Part shown: positions 1 through 45,169 of the stretch, one piece after another | Numbering within the stretch: the stretch's first letter is position 1 | Layout of the letters: each line of letters starts with the position of its first letter | Virus record (IMG/VR): IMGVR_UViG_3300048927_000788 | Location: 1-45,169 of that record | DNA length: 45,169 nucleotides | DNA from: a virus | Direction: 5' to 3' (one strand) | Made by a program: the position numbers and the translations under genes | The notes under the pieces: model-generated | Databases searched by the model: none | Told to the model about the DNA's origin: nothing | What the model saw: the letters and a program-made list of their open reading frames with translations, nothing else

Positions 1-552
1 ATGCTTAAAGACGAGCATGGTGTCGACGTACTCGTCGAGCAGAAGCTTATCGAATTGCAAAACGGCGACTATGTGTACCTGCACGATTCGCAGCCCCAGG
101 CTACGAAAGATCTGGATGAGCGCATCTGTGCAAGCATGGGCTCCAGCGCATCGCATAGCACGGTTTCGCGCTGGAGTCCTGAGACACTCGGCGGCGGCGT
201 ATGTCGTGACGAGCATCCGGGGGAGCCCGCAGTGAGGGCAAAGCGTGACGCAGAGGCAATATTCATTCAGGCGATCGCGCCTGGTTCTTACATCGTACCG
301 GCGGGGCAGAATTCAGCGCACCGGGGAAGTGCGAACTACAGCCTGGACTCAGCCGGCACCATCACCGGCGAACTCGTGGTGGATAGCCGTTGCCGAAGCT
401 CGTTATCGGACTACGTGCCCGGCCCTGGTCAAGGCAGCACATGGACCTACGTGAACTGCTTCATGCCGGCGGCCGGCAATTTCCCCACGCAAATGAATGC
501 ATGCGTAGGCGCCCGGTGCTCGTCAGACAGAAACAGCATTACTGCGTTCTGA
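1..552 (+). CDS. Unrecognised ORF in the left flank, possibly partial
   Basis: An open frame runs from the window edge to a stop at 550-552, 183 codons at most. I recognise no family in it. An internal GTG at 232 would give a 106-residue product with a run of Ser/Gly/Pro and several cysteines. Codon use is less GC-biased than in the prophage. It lies outside the attachment core, 15 bp from the displaced tRNA 3' fragment, so it belongs to the chromosome or to an older neighbouring element. It could be a decayed or chance ORF. Confidence 0.25.
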   Translation: MLKDEHGVDVLVEQKLIELQNGDYVYLHDSQPQATKDLDERICASMGSSASHSTVSRWSPETLGGGVCRDEHPGEPAVRAKRDAEAIFIQAIAPGSYIVPAGQNSAHRGSANYSLDSAGTITGELVVDSRCRSSLSDYVPGPGQGSTWTYVNCFMPAAGNFPTQMNACVGARCSSDRNSITAF

Positions 553-567
553 TCCATCGAAGAAGGA

Positions 568-622
568 TGGTGCGAGAGGGGGGACTCGAACCCCCACGGG
601 TTACCCCGTCAGAACCTAAATC
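568..622 (-). pseudogene. tRNA-Leu 3' fragment, left attachment site
   Basis: Read leftward this is the 3' part of a tRNA-Leu: anticodon loop with TAG, variable arm, T-arm with GGTTCGAGTCC, acceptor strand CTCTCGC and CCA at 568-570. Homology to a tRNA stops at the anticodon loop; the sequence to the right (623 on) is not a D-arm. It aligns without gaps to the 3' half of the intact tRNA-Leu at 43998-44052, both 55 nt, with a perfect 13-bp core at 610-622, but differs in the variable arm and T-stem. The simplest reading is the resident 3' half displaced by integration (att junction). Confidence 0.85.
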
Positions 623-737
623 CGTCTGATTGGAAGCGATATCATGCGCTTACGCCCTCAGGTGCCGCTGTGAGTGCCATATCGAGTACCGGCTGGTTCC
701 GAAACAGGTGCCGCCGGGTGCCGTCGAGGTGCCACCA

Positions 738-817
738 GGGGTAAAACCCATAGCCTCAGGGGAACGATAGTTCCTCCCCATAAAGATTCCTAAAGGGCTC
801 TGAAGGTACCCCCTTCG
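738..817 (+). promoter_or_regulatory. 80-bp phage control element, copy A
   Basis: This copy aligns with two tandem copies at 14371-14530 and an inverted copy near 35737-35824. Shared order: GGTAAAACCCA, AGC-TAGG-like block, a dyad (GGGGAAC gata GTTCC), CCCCATAAAG, then a T7-promoter-like core TTCCTAAAGGG. The second core found in the other copies (CTCCTRTAGA) is degenerate here. The position, upstream of the RNA polymerase gene, fits a phage-RNAP or mixed promoter, but two terminators lie between it and the gene. Function is inferred. Confidence 0.5.
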
Positions 818-830
818 ATCCCCTAACGAG

Positions 831-865
831 ACGCCTCGGTTCCCCACGGAGCCGGGGCGTTTTTC
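831..865 (+). terminator. Rho-independent terminator before RNA polymerase
   Basis: ACGCCTCGGTT pairs with AGCCGGGGCGT around a CCCCACGG loop (two G-T pairs) and is followed by TTTTT. It would stop rightward transcription entering from the left att side before the polymerase gene. Confidence 0.8.
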
Positions 866-924
866 GTTTCGGTACACACAAGACCGAGAGAGAGAGACCT
901 CGGCAACAACCCATCGACCCATCC

Positions 925-950
925 AAGGCCCCCAAGCGGGGCCTTTCTCG
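925..950 (+). terminator. Second terminator-like hairpin before RNA polymerase
   Basis: AAGGCCCC pairs perfectly with GGGGCCTT around CAAGC, followed by TCTCGTTT. It lies 17 bp upstream of the polymerase ATG, just before its GGAG ribosome site, so it could also be a leader hairpin controlling translation or mRNA processing. Confidence 0.6.
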
Positions 951-966
951 TTTCTGGAGATCACGC

Positions 967-3387
967 ATGACTATCGTGCAGCCCACCCTTTCTCTCCGCG
1001 ACAGACAGCTCGCCCTCGAAGAAGAATCACTGACCCTCGGCGTCGACCGCTACCACAAGGAGCGGGACCGCCAGGATGAGGCTGACTCCGGCCCTGGCCG
1101 CCGCCTCATCCGCGACTGCATCACCCCCCTCTCCGCCGCCATCGACGCCTTTGTGGCCGAGGCGCGCAACGGCAAGCCCGGCAAGAAACACACGGCCGTC
1201 CGCTGGTGCGAGAAGTTCCCCTCGTCCGAGCTGGCCTACATCACCATCCGTCACTGCCTCAACGCGATCTCCAACGGCGAGACGCGTGTCCAGACGGTCG
1301 CCGAGGCCATCGCCACGTCCCTTGAGGACTCCATCAACTACTCCCGGTTCAAAGAGGTCTCCCCCGGCCTCCATAAGCCCCTTCAGGGCGTCCTGAAGAA
1401 GAGCACGTCCCAGCGGCACTCCCGGAATGTCATGGAGGCGGCTGTCCGGCGTACGGAGCTGGACCAGTTCGCGTTCCCCGGCCATGACGGCTTCCACTTC
1501 GGCATGAAGATGGTCGAGATGTTCATCGAGGGCACCGGCTTCGCCCACCTCTACAACGACTCGTCGCATGGGAAGACCCGCGAGCGCGTCCTGCTGCGTG
1601 GTACCGAGACGGTCATGACCTGGCTCGATAAGGCCCACGACGCGGCCGCCCACTTCGCCCCTGTGCGCATGCCCATGCTGGTCTCCCCGAGACCGTGGCG
1701 GGCCTCGAAGGGCGGTGGGTACCTGACGGACGCTGGCGGCTTGGTGCCGCTGGTCCGCACGCGCAACAAGGCGTACCTGCGCGAGCTGGACAATGCCGAG
1801 ATGCCCAACGTGCTGCGGTCCCTCAACGCGATCCAGGAAACCCCTTGGCAGGTCAATGCAGCCGTCCTCGCCGTCATGAAGGAAGCCTGGGACGCTGGCG
1901 GCGGCATCGGCGACCTCCCGTCGCGGGACCTGCTGGAACTCCCGCCGCTCCCCTCGGACGACATGGACCGCTACAAGGTCGAGGAGCCCGACGCCTTTAA
2001 GAAGTGGAAGCGCACCCGTGCCGACATCTACGAGAAGAACGCCCGCACGGCCTCCCAGCGCATCTCGGCGGCCCAGAAGATCGCCCTAGCGGCCCGCTTC
2101 GAGCCCGAGGAGGCCATCTACTTCCCGCACTCGCTGGACTTCCGGGGTCGTGTCTACCCCGTACCGGGCACCCTGAACCCTCAGGGAGACGACCAGGCGA
2201 AGGCGCTCCTGCGGTTCGCCAATGGGAAGAAGCTCGGCCCCTCGGGTGCCCGGTGGCTCGCCATCCACGTCGCCAACCTGTTCGGCGTGGACAAGGTGCC
2301 GTTCGAGCAGCGCATCCAGTGGGTGAGAGACAACGAGGACCGCATCCTCGACTCCGCCCTCGACCCGCTGGACGGCATGCGCGCTTGGACCGAGGCCGAC
2401 TCGCCTTGGTGCGCCTTGGCCGCATGCTTCGAATGGGCCGGCTATCGGGCCATGGGCGAGGAGTACGTCTCGCACCTGCCCATCGCCCTCGACGGCTCCT
2501 GCAATGGCCTTCAGAACTTCTCGGCCATGCTTCGTGACCCCGTGGGCGGCAAGGCAACCAACCTGGTTCCCCAGGAGAGACCGGCCGACATCTATACGCA
2601 GGTGATGACGGTCGCTGCGGATCGAATCCGTGCGGCGGCCGAGGGCGGATGCCCGCACGCCGCGTTCTGGGACGGCCAGCTCACTCGCGACCTGGTCAAG
2701 CAGCCGGTCATGACTCTTCCTTATGGCGTGACCCGTTCCGGCATGCGGAACCAGATCGCCGACAAGATGAAGAAGGCCGGCAAGGATGACTCGTGGGAGC
2801 ACGCCGAGTATCTCGCGGGTGTCCTCTGGGACTCTATCGGGCTCGTGGTGATCGCCGCTCGGGAGGCCATGGACTGGCTGAAGGCTGCGGCCAAGGTTGC
2901 GGCCAAGGGCGAGATGCCTGTGAGCTGGACCACGCCAGCCGGCTTCCCGGTCCTCCAGGAGTACCGCGAGAGCATCGGTAAGGAGCTTGAGACCTACGTT
3001 GCTGGGCGGCGCATGCGTATAACCCAGAGCGTAGAAGGAACGAAACTCGACAGCCGCAGACAGGCCCTCGGCATCTCCCCGAACTTCGTTCACTCGTGTG
3101 ACGCAGCTCATCTCATGCTTACCGTCTGCACCGCGCAGGACAACGGCATTAGCGACTTCGCGATGATTCACGATTCGTACGGAGCGCATGCCGCTGACAC
3201 CGACGTGCTAGCTGCGTCCCTCAGAGCCTCCTTCGTGGAGCAGTACAGCCGAGAGGTGTTGACTGATTTCCGTGACGAGCTGGCGGGTCAGCTCCCGGCC
3301 GACATCGCAGTAGATATTCCCGAGCTTCCCGCAGTTGGCGCCTTGGACCTCTCCCTGGTCGAGTCGTCGTTGTATTTCTTTGCCTGA
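967..3387 (+). CDS. T7-type single-subunit DNA-directed RNA polymerase
   Basis: This 806-residue protein aligns with T7 RNA polymerase (883 aa) along its length. It transcribes phage middle and late genes from phage-specific promoters. Visible landmarks: palm Asp509 in LDGSCNGLQNFSAMLRD (T7 Asp537), Lys578 and Tyr586 in KQPVMTLPYG (T7 Lys631 and Tyr639), His735-Asp736 in MIHDSYG (T7 Asp812), and the C-terminal foot ending FFA. It is about 77 residues shorter than T7, spread over the N-terminal domain and the fingers insertion. Start ATG has GGAG 8 bp upstream. It is the first gene of the rightward block and stands next to the left attachment site, behind two terminators. Confidence 0.97.
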   Translation: MTIVQPTLSLRDRQLALEEESLTLGVDRYHKERDRQDEADSGPGRRLIRDCITPLSAAIDAFVAEARNGKPGKKHTAVRWCEKFPSSELAYITIRHCLNAISNGETRVQTVAEAIATSLEDSINYSRFKEVSPGLHKPLQGVLKKSTSQRHSRNVMEAAVRRTELDQFAFPGHDGFHFGMKMVEMFIEGTGFAHLYNDSSHGKTRERVLLRGTETVMTWLDKAHDAAAHFAPVRMPMLVSPRPWRASKGGGYLTDAGGLVPLVRTRNKAYLRELDNAEMPNVLRSLNAIQETPWQVNAAVLAVMKEAWDAGGGIGDLPSRDLLELPPLPSDDMDRYKVEEPDAFKKWKRTRADIYEKNARTASQRISAAQKIALAARFEPEEAIYFPHSLDFRGRVYPVPGTLNPQGDDQAKALLRFANGKKLGPSGARWLAIHVANLFGVDKVPFEQRIQWVRDNEDRILDSALDPLDGMRAWTEADSPWCALAACFEWAGYRAMGEEYVSHLPIALDGSCNGLQNFSAMLRDPVGGKATNLVPQERPADIYTQVMTVAADRIRAAAEGGCPHAAFWDGQLTRDLVKQPVMTLPYGVTRSGMRNQIADKMKKAGKDDSWEHAEYLAGVLWDSIGLVVIAAREAMDWLKAAAKVAAKGEMPVSWTTPAGFPVLQEYRESIGKELETYVAGRRMRITQSVEGTKLDSRRQALGISPNFVHSCDAAHLMLTVCTAQDNGISDFAMIHDSYGAHAADTDVLAASLRASFVEQYSREVLTDFRDELAGQLPADIAVDIPELPAVGALDLSLVESSLYFFA

Positions 3388-3391
3388 ACCG

Positions 3392-3405
3392 TTGCACATT
3401 TACAC
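3392..3405. promoter_or_regulatory. Dyad-type operator candidate
   Basis: TTGCACATTTACAC, just after the polymerase stop codon, matches the TTGCA-N4-TGCAA pattern seen at 36600, 36617, 36860, 37008 and 43952. The left half is perfect and the right half degenerate. Binding by a phage repressor is a guess. Confidence 0.35.
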
Positions 3406-3421
3406 TTCTTGAGGAATCGCA

Positions 3422-3565
3422 ATGTCCATCCAGTTCAACACCAGACTCAACACCCACACCGCCGTCGACGAGTTCGGAGTCGTCCTCGCCATCTACAACC
3501 AGTCGACCCACGGCACGCTCGCGGACTTCCGCGCGTCCTGCCAGTCGCTCGCGCTGGAGGGCTGA
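3422..3565 (+). CDS. Small early protein of unknown function (47 aa)
   Basis: ATG start with TTGAGGAA upstream as ribosome site; the product begins MSIQFNTRLNTHTAVDEFG. It lies in the gap between RNA polymerase and the replication genes where T7 keeps small host-takeover genes. No family recognised, no membrane segment. Spacing of 3 bp to the next gene suggests one transcript. Confidence 0.6.
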   Translation: MSIQFNTRLNTHTAVDEFGVVLAIYNQSTHGTLADFRASCQSLALEG

Positions 3566-3568
3566 ACC

Positions 3569-3745
3569 ATGAAGCTCTCCGTCAACTTCGGACTCCCCAC
3601 GATCCTCACGGTCGTCTTCGCGGTCCTCAAGCTCTGCTCCGTCATCGCCTGGAGCTGGTGGCTGGTGTTCCTGCCGCTGATCCTCAGCCTTGTCCTGACG
3701 CTCTTCGTGGTCGTCATGGTCGTCGTCCTCATGGCCCGGAGCTGA
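3569..3745 (+). CDS. Small membrane protein (58 aa)
   Basis: After an N-terminus MKLSVNFGLP nearly the whole chain is hydrophobic, with two likely membrane helices (about 11-28 and 31-54) and a short C-terminal ARS. No family recognised. It starts 3 bp after the previous stop and ends 3 bp before the next start, so it is part of the same operon. A role in the host membrane during takeover is possible but unproven. Confidence 0.6.
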   Translation: MKLSVNFGLPTILTVVFAVLKLCSVIAWSWWLVFLPLILSLVLTLFVVVMVVVLMARS

Positions 3746-3748
3746 TCC

Positions 3749-3985
3749 ATGGCGAAGAAGCGCACCACCCTCCCGTTCTACACCAAGGCCATGGCACGCG
3801 TGATGAGCAACGCTCAGCGCTCCGGCAACGCCAACCTCAGCATCATCGCGGCCCGTAACGTCCGCTACGTCCGCATCAAGCGCGCTCTCGCGCACATGCA
3901 GCTCCACTCCTGGCCCCGCCCGCTCTCCGGCATCAACTACGGCAGCATCTACCCGCCCCTGGGTGAGATGGCTCGCTTCCTGTAA
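3749..3985 (+). CDS. Small basic protein of unknown function (78 aa)
   Basis: Rich in Arg and Lys (AKKRTTLPFYTKAMARVM, RNVRYVRIKRALAHM), as in small nucleic-acid-binding phage proteins. No recognised domain. It is tightly packed after the membrane ORF. Confidence 0.6.
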   Translation: MAKKRTTLPFYTKAMARVMSNAQRSGNANLSIIAARNVRYVRIKRALAHMQLHSWPRPLSGINYGSIYPPLGEMARFL

Positions 3986-4003
3986 GGGCATCCGCACGAC
4001 TCA

Positions 4004-4291
4004 ATGAGCATCCGTACCACGGTCCGCGACCGGGTAACGAATACAACCCCCGAGGCTTCGGCTTCGGGGGCCTTTGTCGTTATCAACGCGCTGCAAGAAC
4101 TCCACCCGGCAAGTCAGGTCATGGCACTCGCCACGGCCTTCAAGATCACCTCCGACGTCCTTCATCTCGACCCGCGCGATCTCCTGCGCATCGTGGATCG
4201 GATGGAGCAGGACTGCCGGTACACCAACCGCAACACGTTGGACGCCGTGAGCGCCTACGTGGATGGCGAAATCGGAAAGCGATTCTCCTGA
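4004..4291 (+). CDS. Hypothetical early protein (up to 95 aa)
   Basis: The C-terminal two thirds looks like a compact helical domain (LHPASQVMALATAFKITSDVL, then DPRDLLRIVDRMEQDC). The first 30 codons run through a strong GC hairpin at 4046-4070, so the real start may be the internal ATG at 4122. No family recognised. Its stop overlaps the next start (TGATG). Confidence 0.55.
   Translation: MSIRTTVRDRVTNTTPEASASGAFVVINALQELHPASQVMALATAFKITSDVLHLDPRDLLRIVDRMEQDCRYTNRNTLDAVSAYVDGEIGKRFS
4046..4074 (+). terminator. GC hairpin, possible intragenic terminator or processing site
   Basis: CCCCCGA pairs with TCGGGGG around GGCTTCGGCT, followed by CCTTTGT. It has terminator shape but lies inside the 5' end of the 95-codon ORF. 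It could separate polymerase-region transcripts from the replication operon, or be an RNase III-type processing hairpin. The weak T run argues against strong termination. Confidence 0.4.
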
Positions 4292-4443
4292 TGTTCTCAG
4301 CAACCGAACTCCTGCGCGCCGCTTACGCGGAGCTGGACGACACCGGCTACATCTCCCGCGCAACCCTTCGCAACCTCGACACGGCTGGCATCGAAACCCG
4401 TGTCTTCGCTGCATTCCAAGACCCCGAAACCGAGACCAATTGA
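4291..4443 (+). CDS. Hypothetical small protein (50 aa)
   Basis: Start overlaps the upstream stop by one base and its stop TGA overlaps the SSB ATG (TGATG), so translation is probably coupled. The acidic, helical product starts MFSATELLRAAYAELDDTG. No family recognised. Confidence 0.6.
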   Translation: MFSATELLRAAYAELDDTGYISRATLRNLDTAGIETRVFAAFQDPETETN

Positions 4444-5132
4444 TGGCACAAAAGAAGTACCCGTCGTTCAACACCCCGAAGGGCGCGGCCGTGTGGCCGA
4501 ACCTCAACGCCCCGGACACCAAGTTCAAGCCGGAAGGCGAGTACACCTGCAAGTTGGCGTTCGATCCGAACCTGCCGGAAGTGCAGAAGATGATCGAGCA
4601 CTTCGAGAAGGTACGCGACGAGCTGTTCAAGCACGAGATCGCGAACGCCGACACCCCGGCCAAGAAGAAGGCCCTGGAGAAGTACACCGTGGCTCCGGTG
4701 TTCACCGAAGAGCTGGACAAGGAAGGCGATGAGACCGGTCGCATTCTCATCAACTTCAAGATGAAAGCCAGCGGTACGACCAAGCAGGGTAAAGCCTGGA
4801 CGCGCAAGCCCGGCATCTTCGACAGCAAGGGCGTCGAGATCAAGAGCCCGCCGACCATCGGTGGCGGTTCCATCCTCCGCGTCAACTGCGAGTTCAACGC
4901 CGGTCCGGTGCCGAGCGCGAAGACGTTCTACCTGAGTCCCAAGCTCGTCGGTGTGAAGCTGCTGGAGCTGGTCACGTTCGGCGCCAAGACGGCGAAGGAC
5001 ATGGGCTTCGACGAGGACGAGAGCGAGGGCGGCTACGTCGCCGACAACTTGGCCCCCGCCACGTTCGGCGGCGAAGACGACGCCGATGAAACGGCAGACG
5101 AAGGTGGCAATGGCGGCAGCGGGGACTTCTAA
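4443..5132 (+). CDS. Single-stranded DNA-binding protein, T7 gp2.5-like
   Basis: 229 residues, close to T7 gp2.5 (232 aa). N-terminal part reads as an OB-fold protein (KYPSFNTPKGAAVWPNLNAPD, later FYLSPKLVGVKLLELV). The C-terminus is a Gly/Asp/Glu tail ending in GGSGDF; in gp2.5 the acidic tail with a terminal Phe contacts polymerase and helicase. The protein coats ssDNA and coordinates the replisome. ATG at 4443 is chosen because a longer frame to 4263 would overlap the previous gene; the start is coupled to it by TGATG. Confidence 0.88.
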   Translation: MAQKKYPSFNTPKGAAVWPNLNAPDTKFKPEGEYTCKLAFDPNLPEVQKMIEHFEKVRDELFKHEIANADTPAKKKALEKYTVAPVFTEELDKEGDETGRILINFKMKASGTTKQGKAWTRKPGIFDSKGVEIKSPPTIGGGSILRVNCEFNAGPVPSAKTFYLSPKLVGVKLLELVTFGAKTAKDMGFDEDESEGGYVADNLAPATFGGEDDADETADEGGNGGSGDF

Positions 5133-5556
5133 GTCCAAGCAGTCGGTACAGGCCATGATCGAGGGGGCAACGCACGTTGCCTCCATCGTCCTCAAACTCG
5201 AACCCGTATCCGCTTCCCGCCCCCGCGTTACTAAGTGGGGCACCTACCACGCCAAACCGTACCGAGCCTGGCTCGATGCCGTAGGCGACCTCCTCGCCGG
5301 CCGTGGCGCCGATATCGACCCCGAAGCGCACCTGCTGGTGCTGGTCGAGTCCGTCATGACCAAAGCCCGCACCTCGAAGCTGAAGCGTCCGCGACCGGAC
5401 GTCGACAACCTCGCGAAGGGACCTCTCGATGCCATCACGCACTGCGGTGGCTATTGGAAGGACGACTCGCAGGTAGTCCTGCTTTGCACCTCCAAGCGGT
5501 TCGCTGCGCCTGACGAACAGTCGCGCACCGAAGTCCACATCTACTCCCTCCCGTGA
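5110..5556 (+). CDS. RusA-family Holliday junction resolvase
   Basis: 148 residues. RusA hallmarks: RPRVTKWGTYH and KPYRAWL near the N-terminus, then RPDVDNLAKGPLDAI with Asp97, Asp99 and Asp107, and YWKDDSQV with Asp118-Asp119. RusA enzymes resolve four-way DNA junctions with a cluster of acidic residues. It occupies the place of T7 endonuclease I (gp3), directly after SSB and before the gp3.5-like gene, so it probably replaces that function in debranching before packaging. Start ATG 5110 has GAAGG 6 bp upstream; an in-frame ATG at 5086 is possible. Both overlap the end of the SSB gene. Confidence 0.88.
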   Translation: MAAAGTSKSKQSVQAMIEGATHVASIVLKLEPVSASRPRVTKWGTYHAKPYRAWLDAVGDLLAGRGADIDPEAHLLVLVESVMTKARTSKLKRPRPDVDNLAKGPLDAITHCGGYWKDDSQVVLLCTSKRFAAPDEQSRTEVHIYSLP

Positions 5557-5945
5557 AACTGAAAGCACTCGAATCCATCGAGCGCATCTTCGTCACCTGC
5601 TCCATGACCTCACCCTCCGCCGACATCGGCGTTGAGGAGTTGGCGCGCGCCCACCGCCGCCAGGGTTACTCCACCGTTGCCGTCCACCACGTCATCCGAC
5701 GCGACGGCACCGTGGAAGCGGGTCGTGACGAGAGCGTTCGCGGTGCTGCGTCCCCCACGTTCTCCGACTGCGCGCTCCAGGTCTGCCTCATCGGCGGCCT
5801 CAACGACGCATTGGAACCCAAGGGGACCTTCACGGAGGAGCAAACGGCCGCGCTGCTGCGCCTGAGAGACGCCTATGGCGTGCCTCTGTTCTACGGCCTC
5901 GAACCGCCCCTCCTCACACTGAAAGAAACCCTCAAGGAACCCTGA
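5553..5945 (+). CDS. T7 lysozyme (gp3.5) homologue without amidase residues
   Basis: 130 residues against 151 in T7. RRDGTVEAGRDES matches T7 KRDGTVEAGRDEM, and IFVTCSMTSPS matches IFVHCSATKPS. T7 lysozyme is a zinc N-acetylmuramoyl-L-alanine amidase that also binds and inhibits T7 RNA polymerase. Here the zinc His of T7 (H17) is Thr15, catalytic Tyr46 is Val44, and the C-terminal segment with zinc ligands His122 and Cys130 is missing; the chain ends in PPLLTLKETLKEP. The protein can hardly be an amidase. A retained polymerase-regulating role is my inference; lysis is supplied by the GH24 endolysin at 34648. GTG start overlaps the resolvase stop. Confidence 0.85.
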   Translation: MKLKALESIERIFVTCSMTSPSADIGVEELARAHRRQGYSTVAVHHVIRRDGTVEAGRDESVRGAASPTFSDCALQVCLIGGLNDALEPKGTFTEEQTAALLRLRDAYGVPLFYGLEPPLLTLKETLKEP

Positions 5946-6298
5946 TGAAACCCAAGACCCAGACCGAGATCGTCCTCCAACACCTCCGTACCGAGCGATA
6001 CATCACGGGCTGGGTCGCGGAAGGCGTCTACCGCATCCGCCGCCTCGCGTCTCGCATCGACGAGCTGGTGGCCGCTGGCTACGACATCGTCAAAGAGCGC
6101 ACCGAGGACGCCACCGGCCAGGCGTACACGCGCTACAGCCTGTCGGCTCGCCAGCGCGCCCTGCACTACCCGATCAATCCTGCAAGACCGCGCGAGAAGC
6201 TCGTGAGCCTTTCGGCCGTGCGGAAAGTCCTCGCCGCTGAAGGCGTCCCCTTCTGCTACCGCGAATACGTCATGAAGAACCTGGAGGCATCCGCTTGA
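5945..6298 (+). CDS. Helix-turn-helix protein, HTH_39-like
   Basis: 117 residues. Residues 6-45 (QTEIVLQHLRTERYITGWVA, then RIRRLASRIDELVAAGYDI) have the form of the small winged HTH found in many phages, followed by ERTEDATGQAYTRYSLS as a wing. It might bind DNA near replication genes or act as a regulator. The ATG overlaps the previous stop (TGATG). No catalytic motif seen. Family assignment is by pattern only. Confidence 0.65.
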   Translation: MKPKTQTEIVLQHLRTERYITGWVAEGVYRIRRLASRIDELVAAGYDIVKERTEDATGQAYTRYSLSARQRALHYPINPARPREKLVSLSAVRKVLAAEGVPFCYREYVMKNLEASA

Positions 6299-6453
6299 AC
6301 AACATCCCGACGACCATGCGTGCCGCTTTCGAAGCCGCTGCGTCCAAGCAGGCCCCCTCGAAGCAGTCACACGCCGTGAAGAGCGCCATCCGCCGCAAGG
6401 TCGGCGTCACCACCCGCAAGACCATGTGGTCCGTCCAGCGTGGAAACCGCTGA
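6295..6453 (+). CDS. Small basic protein (52 aa)
   Basis: TTG start overlapping the previous stop, or ATG at 6316. The product is rich in Ala, Lys and Arg (KSAIRRKVGVTTRKTMW). It overlaps the first 14 bp of primase-helicase in another frame. No family recognised; coding status is supported by tight packing and codon bias only. Confidence 0.45.
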   Translation: MNNIPTTMRAAFEAAASKQAPSKQSHAVKSAIRRKVGVTTRKTMWSVQRGNR

Positions 6454-8062
6454 GTCCGAGCTGCTCTCGAAAGGTCCCTGCGAAGACTGCGGTTCATCCG
6501 ACGCGTGTGCCACGTACACAGACGGGCACACGTTCTGCTTCTCCTGCGGGAAGCACAGGCAGGGCGACGGCTCCACCCCCCAACCGAGGAACCGACGAAT
6601 GTCCGGTGAATTCCTGACCGGACAGACGCAGGCGCTCACCAAGCGTGGCCTGTCCGAAGAGACGTGTGCGAAGTTCAACTACACCGTGGGCGAGCACAAC
6701 GGCAAGCCCGTGCAGATCGCCAACTACCGCCGCGAAGGCGAGATCGTCGCTCAGAAGGTCCGATATCCGGACAAGACGTTCAGCGTACGCGGCAAGCTGA
6801 AGAACGCCGGGCTGTTCGGTCAACACCTCTGGGGCGAAGGCGGTCGGAAGATCGTCATTACCGAGGGTGAACTGGACTGCCTTTCGGTCAGCCAAGTCCA
6901 GGACAACAAGTGGCCTGTCGTCTCGATCCCTAACGGCGCCGATGGTGCGAAGAAGACGGTCGCCCAGGAACTGGAGTGGCTGGAGAAGTTCGACGAAGTC
7001 ATCCTGATGTTCGACATGGACGAACCCGGCCAGTCGGCAGCACAGGAATGCGCACTGCTGTTCACGCCGGGCAAGTGCAAGATCGCGCACCTTCCGCTGA
7101 AGGATGCAAACGAGATGCTCGTGAAGGGCAAGGCTCGCGGCATCATCGACGCCATCTGGAACGCGAAGGTGTTTCGTCCTGACGGCATCGTGACGTTTGC
7201 GGACCTACGCGAGCGCGCACTGGCACCCATCGAGGTCGGCCTGCCCTGGTTCCTTCCGAAGCTCACCGAGATCACCTTCGGGCGTCGCTACGGCGAGGTG
7301 TACTTCTTCGGCGCCGGTACGGGCGTTGGCAAGACCGACTGGTTCACCCAGGAGATCGTCAACACCGCAGTGACTCTCAACGAGAAGTGCGCGGTGTTCT
7401 ACCTCGAACAGTCCCCTGTCGAGACCGCGAAGCGCATCGCCGGCAAGCTCGGCGGACGCCGGTTCCACGTTCCTGACGGCACATGGACGCTCGAAGAGCT
7501 GGAAGCCGCGTTCGACGAGATTCAGGCGAGCACGAACGTCGTCATGTACGACAGCTTCGGCGCGACCGAGTGGGACGTCATCCACGCAAAGATGAAGTAC
7601 CTCGCGACCGCTGAGGGCGTCAAGCACTTCTTCCTCGACCACCTTACGGCCCTTGCGGCTGCTGAAGAGGACGAGCGAAAGGCGCTGGAGAAGATCATGG
7701 AAGAGATCGCTTCGTTCGCAAAGCAGTACAACGTCTGCTTCTACGGCATCTCCCACCTCGCCACTCCCGAAGGCAAGCCCCACGAGGAAGGCGGTCGCGT
7801 GATGATCCGCCACTTCAAGGGCTCACGAGCCATCGGCTTCTGGTCCCACTACATGTTCGGTCTCGAACGTGACCAGCAGGCGGAAGACGAAACGCTTCGT
7901 CAGATCACCACGTTCCGCGTGCTCAAGGACCGTTTCACCGGCCAAGCCACGGGCATCACGATCCTGATGGGCTACGAGACCGACACCGGCCGCCTGTTCG
8001 AGCGCGAGCCTCCCCCCATGTTCGACGAAGAGCCGGAACCCCCCGGCAAACAAGACTTCTGA
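6440..8062 (+). CDS. Primase-helicase, T7 gp4-like
   Basis: 540 residues (T7 gp4A 566). Order: zinc-binding primase domain with Cys14, Cys17, Cys33 and Cys36; TOPRIM domain with VITEGELDCLS and the Asp pair in LMFDMDEPGQ; linker; RecA-like helicase with Walker A GAGTGVGKT at 291-299 and LDHLTALAAAEEDERKA downstream; acidic tail ending GKQDF, where gp4 contacts the polymerase. It unwinds DNA and makes primers at the fork. Start is GTG at 6440. An ATG at 6599 (Met54) with GAGGA 8 bp upstream sits between zinc domain and TOPRIM, like the internal start of T7 gp4B. Confidence 0.95.
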   Translation: METAESELLSKGPCEDCGSSDACATYTDGHTFCFSCGKHRQGDGSTPQPRNRRMSGEFLTGQTQALTKRGLSEETCAKFNYTVGEHNGKPVQIANYRREGEIVAQKVRYPDKTFSVRGKLKNAGLFGQHLWGEGGRKIVITEGELDCLSVSQVQDNKWPVVSIPNGADGAKKTVAQELEWLEKFDEVILMFDMDEPGQSAAQECALLFTPGKCKIAHLPLKDANEMLVKGKARGIIDAIWNAKVFRPDGIVTFADLRERALAPIEVGLPWFLPKLTEITFGRRYGEVYFFGAGTGVGKTDWFTQEIVNTAVTLNEKCAVFYLEQSPVETAKRIAGKLGGRRFHVPDGTWTLEELEAAFDEIQASTNVVMYDSFGATEWDVIHAKMKYLATAEGVKHFFLDHLTALAAAEEDERKALEKIMEEIASFAKQYNVCFYGISHLATPEGKPHEEGGRVMIRHFKGSRAIGFWSHYMFGLERDQQAEDETLRQITTFRVLKDRFTGQATGITILMGYETDTGRLFEREPPPMFDEEPEPPGKQDF

Positions 8063-8075
8063 CCCAAGGAATCCC

Positions 8076-8312
8076 ATGAAGAACCTGCTCTCCAAACTGT
8101 TCGTCGCCCTGTTCCCGGCCTCGGTCGACTCGATCACGGCCCGCTTCAACCAGGACATCGAGAAGCTGAAGTCGCTCGCCGAGACCCATCGCGCATCGGC
8201 CGAGCTGCACACCACCGCCGCCCACGACCTGCTCGACCTGGCCGACGCCGCTCACGAAGAGGCCGACCGTGCCATCCGTGTCGCCGCCAAAGTCGCTGCG
8301 CTGATCGACTGA
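8076..8312 (+). CDS. Small coiled-coil protein (78 aa)
   Basis: After MKNLLSKLFVALFPA, a short amphipathic or membrane-contacting start, residues 20-75 are an Ala-rich heptad-like helix (DIEKLKSLAETHRASAELHT). No family recognised. It lies between the helicase and the nucleotidyltransferase-like gene in the replication operon, with the stop 2 bp from the next ATG. Confidence 0.65.
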   Translation: MKNLLSKLFVALFPASVDSITARFNQDIEKLKSLAETHRASAELHTTAAHDLLDLADAAHEEADRAIRVAAKVAALID

Positions 8313-8314
8313 CC

Positions 8315-8881
8315 ATGGACATCTCCGCATACGCGAAGTCGATCTACGACCTGATGCCCCCCGGCATGTCGGCCCTCGCTTACCTCGCGGGTGGCTGCTT
8401 CCGGTCTTTCTACGACCGCACGCCCGTGAAGGACTACGACCTGTTCTTTGCTTCGTATGCCGACTGGAGTCTCGCCGTGACCTTCTTCCGTATGTCGGAG
8501 GAGTTCACCGAGATCACCCAGGACGGCGAGGGGCAGTTCCCGAGCTTCCAGCGTGAAGGGCATCCCCCGTTCAACGTCATCGGGTTCCGCTTCCAGCGTG
8601 GTACGCAAGCGCTGGCCCGTTCCTTCGACTTCACCTGCTGCCAGTTCGCGGCCGAGATGGTCGATCCCGAAACATGCGAGGTCTTCTCCACCGCGCTCGC
8701 CGAGAGCGACGCGGCCAGCAAGACGCTTCGCATCGCGAACCACCAGCACATCGACCGTGTCATCCGCCGCGCGCGGAAGTACGTCGAGACCTACGGCTAC
8801 ACCACGGCCCCCGGCTGGGCGACTGACCTCGATATCTGCCGCAACACCCCGCGCGGCGAGGAAGGGGCCTACACCGGCTGA
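8315..8881 (+). CDS. Nucleotidyltransferase-fold protein
   Basis: 188 residues. AYLAGGCFRSFYDRTPVKDYD with Gly26-Gly27, Arg30, Asp40 and Asp42 fits the start of the DNA polymerase beta/CCA-transferase superfamily (GG, then D-x-D on the next strand). The third carboxylate is not obvious; FDFTCCQFAAE around 108-118 is a candidate strand. The C-terminal part (HQHIDRVIRRARKYVETYGY) is helical and basic. Possible roles: nucleotide transfer to RNA or protein, or an inactive regulator. It stands between primase-helicase and polymerase; its stop overlaps the polymerase start (TGATG). Confidence 0.6.
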   Translation: MDISAYAKSIYDLMPPGMSALAYLAGGCFRSFYDRTPVKDYDLFFASYADWSLAVTFFRMSEEFTEITQDGEGQFPSFQREGHPPFNVIGFRFQRGTQALARSFDFTCCQFAAEMVDPETCEVFSTALAESDAASKTLRIANHQHIDRVIRRARKYVETYGYTTAPGWATDLDICRNTPRGEEGAYTG

Positions 8882-10725
8882 TGCTCGTCTTCGATATCGA
8901 AACGAACGGCCTCCTCGACGAACTCACCACGATCCATTGCATTGCAATTCGTGACATCGTGAACGGCGTCACCTACCGAGCCAACGACCACGGCTCGAAG
9001 GTGACTGTCGAGGAAGCTGTCCGCTTGCTTATGGACGCTGACGGAATCGCAGGCCACAACATCATCGGCTTCGATATCCCCGCGATCCAGAAGGTGCACC
9101 CCTGGTTCAAACCGAAGGGTGTGGTGCGAGACACGCTGCTCATGTCGCAGCTCATCTTCACCAACCTCAAGGATGAGGACTTCGACCGCATCAAGCGCAA
9201 CGAACGCGAGGCCGCCAAGGGCAAGCGTGTCGCCGCGATCTACCCGAAGAAGCTCATCGGTCGCCACTCCCTCGAAGCGTGGGGTGCCCGCATGGGATGC
9301 TGGAAGGGCGACTACTCCGACATGATGAAGGAGAAGGGTCTCGACCCCTGGGCCGAATGGAACCAGGAGATGGACGACTACTGCCTCCAGGACATCCGGG
9401 TCACCTGTCGCCTGTGGGACAAGCTCATCGCGCAGGACTTCGGCGATGAGGCTATCCAGCTTGAGCACGACGTCGCGCCGATCATCGGCCGACAGGAGCG
9501 GTTCGGGTTCCTCTTCAACAAGGAGAAGGCCCTCGCACTTGAGGCGACGCTCGTCGGTAAGCGGGCCGAGCTGGTCGAGAAGCTCCGTGAGGTGTTCCCT
9601 CCGTGGCAGCAGAAGGCAGGCGTCATCGTCCCCAAGCGGGACAACGTCAAGCTCGGGTACGTCAAGGGCATCCCGTTCCAGAAGTGGAAGACGGTGACCT
9701 TCAACCCCGGTTCCCGCCAGCACATCGCGGACCGCCTGGGTGCCCTGTACGGATGGAAGCCGCGCGAGTTCACTGACTCGGGCCAAGCCAAGGTCGACGA
9801 GACCACCCTGGAGGGCCTGAAGTACCCCGAGGCTCCCCTGCTCATCGAGTACCTGACCGTCGAGAAACGTCTCGGTCAGCTCAGCGAGGGCAAGCAGGCG
9901 TGGTTCAAGGCCGTGAAGGCTGATGGCCGCATCCACGGCCGGGTGACGCAGAACGGCGCCGTGACGGGCCGCATGACCCATTCGAACCCCAACATAGCCC
10001 AGGTGCCCTCGGCAGGAGCCCCTTATGGCCCCGAATGCCGTGGCCTCTTCGGAGTCCCCAAGGGCAAGAAGCAGGTCGGTGCGGACGCCAGCGGTCTGGA
10101 ACTGCGCTGCCTGGCCCACTTCATGGGTCGATGGGATGGCGGCGCCTACTCGCTGGTGATCCTCGATGGCGACGTCCACACGACCAACCAGGTCGCAGCG
10201 GGCCTCGGGGATCGCAATCAGGCCAAGACCTTCATCTACGCCTTCCTCTACGGAGCTGGCGACGAGAAGATCGGTTCGATTGTGGGTAAGGGCAAGGTCG
10301 CAGGTGCGGCTCTGAAGGCTCAGTTCCTGGCCGGCCTCCCCGCCCTCGCGAACCTCATCAAGGCCATCAAGGCCACGGTGCGGAAGCAAGGGTTCCTGAG
10401 GGGCCTCGACGGTCGCAAGCTGCACGTCCGCAGCGAGCACGCAGCCCTCAACACGCTGCTCCAGTCGGCGGGCGCGGTCGTCATGAAGAAGGCGCTGGTG
10501 CTTCTCGACCGCAAGCTTCAAGAGGACGGCCTCGTGCCCGGCGTCGATTACGAGTTCGTCGCGAACATCCACGACGAGTTCCAGATCGAAGTCTCGGAGA
10601 CTTACGCCGAGCAGGTCGGCAAGGCGGCGACTGACGCCATCTTCCGTGCCGGTGCGCACTTCGGTTTCCGTTGCCCCCTGGCGGGCGAGTTCAAGATCGG
10701 CAACGACTGGTACGAGACGCATTAA
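8881..10725 (+). CDS. DNA polymerase I-family, T7 gp5-like
   Basis: 614 residues (T7 gp5 704). N-terminal 3'-5' exonuclease with Asp5 and Glu7 in FDIETNG and GHNIIGFD; palm motif A GADASGLELRCLAHF with Asp402; O-helix RNQAKTFIYAFLYGAGDEKIG; motif C NIHDEFQIE with Asp565. It replicates the phage genome with the neighbouring gp4-like helicase and gp2.5-like SSB. The thumb stretch between LREVFPPWQQ and VTFNPGSRQHI is about half as long as in T7, where it carries the thioredoxin-binding loop. ATG overlaps the previous stop. Confidence 0.96.
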   Translation: MLVFDIETNGLLDELTTIHCIAIRDIVNGVTYRANDHGSKVTVEEAVRLLMDADGIAGHNIIGFDIPAIQKVHPWFKPKGVVRDTLLMSQLIFTNLKDEDFDRIKRNEREAAKGKRVAAIYPKKLIGRHSLEAWGARMGCWKGDYSDMMKEKGLDPWAEWNQEMDDYCLQDIRVTCRLWDKLIAQDFGDEAIQLEHDVAPIIGRQERFGFLFNKEKALALEATLVGKRAELVEKLREVFPPWQQKAGVIVPKRDNVKLGYVKGIPFQKWKTVTFNPGSRQHIADRLGALYGWKPREFTDSGQAKVDETTLEGLKYPEAPLLIEYLTVEKRLGQLSEGKQAWFKAVKADGRIHGRVTQNGAVTGRMTHSNPNIAQVPSAGAPYGPECRGLFGVPKGKKQVGADASGLELRCLAHFMGRWDGGAYSLVILDGDVHTTNQVAAGLGDRNQAKTFIYAFLYGAGDEKIGSIVGKGKVAGAALKAQFLAGLPALANLIKAIKATVRKQGFLRGLDGRKLHVRSEHAALNTLLQSAGAVVMKKALVLLDRKLQEDGLVPGVDYEFVANIHDEFQIEVSETYAEQVGKAATDAIFRAGAHFGFRCPLAGEFKIGNDWYETH

Positions 10726-11041
10726 GCGAATCGCTACACCGGCTAGCCGACTACTCGCGCTCACGAAACACCGGGCAAAGAAACGTGGGATCGCTTTCGA
10801 CCTAACGGTTGATGACGTAGTGATCCCCGACTTCTGCCCGGTGCTGGGCCTGCCGCTTTACCGGAACTCTGGCGGTGCCGCTCAAGGCCCGAACAGTCCC
10901 TCCATCGACCGCATCAATCCCGCACTCGGCTACGTGCGCGGGAACGTGAAGGTCATCTCATCCAAAGCCAACGCGATCAAGAGCAATGCGACTCCTGAGG
11001 AGTTGCTGCGTGTCGCCGCGTACTACCAAGAGCCCCATTAG
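10646..11041 (+). CDS. HNH-like endonuclease of phage type, start uncertain
   Basis: Up to 131 residues. The conserved part is KHRAKKRGIAFDLT, FCPVLGLPL, SPSIDRINPALGYVRGNVKVIS and KANAIKSNATPEELLRVA, a pattern common in small phage HNH/endonuclease VII-like proteins with Asp in place of the first His. The frame is +1 to the DNA polymerase and overlaps its last 80 bp. Between the polymerase stop and the conserved domain there is no ATG, GTG or TTG in frame, so it starts at GTG 10646 or 10652 without a ribosome site, or is made by frameshifting. Could be a homing-type insertion. Confidence 0.6.
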   Translation: MPVRTSVSVAPWRASSRSATTGTRRIKRIATPASRLLALTKHRAKKRGIAFDLTVDDVVIPDFCPVLGLPLYRNSGGAAQGPNSPSIDRINPALGYVRGNVKVISSKANAIKSNATPEELLRVAAYYQEPH

Positions 11042-11053
11042 GAGCCTCCACCC

Positions 11054-11278
11054 ATGAGCGCTATCGCCCTCACCCCAAAGATCATCGACCGCCTGAAGTC
11101 ACTCGCATCGGATCGTGTCGCAACCGACAACGAGGACTTCGAGGCATATAGCGGGTGCGGCGGTAACGCGGACGACGCTGTCGCCCTCGGCGTCAACTGC
11201 GGCTACACCGACCTCGCCCGCGAACTGTGCGACGCCCTCGGCATTGGCTACGAGATCGAACCGGAGGACGACGAATGA
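11054..11278 (+). CDS. Small acidic protein (74 aa)
   Basis: MSAIALTPKIIDRLKSLASD is followed by a Gly/Cys/Asp-rich part (YSGCGGNADDAVALGVNCGY) and a helix ending EIEPEDDE. GGAG lies upstream of the ATG. The stop overlaps the next start. No family recognised. Confidence 0.65.
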   Translation: MSAIALTPKIIDRLKSLASDRVATDNEDFEAYSGCGGNADDAVALGVNCGYTDLARELCDALGIGYEIEPEDDE

Positions 11279-11511
11279 AGACCTGCGTCTCCTGCAAGTT
11301 CTCGAAGTTCGACAGCCATTACTTCCGCTGGGCCTGCACCCGGAAGCACAAGCCGGACGTTGAGGTTCCCGACGTCATCGCAGGGGGCATTAAGAGAGTT
11401 CCCCAGACGCCGTCTGAAGACCACATGGTCGACTGCAAAGTCGAACGGTCCAAGAGGCTGTTCGGCTGCGGCCCTAAGGGCAAGCATCACCAGGAACGAT
11501 ACCCGCAATGA
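11275..11511 (+). CDS. Small cysteine-rich, zinc-ribbon-like protein (78 aa)
   Basis: MKTCVSCKF gives a Cys-x2-Cys pair at 4 and 7; further Cys occur in WACTRK, VDCKV and FGCGPKG. This resembles small phage zinc-ribbon proteins, but the metal site is not certain. ATG overlaps the previous stop; its stop overlaps the following ATG. The middle has basic and aromatic residues. Role unknown. Confidence 0.6.
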   Translation: MKTCVSCKFSKFDSHYFRWACTRKHKPDVEVPDVIAGGIKRVPQTPSEDHMVDCKVERSKRLFGCGPKGKHHQERYPQ

Positions 11512-11912
11512 GCTGGCTGTCCGTTCTCGGCTCTGCCGCCCAATGGGCCTTCACGGGCCTCAAGTCCTCCATCGACCAGTCGCGTGTCCTCAAGGCCCGC
11601 GAGGATGCCGCCGAGCACAACCTGAAGCTGGCCGTGATGCAGGCAAAGATCACGAAGGCACAGAAGGATGGCGAGTGGGAAGTCGAGGCCGTGAAGAACT
11701 CCGGCTGGAAGGACGACGCCATGTTCGTGATCGTCATGCTCCCGCTCATCGCCTGCTTTATTCCCGGCTACTCGCAGTACGTGGTCGACGGTTTCAAAGC
11801 ACTCGATGCGTCCCTCCCTGAGTGGTGGCGCTGGATGGTGCTGTGCACCGTTGGCGTTTCGTATGGCCTGAAGCCGCTCACCAAACTCAAGAATCTGAGG
11901 AAGCTCAAATGA
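11508..11912 (+). CDS. Membrane protein resembling 3TM/GTA holins
   Basis: 134 residues. N-terminal helix WLSVLGSAAQWAFTG, a charged coiled coil to about residue 65 (REDAAEHNLKLAVMQAKI), NSGWKDD, a membrane helix AMFVIVMLPLIACFIPGY (71-88) and a second WWRWMVLCTVGVSYGL (106-121). This order matches the family called holin of 3TMs / GTA holin. Here it lies in the replication block, far from the lysis cassette, so a structural or membrane role is also possible. A second holin candidate is at 32073. Confidence 0.6.
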   Translation: MSWLSVLGSAAQWAFTGLKSSIDQSRVLKAREDAAEHNLKLAVMQAKITKAQKDGEWEVEAVKNSGWKDDAMFVIVMLPLIACFIPGYSQYVVDGFKALDASLPEWWRWMVLCTVGVSYGLKPLTKLKNLRKLK

Positions 11913-12235
11913 GCAGCAAGATCACCAAAGCAGTCCTGCTCTCCCAGGTCGAGGAGCTGAAGCGCACGATCCACATGCTCCAGTGCGTCCCAGCCCCCTC
12001 ACCACGTACGCTCAAGAGCGCCACCGAGTGGCCGGTGCAGTCCAGCTACCGAGGGGAAGTGCACCTGGGCGAGCTTGACCGCATGCGCGAGGCGATGCGC
12101 CGCCGCGCAGCAAATGAATTGGCCGAAGAACTCGTCCGTTCCGGCTCGATCCAGTTCACCGAGCGGCTGTTCCGCGACACGAGTCGCTACACGGATGTGA
12201 TCCGCATCGAGGCGGTGCTGGCGGTGGCGGCATGA
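11909..12235 (+). CDS. Hypothetical protein (108 aa)
   Basis: Starts MSSKITKAVLLSQVEELKRT (helical), then a Pro/Ser-rich linker and a second helical part LDRMREAMRRRAANELAEEL. Start and stop overlap neighbours by 4 bp, so it belongs to the same operon. No family recognised. Confidence 0.6.
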   Translation: MSSKITKAVLLSQVEELKRTIHMLQCVPAPSPRTLKSATEWPVQSSYRGEVHLGELDRMREAMRRRAANELAEELVRSGSIQFTERLFRDTSRYTDVIRIEAVLAVAA

Positions 12236-12465
12236 ATTACAGCGAAGCCGCCATGAAGGTCGAGTGCGAGAACCGCACCTACCTCGACCTCTTCGTCCAG
12301 CATACCCGCAAGCAACTCGAAGCCGAGATTCTCGCTGCCTGCCGGTCCAGCATCGACAAGGCGGTGGACCAGGCTATCGCAGACCTCCGCCCGCAGATCG
12401 AGCAGTTCTACGACCAGTCCCGTGACCGGGCCTCGGTGGTGCTCATGACCCGAAAGGTGACTTGA
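12232..12465 (+). CDS. Hypothetical helical protein (77 aa)
   Basis: Mostly helical and charged (QHTRKQLEAEILAACRSS, then DKAVDQAIADLRPQIEQFYD). Its stop overlaps the TTG start of the exonuclease. No family recognised. Confidence 0.6.
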   Translation: MNYSEAAMKVECENRTYLDLFVQHTRKQLEAEILAACRSSIDKAVDQAIADLRPQIEQFYDQSRDRASVVLMTRKVT

Positions 12466-13274
12466 AGGGCCTGACCCTCCTCATCGACGCTGACGTCCTC
12501 CGCTACCAACTCGCCTTCAGCAACACGAAGACGATCAAGTGGGAAGCCGAGGACGGCGAAGATGCTGCGGTATCCGAGGTCGTCAACGCCGAGAAGGCGA
12601 AGGCAGACCTCGAAGACTACATCGACGAGCTGCTGGAGAAGTTCGGCACGCGGGACTTCCTGCTGCCGCTGTCGGTCTCGACGAACTTCCGTAAGGACAT
12701 CCTTCCGACCTACAAGGCCAACCGGGCCGGCAAGGCACGCCCGGCGCTCTGGTACGCGGTCGATGGATTCCTGAAGGAACTCTGGCCCGAGAAGATCATC
12801 ACCCGCGAGTACCTCGAAGGTGACGACATCCTGGGCATCCTCCAGACCATGCCGTCCCCCCGGCTGGCTCCCGGTAAGCGGATCATCGTGTCCATCGACA
12901 AGGACATGCAGACCCTGCCCGGCCGCCTGTACAACCCCGGCAAGCCCGACATCGGCACACGCACGATCTCGCAGCACCAGGCGGACCTCTACTGGATGAT
13001 GCAGACCCTCACGGGTGACACCACCGATAACTACGGCGGCTGTCCCGGCATTGGCCCTAAGCGGGCCGACCCGATCCTCCAGCCGATCCACGAAGCGCTG
13101 CTCGACGCCAGCCCCGAGGAACACCTCGCGGCCCTATGGGCGGCCGTGGTGAAGACCTACGAGTCCAAGGGACTCACATCGGACGACGCACTCGTCCAGG
13201 CCCGTTGCGCGCGAATCCTGCGCGACGGCGACTATGACTTCAAGACAGGAAAGGTGAACCTTTGGGCGCCATGA
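12462..13274 (+). CDS. 5'-3' exonuclease, T7 gp6-like (FEN family)
   Basis: 270 residues. FEN/5'-nuclease motifs in order: LLIDADVLRY with Asp9 and Asp11, NFRKDILPTYKANR (helical arch start), LEGDDILG, SIDKDMQTL, and GDTTDNYGGCPGIGPKRA with the helix-hairpin-helix. It removes RNA primers and degrades host DNA in T7-type infection. The TTG start overlaps the previous stop; the product begins with the beta strand of the active site at residue 5, so little can be missing. Confidence 0.93.
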   Translation: MKGLTLLIDADVLRYQLAFSNTKTIKWEAEDGEDAAVSEVVNAEKAKADLEDYIDELLEKFGTRDFLLPLSVSTNFRKDILPTYKANRAGKARPALWYAVDGFLKELWPEKIITREYLEGDDILGILQTMPSPRLAPGKRIIVSIDKDMQTLPGRLYNPGKPDIGTRTISQHQADLYWMMQTLTGDTTDNYGGCPGIGPKRADPILQPIHEALLDASPEEHLAALWAAVVKTYESKGLTSDDALVQARCARILRDGDYDFKTGKVNLWAP

Positions 13275-13861
13275 AAATCATCGGCATTACCGGCCGAGCA
13301 AGGTCCGGTAAGGACACCCTGGCGGACATGATCGTCGAGGCATCGGGGCACGGCATCCGCCTGTCCTTCGCCGAACCTATCCGCGAGTTTGTCGCGCGCG
13401 TTACGGGACTGTCGGTTGAATCCCTCACAGACGGCCCTGCAAAAGAGACGCCGCTTCCCGAGTTTGGGAATAAGTCGCCCCGGCAAATGATGCAGACCCT
13501 GGGCACCGAGTGGGGCCGGGAGATGATCGACCAGAATCTCTGGATCACCGCAGCTCACAAGCGGATCGAGAAGTTCGGGCGGTTGAACGAACGGGTTCGT
13601 CCGCATGTCGTCGTCTTCTCCGATGTACGCTTCGAGAACGAAGCCGCCTTGATTCGCGATATGGGTGGCCTGGTCGTTCATGTGACCCGGCCCGGCGCCA
13701 TTGCTGTGAACGAGCACGTCTCAGAGGCCGGGGTCTCCGCGCATCCCGCCGACATCCTGGTCCAGAACCTGGCCGGCCTCGACCACCTCCAGGCGGTCGC
13801 GAAATCGCTCGCGGCGCAAAGTCCAGCCCCAAAGTGCAGGAGCTGGACCAATTACGGTTAG
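13271..13861 (+). CDS. Deoxynucleoside monophosphate kinase
   Basis: 196 residues. Starts KIIGITGRARSGKDTLADMI with the P-loop Gly8 to Thr16; SFAEPIREFV, GTEWGREMIDQNLWI and VVFSDVRFENEAALI follow, the pattern of phage dNMP kinases (T4 gp1-like). It would phosphorylate dNMPs released from host DNA to feed phage replication. ATG 13271 overlaps the exonuclease stop; an in-frame TTG at 13262 has the better ribosome site (GGAAAGG). It is the last gene of the rightward replication block and converges with a leftward gene, overlapping by 4 bp. Confidence 0.85.
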   Translation: MKIIGITGRARSGKDTLADMIVEASGHGIRLSFAEPIREFVARVTGLSVESLTDGPAKETPLPEFGNKSPRQMMQTLGTEWGREMIDQNLWITAAHKRIEKFGRLNERVRPHVVVFSDVRFENEAALIRDMGGLVVHVTRPGAIAVNEHVSEAGVSAHPADILVQNLAGLDHLQAVAKSLAAQSPAPKCRSWTNYG

Positions 13862-14301
13862 AGCATTACTTCCACGAGCGGAAGGACTAACTTCTCGATA
13901 AGTTCTTCCGATTCATCGCCACACATGACGAGTCCGGAAGTGTCTAGCGCGGGGTTGAATGGTACGCGTACCGTATACGAACCATTCGTCGTTCCGAGCT
14001 GATGGAGGATAGAAATCGTTGCAGTAGCAGGCCGCGCCTGCTTTGTTGAGATAATCAACGAGTAACCGGCAAGGCCACCCCCAGAGTACGAGTTAGCACT
14101 GGTTCTAGCATCCAAACTTGTACGTCGGATCATTTGCGCGGCCTCTTCGAACTTTGGCGCAATGAAGCCGTTGATGTATGCAGACCATTCATTTTGCTGC
14201 TGCCTCGACTTTTCCTGCTCCGCAGCTTGCTCCGCGCGCGCGCGCTTGGCCTGCTCGTCCCGTTCGCTAACCAGCGCCTTCAATTTATCTTCAAGACCCA
14301 T
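13858..14301 (-). CDS. Leftward cargo gene, unknown protein (147 aa)
   Basis: Opposite to all surrounding phage genes. Strong ribosome site GGGAGG before ATG at 14301. Residues 1-45 form a charged coiled coil (LEDKLKALVSERDEQAKRAR); residues 45-147 look beta-rich with a Ser/Gly turn (SYSGGGLAGYSLIISTKQAR) and end ELIEKLVLPLVEVML. No signal peptide, so probably cytoplasmic. No family recognised. Position between replication and morphogenesis blocks, strand and AT-richer codons mark it as a moron, perhaps expressed in the lysogen. I see no convincing promoter. Confidence 0.7.
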   Translation of the reverse strand: MGLEDKLKALVSERDEQAKRARAEQAAEQEKSRQQQNEWSAYINGFIAPKFEEAAQMIRRTSLDARTSANSYSGGGLAGYSLIISTKQARPATATISILHQLGTTNGSYTVRVPFNPALDTSGLVMCGDESEELIEKLVLPLVEVML

Positions 14302-14370
14302 GACTTCCTCCCTTGGCGGCCCCTTGCCGCTAGACGAGCATTGGGTCGCCATTGTTGACCTTCAAGGGAC

Positions 14371-14450
14371 GGGTAAAACCGCCAGCTTAGGAGGAAACGG
14401 ATTTTCCCCTCAAGGAGTCTTTAGGGGCTCCTGTAGACCCCTCCTGAGCC
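14371..14450 (+). promoter_or_regulatory. 80-bp phage control element, copy B
   Basis: First of two tandem copies with exact 80-bp period. Contains AGCTTAGGAGGAAAC, a dyad (GAGGAAAC gga TTTTCCCC), core 1 GGAGTCTTTAGGGG at 14414-14427 and core 2 GGCTCCTGTAGACCCC at 14426-14441. The cores resemble the TATAGGG end of T7-class promoters. Placed before the morphogenesis operon, it is a likely phage-RNAP promoter. Confidence 0.6.
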
Positions 14451-14530
14451 AGGTATAACCCAGAGCTTAGGAGGAAACGTAGTTTCCCCCATAAGGGTTC
14501 CATAGGGTCTCCTATAGACCCCTCCTATAC
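14451..14530 (+). promoter_or_regulatory. 80-bp phage control element, copy C
   Basis: Second tandem copy, with AGCTTAGGAGGAAAC, hairpin GAGGAAAC gta GTTTCCCC, core 1 GGGTTCCATAGGG and core 2 GTCTCCTATAGACCCC at 14507-14522. Core 2 is the best match to a T7/SP6-type start (CTATAGA). It ends 15 bp before the first ATG of the morphogenesis block. Confidence 0.65.
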
Positions 14531-14544
14531 CCTATGGAGCCTCT

Positions 14545-14733
14545 ATGTCCGAATCCATCCCCCTGCATGCCTACGACCTGATCGACGAGCTGGCCGAGCG
14601 GTACCCCGAGGTGATCTACGAGCCCCGGATGGACCGTGAAGAGTTCCTGCTCCGACAGGGCGAGCGACGCCTTGTCCTGTCCCTGATCCGCAGGCGGCAG
14701 CTCGACGACGAGACCCCGCATGTGCACGGCTAA
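14545..14733 (+). CDS. Small acidic protein (62 aa)
   Basis: First gene after the twin control elements, with GGAG before ATG. Product MSESIPLHAYDLIDELAERY is acidic, then Arg-rich (RRLVLSLIRRRQLDD). Overlaps the next gene by 14 bp. It sits where T7 has gene 6.7/7. No family recognised. Confidence 0.65.
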   Translation: MSESIPLHAYDLIDELAERYPEVIYEPRMDREEFLLRQGERRLVLSLIRRRQLDDETPHVHG

Positions 14734-14905
14734 GAAACCCAAAGCCCCCAAGGCCGAAGACACCACCCCGGCGGTCCTCATGACCGCACGGGACGGCATG
14801 GGCGGTAACCAGGAAAGCGGTACCTCCGGACGCAAGTCCCTCCGCATCGACCTGAATAACTCCGCCACCTCCTCCTACGGAAGCAGCCTCGTCATTCCCA
14901 CTTGA
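14720..14905 (+). CDS. Small virion or assembly protein, T7 gp7.3-like
   Basis: 61 residues. Begins CTAKKPKAPKAEDTTPAVL (Lys/Pro/Ala-rich) and ends SGRKSLRIDLNNSATSSYG; T7 gp7.3 has a Lys/Ala-rich start and a similar GRKK-KKSL-Ser/Gly-rich end. It directly precedes the portal, as in T7. In T7 this protein is needed for tail assembly and host range. Low complexity makes homology uncertain, but position supports it. Confidence 0.65.
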   Translation: MCTAKKPKAPKAEDTTPAVLMTARDGMGGNQESGTSGRKSLRIDLNNSATSSYGSSLVIPT

Positions 14906-16479
14906 GCCAGTCCGCCCCGAAGACCGTCACCGCAGAAGCCAGCTACCAACGACTGAAGTCCGACCGTAACGCTGCCGAGTCCCGCGCCAAACAGTGCGCC
15001 ACGCTCACGCTGCCGACGCTTTACAAGGAAGTCTCGAAGGGTAAATCGAGTTCCTCCCGTACCACCCCCTATCAGGGCACCGGAGCGCGCTGCGTCAACT
15101 CCGCCGCCGCCCGGTTCCTCATGGCACTCCTTCCGGTCAATGCCAACTTCTTCAAGCTGTCCCCGGACGGCATGGACGCCCAGGCTCTCGCCGAGCAGGC
15201 TGGCATCCAGCAGGGCGAACTGGAGATGGGTCTCGCCGAAATCGAGCGGACCGTCATCAACGACATCGAGACCTCGGGCATGCGTGGGAAAATCTCCCTC
15301 GCCCTCAAGCATCTCGTCGCAACCGGCAACGGTCTCTTGTACATCCCCGACGAGGGCAACGCGAAGTTCTACCCGCTGAGCCGCTTCGTCGTCGACCGCG
15401 ACGGTATGGGTAGCGTGTTGGAGATCGTGACCCTGGATTCCATTGCCCCGTCCACCATGGGCGATGAGCTGAAGTCGATCCTCGGTCTGGACCAGAAGAA
15501 GGGCGCCACGGCTGACGCCGGCCCTGAGCAGGACGTGGAGCTGTACACCCGCATCTTCCGTGAGGGCGACCTCTGGCAGGTATTCCAAGAAGTGAACGGC
15601 GCAGTCGTCCCCGGCTCCGAGGGCTCCTATCCGGTCGACGCGTGCCCTTGGATTCCCCTTCGGATTCCCGAAGAGGACGGCGAGGACTACGGCGCTGGCC
15701 TGGTCTACGACTACTACGGCGACTTCGACGCTCTGGAGAAGCTCTCCAAGGCCATGCTCAAGGGCGCCGCCGCAGCCGCCAAGGTCCTATGGGCACTCGA
15801 CGAGAACGCTGCGATCCGCCCGAAGACCATCACGGAGGCCGAGTCCGGCGACGTGCTGCGCTTCCGCGCTGACCAGCTCAAGGCTGTCCAGCAGGACAAG
15901 TACGGCGACTTCAACTTCGTCGGCCAGCACATCGACAAGCTCGTTGCCCGCCTGGAGATGGCCTTCGGTGTCCGCACCGCCATCCAGCGCAACGGCGAGC
16001 GGGTCACGGCGGAAGAGATTCGCTACCTGGCCCAGGAGCTGGAAGAGGTCCAGGGCGGCGTCTATTCGATCCTCGCCGAGGACCTTCTGCTTCCGCTGGT
16101 CCGCCGACAGATGGACCGCCTCACCCGCCAGCACCGCCTCCCCGAACTCCCCGCCGGGCTCATCAAGCCCCGCATCGTGGTCGGTGTGGCCGCTCTCGGC
16201 CGTGGTCAGGACATGCGAAAGCTCCTCGATTGGGCCGGCGCTACCCAGCAGGTCCTCGGTCCCCAGGTGTTCGCCCAGCGGGTCAATGCCGGCGAGCTGA
16301 TGGCTCGCATGGGTGCCGCAAGCGACCTGAGCATGAAGGGCCTCATCAAGACCGACGACGAGATCGCCCAGGAACAGCAAGACGCAACGATGCACCAGGC
16401 GGCCATCCGTGCCGCACCCAACATCGCGAGTGCCGCTATGGCACCGCCCACAGCCTCAGGAGACCCGAGTGGCCCGTAA
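14902..16479 (+). CDS. Portal (head-tail connector), T7 gp8-like
   Basis: 525 residues (T7 gp8 536). Characteristic stretches: YQRLKSDRNAAESRAKQCA and TLPTLYKEV at the N-terminus, NSAAARFLMALLPVNANFFKL, ALKHLVATGNGLLYIPD, FGVRTAIQRNGERVTAEEIRY near 355. Twelve copies form the DNA entry ring on which procapsid assembly starts. TTG start overlaps the previous stop. It is followed directly by a small ORF and the scaffold. Confidence 0.95.
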   Translation: MSQSAPKTVTAEASYQRLKSDRNAAESRAKQCATLTLPTLYKEVSKGKSSSSRTTPYQGTGARCVNSAAARFLMALLPVNANFFKLSPDGMDAQALAEQAGIQQGELEMGLAEIERTVINDIETSGMRGKISLALKHLVATGNGLLYIPDEGNAKFYPLSRFVVDRDGMGSVLEIVTLDSIAPSTMGDELKSILGLDQKKGATADAGPEQDVELYTRIFREGDLWQVFQEVNGAVVPGSEGSYPVDACPWIPLRIPEEDGEDYGAGLVYDYYGDFDALEKLSKAMLKGAAAAAKVLWALDENAAIRPKTITEAESGDVLRFRADQLKAVQQDKYGDFNFVGQHIDKLVARLEMAFGVRTAIQRNGERVTAEEIRYLAQELEEVQGGVYSILAEDLLLPLVRRQMDRLTRQHRLPELPAGLIKPRIVVGVAALGRGQDMRKLLDWAGATQQVLGPQVFAQRVNAGELMARMGAASDLSMKGLIKTDDEIAQEQQDATMHQAAIRAAPNIASAAMAPPTASGDPSGP

Positions 16480-16732
16480 GCAGAACACCGACGCCTCCGT
16501 GGCGGCAGAAACCGACACCGCGACCAGCGCGGAGTCCACCGCCACCCTTGCGCCCACGAAGACGGACGAGAAGCCCGTCGAAACCGTGCAGGCCCCCGAA
16601 GCCACTACCGAGCCCGACGTGGCCCCTGAAGTCCCCCAGGTGACCCAGGCGAAGCCCGAGACACCCGTCGATCCGCTGGAGCGCTTCAAGAGCGTCACGC
16701 CGGAAGGCATCACCATGTACAACTTCCGCTGA
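16469..16732 (+). CDS. Pro/Thr/Ala-rich small protein (87 aa)
   Basis: GTG start with AGGAG 7 bp upstream, overlapping the portal end by 11 bp. Low-complexity acidic chain (TDEKPVETVQAPEATTEPDV) ending ERFKSVTPEGITMYNFR, which may be a short binding peptide. Between portal and scaffold, so probably an assembly factor. No family recognised. Confidence 0.6.
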   Translation: MARKQNTDASVAAETDTATSAESTATLAPTKTDEKPVETVQAPEATTEPDVAPEVPQVTQAKPETPVDPLERFKSVTPEGITMYNFR

Positions 16733-16737
16733 GCCCT

Positions 16738-17484
16738 ATGTCCGAGAAATCCGAAATCGCGATGACCGTGGACGCACCTGCCGCCACGGAGACGACGACC
16801 GAAACGCTCTATGCGGGCAAGTACAAGACCGTGGAAGAGCTGACCGCTGCCTATGAGGCCCTGACGGCCCCGAAGGTGGAAACGACGGCGACCAATGAAA
16901 CCACGACGACCGAAGAGGGTACCGAGGGTGGCGAGAAGCCGTCCGTCGAAATCCCCACGGATGAAGTGGCCCAGGAGACGGTCACCAACGCCGGCCTCGA
17001 CTGGAACGCACTCAACGAAGAGTACGCCACCAGTGGCAAGCTCTCCGATGAGACCTATGCGGCTCTCGAAGCGAAGGGTCTCCCGCGCGGAGAGGTCGAC
17101 ACGTACATCGCCGGTAAGCAGGCCCAGGCCGACGCCTACAACAACGCCGTGTTCGGCACGGCTGGCGGCGAGAAGGAATACGCATCCCTCGTCGAGTGGG
17201 CGAAGACCAACCTGACGCAGGCCGAGAAGGTCGAGTTCAACGAAGCGGTCACGTCGGGCAATGCTGCCCGCGCCAAGCTCGCTGTCGAAGCCCTCGCCGG
17301 CCGCCACTCCGCCAAGCGCGGTACGCCCCCGGCCAACCTGATGCACGGCCGCAGCGCCTCCCCTGGCGTCGAGCCGTTCAAGTCGCAGGTCGAGGTGACC
17401 GAAGCCATGCGGTCCCAGCGTTACAAGAAAGACCCGGCCTTCCGTGCCGAAGTCACCGAGCGCCTCCGCAACTCCTCGTTCTAA
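16738..17484 (+). CDS. Capsid scaffolding protein, T7 gp9-like
   Basis: 248 residues; acidic Thr/Glu-rich N-terminal half, YAGKYKTVEELTAAYEAL motif, helical middle (YATSGKLSDETYAALEAKG) and a basic C-terminus RSQRYKKDPAFRAEVTERLR, which in scaffolds binds the coat protein. It lies between portal and capsid as in T7 and directs procapsid assembly before leaving. Starts 5 bp after the previous stop. Confidence 0.9.
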   Translation: MSEKSEIAMTVDAPAATETTTETLYAGKYKTVEELTAAYEALTAPKVETTATNETTTTEEGTEGGEKPSVEIPTDEVAQETVTNAGLDWNALNEEYATSGKLSDETYAALEAKGLPRGEVDTYIAGKQAQADAYNNAVFGTAGGEKEYASLVEWAKTNLTQAEKVEFNEAVTSGNAARAKLAVEALAGRHSAKRGTPPANLMHGRSASPGVEPFKSQVEVTEAMRSQRYKKDPAFRAEVTERLRNSSF

Positions 17485-17552
17485 CCCGCACCGTGCGCGA
17501 CAACGACACGCAAGGCGGCTAAGCAGTACCCCTCCCGGTCCCCGTAAGGACT

Positions 17553-17600
17553 CAACTCGCGCCTCGTAAGGGCGCGGGAAGGGAGCCTTTTACCCACCCC
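17553..17600 (+). other. Hairpin in the capsid leader
   Basis: In the 136-bp gap before capsid, CGCGCC (17558-17563) pairs with GGCGCG (17571-17576) around TCGTAAG, followed by a purine run and CCTTTTACCC. It could be a processing or stability hairpin for capsid mRNA. I see no clear phage promoter core here. Confidence 0.35.
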
Positions 17601-17620
17601 AAAGGAAAGCACTAGAGAAA

Positions 17621-18568
17621 ATGGCGAACGCCACCCCGAACCGTCTGGGCCAGGTCCAGAACGCAGGTGACGAAAAGGCACTGTTCCTCAAGCAGTACGC
17701 GGGCGAAGTCCTCGCTTCGTTCGTTGAAGAGTACAAGCTGGCCGGTCATGTGACCGAACGCAACATCTCGCACGGCAAGTCCGCGTCGTTCCCGGCCATC
17801 GGCACCATCGGTTCCGAGTACCACGTACCGGGCACCGAGATCACCGGCATGAACGTCCAGCACAACGAGGTCATCCTGACCCTCGACCCGATGCTGATCT
17901 CGCACGTCTTCATCCCGAACATCGATGAAGCGATGAACCATTACGACGTCCGCAGCGAGTACACCCGCCAGCAGGGCCTCGAACTGGCGAAGCAGCGTCA
18001 GCTCAACGAACTGCGTTGCGCCATCCTGGCCGCGCGTCAGACCACCGGCCCGGTCAACGGCCAGCCGGGCGGCCTGATCCTGAAGGACGCCGCCATGGCG
18101 ACCGACGCGACGAAGCTGGCTGCGGCCATCCGCCAGGTCCGCCAAGCGTTCGACGAGAAGAACGTTCCGGACGAGGACGTCATCGCGGCGCTGAAGCCGG
18201 CGCAGTGGTACCTGCTCACGCAGGTCAAGGACCTCGTGGACCGTGATTACAACCCGACTGGCGGCGCTTCGCTGTCGCAGGCTGTGATCGAGTCCGTCGC
18301 CCGCATCAAGCTCCTGAAGACCAACTTCTTCCCGAGTGCGGACGATTCGGCCAACGCCGCCCTCCAGGCGAAGTACCGCGCCGACTACAGCAAGTCGGTG
18401 TGCTCGGTGTTCCACAAGAGCGCCGTGGGCACGCTGAAGCTGCTGGACCTGGCGCTGGAAGACGCCTACGACGTTCGCCGTCAGGGCACCCTGATGCTGT
18501 CGAAGTTCGCTCTCGGCCACGGCGCGCTCCGCGCGGCCGGCGCTGCCGAGCTGGTCGTCGGCTCGTAA
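17621..18568 (+). CDS. Major capsid protein, T7 gp10-like
   Basis: 315 residues (T7 gp10A 345), HK97-type coat protein. Recognisable: FLKQYAGEVLASFVEEYKL, HGKSASFPAIGTI, GTEITGMNVQHNEVILTLD, DEAMNHYDVRSEYTRQQGLELAKQ and LKPAQWYLLTQVKDLVDRDY. It builds the icosahedral head on the gp9-like scaffold. A strong terminator follows directly, as after T7 gene 10, so it can be expressed at high level. There is no room for a T7-style 10B extension. Confidence 0.96.
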   Translation: MANATPNRLGQVQNAGDEKALFLKQYAGEVLASFVEEYKLAGHVTERNISHGKSASFPAIGTIGSEYHVPGTEITGMNVQHNEVILTLDPMLISHVFIPNIDEAMNHYDVRSEYTRQQGLELAKQRQLNELRCAILAARQTTGPVNGQPGGLILKDAAMATDATKLAAAIRQVRQAFDEKNVPDEDVIAALKPAQWYLLTQVKDLVDRDYNPTGGASLSQAVIESVARIKLLKTNFFPSADDSANAALQAKYRADYSKSVCSVFHKSAVGTLKLLDLALEDAYDVRRQGTLMLSKFALGHGALRAAGAAELVVGS

Positions 18569-18575
18569 GCCCCAC

Positions 18576-18613
18576 AACCCGTCACGTCCCTAACCGGCGT
18601 GGCGGGTTTTTTT
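18576..18613 (+). terminator. Terminator after the capsid gene
   Basis: AACCCGTCACG pairs with CGTGGCGGGTT around a TCCCTAACCGG loop, followed by a run of seven T. Position equals T7 T-phi downstream of gene 10. Partial read-through would express the tail genes. Confidence 0.88.
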
Positions 18614-18626
18614 CCTTTGGAGACCC

Positions 18627-19211
18627 ATGGACATCGCACCCACTACCGAACTTGAGGCCGTCAACGCAGTGCTTCAGGCTGTGGGCGAGACGCCGGTCAA
18701 CACCCTCGACAACCTGGGGTTCACCGACGCGGCCATCGCGCGTGACACGCTGCGTTCGAAATCGCGCGAGACCCAGTCGAAGGGCTGGTACTTCAACCTC
18801 GACTACAGCTACACCTTCACGCCGGCCGCTGACGGCCAGGTCGTGCTTCCGCAGAACATCCTGTCGATCCGCCCTTCCACGTCCGACTCGCGCCGCATTG
18901 TGCCGCGCATGGGCAAGCTGTGGAACGCCGATGACAGCACCTACGTATTCAACAACGGCTCCCCGCCGATCCTAGAGGTCGTCTGGGGGTTCCCGTTCGA
19001 GACCCTTCCCGAAACTGCACGGCGCTACATCACCGTGCGGGCCGCCACGCAATTCCAGGCGCAGTACCAGGGCTCGGACCAGTCCTACTCGTTCACCAAA
19101 GACGACGAGAAGTTCGCCCTCATGGCCCTTCTCGAAGAGCACGCGCTCTACGAGCCGCGCGCCAACATGTTCAACGATGGCGCCGACGTCTCGGAGGTCT
19201 TTACGCGCTAA
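18627..19211 (+). CDS. Tail tubular protein A, T7 gp11-like
   Basis: 194 residues (T7 gp11 196). LEAVNAVLQAVGETPVNTLD at the start and SKSRETQSKGWYFNLDYSYT are typical of this family; the C-terminus ends ANMFNDGADVSEVFTR. It forms the ring joining portal and nozzle. Its stop overlaps the ATG of the tail tube B gene. Confidence 0.94.
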   Translation: MDIAPTTELEAVNAVLQAVGETPVNTLDNLGFTDAAIARDTLRSKSRETQSKGWYFNLDYSYTFTPAADGQVVLPQNILSIRPSTSDSRRIVPRMGKLWNADDSTYVFNNGSPPILEVVWGFPFETLPETARRYITVRAATQFQAQYQGSDQSYSFTKDDEKFALMALLEEHALYEPRANMFNDGADVSEVFTR

Positions 19212-21337
19212 TGCCCCTCACCTCTGGAACCATCCCGTCCATGATTGGCGGGGTCTCCCAGCAGGACGCATCCGTGCGCCTGCCCAATCAGATCGAAGAA
19301 GCACTGAATTGCAACCTCAGCCCCGCCCGTGGCGCCGGCCCGAGGTCCCCTGCACAGTTCGTCGGAGTCCTCGGCTCCGATATCCCTGACACCGCGTTCT
19401 TTCACAGCATCGTCCGCGACTCGCGCGAGAAGTACATCGTGGTCATCTACCCTGGCCGCGTGCGCGTGTTCGACCACGTCACGGGCAAGGAGTACCAGGT
19501 CAACGTGGACCAGGCATCCATGGGCTACCTCTCGACCTCCGGAGAAACCTGGAAGCACCTGAGGGCCGTCACCATCGACGACTACACGTTCATCGCGAAC
19601 CGCGACGTCGTCGTGCGGATGTCCGCCAAGCTGACCCCCGGATTCGTATCGGGCTCCGTACAGACCTTCACGGACCTGCCGAAGACCGCCATGAACGGCG
19701 CTCCGATCTATGAGGTGCGCGGTGACGCGTCCAACGCCTTCGACAACTACTACGTCCAGTACGAGAGCATGAAGGTGTGGGATGAAGTGGCGAAGCCGGG
19801 CACGCCGGGCTTCATGGAGAACGCGACGATGCCCCACGGCCTCAAGCGTATCCCCGACAGCATCAACCCGGACGGGTTCTACTTCTCCTACGGTCCGCTC
19901 GAATGGGAGGGCATGTATGCCGGTGATGCGGGTTCGAGCCCGCCGCCGTCCTTCGTGAACCAGCGCATCGGCGACCTCTTCTTTCACCGGGACCGTCTCG
20001 GGATCGTAGGGTCGGCCGGGAACGTCGTGATGAGCGAGGTCGGGCACTACTACAACTTCTGGCGCACCTCGGTCACCTCCCTGCTCGACAGCGACGTGAT
20101 CGATGCCAATGCGCCCACGGAGGGCGTCGCGGAGATGCTCCACTGCGTCCCGTACCAGAAGGCCCTCATGCTTTTCGCTACGGGCAAGACGTCCCTGTTC
20201 CAGCTCACCGCGTCCCCTACGCTCACGCCGAAGACGGTCAAGATCGATCCCGTCACCAACTATCAGGTGTCGACGACGATCAAACCCCTGATCGCGGGAA
20301 GCAGCCTCTTCTTCGTGAATGAGAATGCGGGCAAGCCCTGGAGCACGGTGCGCGAATACTTCGTGTCCGACGAGCAGGTCACGCCCGAGGCCGCGAACAT
20401 CACCGCTCACGTCCCCTCGTACGTGCCTGGCGACACACGCGCCATGGCCGCCGTCAGCGATGCCGACTACCTCTTGCTGGCCCATGACAACCCGTCAGGC
20501 CCCCAGGTGTACGTGCATCAGTTCAAATGGCAGGGCGACGAGAAGCAGCAGTCCGCGTGGCACCCCTGGTCCCTATCGGGGACCGGGAAGGTCGTCCACA
20601 TGAACGCCATCGGGACCGACTTGTACATGATCGCCAAGTCGCCGGGTGGCGGCGTGGAGCTTCTCCGCGTGGACCTCGGTCCCTCGCCCGTCTTCACGGA
20701 CATCCGTGATGACTTCGACATCCATCTCGACCGCCGACAGACCATCCGGCCAACGTATCAGGCGTTTGGGAACTACACGGACATCACGGTTCCCGCGATC
20801 CTCCCGACCCTTGACGGCCTCTGCGTGGTCAAGACAAAGGATTGGGCGACACCCGGCTCGTACCTCGACATCCGCCAGGGCACCCTGGTGAACGGTGGGC
20901 AGACGTTACGGCTCCCCGGTCGATACGACGGCGGGCGGGTGACGGTCGGCTACAAGTACAAGCGGCGCATCACGCTGTCCCAGCAGTTCATGCGGGACCA
21001 GAACAACGCCGCGAAGATCATCGGCCGACTCCAGCTCAAGCGGATGACGGTCCGGTTCGCCGATACGTCGACGTTCAAGGTCCGCATCTACCCCAAGGGT
21101 CGCCCCGAAGCAATCGACCAGCTCGTGCCTCAGCTTGAATCGACATTCGCCGGCCGCACTGCGGGTGACGCTGCGTTCCTGCTGGATGCCCCTTCGATCT
21201 CCGATGGCAACTACACGTTCCTCGTGGCCTCTCGCTCCGAAGCCGTCAACGTCGCCTTCGAGACTGACTCGCCCTACCCGGCCTGGTTCCAATCGGTCCA
21301 GTGGGAAGGTCTCTACACCACCAAGGCACGCATGTGA
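19211..21337 (+). CDS. Tail tubular protein B (nozzle), T7 gp12-like
   Basis: 708 residues (T7 gp12 794). N-terminal SGTIPSMIGGVSQQDASVRL and QIEEALNCNLSPARGAGPRSP are hallmark sequences; FVNQRIGDLFFHRDRLGIVG follows in the middle. Six copies form the tail nozzle through which DNA leaves. Tight coupling with gp11-like upstream and gp13-like downstream. Confidence 0.94.
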   Translation: MPLTSGTIPSMIGGVSQQDASVRLPNQIEEALNCNLSPARGAGPRSPAQFVGVLGSDIPDTAFFHSIVRDSREKYIVVIYPGRVRVFDHVTGKEYQVNVDQASMGYLSTSGETWKHLRAVTIDDYTFIANRDVVVRMSAKLTPGFVSGSVQTFTDLPKTAMNGAPIYEVRGDASNAFDNYYVQYESMKVWDEVAKPGTPGFMENATMPHGLKRIPDSINPDGFYFSYGPLEWEGMYAGDAGSSPPPSFVNQRIGDLFFHRDRLGIVGSAGNVVMSEVGHYYNFWRTSVTSLLDSDVIDANAPTEGVAEMLHCVPYQKALMLFATGKTSLFQLTASPTLTPKTVKIDPVTNYQVSTTIKPLIAGSSLFFVNENAGKPWSTVREYFVSDEQVTPEAANITAHVPSYVPGDTRAMAAVSDADYLLLAHDNPSGPQVYVHQFKWQGDEKQQSAWHPWSLSGTGKVVHMNAIGTDLYMIAKSPGGGVELLRVDLGPSPVFTDIRDDFDIHLDRRQTIRPTYQAFGNYTDITVPAILPTLDGLCVVKTKDWATPGSYLDIRQGTLVNGGQTLRLPGRYDGGRVTVGYKYKRRITLSQQFMRDQNNAAKIIGRLQLKRMTVRFADTSTFKVRIYPKGRPEAIDQLVPQLESTFAGRTAGDAAFLLDAPSISDGNYTFLVASRSEAVNVAFETDSPYPAWFQSVQWEGLYTTKARM

Positions 21338-21786
21338 CCATAACCATCCACGCGCCATCGACCGAGGCGCTCGACACCATCGCCTCCCGCATGTGCGCGG
21401 AGGATGTGGCCGAGCTGTATGCCTGCGGTTGGTCCTCGCCCCTCAAGGCCCTCCAAGAGTCCGTTGCGGCCAGCAGGGAGTCCTATGTGGCCCATTGGGA
21501 CGGACAGCCCCAGGCCGCGTTCGGCGTAGCCGACTTCTCGCTCGACACGAACCTCGGGGTTCCCTGGATGCTCTCCACGGGGCCGAGAGGGCGTGTCGCT
21601 CGCGAGTTCATCGAAACGTCGCACCAGTTCATCGCCGAGTGGAGTCCGCTCTATTCGGCCCTCTTCAACTTCGTCGATGCCCGGCACCTACGCGCCCAGC
21701 GCTGGTTGCTGAGCCTCGGCTTTCGGCCGTTCAAAGTCCATGACTTCGAAGGCCATCCCTTCATTGAGTTCGGAAGAATCCCGTAA
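21334..21786 (+). CDS. GNAT-fold protein in the T7 gp13 position
   Basis: 150 residues from the GTG at 21334, which overlaps the upstream stop. WDGQPQAAFGVADFS, VPWMLSTGPRGRVAREFI and DARHLRAQRWLLSLGFRPFK follow the acetyltransferase (GNAT) layout, as does T7 gp13 (138 aa), which is needed for virion assembly. I see no evidence for catalytic activity either way. Family call from pattern and position. Confidence 0.75.
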   Translation: MTITIHAPSTEALDTIASRMCAEDVAELYACGWSSPLKALQESVAASRESYVAHWDGQPQAAFGVADFSLDTNLGVPWMLSTGPRGRVAREFIETSHQFIAEWSPLYSALFNFVDARHLRAQRWLLSLGFRPFKVHDFEGHPFIEFGRIP

Positions 21787-22241
21787 TGTGCGCAATCGCA
21801 GCAGTACCGATCATCATGGCGGTTGTGGCGGCAGGCACCGCTGTCTACTCCGCTAACCAGCAGAAGCACGCGATGGAGGAGACGCTCAAGGTCCAGCAAG
21901 AGCAGACCGACGCCGCTGCTCAGGCGCAGACCGACGACCGGCTGAAGGCCGCTCGCGAGCAGCGCGCCGCCGCCCGCGCGGCATCCGCAGAGTCCGGCGC
22001 TTCCGGCAACAGCACCAACGCGATCCTGACGGACATCCTCATGCAGTCCGGACGCGATGTCTCGCGAATCGAGAAGAACCGAGTTAACGGTCAGATCGAG
22101 AACACGCAGCAGGCGCGCAGCCGCTCCTCCGAGATCAACGGCCAGCTCATCTCCGGGTTGTCGAGTTCTGCTTCCGCAGCCGCCAATGGCGGTGCGTCGT
22201 GGTACGCGAAGACCCACCCCGCAACGATCCCCACTTCATAA
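21786..22241 (+). CDS. Internal virion protein, T7 gp14-like
   Basis: 151 residues (T7 gp14 196). Begins MCAIAAVPIIMAVVAAGTAV, like T7 MCWMAAIPIAMAAVSAG, a membrane-active N-terminus, then a long Gln/Ala-rich helix. In T7 this core protein is ejected and forms a pore in the outer membrane. Start ATG overlaps the previous stop region. Confidence 0.88.
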   Translation: MCAIAAVPIIMAVVAAGTAVYSANQQKHAMEETLKVQQEQTDAAAQAQTDDRLKAAREQRAAARAASAESGASGNSTNAILTDILMQSGRDVSRIEKNRVNGQIENTQQARSRSSEINGQLISGLSSSASAAANGGASWYAKTHPATIPTS

Positions 22242-22252
22242 CAGGAACCCAC

Positions 22253-24556
22253 ATGCCTCGGTTCGACACGACACGCATCACCCCGCGACAGCCGGTGGAT
22301 TCGTCTGCATCACAGAACGTCCCGCTTCAGGTCCAGGCGAGCCAGCGAGATTCGTCCGGTGCGGGTTCGGCGATGTACGCACTGAGCCGCGCGCTGTCGG
22401 GCATGTCGAACCAGACCACAGACATCCTCGACTACGCTGCCCGGCAAAAGAAGCAGAACGACGCCGCCCTTGCCGCACAGTCGGCGAAGGAAGGCAAGGC
22501 CAAAGCCGACGAGGCCGCCGTCACAGGTACGGTCGACCACGATTGGCTGGCGACCGCCAACCAATTCCAGCGACAGGCATACGAAGAAACGGACGGCCTC
22601 AACGCTGCGAACAGGTTCGAGCAGCAGTTCCAGCCGGAGCTTGCAAAGCTGGAGCCCGGCGCCGACATCGACCAGGTCATGCAGCAGCACGTTGCGACGT
22701 TCGTCGAAGAGAGCCAGCTCCCCGAGGAAGCCCGGAAGGCGTTCATGGTCGCTATGGCGCAGAAGCAGCCGTCGATCAAGGAAGCCTTTCTCAAGCAGTC
22801 CATCGCCGAGGGACAGAAGCGGGAAGAGGAAGGCTATCAGGCGTACCTCGTCGATGGCCTCAGGACCGGCCACATGCTCGACCCGAGCACCCTTGGCGCC
22901 TGGCGGGACTATGGTCTCCAGAAGGGCCTCACCGAGGACCAGATCGAGCACTCGGCGGTCACAGCCCTCAAGGCCGCCATGGCCTCCGGCGACATCGACC
23001 TCGCGAAGGGCAAGACCCTCCTTGAGACCCCGATGGCGCCCGGCAGGACTCCCCTGGCCTCCATTCCCGAGCACGCCGAGGAACTGCGCAACGCAGCCAG
23101 CGTGGGCCAGCACATCCAGGACGAGCGCGCCCAAAAGGCTCGTTACGACCAGGAGGTTGCCGAGACCGTCCAGATCGACGCGCTCGCTGACAAGGGCATC
23201 CTGGGGTCGGCTCGTGCAACCGCATGGGGCAAGGCGAATGACAAGTCCGCTGCCGAGGTCGCCGCCAAGATTCGCCAGTCTGCCGAAGCACGCGAGCGGT
23301 TGGCGGAGAAGGCCCAGAAGGCGGCCGAGCAGCGCCGGGCCGACTTGGCCTGGATGAACCATGATGCCCTGCGTGAGCAGGCGTCCGGCATCAAGCCCGA
23401 GGATGTCTCGAAGGCCGGCGACCGCGCACTCACGGCGGCCCTGCAAAAGGGCGAGACGAGCCCCGACGTCATGAAGGTGCTGGAGCACTCCGCCCGCACG
23501 GGCGCCCCGATCCCGGCCCTGAAGACACTCCTCGGCAGTATCGACGAGAACGACCCGAGCCGCGCGGAACGCTACGTCGGCATCTTCGAACACATGCAGA
23601 ACATCTCGCCGTCGTGGGCCGCACAGCAGGTGGACGACAAGACCCTTGCCCGAATCACGCAGTACCAGCAGGCGCGCGCCCTCGGCGCCACAGGAACGCA
23701 GGCGTGGTCCCAGGTAAAGATGGGTAGCAGCTTGGACACCGAGACGATCAACAAGAACGTCACCGAGGCCATGAAGGCTGTCGATAAGGCGAAGCCGAAA
23801 GACTTCGATGCTCCGCACTTCTGGCAGTCGGACACGCCCATCGCCAACATCACGGAGATGGATGCGGCCTATCGCCTCCGCGTACGGAACATGGTGCAGC
23901 AGGGCATTCCGCCCAACGTTGCCGCCAAGACCGCCATCGAGCGCGTGAAGGCCGAATACGTCCGGGTGGGTGACCGTCTGGTCCGCTCATACGGCACGGG
24001 CGACGGCGTCGAGACTCAGACCAGCGACGCCATGACCGAAGCAAGCGTCATGTGGAAGGACCGCCTCGTCGCGCAGAACGTCGTCGGCAAGGACGACCCC
24101 GTCTGGTTTGTCCCTGTACCCGGCTCGCCCGACAAGTGGCGTCTCAAATACTTCGCAGCCGGGGGCGTGCCTCTCGACGTCACGCACGAGATTACCGTCG
24201 ATGGACCTGACGGCAAGCCGCAGAAGAAGACCGCCTTCGTCGATGTTATCCCGTCGGCCACCCGAGAGAACTACTCGGTCTGGAAGAAGCAGGAAGACGA
24301 CAAGCGCGTTCGCAACGCACAGGCGTTCACCACGTTCGGACAACCCGACGAGGAGCTGACTGCCGACGCTGCGAAGCGACTCCAGGTGAAGCTCGGCCAG
24401 CAGGCCACATCGATCAAGCCAGGGGACACCTCAGGCTACGCACTCGATCCTGCGAACCGAAAGCGTGCCGAGGGAGCCGCAAAGCTCCAGCAGTACGTGC
24501 AAGACCCAACCAACCACGTTCAGTCCTTCGCGGACTTCATCACCTCACAGCACTAA
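22253..24556 (+). CDS. Internal virion protein, T7 gp15-like
   Basis: 767 residues from ATG 22253 with CAGGAA upstream (T7 gp15 747). N-terminus MPRFDTTRITPRQPVDSSAS resembles core proteins of this type; the middle is almost all helix and Ala-rich (ASRLxxxx-type repeats not evident). It follows gp14-like and precedes gp16-like, the standard ejectosome order, and probably spans the periplasm during DNA entry. Assignment rests on size, composition and order. Confidence 0.82.
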   Translation: MPRFDTTRITPRQPVDSSASQNVPLQVQASQRDSSGAGSAMYALSRALSGMSNQTTDILDYAARQKKQNDAALAAQSAKEGKAKADEAAVTGTVDHDWLATANQFQRQAYEETDGLNAANRFEQQFQPELAKLEPGADIDQVMQQHVATFVEESQLPEEARKAFMVAMAQKQPSIKEAFLKQSIAEGQKREEEGYQAYLVDGLRTGHMLDPSTLGAWRDYGLQKGLTEDQIEHSAVTALKAAMASGDIDLAKGKTLLETPMAPGRTPLASIPEHAEELRNAASVGQHIQDERAQKARYDQEVAETVQIDALADKGILGSARATAWGKANDKSAAEVAAKIRQSAEARERLAEKAQKAAEQRRADLAWMNHDALREQASGIKPEDVSKAGDRALTAALQKGETSPDVMKVLEHSARTGAPIPALKTLLGSIDENDPSRAERYVGIFEHMQNISPSWAAQQVDDKTLARITQYQQARALGATGTQAWSQVKMGSSLDTETINKNVTEAMKAVDKAKPKDFDAPHFWQSDTPIANITEMDAAYRLRVRNMVQQGIPPNVAAKTAIERVKAEYVRVGDRLVRSYGTGDGVETQTSDAMTEASVMWKDRLVAQNVVGKDDPVWFVPVPGSPDKWRLKYFAAGGVPLDVTHEITVDGPDGKPQKKTAFVDVIPSATRENYSVWKKQEDDKRVRNAQAFTTFGQPDEELTADAAKRLQVKLGQQATSIKPGDTSGYALDPANRKRAEGAAKLQQYVQDPTNHVQSFADFITSQH

Positions 24557-24568
24557 GGAGCGCCACCA

Positions 24569-27500
24569 GTGGACACCCTACCGAGCATCTACGCTCAGGA
24601 CGGCGAATACGTCCGGCCAGTACCGTCCGCTGGTGCAACGGTCCTTGAGGGCCAGGCACGCACGGCTGCGGCCAAGGCCCAGGAGGTCAAGGACAAGACC
24701 ACGTTCGGCGACCTGATCGGTGCCAAGATCGTGCAAGGTCCCATCGCGTGGGCCGACCGCGCCTTACAGGAGCACGGTCTCGAACGAGACCCGGACTTCT
24801 ATGGGGACGCACTGAAGCCCCACTACGAGAAGTGGGTAGCAAACGGCCTGGAGAGTCAGACCGAGCTGCTTGAGGGAGCCTTCTCCGCCGAACAGGCGGA
24901 CCTCCGCATGTCATTCGCCATGCAGAACAAGATGGCCCAGGAGGACTCCGCGCAATACGGACTCCTCGGGAACGCAGCGGCATCCCTGCTCGACCCCTCG
25001 ATGTACGCCATCGGCGCTGCGTCGGGAGGCTTGGGTTACGGGGCGCGTGCGACGTCGCTGGTCAACGGCGTCAGGTCAGGGCTGGTCGCGGGCGCCACCA
25101 ACGTAGGCACAGAACTCCTCGCCTCACAGTACGACCCGGAGATCGATACGGGCCATCTCGTCACCGCAGGGGCCTTCGGGTTCCTGGCGGGCGGCGCGTT
25201 CGGCTTCCGCAGCGGTGAGCTGGCAGAGGCCGCAGCGGGCACCACCAAGGTCGTCAGGGAAGCGCAGGCCGCCAAGGGTGCCGCTCAGGATGCCTCGGAC
25301 TCCATGGGCGCTGCACGCGTCGATGGTTCCGTCGTCAGCAATCTGGACGGTCCCGCCGTGGGAACGCCCGAGTGGCAGCAGAAGGTCATCGACGACGCCT
25401 ACGCGAACGCAGGGACCAAGTCGGCCTTCAGCAAGGTCCGACGCGATATCGCTGGCCGCCTCGGCAGCAGCAAGTCCGCTGTGCTCCGTGACGTGTCCCG
25501 AAAGCTCCTGAAGGACAGCGTCGGCTACGCGGATCGAAACGCTGCTGTGAAGTTCACGGCGAGCGAAGAGTCCGCGCTTCTCGACCAGGCCGTGCACGGC
25601 GAGTACCGCACTGCGGTTGAACAGGAGTGGGCCAAGTTCGCACAGAAGACCGGCGTACGCGGTGACGCTGCCCGGCAGAACTTCAACGAGTCGGTGGGCT
25701 ACTACATCCGTGGTGTCGCCCAGGATATGGAGCCCGAAGTAGCCGCGTCCGCTCAGCGGGTGCAGAAGACGTTCCAGCGTATGGCCGACGAACTGCGGGC
25801 CAACGGTGTACCCGGCTTCGAACAACCCTTCGATGGCAATGGCTACCTCCCGCGCATCTTCAGTGCCAAGGGCTACACCGACCTCAACTCGACCAAGGGC
25901 CTGTCATTCGAGAACCTCCGCGAGAACCTCGTGAAGCCCGCGATGCGCAGCGCTTGGGTCAAGAACCTCGGCGCGGGCGAGACGATCAACGAAGACCTCC
26001 TCAACGCCGTCAGCGAGGCGTGGCTCAAGCGCGGCTACGAGAAGGCCATGGGCGGCCCCTCCGATCTCCATGGCACCCTTGCTGCCGCTGACGCGACGAG
26101 CGTACGTGAGCTGCTTCAGGAGGCCGGCGTGACGGCGCAGAAGATCGATGCACTGGTCGGGAAGCTGGAGAAGGATGCCGGCGAACGTGCCCTGCATGCG
26201 CGCGCCAAGAGCCGTATCGACCTCGACGAGTCCTATGGGGCTACGCTCACGGACGAGCTGGGCAACACCCACCAGGTGCACATCGCCGACCTGCTGGAGA
26301 ACAACGTCGACAACCTCGTGCCCGACTACATCCGCGAGATGTCAGGATGGGCGGCGCTCAAGAAGCACGCAAACATCGGCACCCAGGCAGAGCTTGACCG
26401 CTACAAGCAGTTCGTCCTCTCCCAGAGTAAGCAAGCCGGCGACAGCGACCTGACCCGCGCCCTCGATATCACCTTCAACTCCATCCTTGGCCGGTCGACC
26501 TCAGACGCCCCGAACTCTGCCTGGACTCGCGGCTCCCGCCTGATCCGGTCGCAGAACTTCATGACCACGATGGGCCAGGTCGGATTCACCATGCTGGAAG
26601 GCGTGGGTTCCGTCCTCGGCGCCGTGGGGACGCGCAATGCGTTCAAGGCGGCACCCGCTGCGATCAACATGGTCCGCAAGATGCGTATGGGCAACTTCGA
26701 TCACGAAGAGGCCGCCTGGCTCGCCGACATCACCGGCCTCGGGACGGACTTCGTCCGGAACCAGCCGTACCTCCGCCTCGACGCGGTGGGTGAGTCAGTG
26801 TGGCGTAACGACACCGCCGTAGGCCGTGGCCTGAACAAGCTCGACCGAGGCATGCAGTACGGCCAGCGGTACATGAGCGTGGTGTCCGGCATCGCCCCCA
26901 TGCAGCAGTTCCTCCAGGGCTTCGCAGGCGTGGGCATCGCCGGGCGCCTGGTCCAGCTCGCCAACAAGGAAGGCATCTCGGCCAGCATGGTCCGCCGCCT
27001 CCGCGCTGGCGGCCTCGACGCCAAGGACCAGGCCACCCTCTTCGCGCGCCTCAAGGGCCTGAAGAGCGTCCATGACATCGCCAAGGGATGGGGCTCATGG
27101 ACGGCGGACGAGAAGAGGCTCATGGCCCTGTTCGTGAACCGCAACGCCAAGCGCACCATCGGCGAAGGCGGTGTCGGCGACTCGGTCCAGCTTATGCACT
27201 CAGCGACGGGCCGCATCTTCACGCAGTTCCGCACGTTCATGACGAACTCCTACACCTCCGTAATGCTCCACGGCCTGCACATGCGGGACTGGCAGACGGC
27301 GCAGATGTGGATGGGGTCGACCCTGTTCGCAGGCATCGGCATGGCCGCGCGCAACTACTTGAACACGACCGGTGACCCCGAGAAGCGGGAAAAGCTCATG
27401 CAGTGGGACGAACTGGCTAAGCAGGCGTTCCAGCAGTCGAGCTACTCGTCGATCCTGCCGTTCATGACGGACACTATCGCGCACGACCTGGGCGTCAAAC

Positions 27501-27772
27501 AGGCCCTCGGTGGCGACGACACCCCGATCTTCGCCTACGGGCGCTCAACGGGGCTCGACTCGGGTGTCCAGGGCATCCCCACCCTGGCAACCGGGCGGGC
27601 TCTCTGGAGCCTACCGAAGACCCTGGTGGCCGCCCTCGATCCCAAGCAGCACGTCACTTCGAAGCAAGCGCGGGACGCAATGTCCCTGCTGTGGTTCCAG
27701 AACGTCACTGGCGTTCGCAACGGGCTCTCATGGGCCGCCAAGCAACTTCCGGAGGGTGACCTCCCCAACTAA
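24569..27772 (+). CDS. Internal virion (ejection) protein, T7 gp16-like
   Basis: 1067 residues (T7 gp16 1318). GTG start with AAGGAG upstream. Contains AASLLDPSMYAIGAASGGLG and VNGVRSGLVAGATNVGTELL typical of the family's hydrophobic middle, and FRTFMTNSYTSVMLHGLHMR near the C-terminus. The N-terminus starts directly with DTLPSIYAQDGEYVRPVPSA; there is no lytic transglycosylase domain as in the first 150 residues of T7 gp16. It should form the inner-membrane channel and motor for genome entry. Confidence 0.88.
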   Translation: MDTLPSIYAQDGEYVRPVPSAGATVLEGQARTAAAKAQEVKDKTTFGDLIGAKIVQGPIAWADRALQEHGLERDPDFYGDALKPHYEKWVANGLESQTELLEGAFSAEQADLRMSFAMQNKMAQEDSAQYGLLGNAAASLLDPSMYAIGAASGGLGYGARATSLVNGVRSGLVAGATNVGTELLASQYDPEIDTGHLVTAGAFGFLAGGAFGFRSGELAEAAAGTTKVVREAQAAKGAAQDASDSMGAARVDGSVVSNLDGPAVGTPEWQQKVIDDAYANAGTKSAFSKVRRDIAGRLGSSKSAVLRDVSRKLLKDSVGYADRNAAVKFTASEESALLDQAVHGEYRTAVEQEWAKFAQKTGVRGDAARQNFNESVGYYIRGVAQDMEPEVAASAQRVQKTFQRMADELRANGVPGFEQPFDGNGYLPRIFSAKGYTDLNSTKGLSFENLRENLVKPAMRSAWVKNLGAGETINEDLLNAVSEAWLKRGYEKAMGGPSDLHGTLAAADATSVRELLQEAGVTAQKIDALVGKLEKDAGERALHARAKSRIDLDESYGATLTDELGNTHQVHIADLLENNVDNLVPDYIREMSGWAALKKHANIGTQAELDRYKQFVLSQSKQAGDSDLTRALDITFNSILGRSTSDAPNSAWTRGSRLIRSQNFMTTMGQVGFTMLEGVGSVLGAVGTRNAFKAAPAAINMVRKMRMGNFDHEEAAWLADITGLGTDFVRNQPYLRLDAVGESVWRNDTAVGRGLNKLDRGMQYGQRYMSVVSGIAPMQQFLQGFAGVGIAGRLVQLANKEGISASMVRRLRAGGLDAKDQATLFARLKGLKSVHDIAKGWGSWTADEKRLMALFVNRNAKRTIGEGGVGDSVQLMHSATGRIFTQFRTFMTNSYTSVMLHGLHMRDWQTAQMWMGSTLFAGIGMAARNYLNTTGDPEKREKLMQWDELAKQAFQQSSYSSILPFMTDTIAHDLGVKQALGGDDTPIFAYGRSTGLDSGVQGIPTLATGRALWSLPKTLVAALDPKQHVTSKQARDAMSLLWFQNVTGVRNGLSWAAKQLPEGDLPN

Positions 27773-27785
27773 CCCCAGGAGGTCC

Positions 27786-29729
27786 ATGCAGCCCCTAGCG
27801 CGTGGCTACTCGTTCGTCATGTACTTGGCGAGCGAGGGTGCCACCTACACCGTCCCCTTCCCCTACCTGCACCTTGAAGACCTCAGGGTGTTTGCAGGGG
27901 ACGTGGGGGACGCCGTGGAGCAGCCGATCAAATGGCTCTCCCCTACCGAATTCCAAGTCACCTCGAAGCTGCCCGAGCAGATTCTAGTGACCGCTCGCCG
28001 TTTCACCCGGCGAGATGACCTTCTCACTGTCTTCCACGACGGGGGTCAGCTCCCCGCGTCTGACATGAACGTGAACTCGAAGCAGCTCCTCTACATCATG
28101 CAGGAGCAGCTCGACTTCGGCACATACGGCGGCAGCGGTCTCCCCGGAGGCGGCTCCGGCTGGCCGATGCCTGACGGGTCGACGCCCAATCCGGCCATCA
28201 CCCAGATCATCGACGCTGTGATGCAGTCGCCGATCATGAAGCTCCTGCTGGAGCGTATCGATCCCATCGACTCCACGGCCGAGACTTTGCTCGACGAAAT
28301 CCTTCGCAGCGACCAGCGGTTCAACGAGCGTCGCAAGGTCGAGAAGCGAGTGGCCCTGGCCGAGACCGACATCACCACGCTCGTGACCGATACGTCCTCC
28401 ATGGCCCAGCAGATCACGGAGCTGTACGCACAGCACGACGACACGGCCGCTCAGATCGTCGAAGTCCGCCAGGTCATCGCCACGGAGACCGAAGCGCGCG
28501 CCACGGCCATTACGCAGGTCAACGCCGCCATCGGTGGGGCCGAGTCCCGCATCACCGACGTGCGCCAGGCGGTCACTACCGAGACCGAAGCGCGCGCGCA
28601 GGCGATCACCAAGCTCGCCTCGGACTTCAAGGCGGCAGACGACAACGTCACCAAGGCGATCTCACAGACCCTCACGACCACCTACGCGACCAAGGACTAC
28701 GCGAAGACCATCTCGACCCAGCAGGTCGAAGCATGGGCATCCGGGTCGTTCGCCATTCTCCAGAACCGCTTCGAAGCATTCGTGGACGGTACCGCTGATC
28801 CCACGGGGAACCCGAAGTGGCAAGCGAACTGGTCTCTGAAGATCGACGCCGGGCGCATCAATGGCGTCCCCGTCATCGCCGGAATCGGCCTCGGCGCATC
28901 GTCGCAAGGCGGCAGCACCTTTACCGTGCTCGCCGACCGATTCGCCTTCGCATCCCCTCGGGGTGGCGGAGTCGTGAGCTTCCCCTTCGTCGCGGGTCGA
29001 GTCGGGGGCGTGGACACCGTAGGTATCACGGGCCAGCTCATCGTCGATGGCTCCATCTCGGCCCAGAAGATCACCACGAACTCCCTGTCGGCCATCTCGG
29101 CCAACATGGGTACCGTCAACGGCGGCATCTTCCGAACGTACCAGCTCGACGCCTATGGGAACGTCATCGATCCCAACGAGTTCCGTGTGGAGATCACGAA
29201 CAACCCGAACGACCCCTGGCCGTTCTGGATCGGCGCAGGCGTCAAGAACGCCAACAACGCCGTCGTCTGGTTTGATCGGAACGGCAACGCCGCATTCAAC
29301 GGCACGATCCGCGCCCAGAACATGATCGACCAGCTCCAGTCCACCGCCACCGCATCGTGGACCGGAGACCTCACCGCGTCGGGCGGTGGCGTTGCGGTTC
29401 AGTTCGACCTCCCTGCCCCTACGCGATTGGGACAACAGCACCTCCCGGTAATCCACGTCGAGTGCAAGATCAACAACACGTCTGGTAGCCCTTCCACAGG
29501 CGGCATCTACCTGGAGAGGTTCGCTGGCGGCTCCTGGCAGCAGGTCAAGGTGCACAACCACATCATCGGCGGAGGCGCAACCGACTTCGACTCGATGCTG
29601 TCGTTCGACGCCATCGCCACAGGCACGGTCACGTACCGCGTGCGCATCGGTCTCGATCCATTCTCCAACACGCGGCCTGAGAACTTCCACATCACGCAGG
29701 TCACTGCATACGCCTTCGGGCTGAGGTAA
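27786..29729 (+). CDS. Tail fibre with T7 gp17-type anchor and J-like C-terminus
   Basis: 647 residues from ATG 27786 with AGGAGG 5 bp upstream. Residues 1-105 (GATYTVPFPYLHLEDLRVFA, TSKLPEQILVTARRFTRRDD, DMNVNSKQLLYIMQEQ) match the T7 gp17 tail-anchoring domain. Then a Gly/Pro stretch, a coiled coil (residues 180-290, two similar VxxVIATETEARATAIT-type repeats), and a segment (SLKIDAGRINGVPVIAGIGL, later QLIVDGSISAQKITTNSLSA) of the DUF1983/host-specificity protein J type of siphophages. The last 120 residues look like a carbohydrate-binding or receptor tip. It sets host range. Confidence 0.88.
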   Translation: MQPLARGYSFVMYLASEGATYTVPFPYLHLEDLRVFAGDVGDAVEQPIKWLSPTEFQVTSKLPEQILVTARRFTRRDDLLTVFHDGGQLPASDMNVNSKQLLYIMQEQLDFGTYGGSGLPGGGSGWPMPDGSTPNPAITQIIDAVMQSPIMKLLLERIDPIDSTAETLLDEILRSDQRFNERRKVEKRVALAETDITTLVTDTSSMAQQITELYAQHDDTAAQIVEVRQVIATETEARATAITQVNAAIGGAESRITDVRQAVTTETEARAQAITKLASDFKAADDNVTKAISQTLTTTYATKDYAKTISTQQVEAWASGSFAILQNRFEAFVDGTADPTGNPKWQANWSLKIDAGRINGVPVIAGIGLGASSQGGSTFTVLADRFAFASPRGGGVVSFPFVAGRVGGVDTVGITGQLIVDGSISAQKITTNSLSAISANMGTVNGGIFRTYQLDAYGNVIDPNEFRVEITNNPNDPWPFWIGAGVKNANNAVVWFDRNGNAAFNGTIRAQNMIDQLQSTATASWTGDLTASGGGVAVQFDLPAPTRLGQQHLPVIHVECKINNTSGSPSTGGIYLERFAGGSWQQVKVHNHIIGGGATDFDSMLSFDAIATGTVTYRVRIGLDPFSNTRPENFHITQVTAYAFGLR

Positions 29730-29758
29730 ACATCGCAACGAATGAGACCCCCGGCTAC

Positions 29759-31603
29759 GTGAGTAACGCCTCACTTGCCGCACGCCTGTCGGCCCTTGTG
29801 GATCGATGGGACACCCGCGAGAACCAGATGATCGCGGTGCTCACCCAGCCGACCGGCGACGTGACGGTTACCGATGGCACCGACGTGAACCACCAGGTCC
29901 CATCGTTCCCTGAGTTGCAGAAGCGGGTCACCTCCATGGTCGACTCGCTGACCGGCGAGGTCGCGGGAGTGAAGGCTATTGCCAATCACGTCACTGCCCT
30001 CGCCACCAGTGCGGAGCAGTCCGCCTCCGAGGCCGCCGCATCCGCCGTGGACTCCGCAGCGTCGGCCCAGCACGCCGCTGACTCCGCCTCCGCATCCACT
30101 CAGTCCGCAACGGACTCGGCGACCTCCGCCGCAGCCTCCGAGAGTTCCCGGCAGACATCCGACGCCCGAGCTACCGCTGCAACCACGAGTGCTGTCGAGA
30201 GCGCCAAGCAGGCGACAGCGGCGGCCGGCAGTGCCTCTAAGGCGGCGGCCGAGGCCGACGATTCCGCAGCCAGCGCGTCTACGGCCCTGATCGCGCTGGG
30301 TGACGCCCAGACTGCCCGTGACCTCTCGCGAGCGTGGGCGACCAACGTCGAGGACCAAGCGGTCGTTCCTGGTGAGTATTCGGCTCGGCATTGGGCCATC
30401 AAGGCCCAGGCGTTCGCTACGGGTTCCCTCGTGTACCTCGGCGCGTGGGACGCATCTTCCAACACGCTGCCCACGGGAGCCACGAAAGGTGCCTTCTACA
30501 AGATCACCGGCAGCGGCACCATCGGCGGTATCACGTACCGCAACGGCGACAACATCGTCCATAACGGCTCCGGCTGGGACCTGATCGACAACACCGAGAG
30601 CGTCACCGCTGTAGCGGGGAAGGTGGGCAACGTCACGCTGTCCATCGAGGACATCACGTCCCTGAGCAACGCGCTTGCCGGCAAGGCGTCCGTGAACCAC
30701 CGCCATGCCATCGCGGACGTTGAGGGACTCCAGGGAACCCTGGACAGTAAGCAGGCCGCACTCGGCTTCAGCCCGGTGAACAGCGTGAACGGCAACGTCA
30801 ACGGCTCCCTCACCGTTACCGCTGGGTCGTCCCCGAACCTCAACCTGATGGTGAACGGCAACGGCCGTGGCTATCGAGCGCTCGCCTCCGTTGATGGGTC
30901 GAATGACTTCGGCCTGTACTTCCAGAGGCTCAATGGCTCGACTTGGGACTCGCTGATGTCCCTAGGCGCCTCAGGCACGACCTTCTACGGAACAGCGAAC
31001 ACCACGGGCGCCTTCTCCGCTGGTGGCAACCTCATCGCTGCGGGTGGCGACCTCTATGCGGGTAGCCTGGCGGGCACCTATCGGCGATTCCGGTTCGACG
31101 GCACCGTCTCGACAAACGTGGCGACGGCACCCGGAAATGGCGCGCAGTCGTTCACCATGGTCACCTCCGGTCAGTTCGGTGGCGGCTACGCGATGCGCGA
31201 TGGCGGCAACGATTGGGTCATGTACCAGTCGTCCGGCACGCTGATCTTCGGCTGGGCCAACAACAACGGTCCGGTCGCGAGTCGCTTCTGGGTCGGCAAC
31301 GACGGCCGTGCGTACGCCACTGACTACGTCCTGTCGTCGGATGCGACCCTGAAGGAACGCATCGTCCGCGCCGAGGCCCGTAAGGGTATCTCGGAGTTGG
31401 TCAACTACTACACGTACATGTGGCGGGACACCAAGCGCGTCTCCAGTGGCCCCATTGCCCAGCAGGTCCTAAAGGTCGCCCCCGAGTACGTCACGGACCG
31501 TGGTGACGGCAAGCTGGGCGTGGACATTCTGCACCTGCTGTTCGAGATCGTGATTGACCTGCGGGCACGCATCCGGGAACTGGAGGGCGCCAATGGCGGT
31601 TAG
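29759..31603 (+). CDS. Second tail fibre/spike with S74 intramolecular chaperone
   Basis: 614 residues, GTG start. Residues 80-185 are an Ala/Ser-rich coiled coil with repeats like SAASAQHAADSASAST; then beta-rich parts (GSLVYLGAWDASSNTLPTG, HRHAIADVEGLQGTLDSKQA). The C-terminus from about 523 (VLSSDATLKERIVRAEARKG) is the peptidase S74/endosialidase chaperone; Ser527-Asp528 matches its self-cleavage site, and GPIAQQVLKVAPEYVTD fits too. It trimerises and matures the fibre. It lacks a T7 gp17 anchor, so it may attach to the first fibre. Confidence 0.88.
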   Translation: MSNASLAARLSALVDRWDTRENQMIAVLTQPTGDVTVTDGTDVNHQVPSFPELQKRVTSMVDSLTGEVAGVKAIANHVTALATSAEQSASEAAASAVDSAASAQHAADSASASTQSATDSATSAAASESSRQTSDARATAATTSAVESAKQATAAAGSASKAAAEADDSAASASTALIALGDAQTARDLSRAWATNVEDQAVVPGEYSARHWAIKAQAFATGSLVYLGAWDASSNTLPTGATKGAFYKITGSGTIGGITYRNGDNIVHNGSGWDLIDNTESVTAVAGKVGNVTLSIEDITSLSNALAGKASVNHRHAIADVEGLQGTLDSKQAALGFSPVNSVNGNVNGSLTVTAGSSPNLNLMVNGNGRGYRALASVDGSNDFGLYFQRLNGSTWDSLMSLGASGTTFYGTANTTGAFSAGGNLIAAGGDLYAGSLAGTYRRFRFDGTVSTNVATAPGNGAQSFTMVTSGQFGGGYAMRDGGNDWVMYQSSGTLIFGWANNNGPVASRFWVGNDGRAYATDYVLSSDATLKERIVRAEARKGISELVNYYTYMWRDTKRVSSGPIAQQVLKVAPEYVTDRGDGKLGVDILHLLFEIVIDLRARIRELEGANGG

Positions 31604-32057
31604 TGGGTCGCCCACCCTTCAGCAGATCGTCGCGGAGTTCGGTGGCCCTGGGAATCTCAGGGCCTACGCGCGGCGCGGCGCTTACGTTCCCGACATCCCC
31701 CAGAACGCCAACATCTCGACCGACCCCAACGCCCTGACGCTGAGCCAGTTCGCCAATGCGGTTCGTTACGTCGCACTCAGCGCGACCGCCTCTAGCCTCT
31801 CAAGCTCTGCCAGTAACAAGGGCACGTACACGGTCGGCACGTCCTTCTGCGCGATTAGCGGCGGAAACGGCAACGTCACCTACTCCCTGTCCTTCGTCAG
31901 CGGCACGCAGTTCAACAACTCCGTGGCCGGGAACCAAGCCACGTTCACCGCCGTAAACACGAACTCCACCCCGACCTCCTCTCGCGGCACCTACCGCTGG
32001 ACCGTATCGGACGGAATCTCGTCGGCTACCGCCGACTTCACTGTCTCCTGGAACTGA
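31593..32057 (+). CDS. Beta-sandwich virion protein (154 aa)
   Basis: ATG 31593 with GGAGG upstream, overlapping the fibre end by 11 bp. N-terminal SPTLQQIVAEFGGPGNLRAY is a conserved small-tail-protein start; the C-terminal half is Ser/Thr/Asn-rich and ends YRWTVSDGISSATADFTVSW, as in Ig-like domains. Probably a minor tail or fibre-tip protein. Function inferred from location. Confidence 0.65.
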   Translation: MAVSGSPTLQQIVAEFGGPGNLRAYARRGAYVPDIPQNANISTDPNALTLSQFANAVRYVALSATASSLSSSASNKGTYTVGTSFCAISGGNGNVTYSLSFVSGTQFNNSVAGNQATFTAVNTNSTPTSSRGTYRWTVSDGISSATADFTVSWN

Positions 32058-32072
32058 TCCGCTTTACCTCAA

Positions 32073-32342
32073 ATGGACAACGATACGAAGCTGGTCGCCA
32101 CCCTGGCGACCCTCGGCGCCGTCGTGGGCATCGGCAAGCTCCTTGCCTCCACTGAGAAGATCACTGCCCGCGTTGTCATGGCGCGCGCGATCATCTCCGG
32201 CGCTCTCGGCCTCTGTGCCGCTGCTGCATCCCTCATGTTCCCCAGCATCTCCACCAACGCGACCATCGGCGTCGCCTGCGTCCTGTCGAGCCTCGGCTCG
32301 TCCGCCGTAGAGCGTCTCTTCCAGAAGTGGCTCGCCAAGTAA
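32073..32342 (+). CDS. Holin (class of phage holin 3/LydA type)
   Basis: 89 residues with two or three membrane segments (LVATLATLGAVVGIGKLLA, MARAIISGALGLCAAAASLM, ATIGVACVLSSLGS) and a basic end FQKWLAK. Typical small holin that makes inner-membrane holes to release the endolysin. It directly precedes the terminase genes, like T7 gp17.5. Confidence 0.8.
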   Translation: MDNDTKLVATLATLGAVVGIGKLLASTEKITARVVMARAIISGALGLCAAAASLMFPSISTNATIGVACVLSSLGSSAVERLFQKWLAK

Positions 32343-32581
32343 TGTCCGCCTCCAAGAAGGCCCTCGGCGATCTCCACACCGCCCTGGCTAAGACCCTGAA
32401 GGACGCCATCGATACGATGGACATGTCCGACAAGGGCAACGCAGCGATCCTCAACGTCGCCCGGCAGTTCCTCAAGGACAACGGCATTGAAGCGGTTCCC
32501 GCAGAGGGCTCCCCGACAGGTGCCCTTGCCGCCAAGCTCAACGAGTACCCGTTCGACCCGCAGGCTGACGGGGTGCATTGA
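32342..32581 (+). CDS. Small terminase subunit, T7 gp18-like
   Basis: 79 residues (T7 gp18 89). Helical, starts SASKKALGDLHTALAKTLKD, ends LAAKLNEYPFDPQADGVH. Position between holin and large terminase and overlapping starts on both sides define it; sequence similarity to T7 is weak. It recognises DNA for packaging and stimulates the large subunit. Confidence 0.85.
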   Translation: MSASKKALGDLHTALAKTLKDAIDTMDMSDKGNAAILNVARQFLKDNGIEAVPAEGSPTGALAAKLNEYPFDPQADGVH

Positions 32582-34290
32582 GCACCTCGCAGCTCGACGC
32601 TGAGCTTGCCGCTGAGCGCTTCTGCAACCCCGAACCTGCACCGCATCCGTTCCACGACTTTCGCAACTTCGTCTTCCACATCTGGCGCCATCTGAACCTC
32701 CCTGCCCCCACGGAGGTTCAGTACGACATCTCGACGTACCTTCAGCACGGTCCACGTCGCCGCGTCATCGAAGCCTTCCGAGGTATCGGCAAGTCCTGGC
32801 TGACCGCAGCGTACGTCTGCTGGCTCCTATGGAAAGACCCGCAGCACAAGGTGCTGGTCGTCTCGGCCTCCAAGGACCGAGCGGATGCCTTCTCGATCTT
32901 CGTCAAGCGCCTCATCGAGACCGTCCCGGAACTTGCGCACCTGAAGCCGCGTGCCGGCCAGCGCGACTCCAACCTCGCCTTCGACGTTGGCCCGGCACAG
33001 CCCGACCAGTCGCCTTCGGTGAAGTCGGTCGGCATTACGGGCCAGCTCACGGGCTCCCGCGCCGACACCATCATCGCCGACGACGTCGAGGTGGTGAAGA
33101 ACTCGGCCACCGTCGCACAGCGAGAGAAGCTGTCCGAACTCATCAAGGAGTTCGACGCGATCCTGAAGCCCCTTGCGAACGCCGAGATCATCTACCTGGG
33201 CACGCCGCAGACTGAGGAGTCGATCTACAACCAGCTCCCGGACCGTGGCTACGAGATTCGCGTGTGGCCCGCCAGGTTCCCGAAGAGCCGCAAGCACCTC
33301 GAACAGTACAGCGGGCGCATCGCCCCGTACCTCGTGGAGCGCTTCGAAAACGACAGTTCACTGGCCTGGAAGCCTGTAGAGCCCTCGCGGTTCCACGAAG
33401 AGGACCTGATGAAGCGAGAGGCGTCCTATGGGCGCTCGGGCTTCATGCTCCAGTTCATGCTGGACACTACCCTGTCCGACAGCGAGCGCTACCCGCTCAA
33501 GCTGAGCGACCTCATCACGCTGGATATTGATCGTGAGGTGGCCCCCATCCGGATCGTGTGGGCGTCGTCCCCGGAACACACCATCAACGACATCCCCGCT
33601 GTCGGGTTCACGGGCGACCGCCTGTACCGGCCGATGTACGTGGCGAAGGAGATGGAGGAGTTCACGGGCTCCGTCATGGCTATCGACCCTTCGGGCCGTG
33701 GCGGTGACGAGACGGGCTACGCCGTGACCAAGATGCTGCGCGGCATGGTGTTCCTGAGGCGCGCTGGGGGTCTCCCTGGCGGCTACGACGACGCTGCCCT
33801 GGAGAACATCGCGCACGTCGCGAGGGCCGAGAAGATCAAGCTGATCCTGGTCGAGTCGAACTTCGGCGACGGCATGTTCGTGAAGCTGCTGGAGCCTGTG
33901 CTCCGCCGTATCTACCCGTGCGCCGTGGAGGAGGTCCGCAGTACCGGCCAGAAGGAGAAGCGGATCATCGACACGCTGGAGCCGGTCATGAACCAGCACC
34001 GCCTGGTCGTCGATGCCGCCCTGCTCCGAGCAGACCAGAAGAGCGAGCCCAAGTTCCAGCTCTTCCACCAGCTCACCCGCATCACGCGCGAACGTGGCGC
34101 TCTTCGTCACGACGACAGGCTGGATGCCCTGGCGATGGCCGTTGCGTACTGGACCTCGTACCTCGACCGCGACGTGTCGAACGAGGAGGACCGGCGCATG
34201 CAGGAACTCATGGATGAGGAGTACCGCCGCTTCGAAGAGTCCGTCTTCGGCTATTCCACGGCCCCTCCGAACTTCTACGACAACTACTGA
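32578..34290 (+). CDS. Large terminase subunit, T7 gp19-like
   Basis: 570 residues (T7 gp19 586). N-terminal ATPase: RRVIEAFRGIGKSWLTAAYV with the P-loop around Arg68 to Ser73 and TIIADDVEVVKNS as Walker B; C-terminal RNase H-like nuclease: AIDPSGRGGDETGYAV with Asp370, LVESNFGDGMF, RHDDRLDALAMAV with Asp512, Asp513 and Asp516. It cuts concatemers and drives DNA into the head. TTG start overlaps the small subunit stop. Confidence 0.96.
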   Translation: MSTSQLDAELAAERFCNPEPAPHPFHDFRNFVFHIWRHLNLPAPTEVQYDISTYLQHGPRRRVIEAFRGIGKSWLTAAYVCWLLWKDPQHKVLVVSASKDRADAFSIFVKRLIETVPELAHLKPRAGQRDSNLAFDVGPAQPDQSPSVKSVGITGQLTGSRADTIIADDVEVVKNSATVAQREKLSELIKEFDAILKPLANAEIIYLGTPQTEESIYNQLPDRGYEIRVWPARFPKSRKHLEQYSGRIAPYLVERFENDSSLAWKPVEPSRFHEEDLMKREASYGRSGFMLQFMLDTTLSDSERYPLKLSDLITLDIDREVAPIRIVWASSPEHTINDIPAVGFTGDRLYRPMYVAKEMEEFTGSVMAIDPSGRGGDETGYAVTKMLRGMVFLRRAGGLPGGYDDAALENIAHVARAEKIKLILVESNFGDGMFVKLLEPVLRRIYPCAVEEVRSTGQKEKRIIDTLEPVMNQHRLVVDAALLRADQKSEPKFQLFHQLTRITRERGALRHDDRLDALAMAVAYWTSYLDRDVSNEEDRRMQELMDEEYRRFEESVFGYSTAPPNFYDNY

Positions 34291-34637
34291 GCCCGAAGTT
34301 CTGCCACGAGTGCAGCCGTTCCATCCGAGAAACGGCTCAGGGGATGTTCGCGGCAGAACTTGTCGATGTACAGCTCTACCGTGGAATCGCCTGGGTAGTT
34401 GTCCACCGGCTTCCCGGAGTGCGTTGCGTTAATGCCGGACACAAAGCCTGACATCCAGCCAAGGAACACCTTCCGAACTATCGGCCTGCTCTCGCTCTCC
34501 TTCCAGGCTCCGCACGAGTTCCCTGCAAAGCCGTACACGGTGTACGACTCGGCAGAACTGGCCGATGCCGTCGAAGCGCTGAGTATCCCGAGAGCGGATA
34601 ACACAACGCCCACGGCAAATCCCTTCCATCGATTCAT
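34284..34637 (-). CDS. Secreted cargo protein, Rap1a-immunity-like pattern
   Basis: 117 residues from ATG 34637 (GGGGA upstream) or 121 from 34649. Signal peptide: basic start, hydrophobic core GFAVGVVLSALGILSA, likely cleavage after ASTASA. Mature part: NSCGAWKESES, RKVFLGWMSGFVSGINAT, YIDKFCREHPL, two cysteines that could form a disulfide. This order resembles small periplasmic proteins related to Rap1a/Tai immunity. It faces left, between terminase and endolysin, overlapping the terminase end by 7 bp: a moron, probably active in the lysogen's periplasm. Role unproven. Confidence 0.7.
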   Translation of the reverse strand: MNRWKGFAVGVVLSALGILSASTASASSAESYTVYGFAGNSCGAWKESESRPIVRKVFLGWMSGFVSGINATHSGKPVDNYPGDSTVELYIDKFCREHPLSRFSDGTAALVAELRAQ

Positions 34638-34647
34638 TGGAGTCCCC

Positions 34648-35109
34648 ATAGACGAAAATCTCTACCCTGCCCTCGAAGCCTTCCTACTGAAGGTCGAGGG
34701 TGAACGGCTTGTAGCTTACAACGACCGAAAGGATGGCACGGGCACCTGGACCATCGGCGTCGGCCACACCGGCCCCGAGGTTCGTCCCGGACTGACCATC
34801 TCCCTCACGGCCTCCAGGGCGCTCCTGAGGGCCGATGCGGGCCACGCGATGCAAACGGTGGACCGCCTTGTGCGAGTCCCGCTGACCGCCAACCAGCGCA
34901 TCGTGCTGGCCTCCTTCGTGTTCAACCTGGGCGCCGCTCGCTTCATGTCGTCCACCCTGCTGCGCCTGCTGAACCAGGGCGACTACGCCTCGGTCCCTCG
35001 ACAGCTCGCCAGGTGGAACAAAGAGACCCTGAAGGACGGAACCGTCCGCGAGAACACCGGCCTGACGAATCGTCGTGCGGCCGAAATCACCCTGTGGAAT
35101 AACTCATGA
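34648..35109 (+). CDS. GH24 endolysin (T4-lysozyme-like), start codon unclear
   Basis: The domain NLYPALEAFLLKVEGERLVA, YNDRKDGTGTWTIGVGHTGP has the Glu-Asp-Thr catalytic layout of GH24 muramidases; later LASFVFNLGAARFMSSTLLR and VPRQLARWN complete the fold. About 153 residues, normal size. It degrades peptidoglycan at lysis. From the ORF's domain start back to 34636 there is no ATG, GTG or TTG in frame; GGAG at 34639-34642 is followed by ATA at 34648. In-frame starts further up (GTG 34540, ATG 34432, TTG 34399) lie antisense inside the cargo gene. No signal or SAR segment seen, so it depends on the holin. Confidence 0.8.
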   Translation: MDENLYPALEAFLLKVEGERLVAYNDRKDGTGTWTIGVGHTGPEVRPGLTISLTASRALLRADAGHAMQTVDRLVRVPLTANQRIVLASFVFNLGAARFMSSTLLRLLNQGDYASVPRQLARWNKETLKDGTVRENTGLTNRRAAEITLWNNS

Positions 35110-35315
35110 TCTCTTCCCTGATCGACCGCTTCATGAACTTCGCCTTCACCCGCCCCTGGGCCTGGCTGATCGTCCGGTACCTCTTGGTGCCCGCCCTGGC
35201 CGTCTACGAAATCGCTTCGAAACACCTGCCCGAGATCGTTGCCGAGATGCGCTCCGATTGGGCACGAGCGGAGGCCGCGCGGGCCGCTGCGCTGTCGAGT
35301 CGACCCAAGTCCTAA
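35106..35315 (+). CDS. Small membrane protein after endolysin (69 aa)
   Basis: One membrane helix (WAWLIVRYLLVPALAVYEIA) then a charged helix (EIVAEMRSDWARAEAARAAA). ATG overlaps the endolysin stop. Its place in the lysis cassette suggests a lysis accessory, but it lacks clear spanin features such as a lipobox partner. I found no other spanin pair. Confidence 0.6.
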   Translation: MISSLIDRFMNFAFTRPWAWLIVRYLLVPALAVYEIASKHLPEIVAEMRSDWARAEAARAAALSSRPKS

Positions 35316-35635
35316 ACGTGCCTGCCGCGCGGGACGTCTTGCTGGCGGTAACCGGGCCAGAAGGCGTCCGCCAGCTCGGTGTCGCTGAAGACCACCATGA
35401 GCGGGTCGGTGGGCATCTGCGCCTCGATGTGCGCCCGGTGCCGCATCGCGTACTTGTCGGCCATATCGGTCAACGTGCGCGCCAGGCGGGCGTACATGGG
35501 CCTCCAGCGCCTCGGCCCGTAGAGCCACTTCAGCTCCCAGCCGCCACCCTCGATCCGCTTCACGCGGGCAAAAGGGCGCCCGTGGAGCCCAAAGCGTCCC
35601 TCGTAGCCGTAACCGTAGACCGTCCAGATGACCAT
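35312..35635 (-). CDS. Leftward hypothetical protein (107 aa)
   Basis: Starts MVIWTVYGYGYEGRFGLHGR, Trp/Tyr/Arg-rich, middle LYGPRRWRPMYARLARTLTD, end DVPRGRHV. No clear ribosome site; the stop overlaps the previous rightward stop by 4 bp. Strand and codon use are consistent with a real cargo gene but it may be a chance ORF. No family recognised. Confidence 0.45.
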   Translation of the reverse strand: MVIWTVYGYGYEGRFGLHGRPFARVKRIEGGGWELKWLYGPRRWRPMYARLARTLTDMADKYAMRHRAHIEAQMPTDPLMVVFSDTELADAFWPGYRQQDVPRGRHV

Positions 35636-35736
35636 GGGTCGGAAGATACCGAGCGGCAGTCTCAGGGCTCGGGATCACCACCCCCTCCCACCACCCCGAA
35701 GCAGGGCTGGGGGAAGGGGGTGGGGTTGATTGCCCT

Positions 35737-35824
35737 GGGGTATCTACAGGAGTCCATAGGTACCCCTATAGAGTCTTTAGATTCTCTTGCTTCCTGCCCA
35801 TGCTCCTATGCTGTGGGTTATACT
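35737..35824 (-). promoter_or_regulatory. Control element, copy D, inverted
   Basis: Read leftward it starts TATAACCCACAGCATAGGAG, like copy C (TATAACCCAGAGCTTAGGAG), and ends with core 1 GACTCTATAGGGG (35763-35775) and core 2 GACTCCTGTAGATACCCC (35737-35754). Core 1 is close to the T7 promoter end. It faces left, against the late genes, towards the cargo gene at 35635. On the plus strand the same DNA gives TATACT (35819-35824) 26 bp before the next gene, a possible host -10 box. Confidence 0.55.
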
Positions 35825-35850
35825 CCCGCGCCCAAAAAGACGGACTCGCC

Positions 35851-36174
35851 ATGCGCAAGCTCGCCGCCCTCGCCCTTCTCGGCTTCAGCTCGATTGCCTG
35901 CGCCGCCACTTCGGAACAGATCGAGTCGAGCTGCGCGCGCATGGGTGACTTTGCGAGTCGCTACGCGGCCGAGAGGGACTCTGGGGTCAAGCTCGATGTC
36001 CTCCAGGAACGGATTGACAGCGACCAGGCAGTACCGGCGAAGGACCGCCCAGCCCACAAGATGCTGGCCCAGATCGTTTACGGGCGTCCCGACTACACCC
36101 CTGAGGTTTCCCGCAAGGTCTTCATTGGGTCGTGCGTCGGTGGCATGAAGGCGCAGTCCGGCAAGGCCGGCTGA
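35851..36174 (+). CDS. Secreted small protein (107 aa), lysogenic cargo candidate
   Basis: Signal peptide MRKLAALALLGFSSIACAAT with probable cleavage after CAA; the mature part is helical with two Cys (SSCARMGDFASRYAAERD, VSRKVFIGSCVGGM). Likely periplasmic or exported. It is set apart from its neighbours by untranslated DNA on both sides and has a TATACT box upstream, so it could be expressed in the lysogen. No family I can name. Confidence 0.65.
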   Translation: MRKLAALALLGFSSIACAATSEQIESSCARMGDFASRYAAERDSGVKLDVLQERIDSDQAVPAKDRPAHKMLAQIVYGRPDYTPEVSRKVFIGSCVGGMKAQSGKAG

Positions 36175-36599
36175 AATATCCAGCAGAAATTTTCGTTGGG
36201 GTATCCAACGTCTGAAGATCGCGCATGTCCCCCCGTGGGCGCGTCAATGACCGCGCAGGTCACGCCACACGGGCGCGTCAAGGACCACACACGCGGCGCG
36301 GTGCCTATTCCGGGGCATCGGGGCGGCACCCGCAGCGGTACCTAGCCGTCTAAGTCATTGATTGATGGCCTGTCGAATCAGATGGGGCATCCAGCGCACG
36401 GCACCTAGGGCCACTGCACGGCCCCTATCGACACCACACGAGCCCTGACGGCCACCGCTGGCCCTGCCCTGCGGCGCTGCCGTGTGTGCGTTCGTGTTTG
36501 TTCTCATCTGTCGTTTTGCCCATCGAGCCCTGGACGACCCCACACGAACCCTGAGGCCACCATAGCGCCTCACACGACCCATCAACCCCACCTCATAAA

Positions 36600-36613
36600 T
36601 TGCACATCTGCAC
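36600..36613. promoter_or_regulatory. Operator candidate upstream of early promoter 1
   Basis: TTGCACATCTGCAC matches TTGCA-N4-TGCAA at 9 of 10 fixed positions and ends 4 bp before the -35 box. Confidence 0.5.
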
Positions 36614-36616
36614 CGC

Positions 36617-36644
36617 TTGACAATATGCAATTCGATGCTATAGT
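36617..36644 (+). promoter_or_regulatory. Strong sigma70 promoter 1 with overlapping dyad
   Basis: TTGACA (36617-36622), 16 bp, TATAGT (36639-36644). The -35 box is the left half of TTGACAATATGCAA (36617-36630), a near match to the dyad pattern. A repressor bound here would block host RNA polymerase. It would drive the early gene cluster to the right. Confidence 0.75.
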
Positions 36645-36859
36645 TGGTCCCAAGTCACGGCACGGACCGCCGACGACCTGCCCTCCACCCGGACGGCGCA
36701 GTGATGGAGCTACAGGGCACCACGGGCCACCCTAAGGGTAAACGTGGAGCCGCAAGGGAACCGAAGGACTAGCCACACGGCCCCTGAGGGAAACGAGCGG
36801 CGAACGGAGGGGATGCCTCCGCCCTGCTGGGCACTGTGAGACGGACTGAAACGCAACAC

Positions 36860-36887
36860 TTGCAAATCTACAAATGTGTGCTACCTT
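36860..36887 (+). promoter_or_regulatory. Sigma70-type promoter 2 with overlapping dyad
   Basis: TTGCAA (36860-36865), 16 bp, TACCTT (36882-36887). TTGCAAATCTACAA (36860-36873) is a near match to the dyad. Same geometry as promoter 1, weaker -10 box. Confidence 0.5.
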
Positions 36888-37007
36888 AGCTCCACGGTCA
36901 GCCACCACGGTGACCACCACAACCTACTCCACCGGGCTATTCACTGACCAGCTATGTCCCACGGGACGCACTGATGCAGATGCCACGGGCTAATCATGCC
37001 CACAGAG

Positions 37008-37021
37008 TTGCGAATTTGCAT
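37008..37021. promoter_or_regulatory. Further operator candidate
   Basis: TTGCGAATTTGCAT, a degenerate TTGCA-N4-TGCAA dyad, 34 bp after the second promoter's expected leader region and about 105 bp before the first small gene. Confidence 0.3.
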
Positions 37022-37098
37022 GGGATGCAGATTGGCAGGTGGTGCGAGTGATGCCTCTTCGAACAGAGGGGGCATCACTGGCAGCACTGGAAGCCGCT

Positions 37099-37207
37099 GC
37101 CTCCCCACGCAACCCAAGGAAACCTCATGCACCCCATCGACCTCTGGAAGCACCGCAGAAGACCAAACGGGGACCGCTTCGGCCTCCCCACGAACCCGAA
37201 GGAAACC
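37099..37207 (+). repeat. Duplicated 26-bp leader with ribosome site
   Basis: 37099-37124 and 37182-37207 are nearly identical (CCTCCCCACG, then AACCC, AAGGAAACC, one base shifted). Each supplies AAGGA 5-9 bp before an ATG (37127 and 37213). Probably a duplicated translation leader. Confidence 0.7.
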
Positions 37208-37225
37208 ACCGCATGTATCAGGTGA
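37127..37225 (+). CDS. Tiny early ORF (32 aa)
   Basis: ATG preceded by AAGGA; product MHPIDLWKHRRRPNGDRFGL, basic. Its 3' end overlaps the next gene's ribosome site and start. Too short for family assignment; supported by the leader repeat and by the pattern of neighbouring tiny genes. Confidence 0.45.
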   Translation: MHPIDLWKHRRRPNGDRFGLPTNPKETTACIR

Positions 37226-37356
37226 TCGACACACGAACGAAGGGGATCAAAGGCCGCTGGGCCAGCCCTATCGACGCTCGCCGACAGGCACGGGCACTGA
37301 ACCGCGCTTACGGGGAGTTCCGTTACGCCTCACGACCCATTGGGAGACCCGCATGA
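37213..37356 (+). CDS. Tiny early protein (47 aa)
   Basis: ATG preceded by AAGGAAACC. Product MYQVIDTRTKGIKGRWASPI, then DARRQARALNRAYGEFRY, basic and helical; short proteins of this style occur in phage early regions. Overlaps the next start by 4 bp. Confidence 0.6.
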   Translation: MYQVIDTRTKGIKGRWASPIDARRQARALNRAYGEFRYASRPIGRPA

Positions 37357-37508
37357 CACTCGAAGAAGCGTTTACGGCCCTTGTGAGCCGAGACGAAGCA
37401 CTGAAGGAAGTCCGCAAGCACGGCTGCGACAAAGGCGAGTTCCTGGCCGAGGTCGGGGACCGCGACGAGTACCTGGGCGAAGACGTGCTGGCATGGCTGG
37501 GGTACTAG
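37353..37508 (+). CDS. Tiny acidic early protein (51 aa)
   Basis: GGGAGA before ATG. Product MTLEEAFTALVSRDEALKEV, then HGCDKGEFLAEVGDRDEYLG; helical, acidic. No family recognised. Longer frames that begin at 36996 are rejected because they run through the operator and leader. Confidence 0.6.
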   Translation: MTLEEAFTALVSRDEALKEVRKHGCDKGEFLAEVGDRDEYLGEDVLAWLGY

Positions 37509-37511
37509 GCC

Positions 37512-37673
37512 ATGACCAACGAAGAGAAGTACCGCCGCGCACTGCTGGCGATCCGCGCTCGCATCCAAGGGGTGTGGGACCAGCCGGACCTAGTGGCCTT
37601 CGGGCCGCTGAACACCTGCGAGACCTCTGACGTCCTTGAGATCGCTCAGGACGCGCTGCGGGAGGACTGGTAA
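37512..37673 (+). CDS. Tiny early protein (53 aa)
   Basis: ATG 3 bp after the previous stop. Product MTNEEKYRRALLAIRARIQG, ending EIAQDALREDW; helical. TAATG joins it to the next gene. No family recognised. Confidence 0.6.
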   Translation: MTNEEKYRRALLAIRARIQGVWDQPDLVAFGPLNTCETSDVLEIAQDALREDW

Positions 37674-37783
37674 TGCCCATCCCGTACACACCGCCCGACC
37701 CGAGGACCGTGGCCCGCATCCGCGACGCCATCGTGGCCCACAAGGTCCGAACGAACGCAAGGGACGCCACACGGCGCCCGTGA
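37673..37783 (+). CDS. Tiny early ORF (36 aa)
   Basis: Start overlaps the previous stop (TAATG). Product MPIPYTPPDPRTVARIRDAI, basic C-terminus ARDATRRP. Supported by coupling only. Confidence 0.45.
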   Translation: MPIPYTPPDPRTVARIRDAIVAHKVRTNARDATRRP

Positions 37784-37850
37784 CCTTCGTCCCTGCCCCT
37801 TCGACGTCTGAGGGGGCAGCAGCGAATGCCACAACCAACGGAGACAGTCC

Positions 37851-37994
37851 ATGTGGACTCTGTTTAAGAACGGCGCCGCGTTCCGAAGCGGGCCGGGGTA
37901 CAGCGAAGCGTATCTACGCGACCTAGCGGGTATTGGGAGCAAGCACTATCCGGAGGACGAATGGGAAGTGCGCTGGGTCGAGGAGACAGCATGA
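37851..37994 (+). CDS. Tiny early protein (47 aa)
   Basis: GGAGA 7 bp before ATG. Product MWTLFKNGAAFRSGPGYSEA, ending EWEVRWVEETA. Stop overlaps next ATG. No family recognised. Confidence 0.55.
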   Translation: MWTLFKNGAAFRSGPGYSEAYLRDLAGIGSKHYPEDEWEVRWVEETA

Positions 37995-38239
37995 CCGTCC
38001 TCACCCGCACCACGGACTACTTGGTCGAGTTTGAGGACGGGATGCTGACCATCGCCCGGCGCGAGGACGGTCACTGCCTCGCCGTCCGCCAAAAGGGCAT
38101 CGCGGGGGGCTTTCGGGCCGACCTCGCAAAGTACGGCGCTGAGCGTGTCGTGCAGTTCTGGCTACGGCTGCTTTCCAGCCACGAGTGGAAGCCGCTGTAC
38201 AAGGCGTCCGCAATGCCGCGACTCCTTGGCGACAAATGA
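37991..38239 (+). CDS. Early protein of unknown function (82 aa)
   Basis: AGGAGA before ATG. Product TVLTRTTDYLVEFEDGMLTI, KYGAERVVQFWLRLLSSHEW; looks like a small alpha/beta domain. Overlaps the previous stop by 4 bp. No family recognised. Confidence 0.6.
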   Translation: MTVLTRTTDYLVEFEDGMLTIARREDGHCLAVRQKGIAGGFRADLAKYGAERVVQFWLRLLSSHEWKPLYKASAMPRLLGDK

Positions 38240-38249
38240 GTGCCAAGTC

Positions 38250-38275
38250 GTGCCCCTTAGTCACCTAGGGGGCAC
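38250..38275 (+). other. Long hairpin without T run
   Basis: GTGCCCCTTAG pairs with CTAGGGGGCAC around TCAC with one wobble. No T run, so a transcript-stability or processing hairpin rather than a classic terminator. Confidence 0.45.
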
Positions 38276-38320
38276 CGCTGGGAACTCTACCCATCACCCT
38301 GATAACCTAAGGAGGACGCT

Positions 38321-38500
38321 ATGGCCCCCAAGGCAAGACAGATGACACCCGACGAGCTGGAAAAAGTCCGCGCCGAGATCGGTAAGCTCATGGCCGAGAC
38401 CGCGAAGATCAATGCCGAGGCACGCTGGTATCCCTTCGTCGCCGCTGCGGGCGTCTTCGCTGCCGCGCTGGGTCTCCTGAAGATCATCAGCGCCATGTAG
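38321..38500 (+). CDS. Small single-pass membrane protein (59 aa)
   Basis: AGGAGG before ATG. Charged helix (TPDELEKVRAEIGKLMAETA) then AEARWYPFVAAAGVFAAALG as the membrane segment. A strong terminator follows. The architecture recurs in phage early regions and in small toxin-like proteins; function unknown. Confidence 0.65.
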   Translation: MAPKARQMTPDELEKVRAEIGKLMAETAKINAEARWYPFVAAAGVFAAALGLLKIISAM

Positions 38501-38531
38501 CGCCCCACCCGATCCCTGCGCACCACCAACG

Positions 38532-38556
38532 AACCCGCCGCCCTGGCGGGTTTTTT
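38532..38556 (+). terminator. Terminator ending the tiny-gene operon
   Basis: AACCCGCC pairs with GGCGGGTT around GCCCT, followed by TTTTTT. It separates the tiny early genes from the ArdA pair. Confidence 0.88.
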
Positions 38557-38579
38557 GTTGCCCGCGTTCAGGGGGTCAC

Positions 38580-38810
38580 ATGCGCGCCTTCCGCGTCGCA
38601 GAACTGTGCGCCGGCCGAAAGCCGAGCCGCATCGTAGTCGCTGATTCCATGTTCGACGCCGTACGTAAATACGCCCGGTGTCACGTCATCCATATCGAAG
38701 GTCCGTTGTTCGCCTCGTCGCGGGAGAGCCCTGTGCGGTTCGCCTGCGTCAACGAGGGACCACACGCGGGCCGCCATTTCATCGTCTACCAGATAGGCAA
38801 GGAGTTCTAA
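38580..38810 (+). CDS. Hypothetical protein upstream of ArdA (76 aa)
   Basis: GGGG before ATG. Product MRAFRVAELCAGRKPSRIVV, YARCHVIHIEGPLFASSRES, ends YQIGKEF; small alpha/beta protein. Two bp from the GTG of ardA, so co-translated; may assist antirestriction. No family recognised. Confidence 0.6.
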   Translation: MRAFRVAELCAGRKPSRIVVADSMFDAVRKYARCHVIHIEGPLFASSRESPVRFACVNEGPHAGRHFIVYQIGKEF

Positions 38811-38812
38811 CC

Positions 38813-39448
38813 GTGAGCGAAACGCGCTTCTACGTCGCGAGCTTGAGCGACTACAACAACGGGCACATGCACGGCGTTTGGATCGCCCTTGATGGCGACA
38901 CGGAACGCGCGGAGGTCGACGCGAAGATCGCTCGGCTCCTCAGGAACTCCAAGAACCCCAACGTGACCGTACAGGTCCGCGAGTGCGTCAGGTGCCTGCA
39001 TACGGATGCCGAGGACGGCAGCTTTGAATGGGAGTGCCCTGAATGCGGCGGCCACGAGTTCGCGACGGACGACAACCCCAGCGCCGAAGAATGGGCCGTG
39101 CATGACTACGACGGCATCCCCGCGTCCTTCGGGGAGCACCCGGACCTTGACGATCTCCTGGAGTTCGCAAAGGGCGTTGAGGAACACGGCGACGCCTTCC
39201 GCGCCTTCGTGGAGGATCGTGGCGTGACCGAGTTCATCCACGAGGATTTCCAGGAGAAGTACGCCGGGGAGGCCAACAGCGAGCTTGAGTGGATCGAGGA
39301 GCACATGGAGGAAATGGGTGTGCTCGACGGCGTCCCCGACCACCTCCGTTCGTACTTCGACAGCGAGGCGTTCCTACGCGACATGAAGCTCGCTGGCGAC
39401 GTGTCGCTGGTCGAGTTCGACGGGACCGTCTACGCGTTCTGGAGCTGA
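38813..39448 (+). CDS. ardA: ArdA antirestriction protein with zinc-ribbon insertion
   Basis: 211 residues, GTG start. FYVASLSDYNNGHMHGVWIA and EEWAVHDYDGIPASFGEHPD, followed by repeated acidic segments (EHGDAFRAFVEDRG, EFIHEDFQEKYAGE, EWIEEHMEEMGVLDG) and LVEFDGTVYAFWS, are ArdA. ArdA is an acidic DNA mimic that blocks type I restriction-modification enzymes. Between the first domain's helix and EEWAVHDYDG is an extra ~30 residues with Cys58-x2-Cys61 and Cys75-x2-Cys78, a zinc ribbon not found in the ArdA proteins I know. It takes the role of T7 Ocr, and it lies in the early block as Ocr does. Confidence 0.9.
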   Translation: MSETRFYVASLSDYNNGHMHGVWIALDGDTERAEVDAKIARLLRNSKNPNVTVQVRECVRCLHTDAEDGSFEWECPECGGHEFATDDNPSAEEWAVHDYDGIPASFGEHPDLDDLLEFAKGVEEHGDAFRAFVEDRGVTEFIHEDFQEKYAGEANSELEWIEEHMEEMGVLDGVPDHLRSYFDSEAFLRDMKLAGDVSLVEFDGTVYAFWS

Positions 39449-39459
39449 CGGGCGCTCCG

Positions 39460-39816
39460 TTAGTCGCGGAGTTCGCCCTGCTTTCGAAGCTCTTCGATGA
39501 TCTGTTCTTTTGTGAGCGATCGAGAGTGCGCGTCGGCTTCGAGCCGCACGGCGGCGGCTTCTAGATTCGCCTTCTTGACCTCTAGCTGCTGAATCTCACC
39601 GAGAACGCGATCCTTGTCCTCGTTGACCTGTCGAAGCTGGTAGGAGGCGGAGGCTGCTGCTACCGCCGTCCCGAGCTGAAACGCAGCGACTAAGAGCCCG
39701 CCGATTGCGCCCATCAACACCCACCACCAATAAACGGGCACTACCTGTGCCAACCACTGAAGCGTGATCGAATCGTTGGCCGGAGGCTTTTTCACAGGAA
39801 CCCTGGCGTTCGCCAT
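39460..39816 (-). CDS. Leftward membrane/coiled-coil cargo protein (118 aa)
   Basis: Membrane helices around VVPVYWWWVLMGAIGGLLVA (26-47), then a coiled coil (QLRQVNEDKDRVLGEIQQLE, LEVKKANLEAAAVRLEADA) to the C-terminus. Faces left, converging with ardA. Lower GC than the phage core. A membrane-anchored coiled coil in the lysogeny region could be an exclusion protein, but no family is recognised. Confidence 0.65.
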   Translation of the reverse strand: MANARVPVKKPPANDSITLQWLAQVVPVYWWWVLMGAIGGLLVAAFQLGTAVAAASASYQLRQVNEDKDRVLGEIQQLEVKKANLEAAAVRLEADAHSRSLTKEQIIEELRKQGELRD

Positions 39817-39893
39817 CGGTAATCAATCTGTTGAGAGGTAGGCCATTGTACCGCCCCAGCCTGCGCGTTCTGGAGCTGACGCTCGTCCCCGCC

Positions 39894-40373
39894 CTAGCGA
39901 TTCAGCAGCATAGACCAGCGGCTTCCTGTCTCAGAGGCTTCGAGCGTCGCAAGGTAGGCACGATCAAGGCCATCACCCGCTTGGCTGAAGGCCTCAGCCA
40001 TGTCCTTCAGACTCGACTCCGCGTCCAGGCGCTTAGTCGCTACGAGGCGTTCACGCATCGCTACAACTTCTGCGCCGAAACGCAAATAGAAGCCTGGAAC
40101 ATAAAGCTTCACCAGAGTTAACGCATGGTAGAGCTGGTATATGTCGATATCCGGCAATTTTTGCGCTTCCTTGAGATCGCCTTCTCGCAGGAGCAGCTCG
40201 CGCTGAAGAAATCCCGTCCGCATCACTAAAAGGATGTTGCATAGCTCTTCGAGCTTTGTTCTGCGAAGAACGCGTTCTGCATTCTGAGCGTTAAACATCA
40301 CCGTTGTAATCGCTGAAACGACACCGCTCAGCGCGATGGAGACAAGCGTTAGCCAGAGAGGTGTCGGCTGCAT
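39894..40373 (-). CDS. Leftward membrane-anchored cargo protein (159 aa)
   Basis: N-terminal membrane helix PLWLTLVSIALSGVVSAITT, then a cytoplasmic helical domain (RTKLEELCNILLVMRTGFLQ, REGDLKEAQKLPDIDIYQLY). Base composition is clearly AT-richer than around it, a sign of recent transfer. TATAAG about 35 bp upstream of its ATG on the same strand could be a -10 box; no clear -35. The gene at 39460 follows 77 bp downstream in the same direction, perhaps one unit. Role unknown; superinfection exclusion is a reasonable guess. Confidence 0.7.
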   Translation of the reverse strand: MQPTPLWLTLVSIALSGVVSAITTVMFNAQNAERVLRRTKLEELCNILLVMRTGFLQRELLLREGDLKEAQKLPDIDIYQLYHALTLVKLYVPGFYLRFGAEVVAMRERLVATKRLDAESSLKDMAEAFSQAGDGLDRAYLATLEASETGSRWSMLLNR

Positions 40374-40411
40374 AGAGCGCTCTTCGCTTTAGTTACAGGA
40401 CTTATATCACC

Positions 40412-40435
40412 AGCCGCCCCCGAGGCGGCTTTTTC
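40412..40435 (+). terminator. Rightward terminator facing the leftward cargo pair
   Basis: AGCCGCC pairs with GGCGGCT around CCCGA, followed by TTTTC. It would stop rightward transcripts that have run antisense through the cargo genes. Confidence 0.75.
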
Positions 40436-40463
40436 ATGCACAACGACCCGTAAGGAACCCCTC

Positions 40464-40652
40464 ATGACCCGCAAGGCCACCGCAAGAACCCCGCTCAGCT
40501 CCTACGTCACGACCTTCGAACACGAGGGCCGCAAGTGGGGCGAAAGCGTCAAGGCTGAATCCCTGAAGGCCGCCGAGTTGCATGCCGAGAACCAGGCGTA
40601 CACGCGTGGCCTCCGCATCGTATCGACCCTGCCGCTCAATCCAGGCGCTTAA
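40464..40652 (+). CDS. Small protein (62 aa)
   Basis: AAGGAA before ATG. Product TRKATARTPLSSYVTTFEHE, then KWGESVKAESLKAAELHAEN; small alpha/beta, basic start. Ends inside a leftward ORF (17-bp overlap). No family recognised. Confidence 0.6.
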   Translation: MTRKATARTPLSSYVTTFEHEGRKWGESVKAESLKAAELHAENQAYTRGLRIVSTLPLNPGA

Positions 40653-40878
40653 TCGGCCCGAGCAGCAAGTCCACGTACTCAGTCCCCCACTCGCGACCGT
40701 AAGCGACCGCTGCCTCAGCCGAGATGAGCACCACGTCATCCGGCGAGTCGGCCACCACCGCGTCCTCGGGATGCCCGGCTGGCATCACTGCCGCCGTGAC
40801 CGTGTAGCCCGCGCCTCGCCGCTTGGGCTCGCTCATCAATACGAACCCTCGGTACACCCAGCAGTTGTCGTCTTCCAC
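40636..40878 (-). CDS. Leftward small protein (80 aa)
   Basis: GTG 40878 with GAGGAG 7 bp upstream. Product VEDDNCWVYRGFVLMSEPKR, then YTVTAAVMPAGHPEDAVVAD and VAYGREWGTEYVDLLLGPI. Converges with the 62-residue gene. No family recognised. The longer frame up to 41373 is the antisense of the next gene and is rejected. Confidence 0.5.
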   Translation of the reverse strand: MEDDNCWVYRGFVLMSEPKRRGAGYTVTAAVMPAGHPEDAVVADSPDDVVLISAEAAVAYGREWGTEYVDLLLGPIKRLD

Positions 40879-40921
40879 GGGCGGCTCCTCGGCGGCGTGT
40901 GCCCTACTCGAAGGAAACCAC

Positions 40922-41638
40922 ATGAAGATCACCCTTGCCACCCTCGCGTCCGCCACGGCCCAGCAGGTCTTTGACCAAGTCCGCGACCACCTGCTTCGGC
41001 AGGGGGAACAGTCGATGCTCCGGGTCGGCAGCAGCCGCTGTGCATACCGCTCACATGACGGCCTAAAGTGCGCCGCTGGTTGCTTGATCGGGGACGACGA
41101 GTACACGCCGCTGATGGAAGGAAGGCGGTGGGACGGCTTGATGGGCGACGGCCACGTTCCCGCGCACCACGCGGAACTGATTGGTGTCCTCCAGTACATC
41201 CATGACGCCGGCCATCCGCGCGATTGGGAAGCGAAGCTTCGCCAGGAGGCAGTGAGGCGCGGCCTCGCCTGGACGATCACCCTCGCCTCCCTGCCGACCG
41301 CATCGGCCCAAGAGGTGTTCGAACAGGTCGCCAAGCACCTGCTGAAGCAGAACGAGCGGTGCCAGGTCGACACGAACTGCGCCTATCGCGGCAAGGCGGG
41401 CGCCTGCGCGGCCGGCTCTCTCATGTCCGACGCTGAAGCTGAGGGCTTGACGAAGTTCAACGTCGGCTACGGATGGCTCTCGCTGCTCGACCGAAGGCTG
41501 GTCCCGCGTGCTCACGCAGAGCTGGTGGTGGAACTTCAGCGCATTCACGACTCCTGGTGGCCGCACGAGTGGCGGGCCGGTCTCCAGCGGTTGGCGGCCT
41601 CCAACGGACTCGATGCCGCCTTCCTGGCGGCCCTCTGA
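40922..41638 (+). CDS. Phage protein with internal tandem duplication (238 aa)
   Basis: ATG with AAGGAA upstream. Two similar halves: residues 4-115 (LATLASATAQQVFDQVRDHL, CAYRSHDGLKCAAGCLIGDD, IGVLQYIHDAGHPRDWEAKL) and 119-230 (LASLPTASAQEVFEQVAKHL, CAYRGKAGACAAGSLMSDAE, VVELQRIHDSWWPHEWRAGL). Each half has a Cys/His set, CAYR-CAAG and IHD, that may bind metal. Single copies of this domain are common in phage genomes as conserved unknown proteins. Function unknown. Confidence 0.75.
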   Translation: MKITLATLASATAQQVFDQVRDHLLRQGEQSMLRVGSSRCAYRSHDGLKCAAGCLIGDDEYTPLMEGRRWDGLMGDGHVPAHHAELIGVLQYIHDAGHPRDWEAKLRQEAVRRGLAWTITLASLPTASAQEVFEQVAKHLLKQNERCQVDTNCAYRGKAGACAAGSLMSDAEAEGLTKFNVGYGWLSLLDRRLVPRAHAELVVELQRIHDSWWPHEWRAGLQRLAASNGLDAAFLAAL

Positions 41639-41680
41639 AGCCGATCTCGTTCCGCGAGACGACCCTCGCATAATCTCACG

Positions 41681-41709
41681 ACCCGGCGAGACCAGAAGCT
41701 CGTCGGGTT
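41681..41709 (+). other. Hairpin after the duplicated gene
   Basis: ACCCGGCGAG pairs with CTCGTCGGGT around ACCAGAAG (one wobble), followed by TCC only. Weak terminator or processing site. Confidence 0.4.
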
Positions 41710-41728
41710 CCTACAGGGGGAATTCTGA

Positions 41729-41902
41729 ATGTCCAAGCCCAACCGCTTTCCACCACCTATCTCCATCCTCATGGCCGCCCTCGCGGTCGCAGGATTCGCG
41801 CTGTCCTTCACGCACTCCATGGTGCTCCTGAAGGTCTACGCCGCGATCTACATCGCATGCTTCGCCGGCTGGCTGTACGTCATCAACCGCGCGGGGTCGT
41901 GA
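41729..41902 (+). CDS. Small membrane protein (57 aa)
   Basis: AGGGGGA before ATG. Two hydrophobic segments (PISILMAALAVAGFALSF and VLLKVYAAIYIACFAGWLYV). Stop overlaps the next ATG. No family recognised. Confidence 0.6.
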   Translation: MSKPNRFPPPISILMAALAVAGFALSFTHSMVLLKVYAAIYIACFAGWLYVINRAGS

Positions 41903-42018
41903 TGAGCCCGTTTTCCCTATGGGACGAGTTGAACGAGTCGCTTGATCGGCACCACGACGTGGACGTCGACGAGGCCCTGATTGACCTGCTGGACCGAGTG
42001 GGTTCTACAGCGACGTAA
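41902..42018 (+). CDS. Tiny acidic ORF (38 aa)
   Basis: TGATG coupling with the previous gene. Product MSPFSLWDELNESLDRHHDV, then DVDEALIDLLDRVGSTAT, acidic helix. No family recognised. Confidence 0.5.
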   Translation: MSPFSLWDELNESLDRHHDVDVDEALIDLLDRVGSTAT

Positions 42019-42269
42019 AGGGTCGCGATGTGACGATTTGGGCACATTGTGAGACGTCGCAAGAACCTACACACTTTCTTGACAACAACAACGATCAACA
42101 CAGGAAATGAAGATGTTCGCGGTTCGAAGGGTGCAGGTAGAGTTCGTCAGATGTCGGGCCGAGCGCGGTTTCTACATTGAGCGGCCACAAGATTTGCTTA
42201 TTGTCATTGCTTTCGGATTGGCAAGGCTCTATCTTGTCGGCGCAGAACCAAGCCCCGTTAGGATTCCCG
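42019..42269. other. Leader region of the regulator
   Basis: 250 bp of lower GC before the winged-helix gene. It has TTGACA at 42083-42088 without a good -10 box at 16-18 bp, and GTCGCGATGTGACG near TGTGAGACGTCGCA as possible repeats. An 87-codon ORF from 42107 overlaps the regulator in another frame and is not convincing. Confidence 0.35.
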
Positions 42270-42653
42270 ATGAAACAGTTGACCAAGGCCGAGGGTCTGG
42301 AGCTGGCGTTCTCGTTGCTCCAGAAGATTCGCCAGTTGACGGGCGGGGGAGCGCAGTTCTCTCTCGTTAGCGCGACGACGCTCATGGCGGCGCTGAAGAA
42401 CCCCGGCGAGCTTCAGTATGACCTCCTGAAGGAGGTTGGTGGACTGGATGCGTCGGTGTTGTCTCGCCAGTTGGACCTTCTCGACGGACACGGACGTAGT
42501 AAGGCCTCCGCTTCCCTGAAACCGTTGCTGGTCCGCAAACCCTCGGCCATGAGCCGCGTGAACAACGTGGTCGAACCGACCCCTGAGGGCGACGCCTTCG
42601 CTGAAGAACTCGTGTCCTTCTTGAACACAAAGCTCACCCGGCTTGATCGATAG
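42270..42653 (+). CDS. MarR-like winged-helix regulator, candidate phage repressor
   Basis: 127 residues from ATG 42270 (TTAGGA upstream). LQYDLLKEVGGLDASVLSRQ and LDLLDGHGRSK (48-78) look like the HTH of MarR-type proteins, LKPLLVRKPSAMSRVNNVVE (83-102) like the wing, and PTPEGDAFAEELVSFLNTKL (103-122) like the C-terminal dimer helix. Such proteins bind palindromic DNA as dimers. It is the only clear DNA-binding regulator in the lysogeny block, 68 bp before integrase. That it binds the TTGCA-N4-TGCAA dyads is my hypothesis. A frame to 42177 would add 31 residues. Confidence 0.6.
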   Translation: MKQLTKAEGLELAFSLLQKIRQLTGGGAQFSLVSATTLMAALKNPGELQYDLLKEVGGLDASVLSRQLDLLDGHGRSKASASLKPLLVRKPSAMSRVNNVVEPTPEGDAFAEELVSFLNTKLTRLDR

Positions 42654-42677
42654 ATCGCCGGGAAACCTAATCCCTAG

Positions 42678-42702
42678 AACCCGCCCCTGTGGCGGGTTTT
42701 TT
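42678..42702 (+). terminator. Terminator between regulator and integrase
   Basis: AACCCGCC pairs with GGCGGGTT around CCTGT, followed by TTTTA. Almost the same stem as at 38532. Confidence 0.85.
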
Positions 42703-42720
42703 ATTGCCTGGAGAAAGCCC

Positions 42721-43938
42721 ATGCCCCTCACTCTGAAGGGAACCCTCAAACCCGGCCAGCCGGACAAGCGGTACTACATGATCCGCGTCCAGGTGAATGA
42801 CCGCCGCGTCGCTGTGTCGTCCGGCACGCGCGATCGGGTGAAGGCCGAGGGCAAAGAGCGACTGATCTACGATGCGCTCTCGAACAATCGAGACCTCACT
42901 CAGGCCGACCTGGTCGCGCTCGTTCGCGGTGAGGGCCATATCCGTCATGCCGCTGCTGTGCGCGCGAGTGGCGGCCTTACCCTGAGCGACGCATTCGCTC
43001 GCTGCTTCGCCGATCCGCACGTATGGCGCAACATCCGAGCCCAGCAGACCTACAAGACCAACTGTAAGCACGTCACGGACTACTTCGGCGCGGACCGTGT
43101 CGTCGCCTCGATCACCCGCTCAGACCTCCAGGCGTACGTTACCGCCCAGCTCGAAGCAAAGACGCCCAGCGCTCCCGGCACCATCAATCGCCGCCTCGCC
43201 TGCCTCGGCCGCATGTTCAGTGCCGCCAGCGACTGGGACGATGGCCCGAAGGCTGTGCCGAAGATCAAGTATCTCGCTGAGAACGGGGCGCGGAAGTTCT
43301 CGCTCTCGCACGAGCAGGAACGCGCCATGTTCGCGGCGGTGGCCGAGCTGGACACCCTCACGCCTGGCCCGCAGGGTGGCCCCCCTCGCCGCCTGGACGC
43401 GCACCTCTACCTGCGGCTGTTCAAGGTCCTGGTCGAGAGCGGCGTGCGCCTCACGGAGGCCCTGAAGCTCCAGTGGACCGACGTACAGATGACCGCGTCG
43501 GGTAGCGGCGTCCTGCGCTTCTACCGCACGAAGGAGATCAAGAACAACAAGGCTCGCTCAGTCCCGATGACGGAGGTCTGCGCGGCGGTGCTGAAGGAGA
43601 TCGCGGACGAGCCGAGGCGACGTCGTCATGGCCCCTTCGAGGACCTCAACAAGAACCGGGCGGAGCACATCTGGAATGCGGCAAAGGCGCGCTCGGGCAT
43701 CACGGACCGGGACTGCGTGATCCATGCGCTCCGGCACACCTGTGCGACGCGTCTGCTGAAGGCCACCGGAAACATCGTGCTCGTGAAGGAATGGCTCGGC
43801 CACACGACGATCAAGACGACGGCGGACACGTACGCTCACGTCGAAACCGAGAGCCTGATGGATGGTGCCGAAGCCCTCACGGCTCTTCGTGGCACCTCTC
43901 GTGTAAATGCTCAAGCCGGTAAGGACAGCAACCCTTAA
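42721..43938 (+). CDS. int: Tyrosine recombinase integrase
   Basis: 405 residues from ATG 42721. N-terminal beta domain (MPLTLKGTLKPGQPDKRYYM), core-binding helices around 90-190, catalytic domain with Arg243 (ESGVRLTEAL), His335-x2-Arg338 (IHALRHTCATRL), His361 (WLGHTTIKTT) and nucleophile Tyr371 (DTYAHVE). All five key residues are present. It catalyses integration at the tRNA-Leu gene 60 bp downstream and, with an excision factor I cannot identify, excision. Transcribed towards the attachment site, so in circular DNA its transcript would cross attP into the RNA polymerase region. Confidence 0.95.
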   Translation: MPLTLKGTLKPGQPDKRYYMIRVQVNDRRVAVSSGTRDRVKAEGKERLIYDALSNNRDLTQADLVALVRGEGHIRHAAAVRASGGLTLSDAFARCFADPHVWRNIRAQQTYKTNCKHVTDYFGADRVVASITRSDLQAYVTAQLEAKTPSAPGTINRRLACLGRMFSAASDWDDGPKAVPKIKYLAENGARKFSLSHEQERAMFAAVAELDTLTPGPQGGPPRRLDAHLYLRLFKVLVESGVRLTEALKLQWTDVQMTASGSGVLRFYRTKEIKNNKARSVPMTEVCAAVLKEIADEPRRRRHGPFEDLNKNRAEHIWNAAKARSGITDRDCVIHALRHTCATRLLKATGNIVLVKEWLGHTTIKTTADTYAHVETESLMDGAEALTALRGTSRVNAQAGKDSNP

Positions 43939-43951
43939 TCAGATGCAACTC

Positions 43952-43965
43952 TTGCACATATGCAA
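43952..43965. promoter_or_regulatory. Perfect dyad next to the attachment site
   Basis: TTGCACATATGCAA is the best example of TTGCA-N4-TGCAA. It overlaps a longer inverted repeat GCACATA-N9-TATGTGC (43955-43977). It may be a repressor operator or an integrase/excisionase arm site. Confidence 0.55.
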
Positions 43966-43997
43966 TAGCTATGTGCCTGATTAGTCGGTGATTGAGT

Positions 43998-44082
43998 TGG
44001 TGCGAGAGATGGGACTCGAACCCACACATCTTGCGATGCCAGAACCTAAATCTGGTGCGTCTACCAATTCCGCCACTCTCGC
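43998..44082 (-). tRNA. tRNA-Leu (anticodon UAG), right attachment site
   Basis: 85 nt leftward. Acceptor stem GCGAGAG with CTCTCGC, D-arm GCGGAATTGGTAGACGC, anticodon stem CCAGA-TCTGG with loop TTTAGGT giving anticodon TAG, long variable arm CATCGCAAGATG, T-arm GGGTTCGAGTCCC, encoded CCA at 43998-44000. All stems pair. The core at 44040-44052 marks the crossover, so the 5' part is chromosomal and the 3' 45 nt or so come from the phage. Confidence 0.95.
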
Positions 44083-44143
44083 CCGCGGCGCCATTCTAGG
44101 GTGCCGCCGGGCCGAGGTCCACAAGGGGCCTCCCGACGCGACG

Positions 44144-45091
44144 TCACTTCCCTGAAGCCGGAAGCATCCCGATGCTTTCCATCCACGTGTCGACCAGGGC
44201 GGGCCACCGGGTAATCGGATCGGCCGTCGGTCGCAGCCCGAACGCATGACCACCGTGCGGGTAGATATGCAGCTCCGCCTGCACGCCTCCCTCCTTGAGC
44301 GCCCGGTAATACACCAGCACCTGATCCACCCCGTCCACGTGGTCGTCCTCCCCCTGGAGAAGGAACGTGGGCGGCGCATCCTTCGGAACACGTACCGTGG
44401 GGTTGAGCGTGACCCGGTCGGCGGTCAGGTGCCCCGGATAGATACCCACGGCAAAATCCGGTCGCGCACTCAGCGTGTCGATCTCATCGACAGGACGATA
44501 GACGCGGCGCCTGAAATTCGTGCTTGCCTCTGCGACCAGAAAACCACCCGCCGAAAACCCCAGTACGCCGACCTTGCCTGCGTCGACATGCCAGGCCGCG
44601 GCGTGGGAACGGATCAGTCGCATGGCACGCTGCGTGTCCTGGTAGGACGGCACGGACAGCGCGAAGTTGTGCGGGCGACAGTCGCAGGTCCAGTCGTAGG
44701 GCGCACTGGGGATGCGATATTTCAGCAGCACGCAGGTCACGCCTCGCTGCACCAGCCAGTCGCATACCTCGGTACCCTCCAGATCCATGGCCAGGATCGA
44801 GAACCCGCCGCCGGGAATGACCAGGACGGCCGTGCCGTTGCCAGGTGCCGAGGGCGGGTATACCGTGATCGTCGGTACCGAGACGTTGTGGATCGCCGTG
44901 ACCGTCTTGCCACCGATGAGGTCGCTGCCCGTAGACACGTATTCCGGACCCGGGGGCGCAGGCGATGACGGTGGTGCGTCCGGCCACAGCGGCATCTGCG
45001 TGAGACCCCGCGCGGGTTGCCAGACCGGCTCGGCCGCTGGCGTCACCGCCGGCAGGAGCGACAGAAGAAAAACCACGATCCAACGTTTCAT
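44144..45091 (-). CDS. Secreted alpha/beta hydrolase (esterase), host gene
   Basis: 315 residues from ATG 45091 with AGGGGG upstream. Signal peptide MKRWIVVFLLSLLPAVTPAA. Alpha/beta hydrolase with oxyanion loop VIPGGGFSILAMDLEG, nucleophile Ser180 in GVLGFSAGGF, acid Asp in LQGEDDHVDG and His in HIYPHGGHAFGL. Resembles acetyl-xylan-esterase-like (BD-FAE-type) enzymes; substrate unknown, probably an acetylated sugar or polymer in the periplasm or outside. It lies outside the prophage, downstream of nothing visible and 62 bp from the tRNA 5' end. A longer frame to the window edge is less likely. Confidence 0.85.
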   Translation of the reverse strand: MKRWIVVFLLSLLPAVTPAAEPVWQPARGLTQMPLWPDAPPSSPAPPGPEYVSTGSDLIGGKTVTAIHNVSVPTITVYPPSAPGNGTAVLVIPGGGFSILAMDLEGTEVCDWLVQRGVTCVLLKYRIPSAPYDWTCDCRPHNFALSVPSYQDTQRAMRLIRSHAAAWHVDAGKVGVLGFSAGGFLVAEASTNFRRRVYRPVDEIDTLSARPDFAVGIYPGHLTADRVTLNPTVRVPKDAPPTFLLQGEDDHVDGVDQVLVYYRALKEGGVQAELHIYPHGGHAFGLRPTADPITRWPALVDTWMESIGMLPASGK

Positions 45092-45169
45092 GCGAACCCC
45101 CTGATGGTGAAACCCGACCGCATCCGCCCGCACGCCGTGCGACCTGTCAGTCAACATGGTGAGGATCAT

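Follow-up and report, generated by a model that had tools for sequence, protein, structure and literature searches.

The window analyzed here is a stretch of 45,169 nucleotides comprising the whole of viral record IMGVR_UViG_3300048927_000788; sequences and contigs compared with it are identified below by L-numbers. The window, a T7-like provirus, encodes its own T7-like RNA polymerase (967-3387), a DNA polymerase, a head-tail adaptor, a terminase and a tyrosine integrase (42721-43938). A tRNA-Leu gene adjoins it at 43998-44082, and an imperfect, partial copy of this tRNA near the left end (~568-628) shares with it the segments GGGACTCGAACCC and CAGAACCTAAATC at one offset, 43430. This partial copy probably marks the left attachment site; if circularised at the tRNA sites, the genome would have ardA ahead of the polymerase gene, broadly like gene 0.3 in T7.

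The ardA gene occupies positions 38813..39448 of the + strand, starts with GTG and encodes 211 amino acids; reading of the sequence gave exactly the limits originally predicted. A Shine-Dalgarno-like AAGGAG (38799..38804, +), also read directly, is placed 8 nt 5' of the GTG and overlaps the end of a 76-aa ORF (38580..38810, +) for which no family match was obtained, and which is found upstream of ardA in contig L002 as well. In the latter an extra ORF of 67 aa (L002:2801-3004), absent from the window, is located between the 76-aa ORF and ardA. Upstream of the 76-aa ORF/ardA pair there is a terminator-like hairpin followed by a T tract (38531..38553, +); the region scanned holds 6 sites of this kind vs 4.5 expected from shuffles. 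The only promoter-like site in 36200-42700 is a sigma-70-like TTGACA-16-TATAGT with a TG before the second hexamer (36617-36644, 11/12), one site being found against 0.9 expected by chance; from ardA it is separated by the terminator-like hairpin. In the same part of the genome, 40922-41638 encodes a protein in which two similar halves can be discerned by eye (TLASxxxAQxVFxQV...HLL); it matches phrog_17693, a family of unknown function (E 4.9e-49).

By profile, fold and acidity the window protein is an ArdA, as the original prediction had it. The product matches PF07275 over residues 7-201 (107.7 bits, E 1.1e-30; the Pfam gathering score is 27 bits) and, in PHROG, phrog_2059, 'anti-restriction protein' (E 1.1e-28). 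Its sequence also matches that of Tn916 ArdA (2w82), which is the top PDB fold match for the predicted structure (E 3.3e-5, probability 1.00). The composition of the whole protein is that of a DNA mimic, having 50 D/E vs 15 K/R and a computed pI of 4.3. Cysteines are restricted to four positions, C58, C61, C75 and C78.

The structure was modeled with AlphaFold2 as a monomer, using 92 aligned sequences (mean pLDDT 92.5, pTM 0.83). The first part of ArdA domain 1 (38813..38956, +; aa 1-48) contains strands 4-10 and 21-26 and helix 32-44, as delimited by the model, the Tn916 alignment and the published domain limits (PMC3906837). It is followed by an insert of 43 residues (38957..39085, +; aa 49-91, PNVTVQVRECVRC...CPECGG...NPSA), within which the sequence reads as two CxxC pairs, C58/C61 (38984..38995, +) and C75/C78 (39035..39046, +). 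Immediately 3' of the insert is EEWAVHDYDG (39086..39115, +), assigned by the Tn916 alignment and the model to the next strand of domain 1 (94-100 in the model), and domains 2 and 3 would extend over 39134..39445 (+; ~aa 108-211) according to the monomer model, the fold match to 2w82 and the domain roles described in PMC3906837. The spacing from YNxG to EEWxxHDY amounts to 70 residues vs ~28 in ordinary ArdA. Domain 1 of Tn916 ArdA comprises residues 1-61 (PMC3906837) and EEWAVHDYDG aligns with residues ~44-52 of that protein, thus inside domain 1; on this alignment the insert lies between the domain 1 helix and the strand that follows it, and not behind domain 1. The Cys58-x2-Cys61/Cys75-x2-Cys78 module of the original prediction is therefore present, although its placement between the first domain and EEWAVHDYDG has to be corrected to a site within that domain.

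In the model the insert is predicted to form a beta-hairpin with the cysteine pairs towards its tip, the strand pairing being read from the secondary-structure string. Its two strands cover residues 51-58 and 83-90, and the CxxC pairs are separated by a third, short one (64-66); C58 falls at the end of the first insert strand and C61, C75 and C78 in the tip. Values of pLDDT, taken by block of ten, range from 70 to 83 over residues 51-90, the tip being the part of the model with the lowest confidence. The structure prediction that had been proposed as a check thus returned a hairpin carrying the cysteines towards its end. A short hairpin at the same site (strands 49-52 and 59-62) is also predicted, with pLDDT 96.1, for the cysteine-free relative L078.

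To survey the insert site we assembled 150 distinct ArdA cores from scans of viral contigs and genomes, supplemented by a small number of annotated records of phages and plasmids; because proteins bearing the insert served as seeds for the viral scans, the proportions of the classes are biased and do not represent natural frequencies. At the insert site, 65 cores have 'PNV', replaced in one case by 'PNI', and after it two or more CxxC pairs (hereafter zinc-type inserts), while 17 have a PNV-type insert without two CxxC pairs (16 of these being short, cysteine-free hairpins) and 68 have no insert. Exactly one CxxC was found in none of the inserts among the 150 cores. When only inserts of at least 24 residues are considered, 65/66 contain at least two CxxC pairs; the exception, L226, has a 53-residue insert with a single cysteine and no CxxC, and its close relative L214 (82% core identity) is of the zinc type. 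For these counts CxxC spacing was scored by pattern, as the column of C61 in the MAFFT alignment looks variable from the placement of gaps in the loop. The homologue search suggested with the original prediction therefore recovered many insert-bearing proteins, and rarity of the insert is not borne out by 65 of 150 cores in this biased sample. As to the cysteines, an insert common without conserved cysteines, or cysteines lacking conservation, had been named as the outcomes speaking against the prediction; neither was observed, and what we found is at least two CxxC pairs or none.

The viral-contig scans ruled out that the insert is peculiar to the phage of the window. That it might be a general feature of ArdA was discarded by an unseeded PF07275 search of ~550 genomes, in which the matches with both motifs showed ordinary spacing and no cysteines, except for L018, whose ArdA is identical to that of viral contig L065, and by plasmid ArdA, the best of which among the matches listed span ~440-510 bases, a length that leaves no room for the insert. 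It is likewise absent from the examples of Mycobacterium and Rhodococcus phage ArdA that we considered (L051, L054). Some proteins show elaborations of the site: the inserts of L092 and L285 are doubled zinc modules with 10 and 8 cysteines, and in L215, L230 and L231 about 50 further residues (TLEEQL.NA.ET.G.....Y.G.TR..AL.AF) are nested in the zinc loop. A Luteibacter MAG (L005:5001-5372) contains a remnant of ArdA, which begins immediately ahead of the EEWAVHDY strand and is preceded by unrelated sequence; this remnant is broken at the insert site.

Both length and sequence vary greatly at the insert site, the outer pairs of zinc-type inserts being separated by anything from 4 to 62 residues, and some of this may be due to relaxed constraint on a surface loop. 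Such variability is what would be seen were the cysteines a chance cluster in a fast-evolving surface loop that binds no metal; this explanation we regard as extremely improbable, given the two or more pairs in nearly all long inserts, the lack of inserts with exactly one, and a simulated chance of 1.3e-4 for at least two CxxC in 41 residues of one sequence at the core cysteine frequency of the family (1.5%). Cysteine content reaches 10.7% in zinc-type inserts vs 1.4% in their cores. An all-or-none pattern of cysteines, in a loop whose remaining sequence drifts, argues for selection on a metal site and disfavours neutrality. We thus have considerable confidence in the module as a genuine metal-binding hairpin under selection.

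The identity of the metal was approached through known zinc families. None of them reached its curated cut-off with the window insert, the best being Anti-TRAP (E 0.054, 13.9 bits vs a cut-off of 32 in Pfam), and scans with PADLOC and NCBIfam gave sub-threshold noise only. Pfam matches among the relatives (n=92) were to DnaJ_CXXCXGXG (28, best 6.9e-8), Zn_ribbon_IS1595 (16) and Anti-TRAP (32). The CxxCxGxG motif is present in 47/65 zinc-type ArdA and absent in the window, which has CPECGGHE. Two features of zinc ribbons or knuckles are found in the window insert, namely two CxxC pairs and their position on a predicted beta-hairpin; the four cysteines very probably bind one metal ion, which we infer to be zinc.

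The history of the site was followed on a tree built from the ArdA cores with the insert excluded, using SH-aLRT as branch support. The sister of the window is L002 (100%), whose core is 80% identical and in which the insert is wholly absent; both belong to a clade of nine (97%), 8/9 of which carry a zinc module. As the surrounding clade has inserts, the simplest reading is that the insert was likely lost in L002. We rejected the idea that the window acquired its insert recently from a foreign source, because the GC3 values of insert (0.84) and ardA core (0.86-0.88) are similar and the clade bears inserts. Mapped on the whole core tree, the zinc label changes 19 times, with at least 8 of these changes forced by starred branches. 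Moreover, similar cores may have dissimilar inserts, as in L072-L074 (core 90%, insert 49% identity) and L225-L234 (94% and 58%), and the reverse case is seen in L072-L086 (core 78%, insert 98%); L072, L074 and L083 were also aligned at the DNA level. Recombination at the insert site would be the simplest cause of these mismatches. The module of the window itself differs in type from those of its clade, the first cysteine being insert residue 10 and not 7, and CxxCxGxG being absent. Since inserts vary independently of cores and a cysteine-free hairpin may occupy the same position, the site behaves as an exchangeable appendage that holds a zinc module, a short cysteine-free hairpin or nothing.

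What the finger does may be considered in the light of work on Tn916 ArdA. Mutagenesis placed the antimodification function in domain 3, and that of antirestriction in domains 1-2 (PMC3906837); domain 3 also forms the dimer, and in a structural model domains 1-2 project beyond the methyltransferase core, where they were proposed to bind HsdR (PMC3906837). If so, the HsdR-facing end of the protein is where a domain 1 finger would be located. In the mechanism that we propose, the acidic core of ArdA would compete with DNA for type I restriction-modification enzymes, while domain 1 would carry an extended beta-hairpin with two CxxC knuckles and a probable zinc ion. Through this finger the protein may gain, or tune, a contact with HsdR, the restriction subunit, or with a related nuclease; the contact may in turn tune the set of host enzymes blocked or the tightness of the block. 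Contact of the zinc-finger hairpin with HsdR, adjusting the target range, is our leading interpretation, held tentatively and at somewhat below even chances; it would explain why the finger is variable and swapped. On the other side, ArdA proteins that lack the module are reported to be active. The idea of the original prediction, an added binding partner and a wider range of blocked defences, is plausible for the same reason, as antirestriction resides in domains 1-2 and these were suggested to face HsdR.

The chief rival is that the zinc knuckle is a structural cap, which would stabilise the extended domain 1 hairpin, add acidic surface and lengthen the DNA mimic, without engaging a separate partner. 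We consider this explanation possible, albeit doubtful. The occurrence of a short cysteine-free hairpin in the same place is in line with it, and so is the charge of the inserts, mildly acidic on average (mean net ~ -2.6) and clearly so in the window (10 D/E vs 2 K/R); nonetheless zinc-type inserts are less acidic than their cores (13.7% vs 22.9% D/E), the loops between the cysteines differ widely and are apparently swapped among close relatives, beyond what a cap needs, and L002 manages without any hairpin.

The finger might instead contact a partner outside type I systems, with nucleic acid (as in autoregulation), host RNA polymerase or a different defence system as candidates. Zinc knuckles and ribbons often bind protein or nucleic acid, and the module types resemble them. 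DNA mimics are known to vary in their targets: Ocr blocks BREX and the tested plasmid ArdA does not, whereas neither of them blocks EcoPI (PMC10149784). However, linkage to a particular partner was not found, and direct binding to DNA is less likely for inserts that on average lack a basic character; we thus judge a partner of this kind rather improbable. Still less credit is given to a redox or metal switch, in which oxidation or loss of zinc at the four cysteines would toggle ArdA activity: the window protein has no other cysteines, as would suit such a switch, but several module-bearing relatives have cysteines in the core, absence of the module is tolerated and there is no independent sign of switching, so that this explanation appears very unlikely.

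Returning to contact with HsdR, a broader and more speculative extension, unlikely on balance, is that domain 1 constitutes a modular specificity site at which recombined fingers and hairpins re-aim the DNA mimic at particular restriction subunits or defence nucleases. If this were true, one DNA-like body would be redirected to different host enzymes. Shape and charge are the usual explanation for DNA mimics. They differ, however, in the defences that they block, and the variable, apparently exchangeable finger, on the portion of ArdA to which antirestriction has been assigned, is a concrete candidate for the source of specificity, with the ArdA of L002 as a natural insert-less control.

Variants of ArdA are known that have N- and C-terminal extensions or are small forms with one end (PMC3906837, PMC3969726, PMC12548430). 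In the literature on ArdA and zinc available to us, in which subscription journals are thinly covered, no description of the insert was found, and an earlier report of a zinc-type insert is possible. When compared with Tn916 ArdA (Orf18, PDB 2w82; the same chain is present in 7bto and 7btr), the window protein has in common an acidic composition, the fold in its predicted structure, a YxAxLxxYNxG-like start and the EE-A-HDYE motifs; in contrast, Tn916 ArdA has neither insert nor zinc module and is of 165 aa vs 211 aa. The closest relative, L002 ArdA (IMG/VR contig 2519899668_000002; 80% core identity), has the same 76-aa ORF upstream, and differs from the window in lacking the insert and in its additional ORF before ardA. 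DnaJ_CXXCXGXG, Anti-TRAP and Zn_ribbon_IS1595 knuckles and ribbons share paired CxxC with the window module, which nevertheless has no CxxCxGxG and stays below the cut-off of every one of these families. T7 Ocr (gene 0.3) is an antirestriction DNA mimic of a T7-like phage and would resemble the window ArdA in its action. The structure of Ocr is unrelated to that of ArdA. Finally, gp04 of Pseudomonas phage vB_PsyP_3MF5 (Warsawvirus, Autographiviridae), encoded near the left end (1.8 kb) of a T7-like genome and annotated simply as an anti-restriction protein, is an ArdA with a four-cysteine insert at the same site (PNVTVACPHC...CSHCDGYG); it is 37% identical to the window ArdA, from which it differs in that its second pair is of the DnaJ type, CxxCxGxG.
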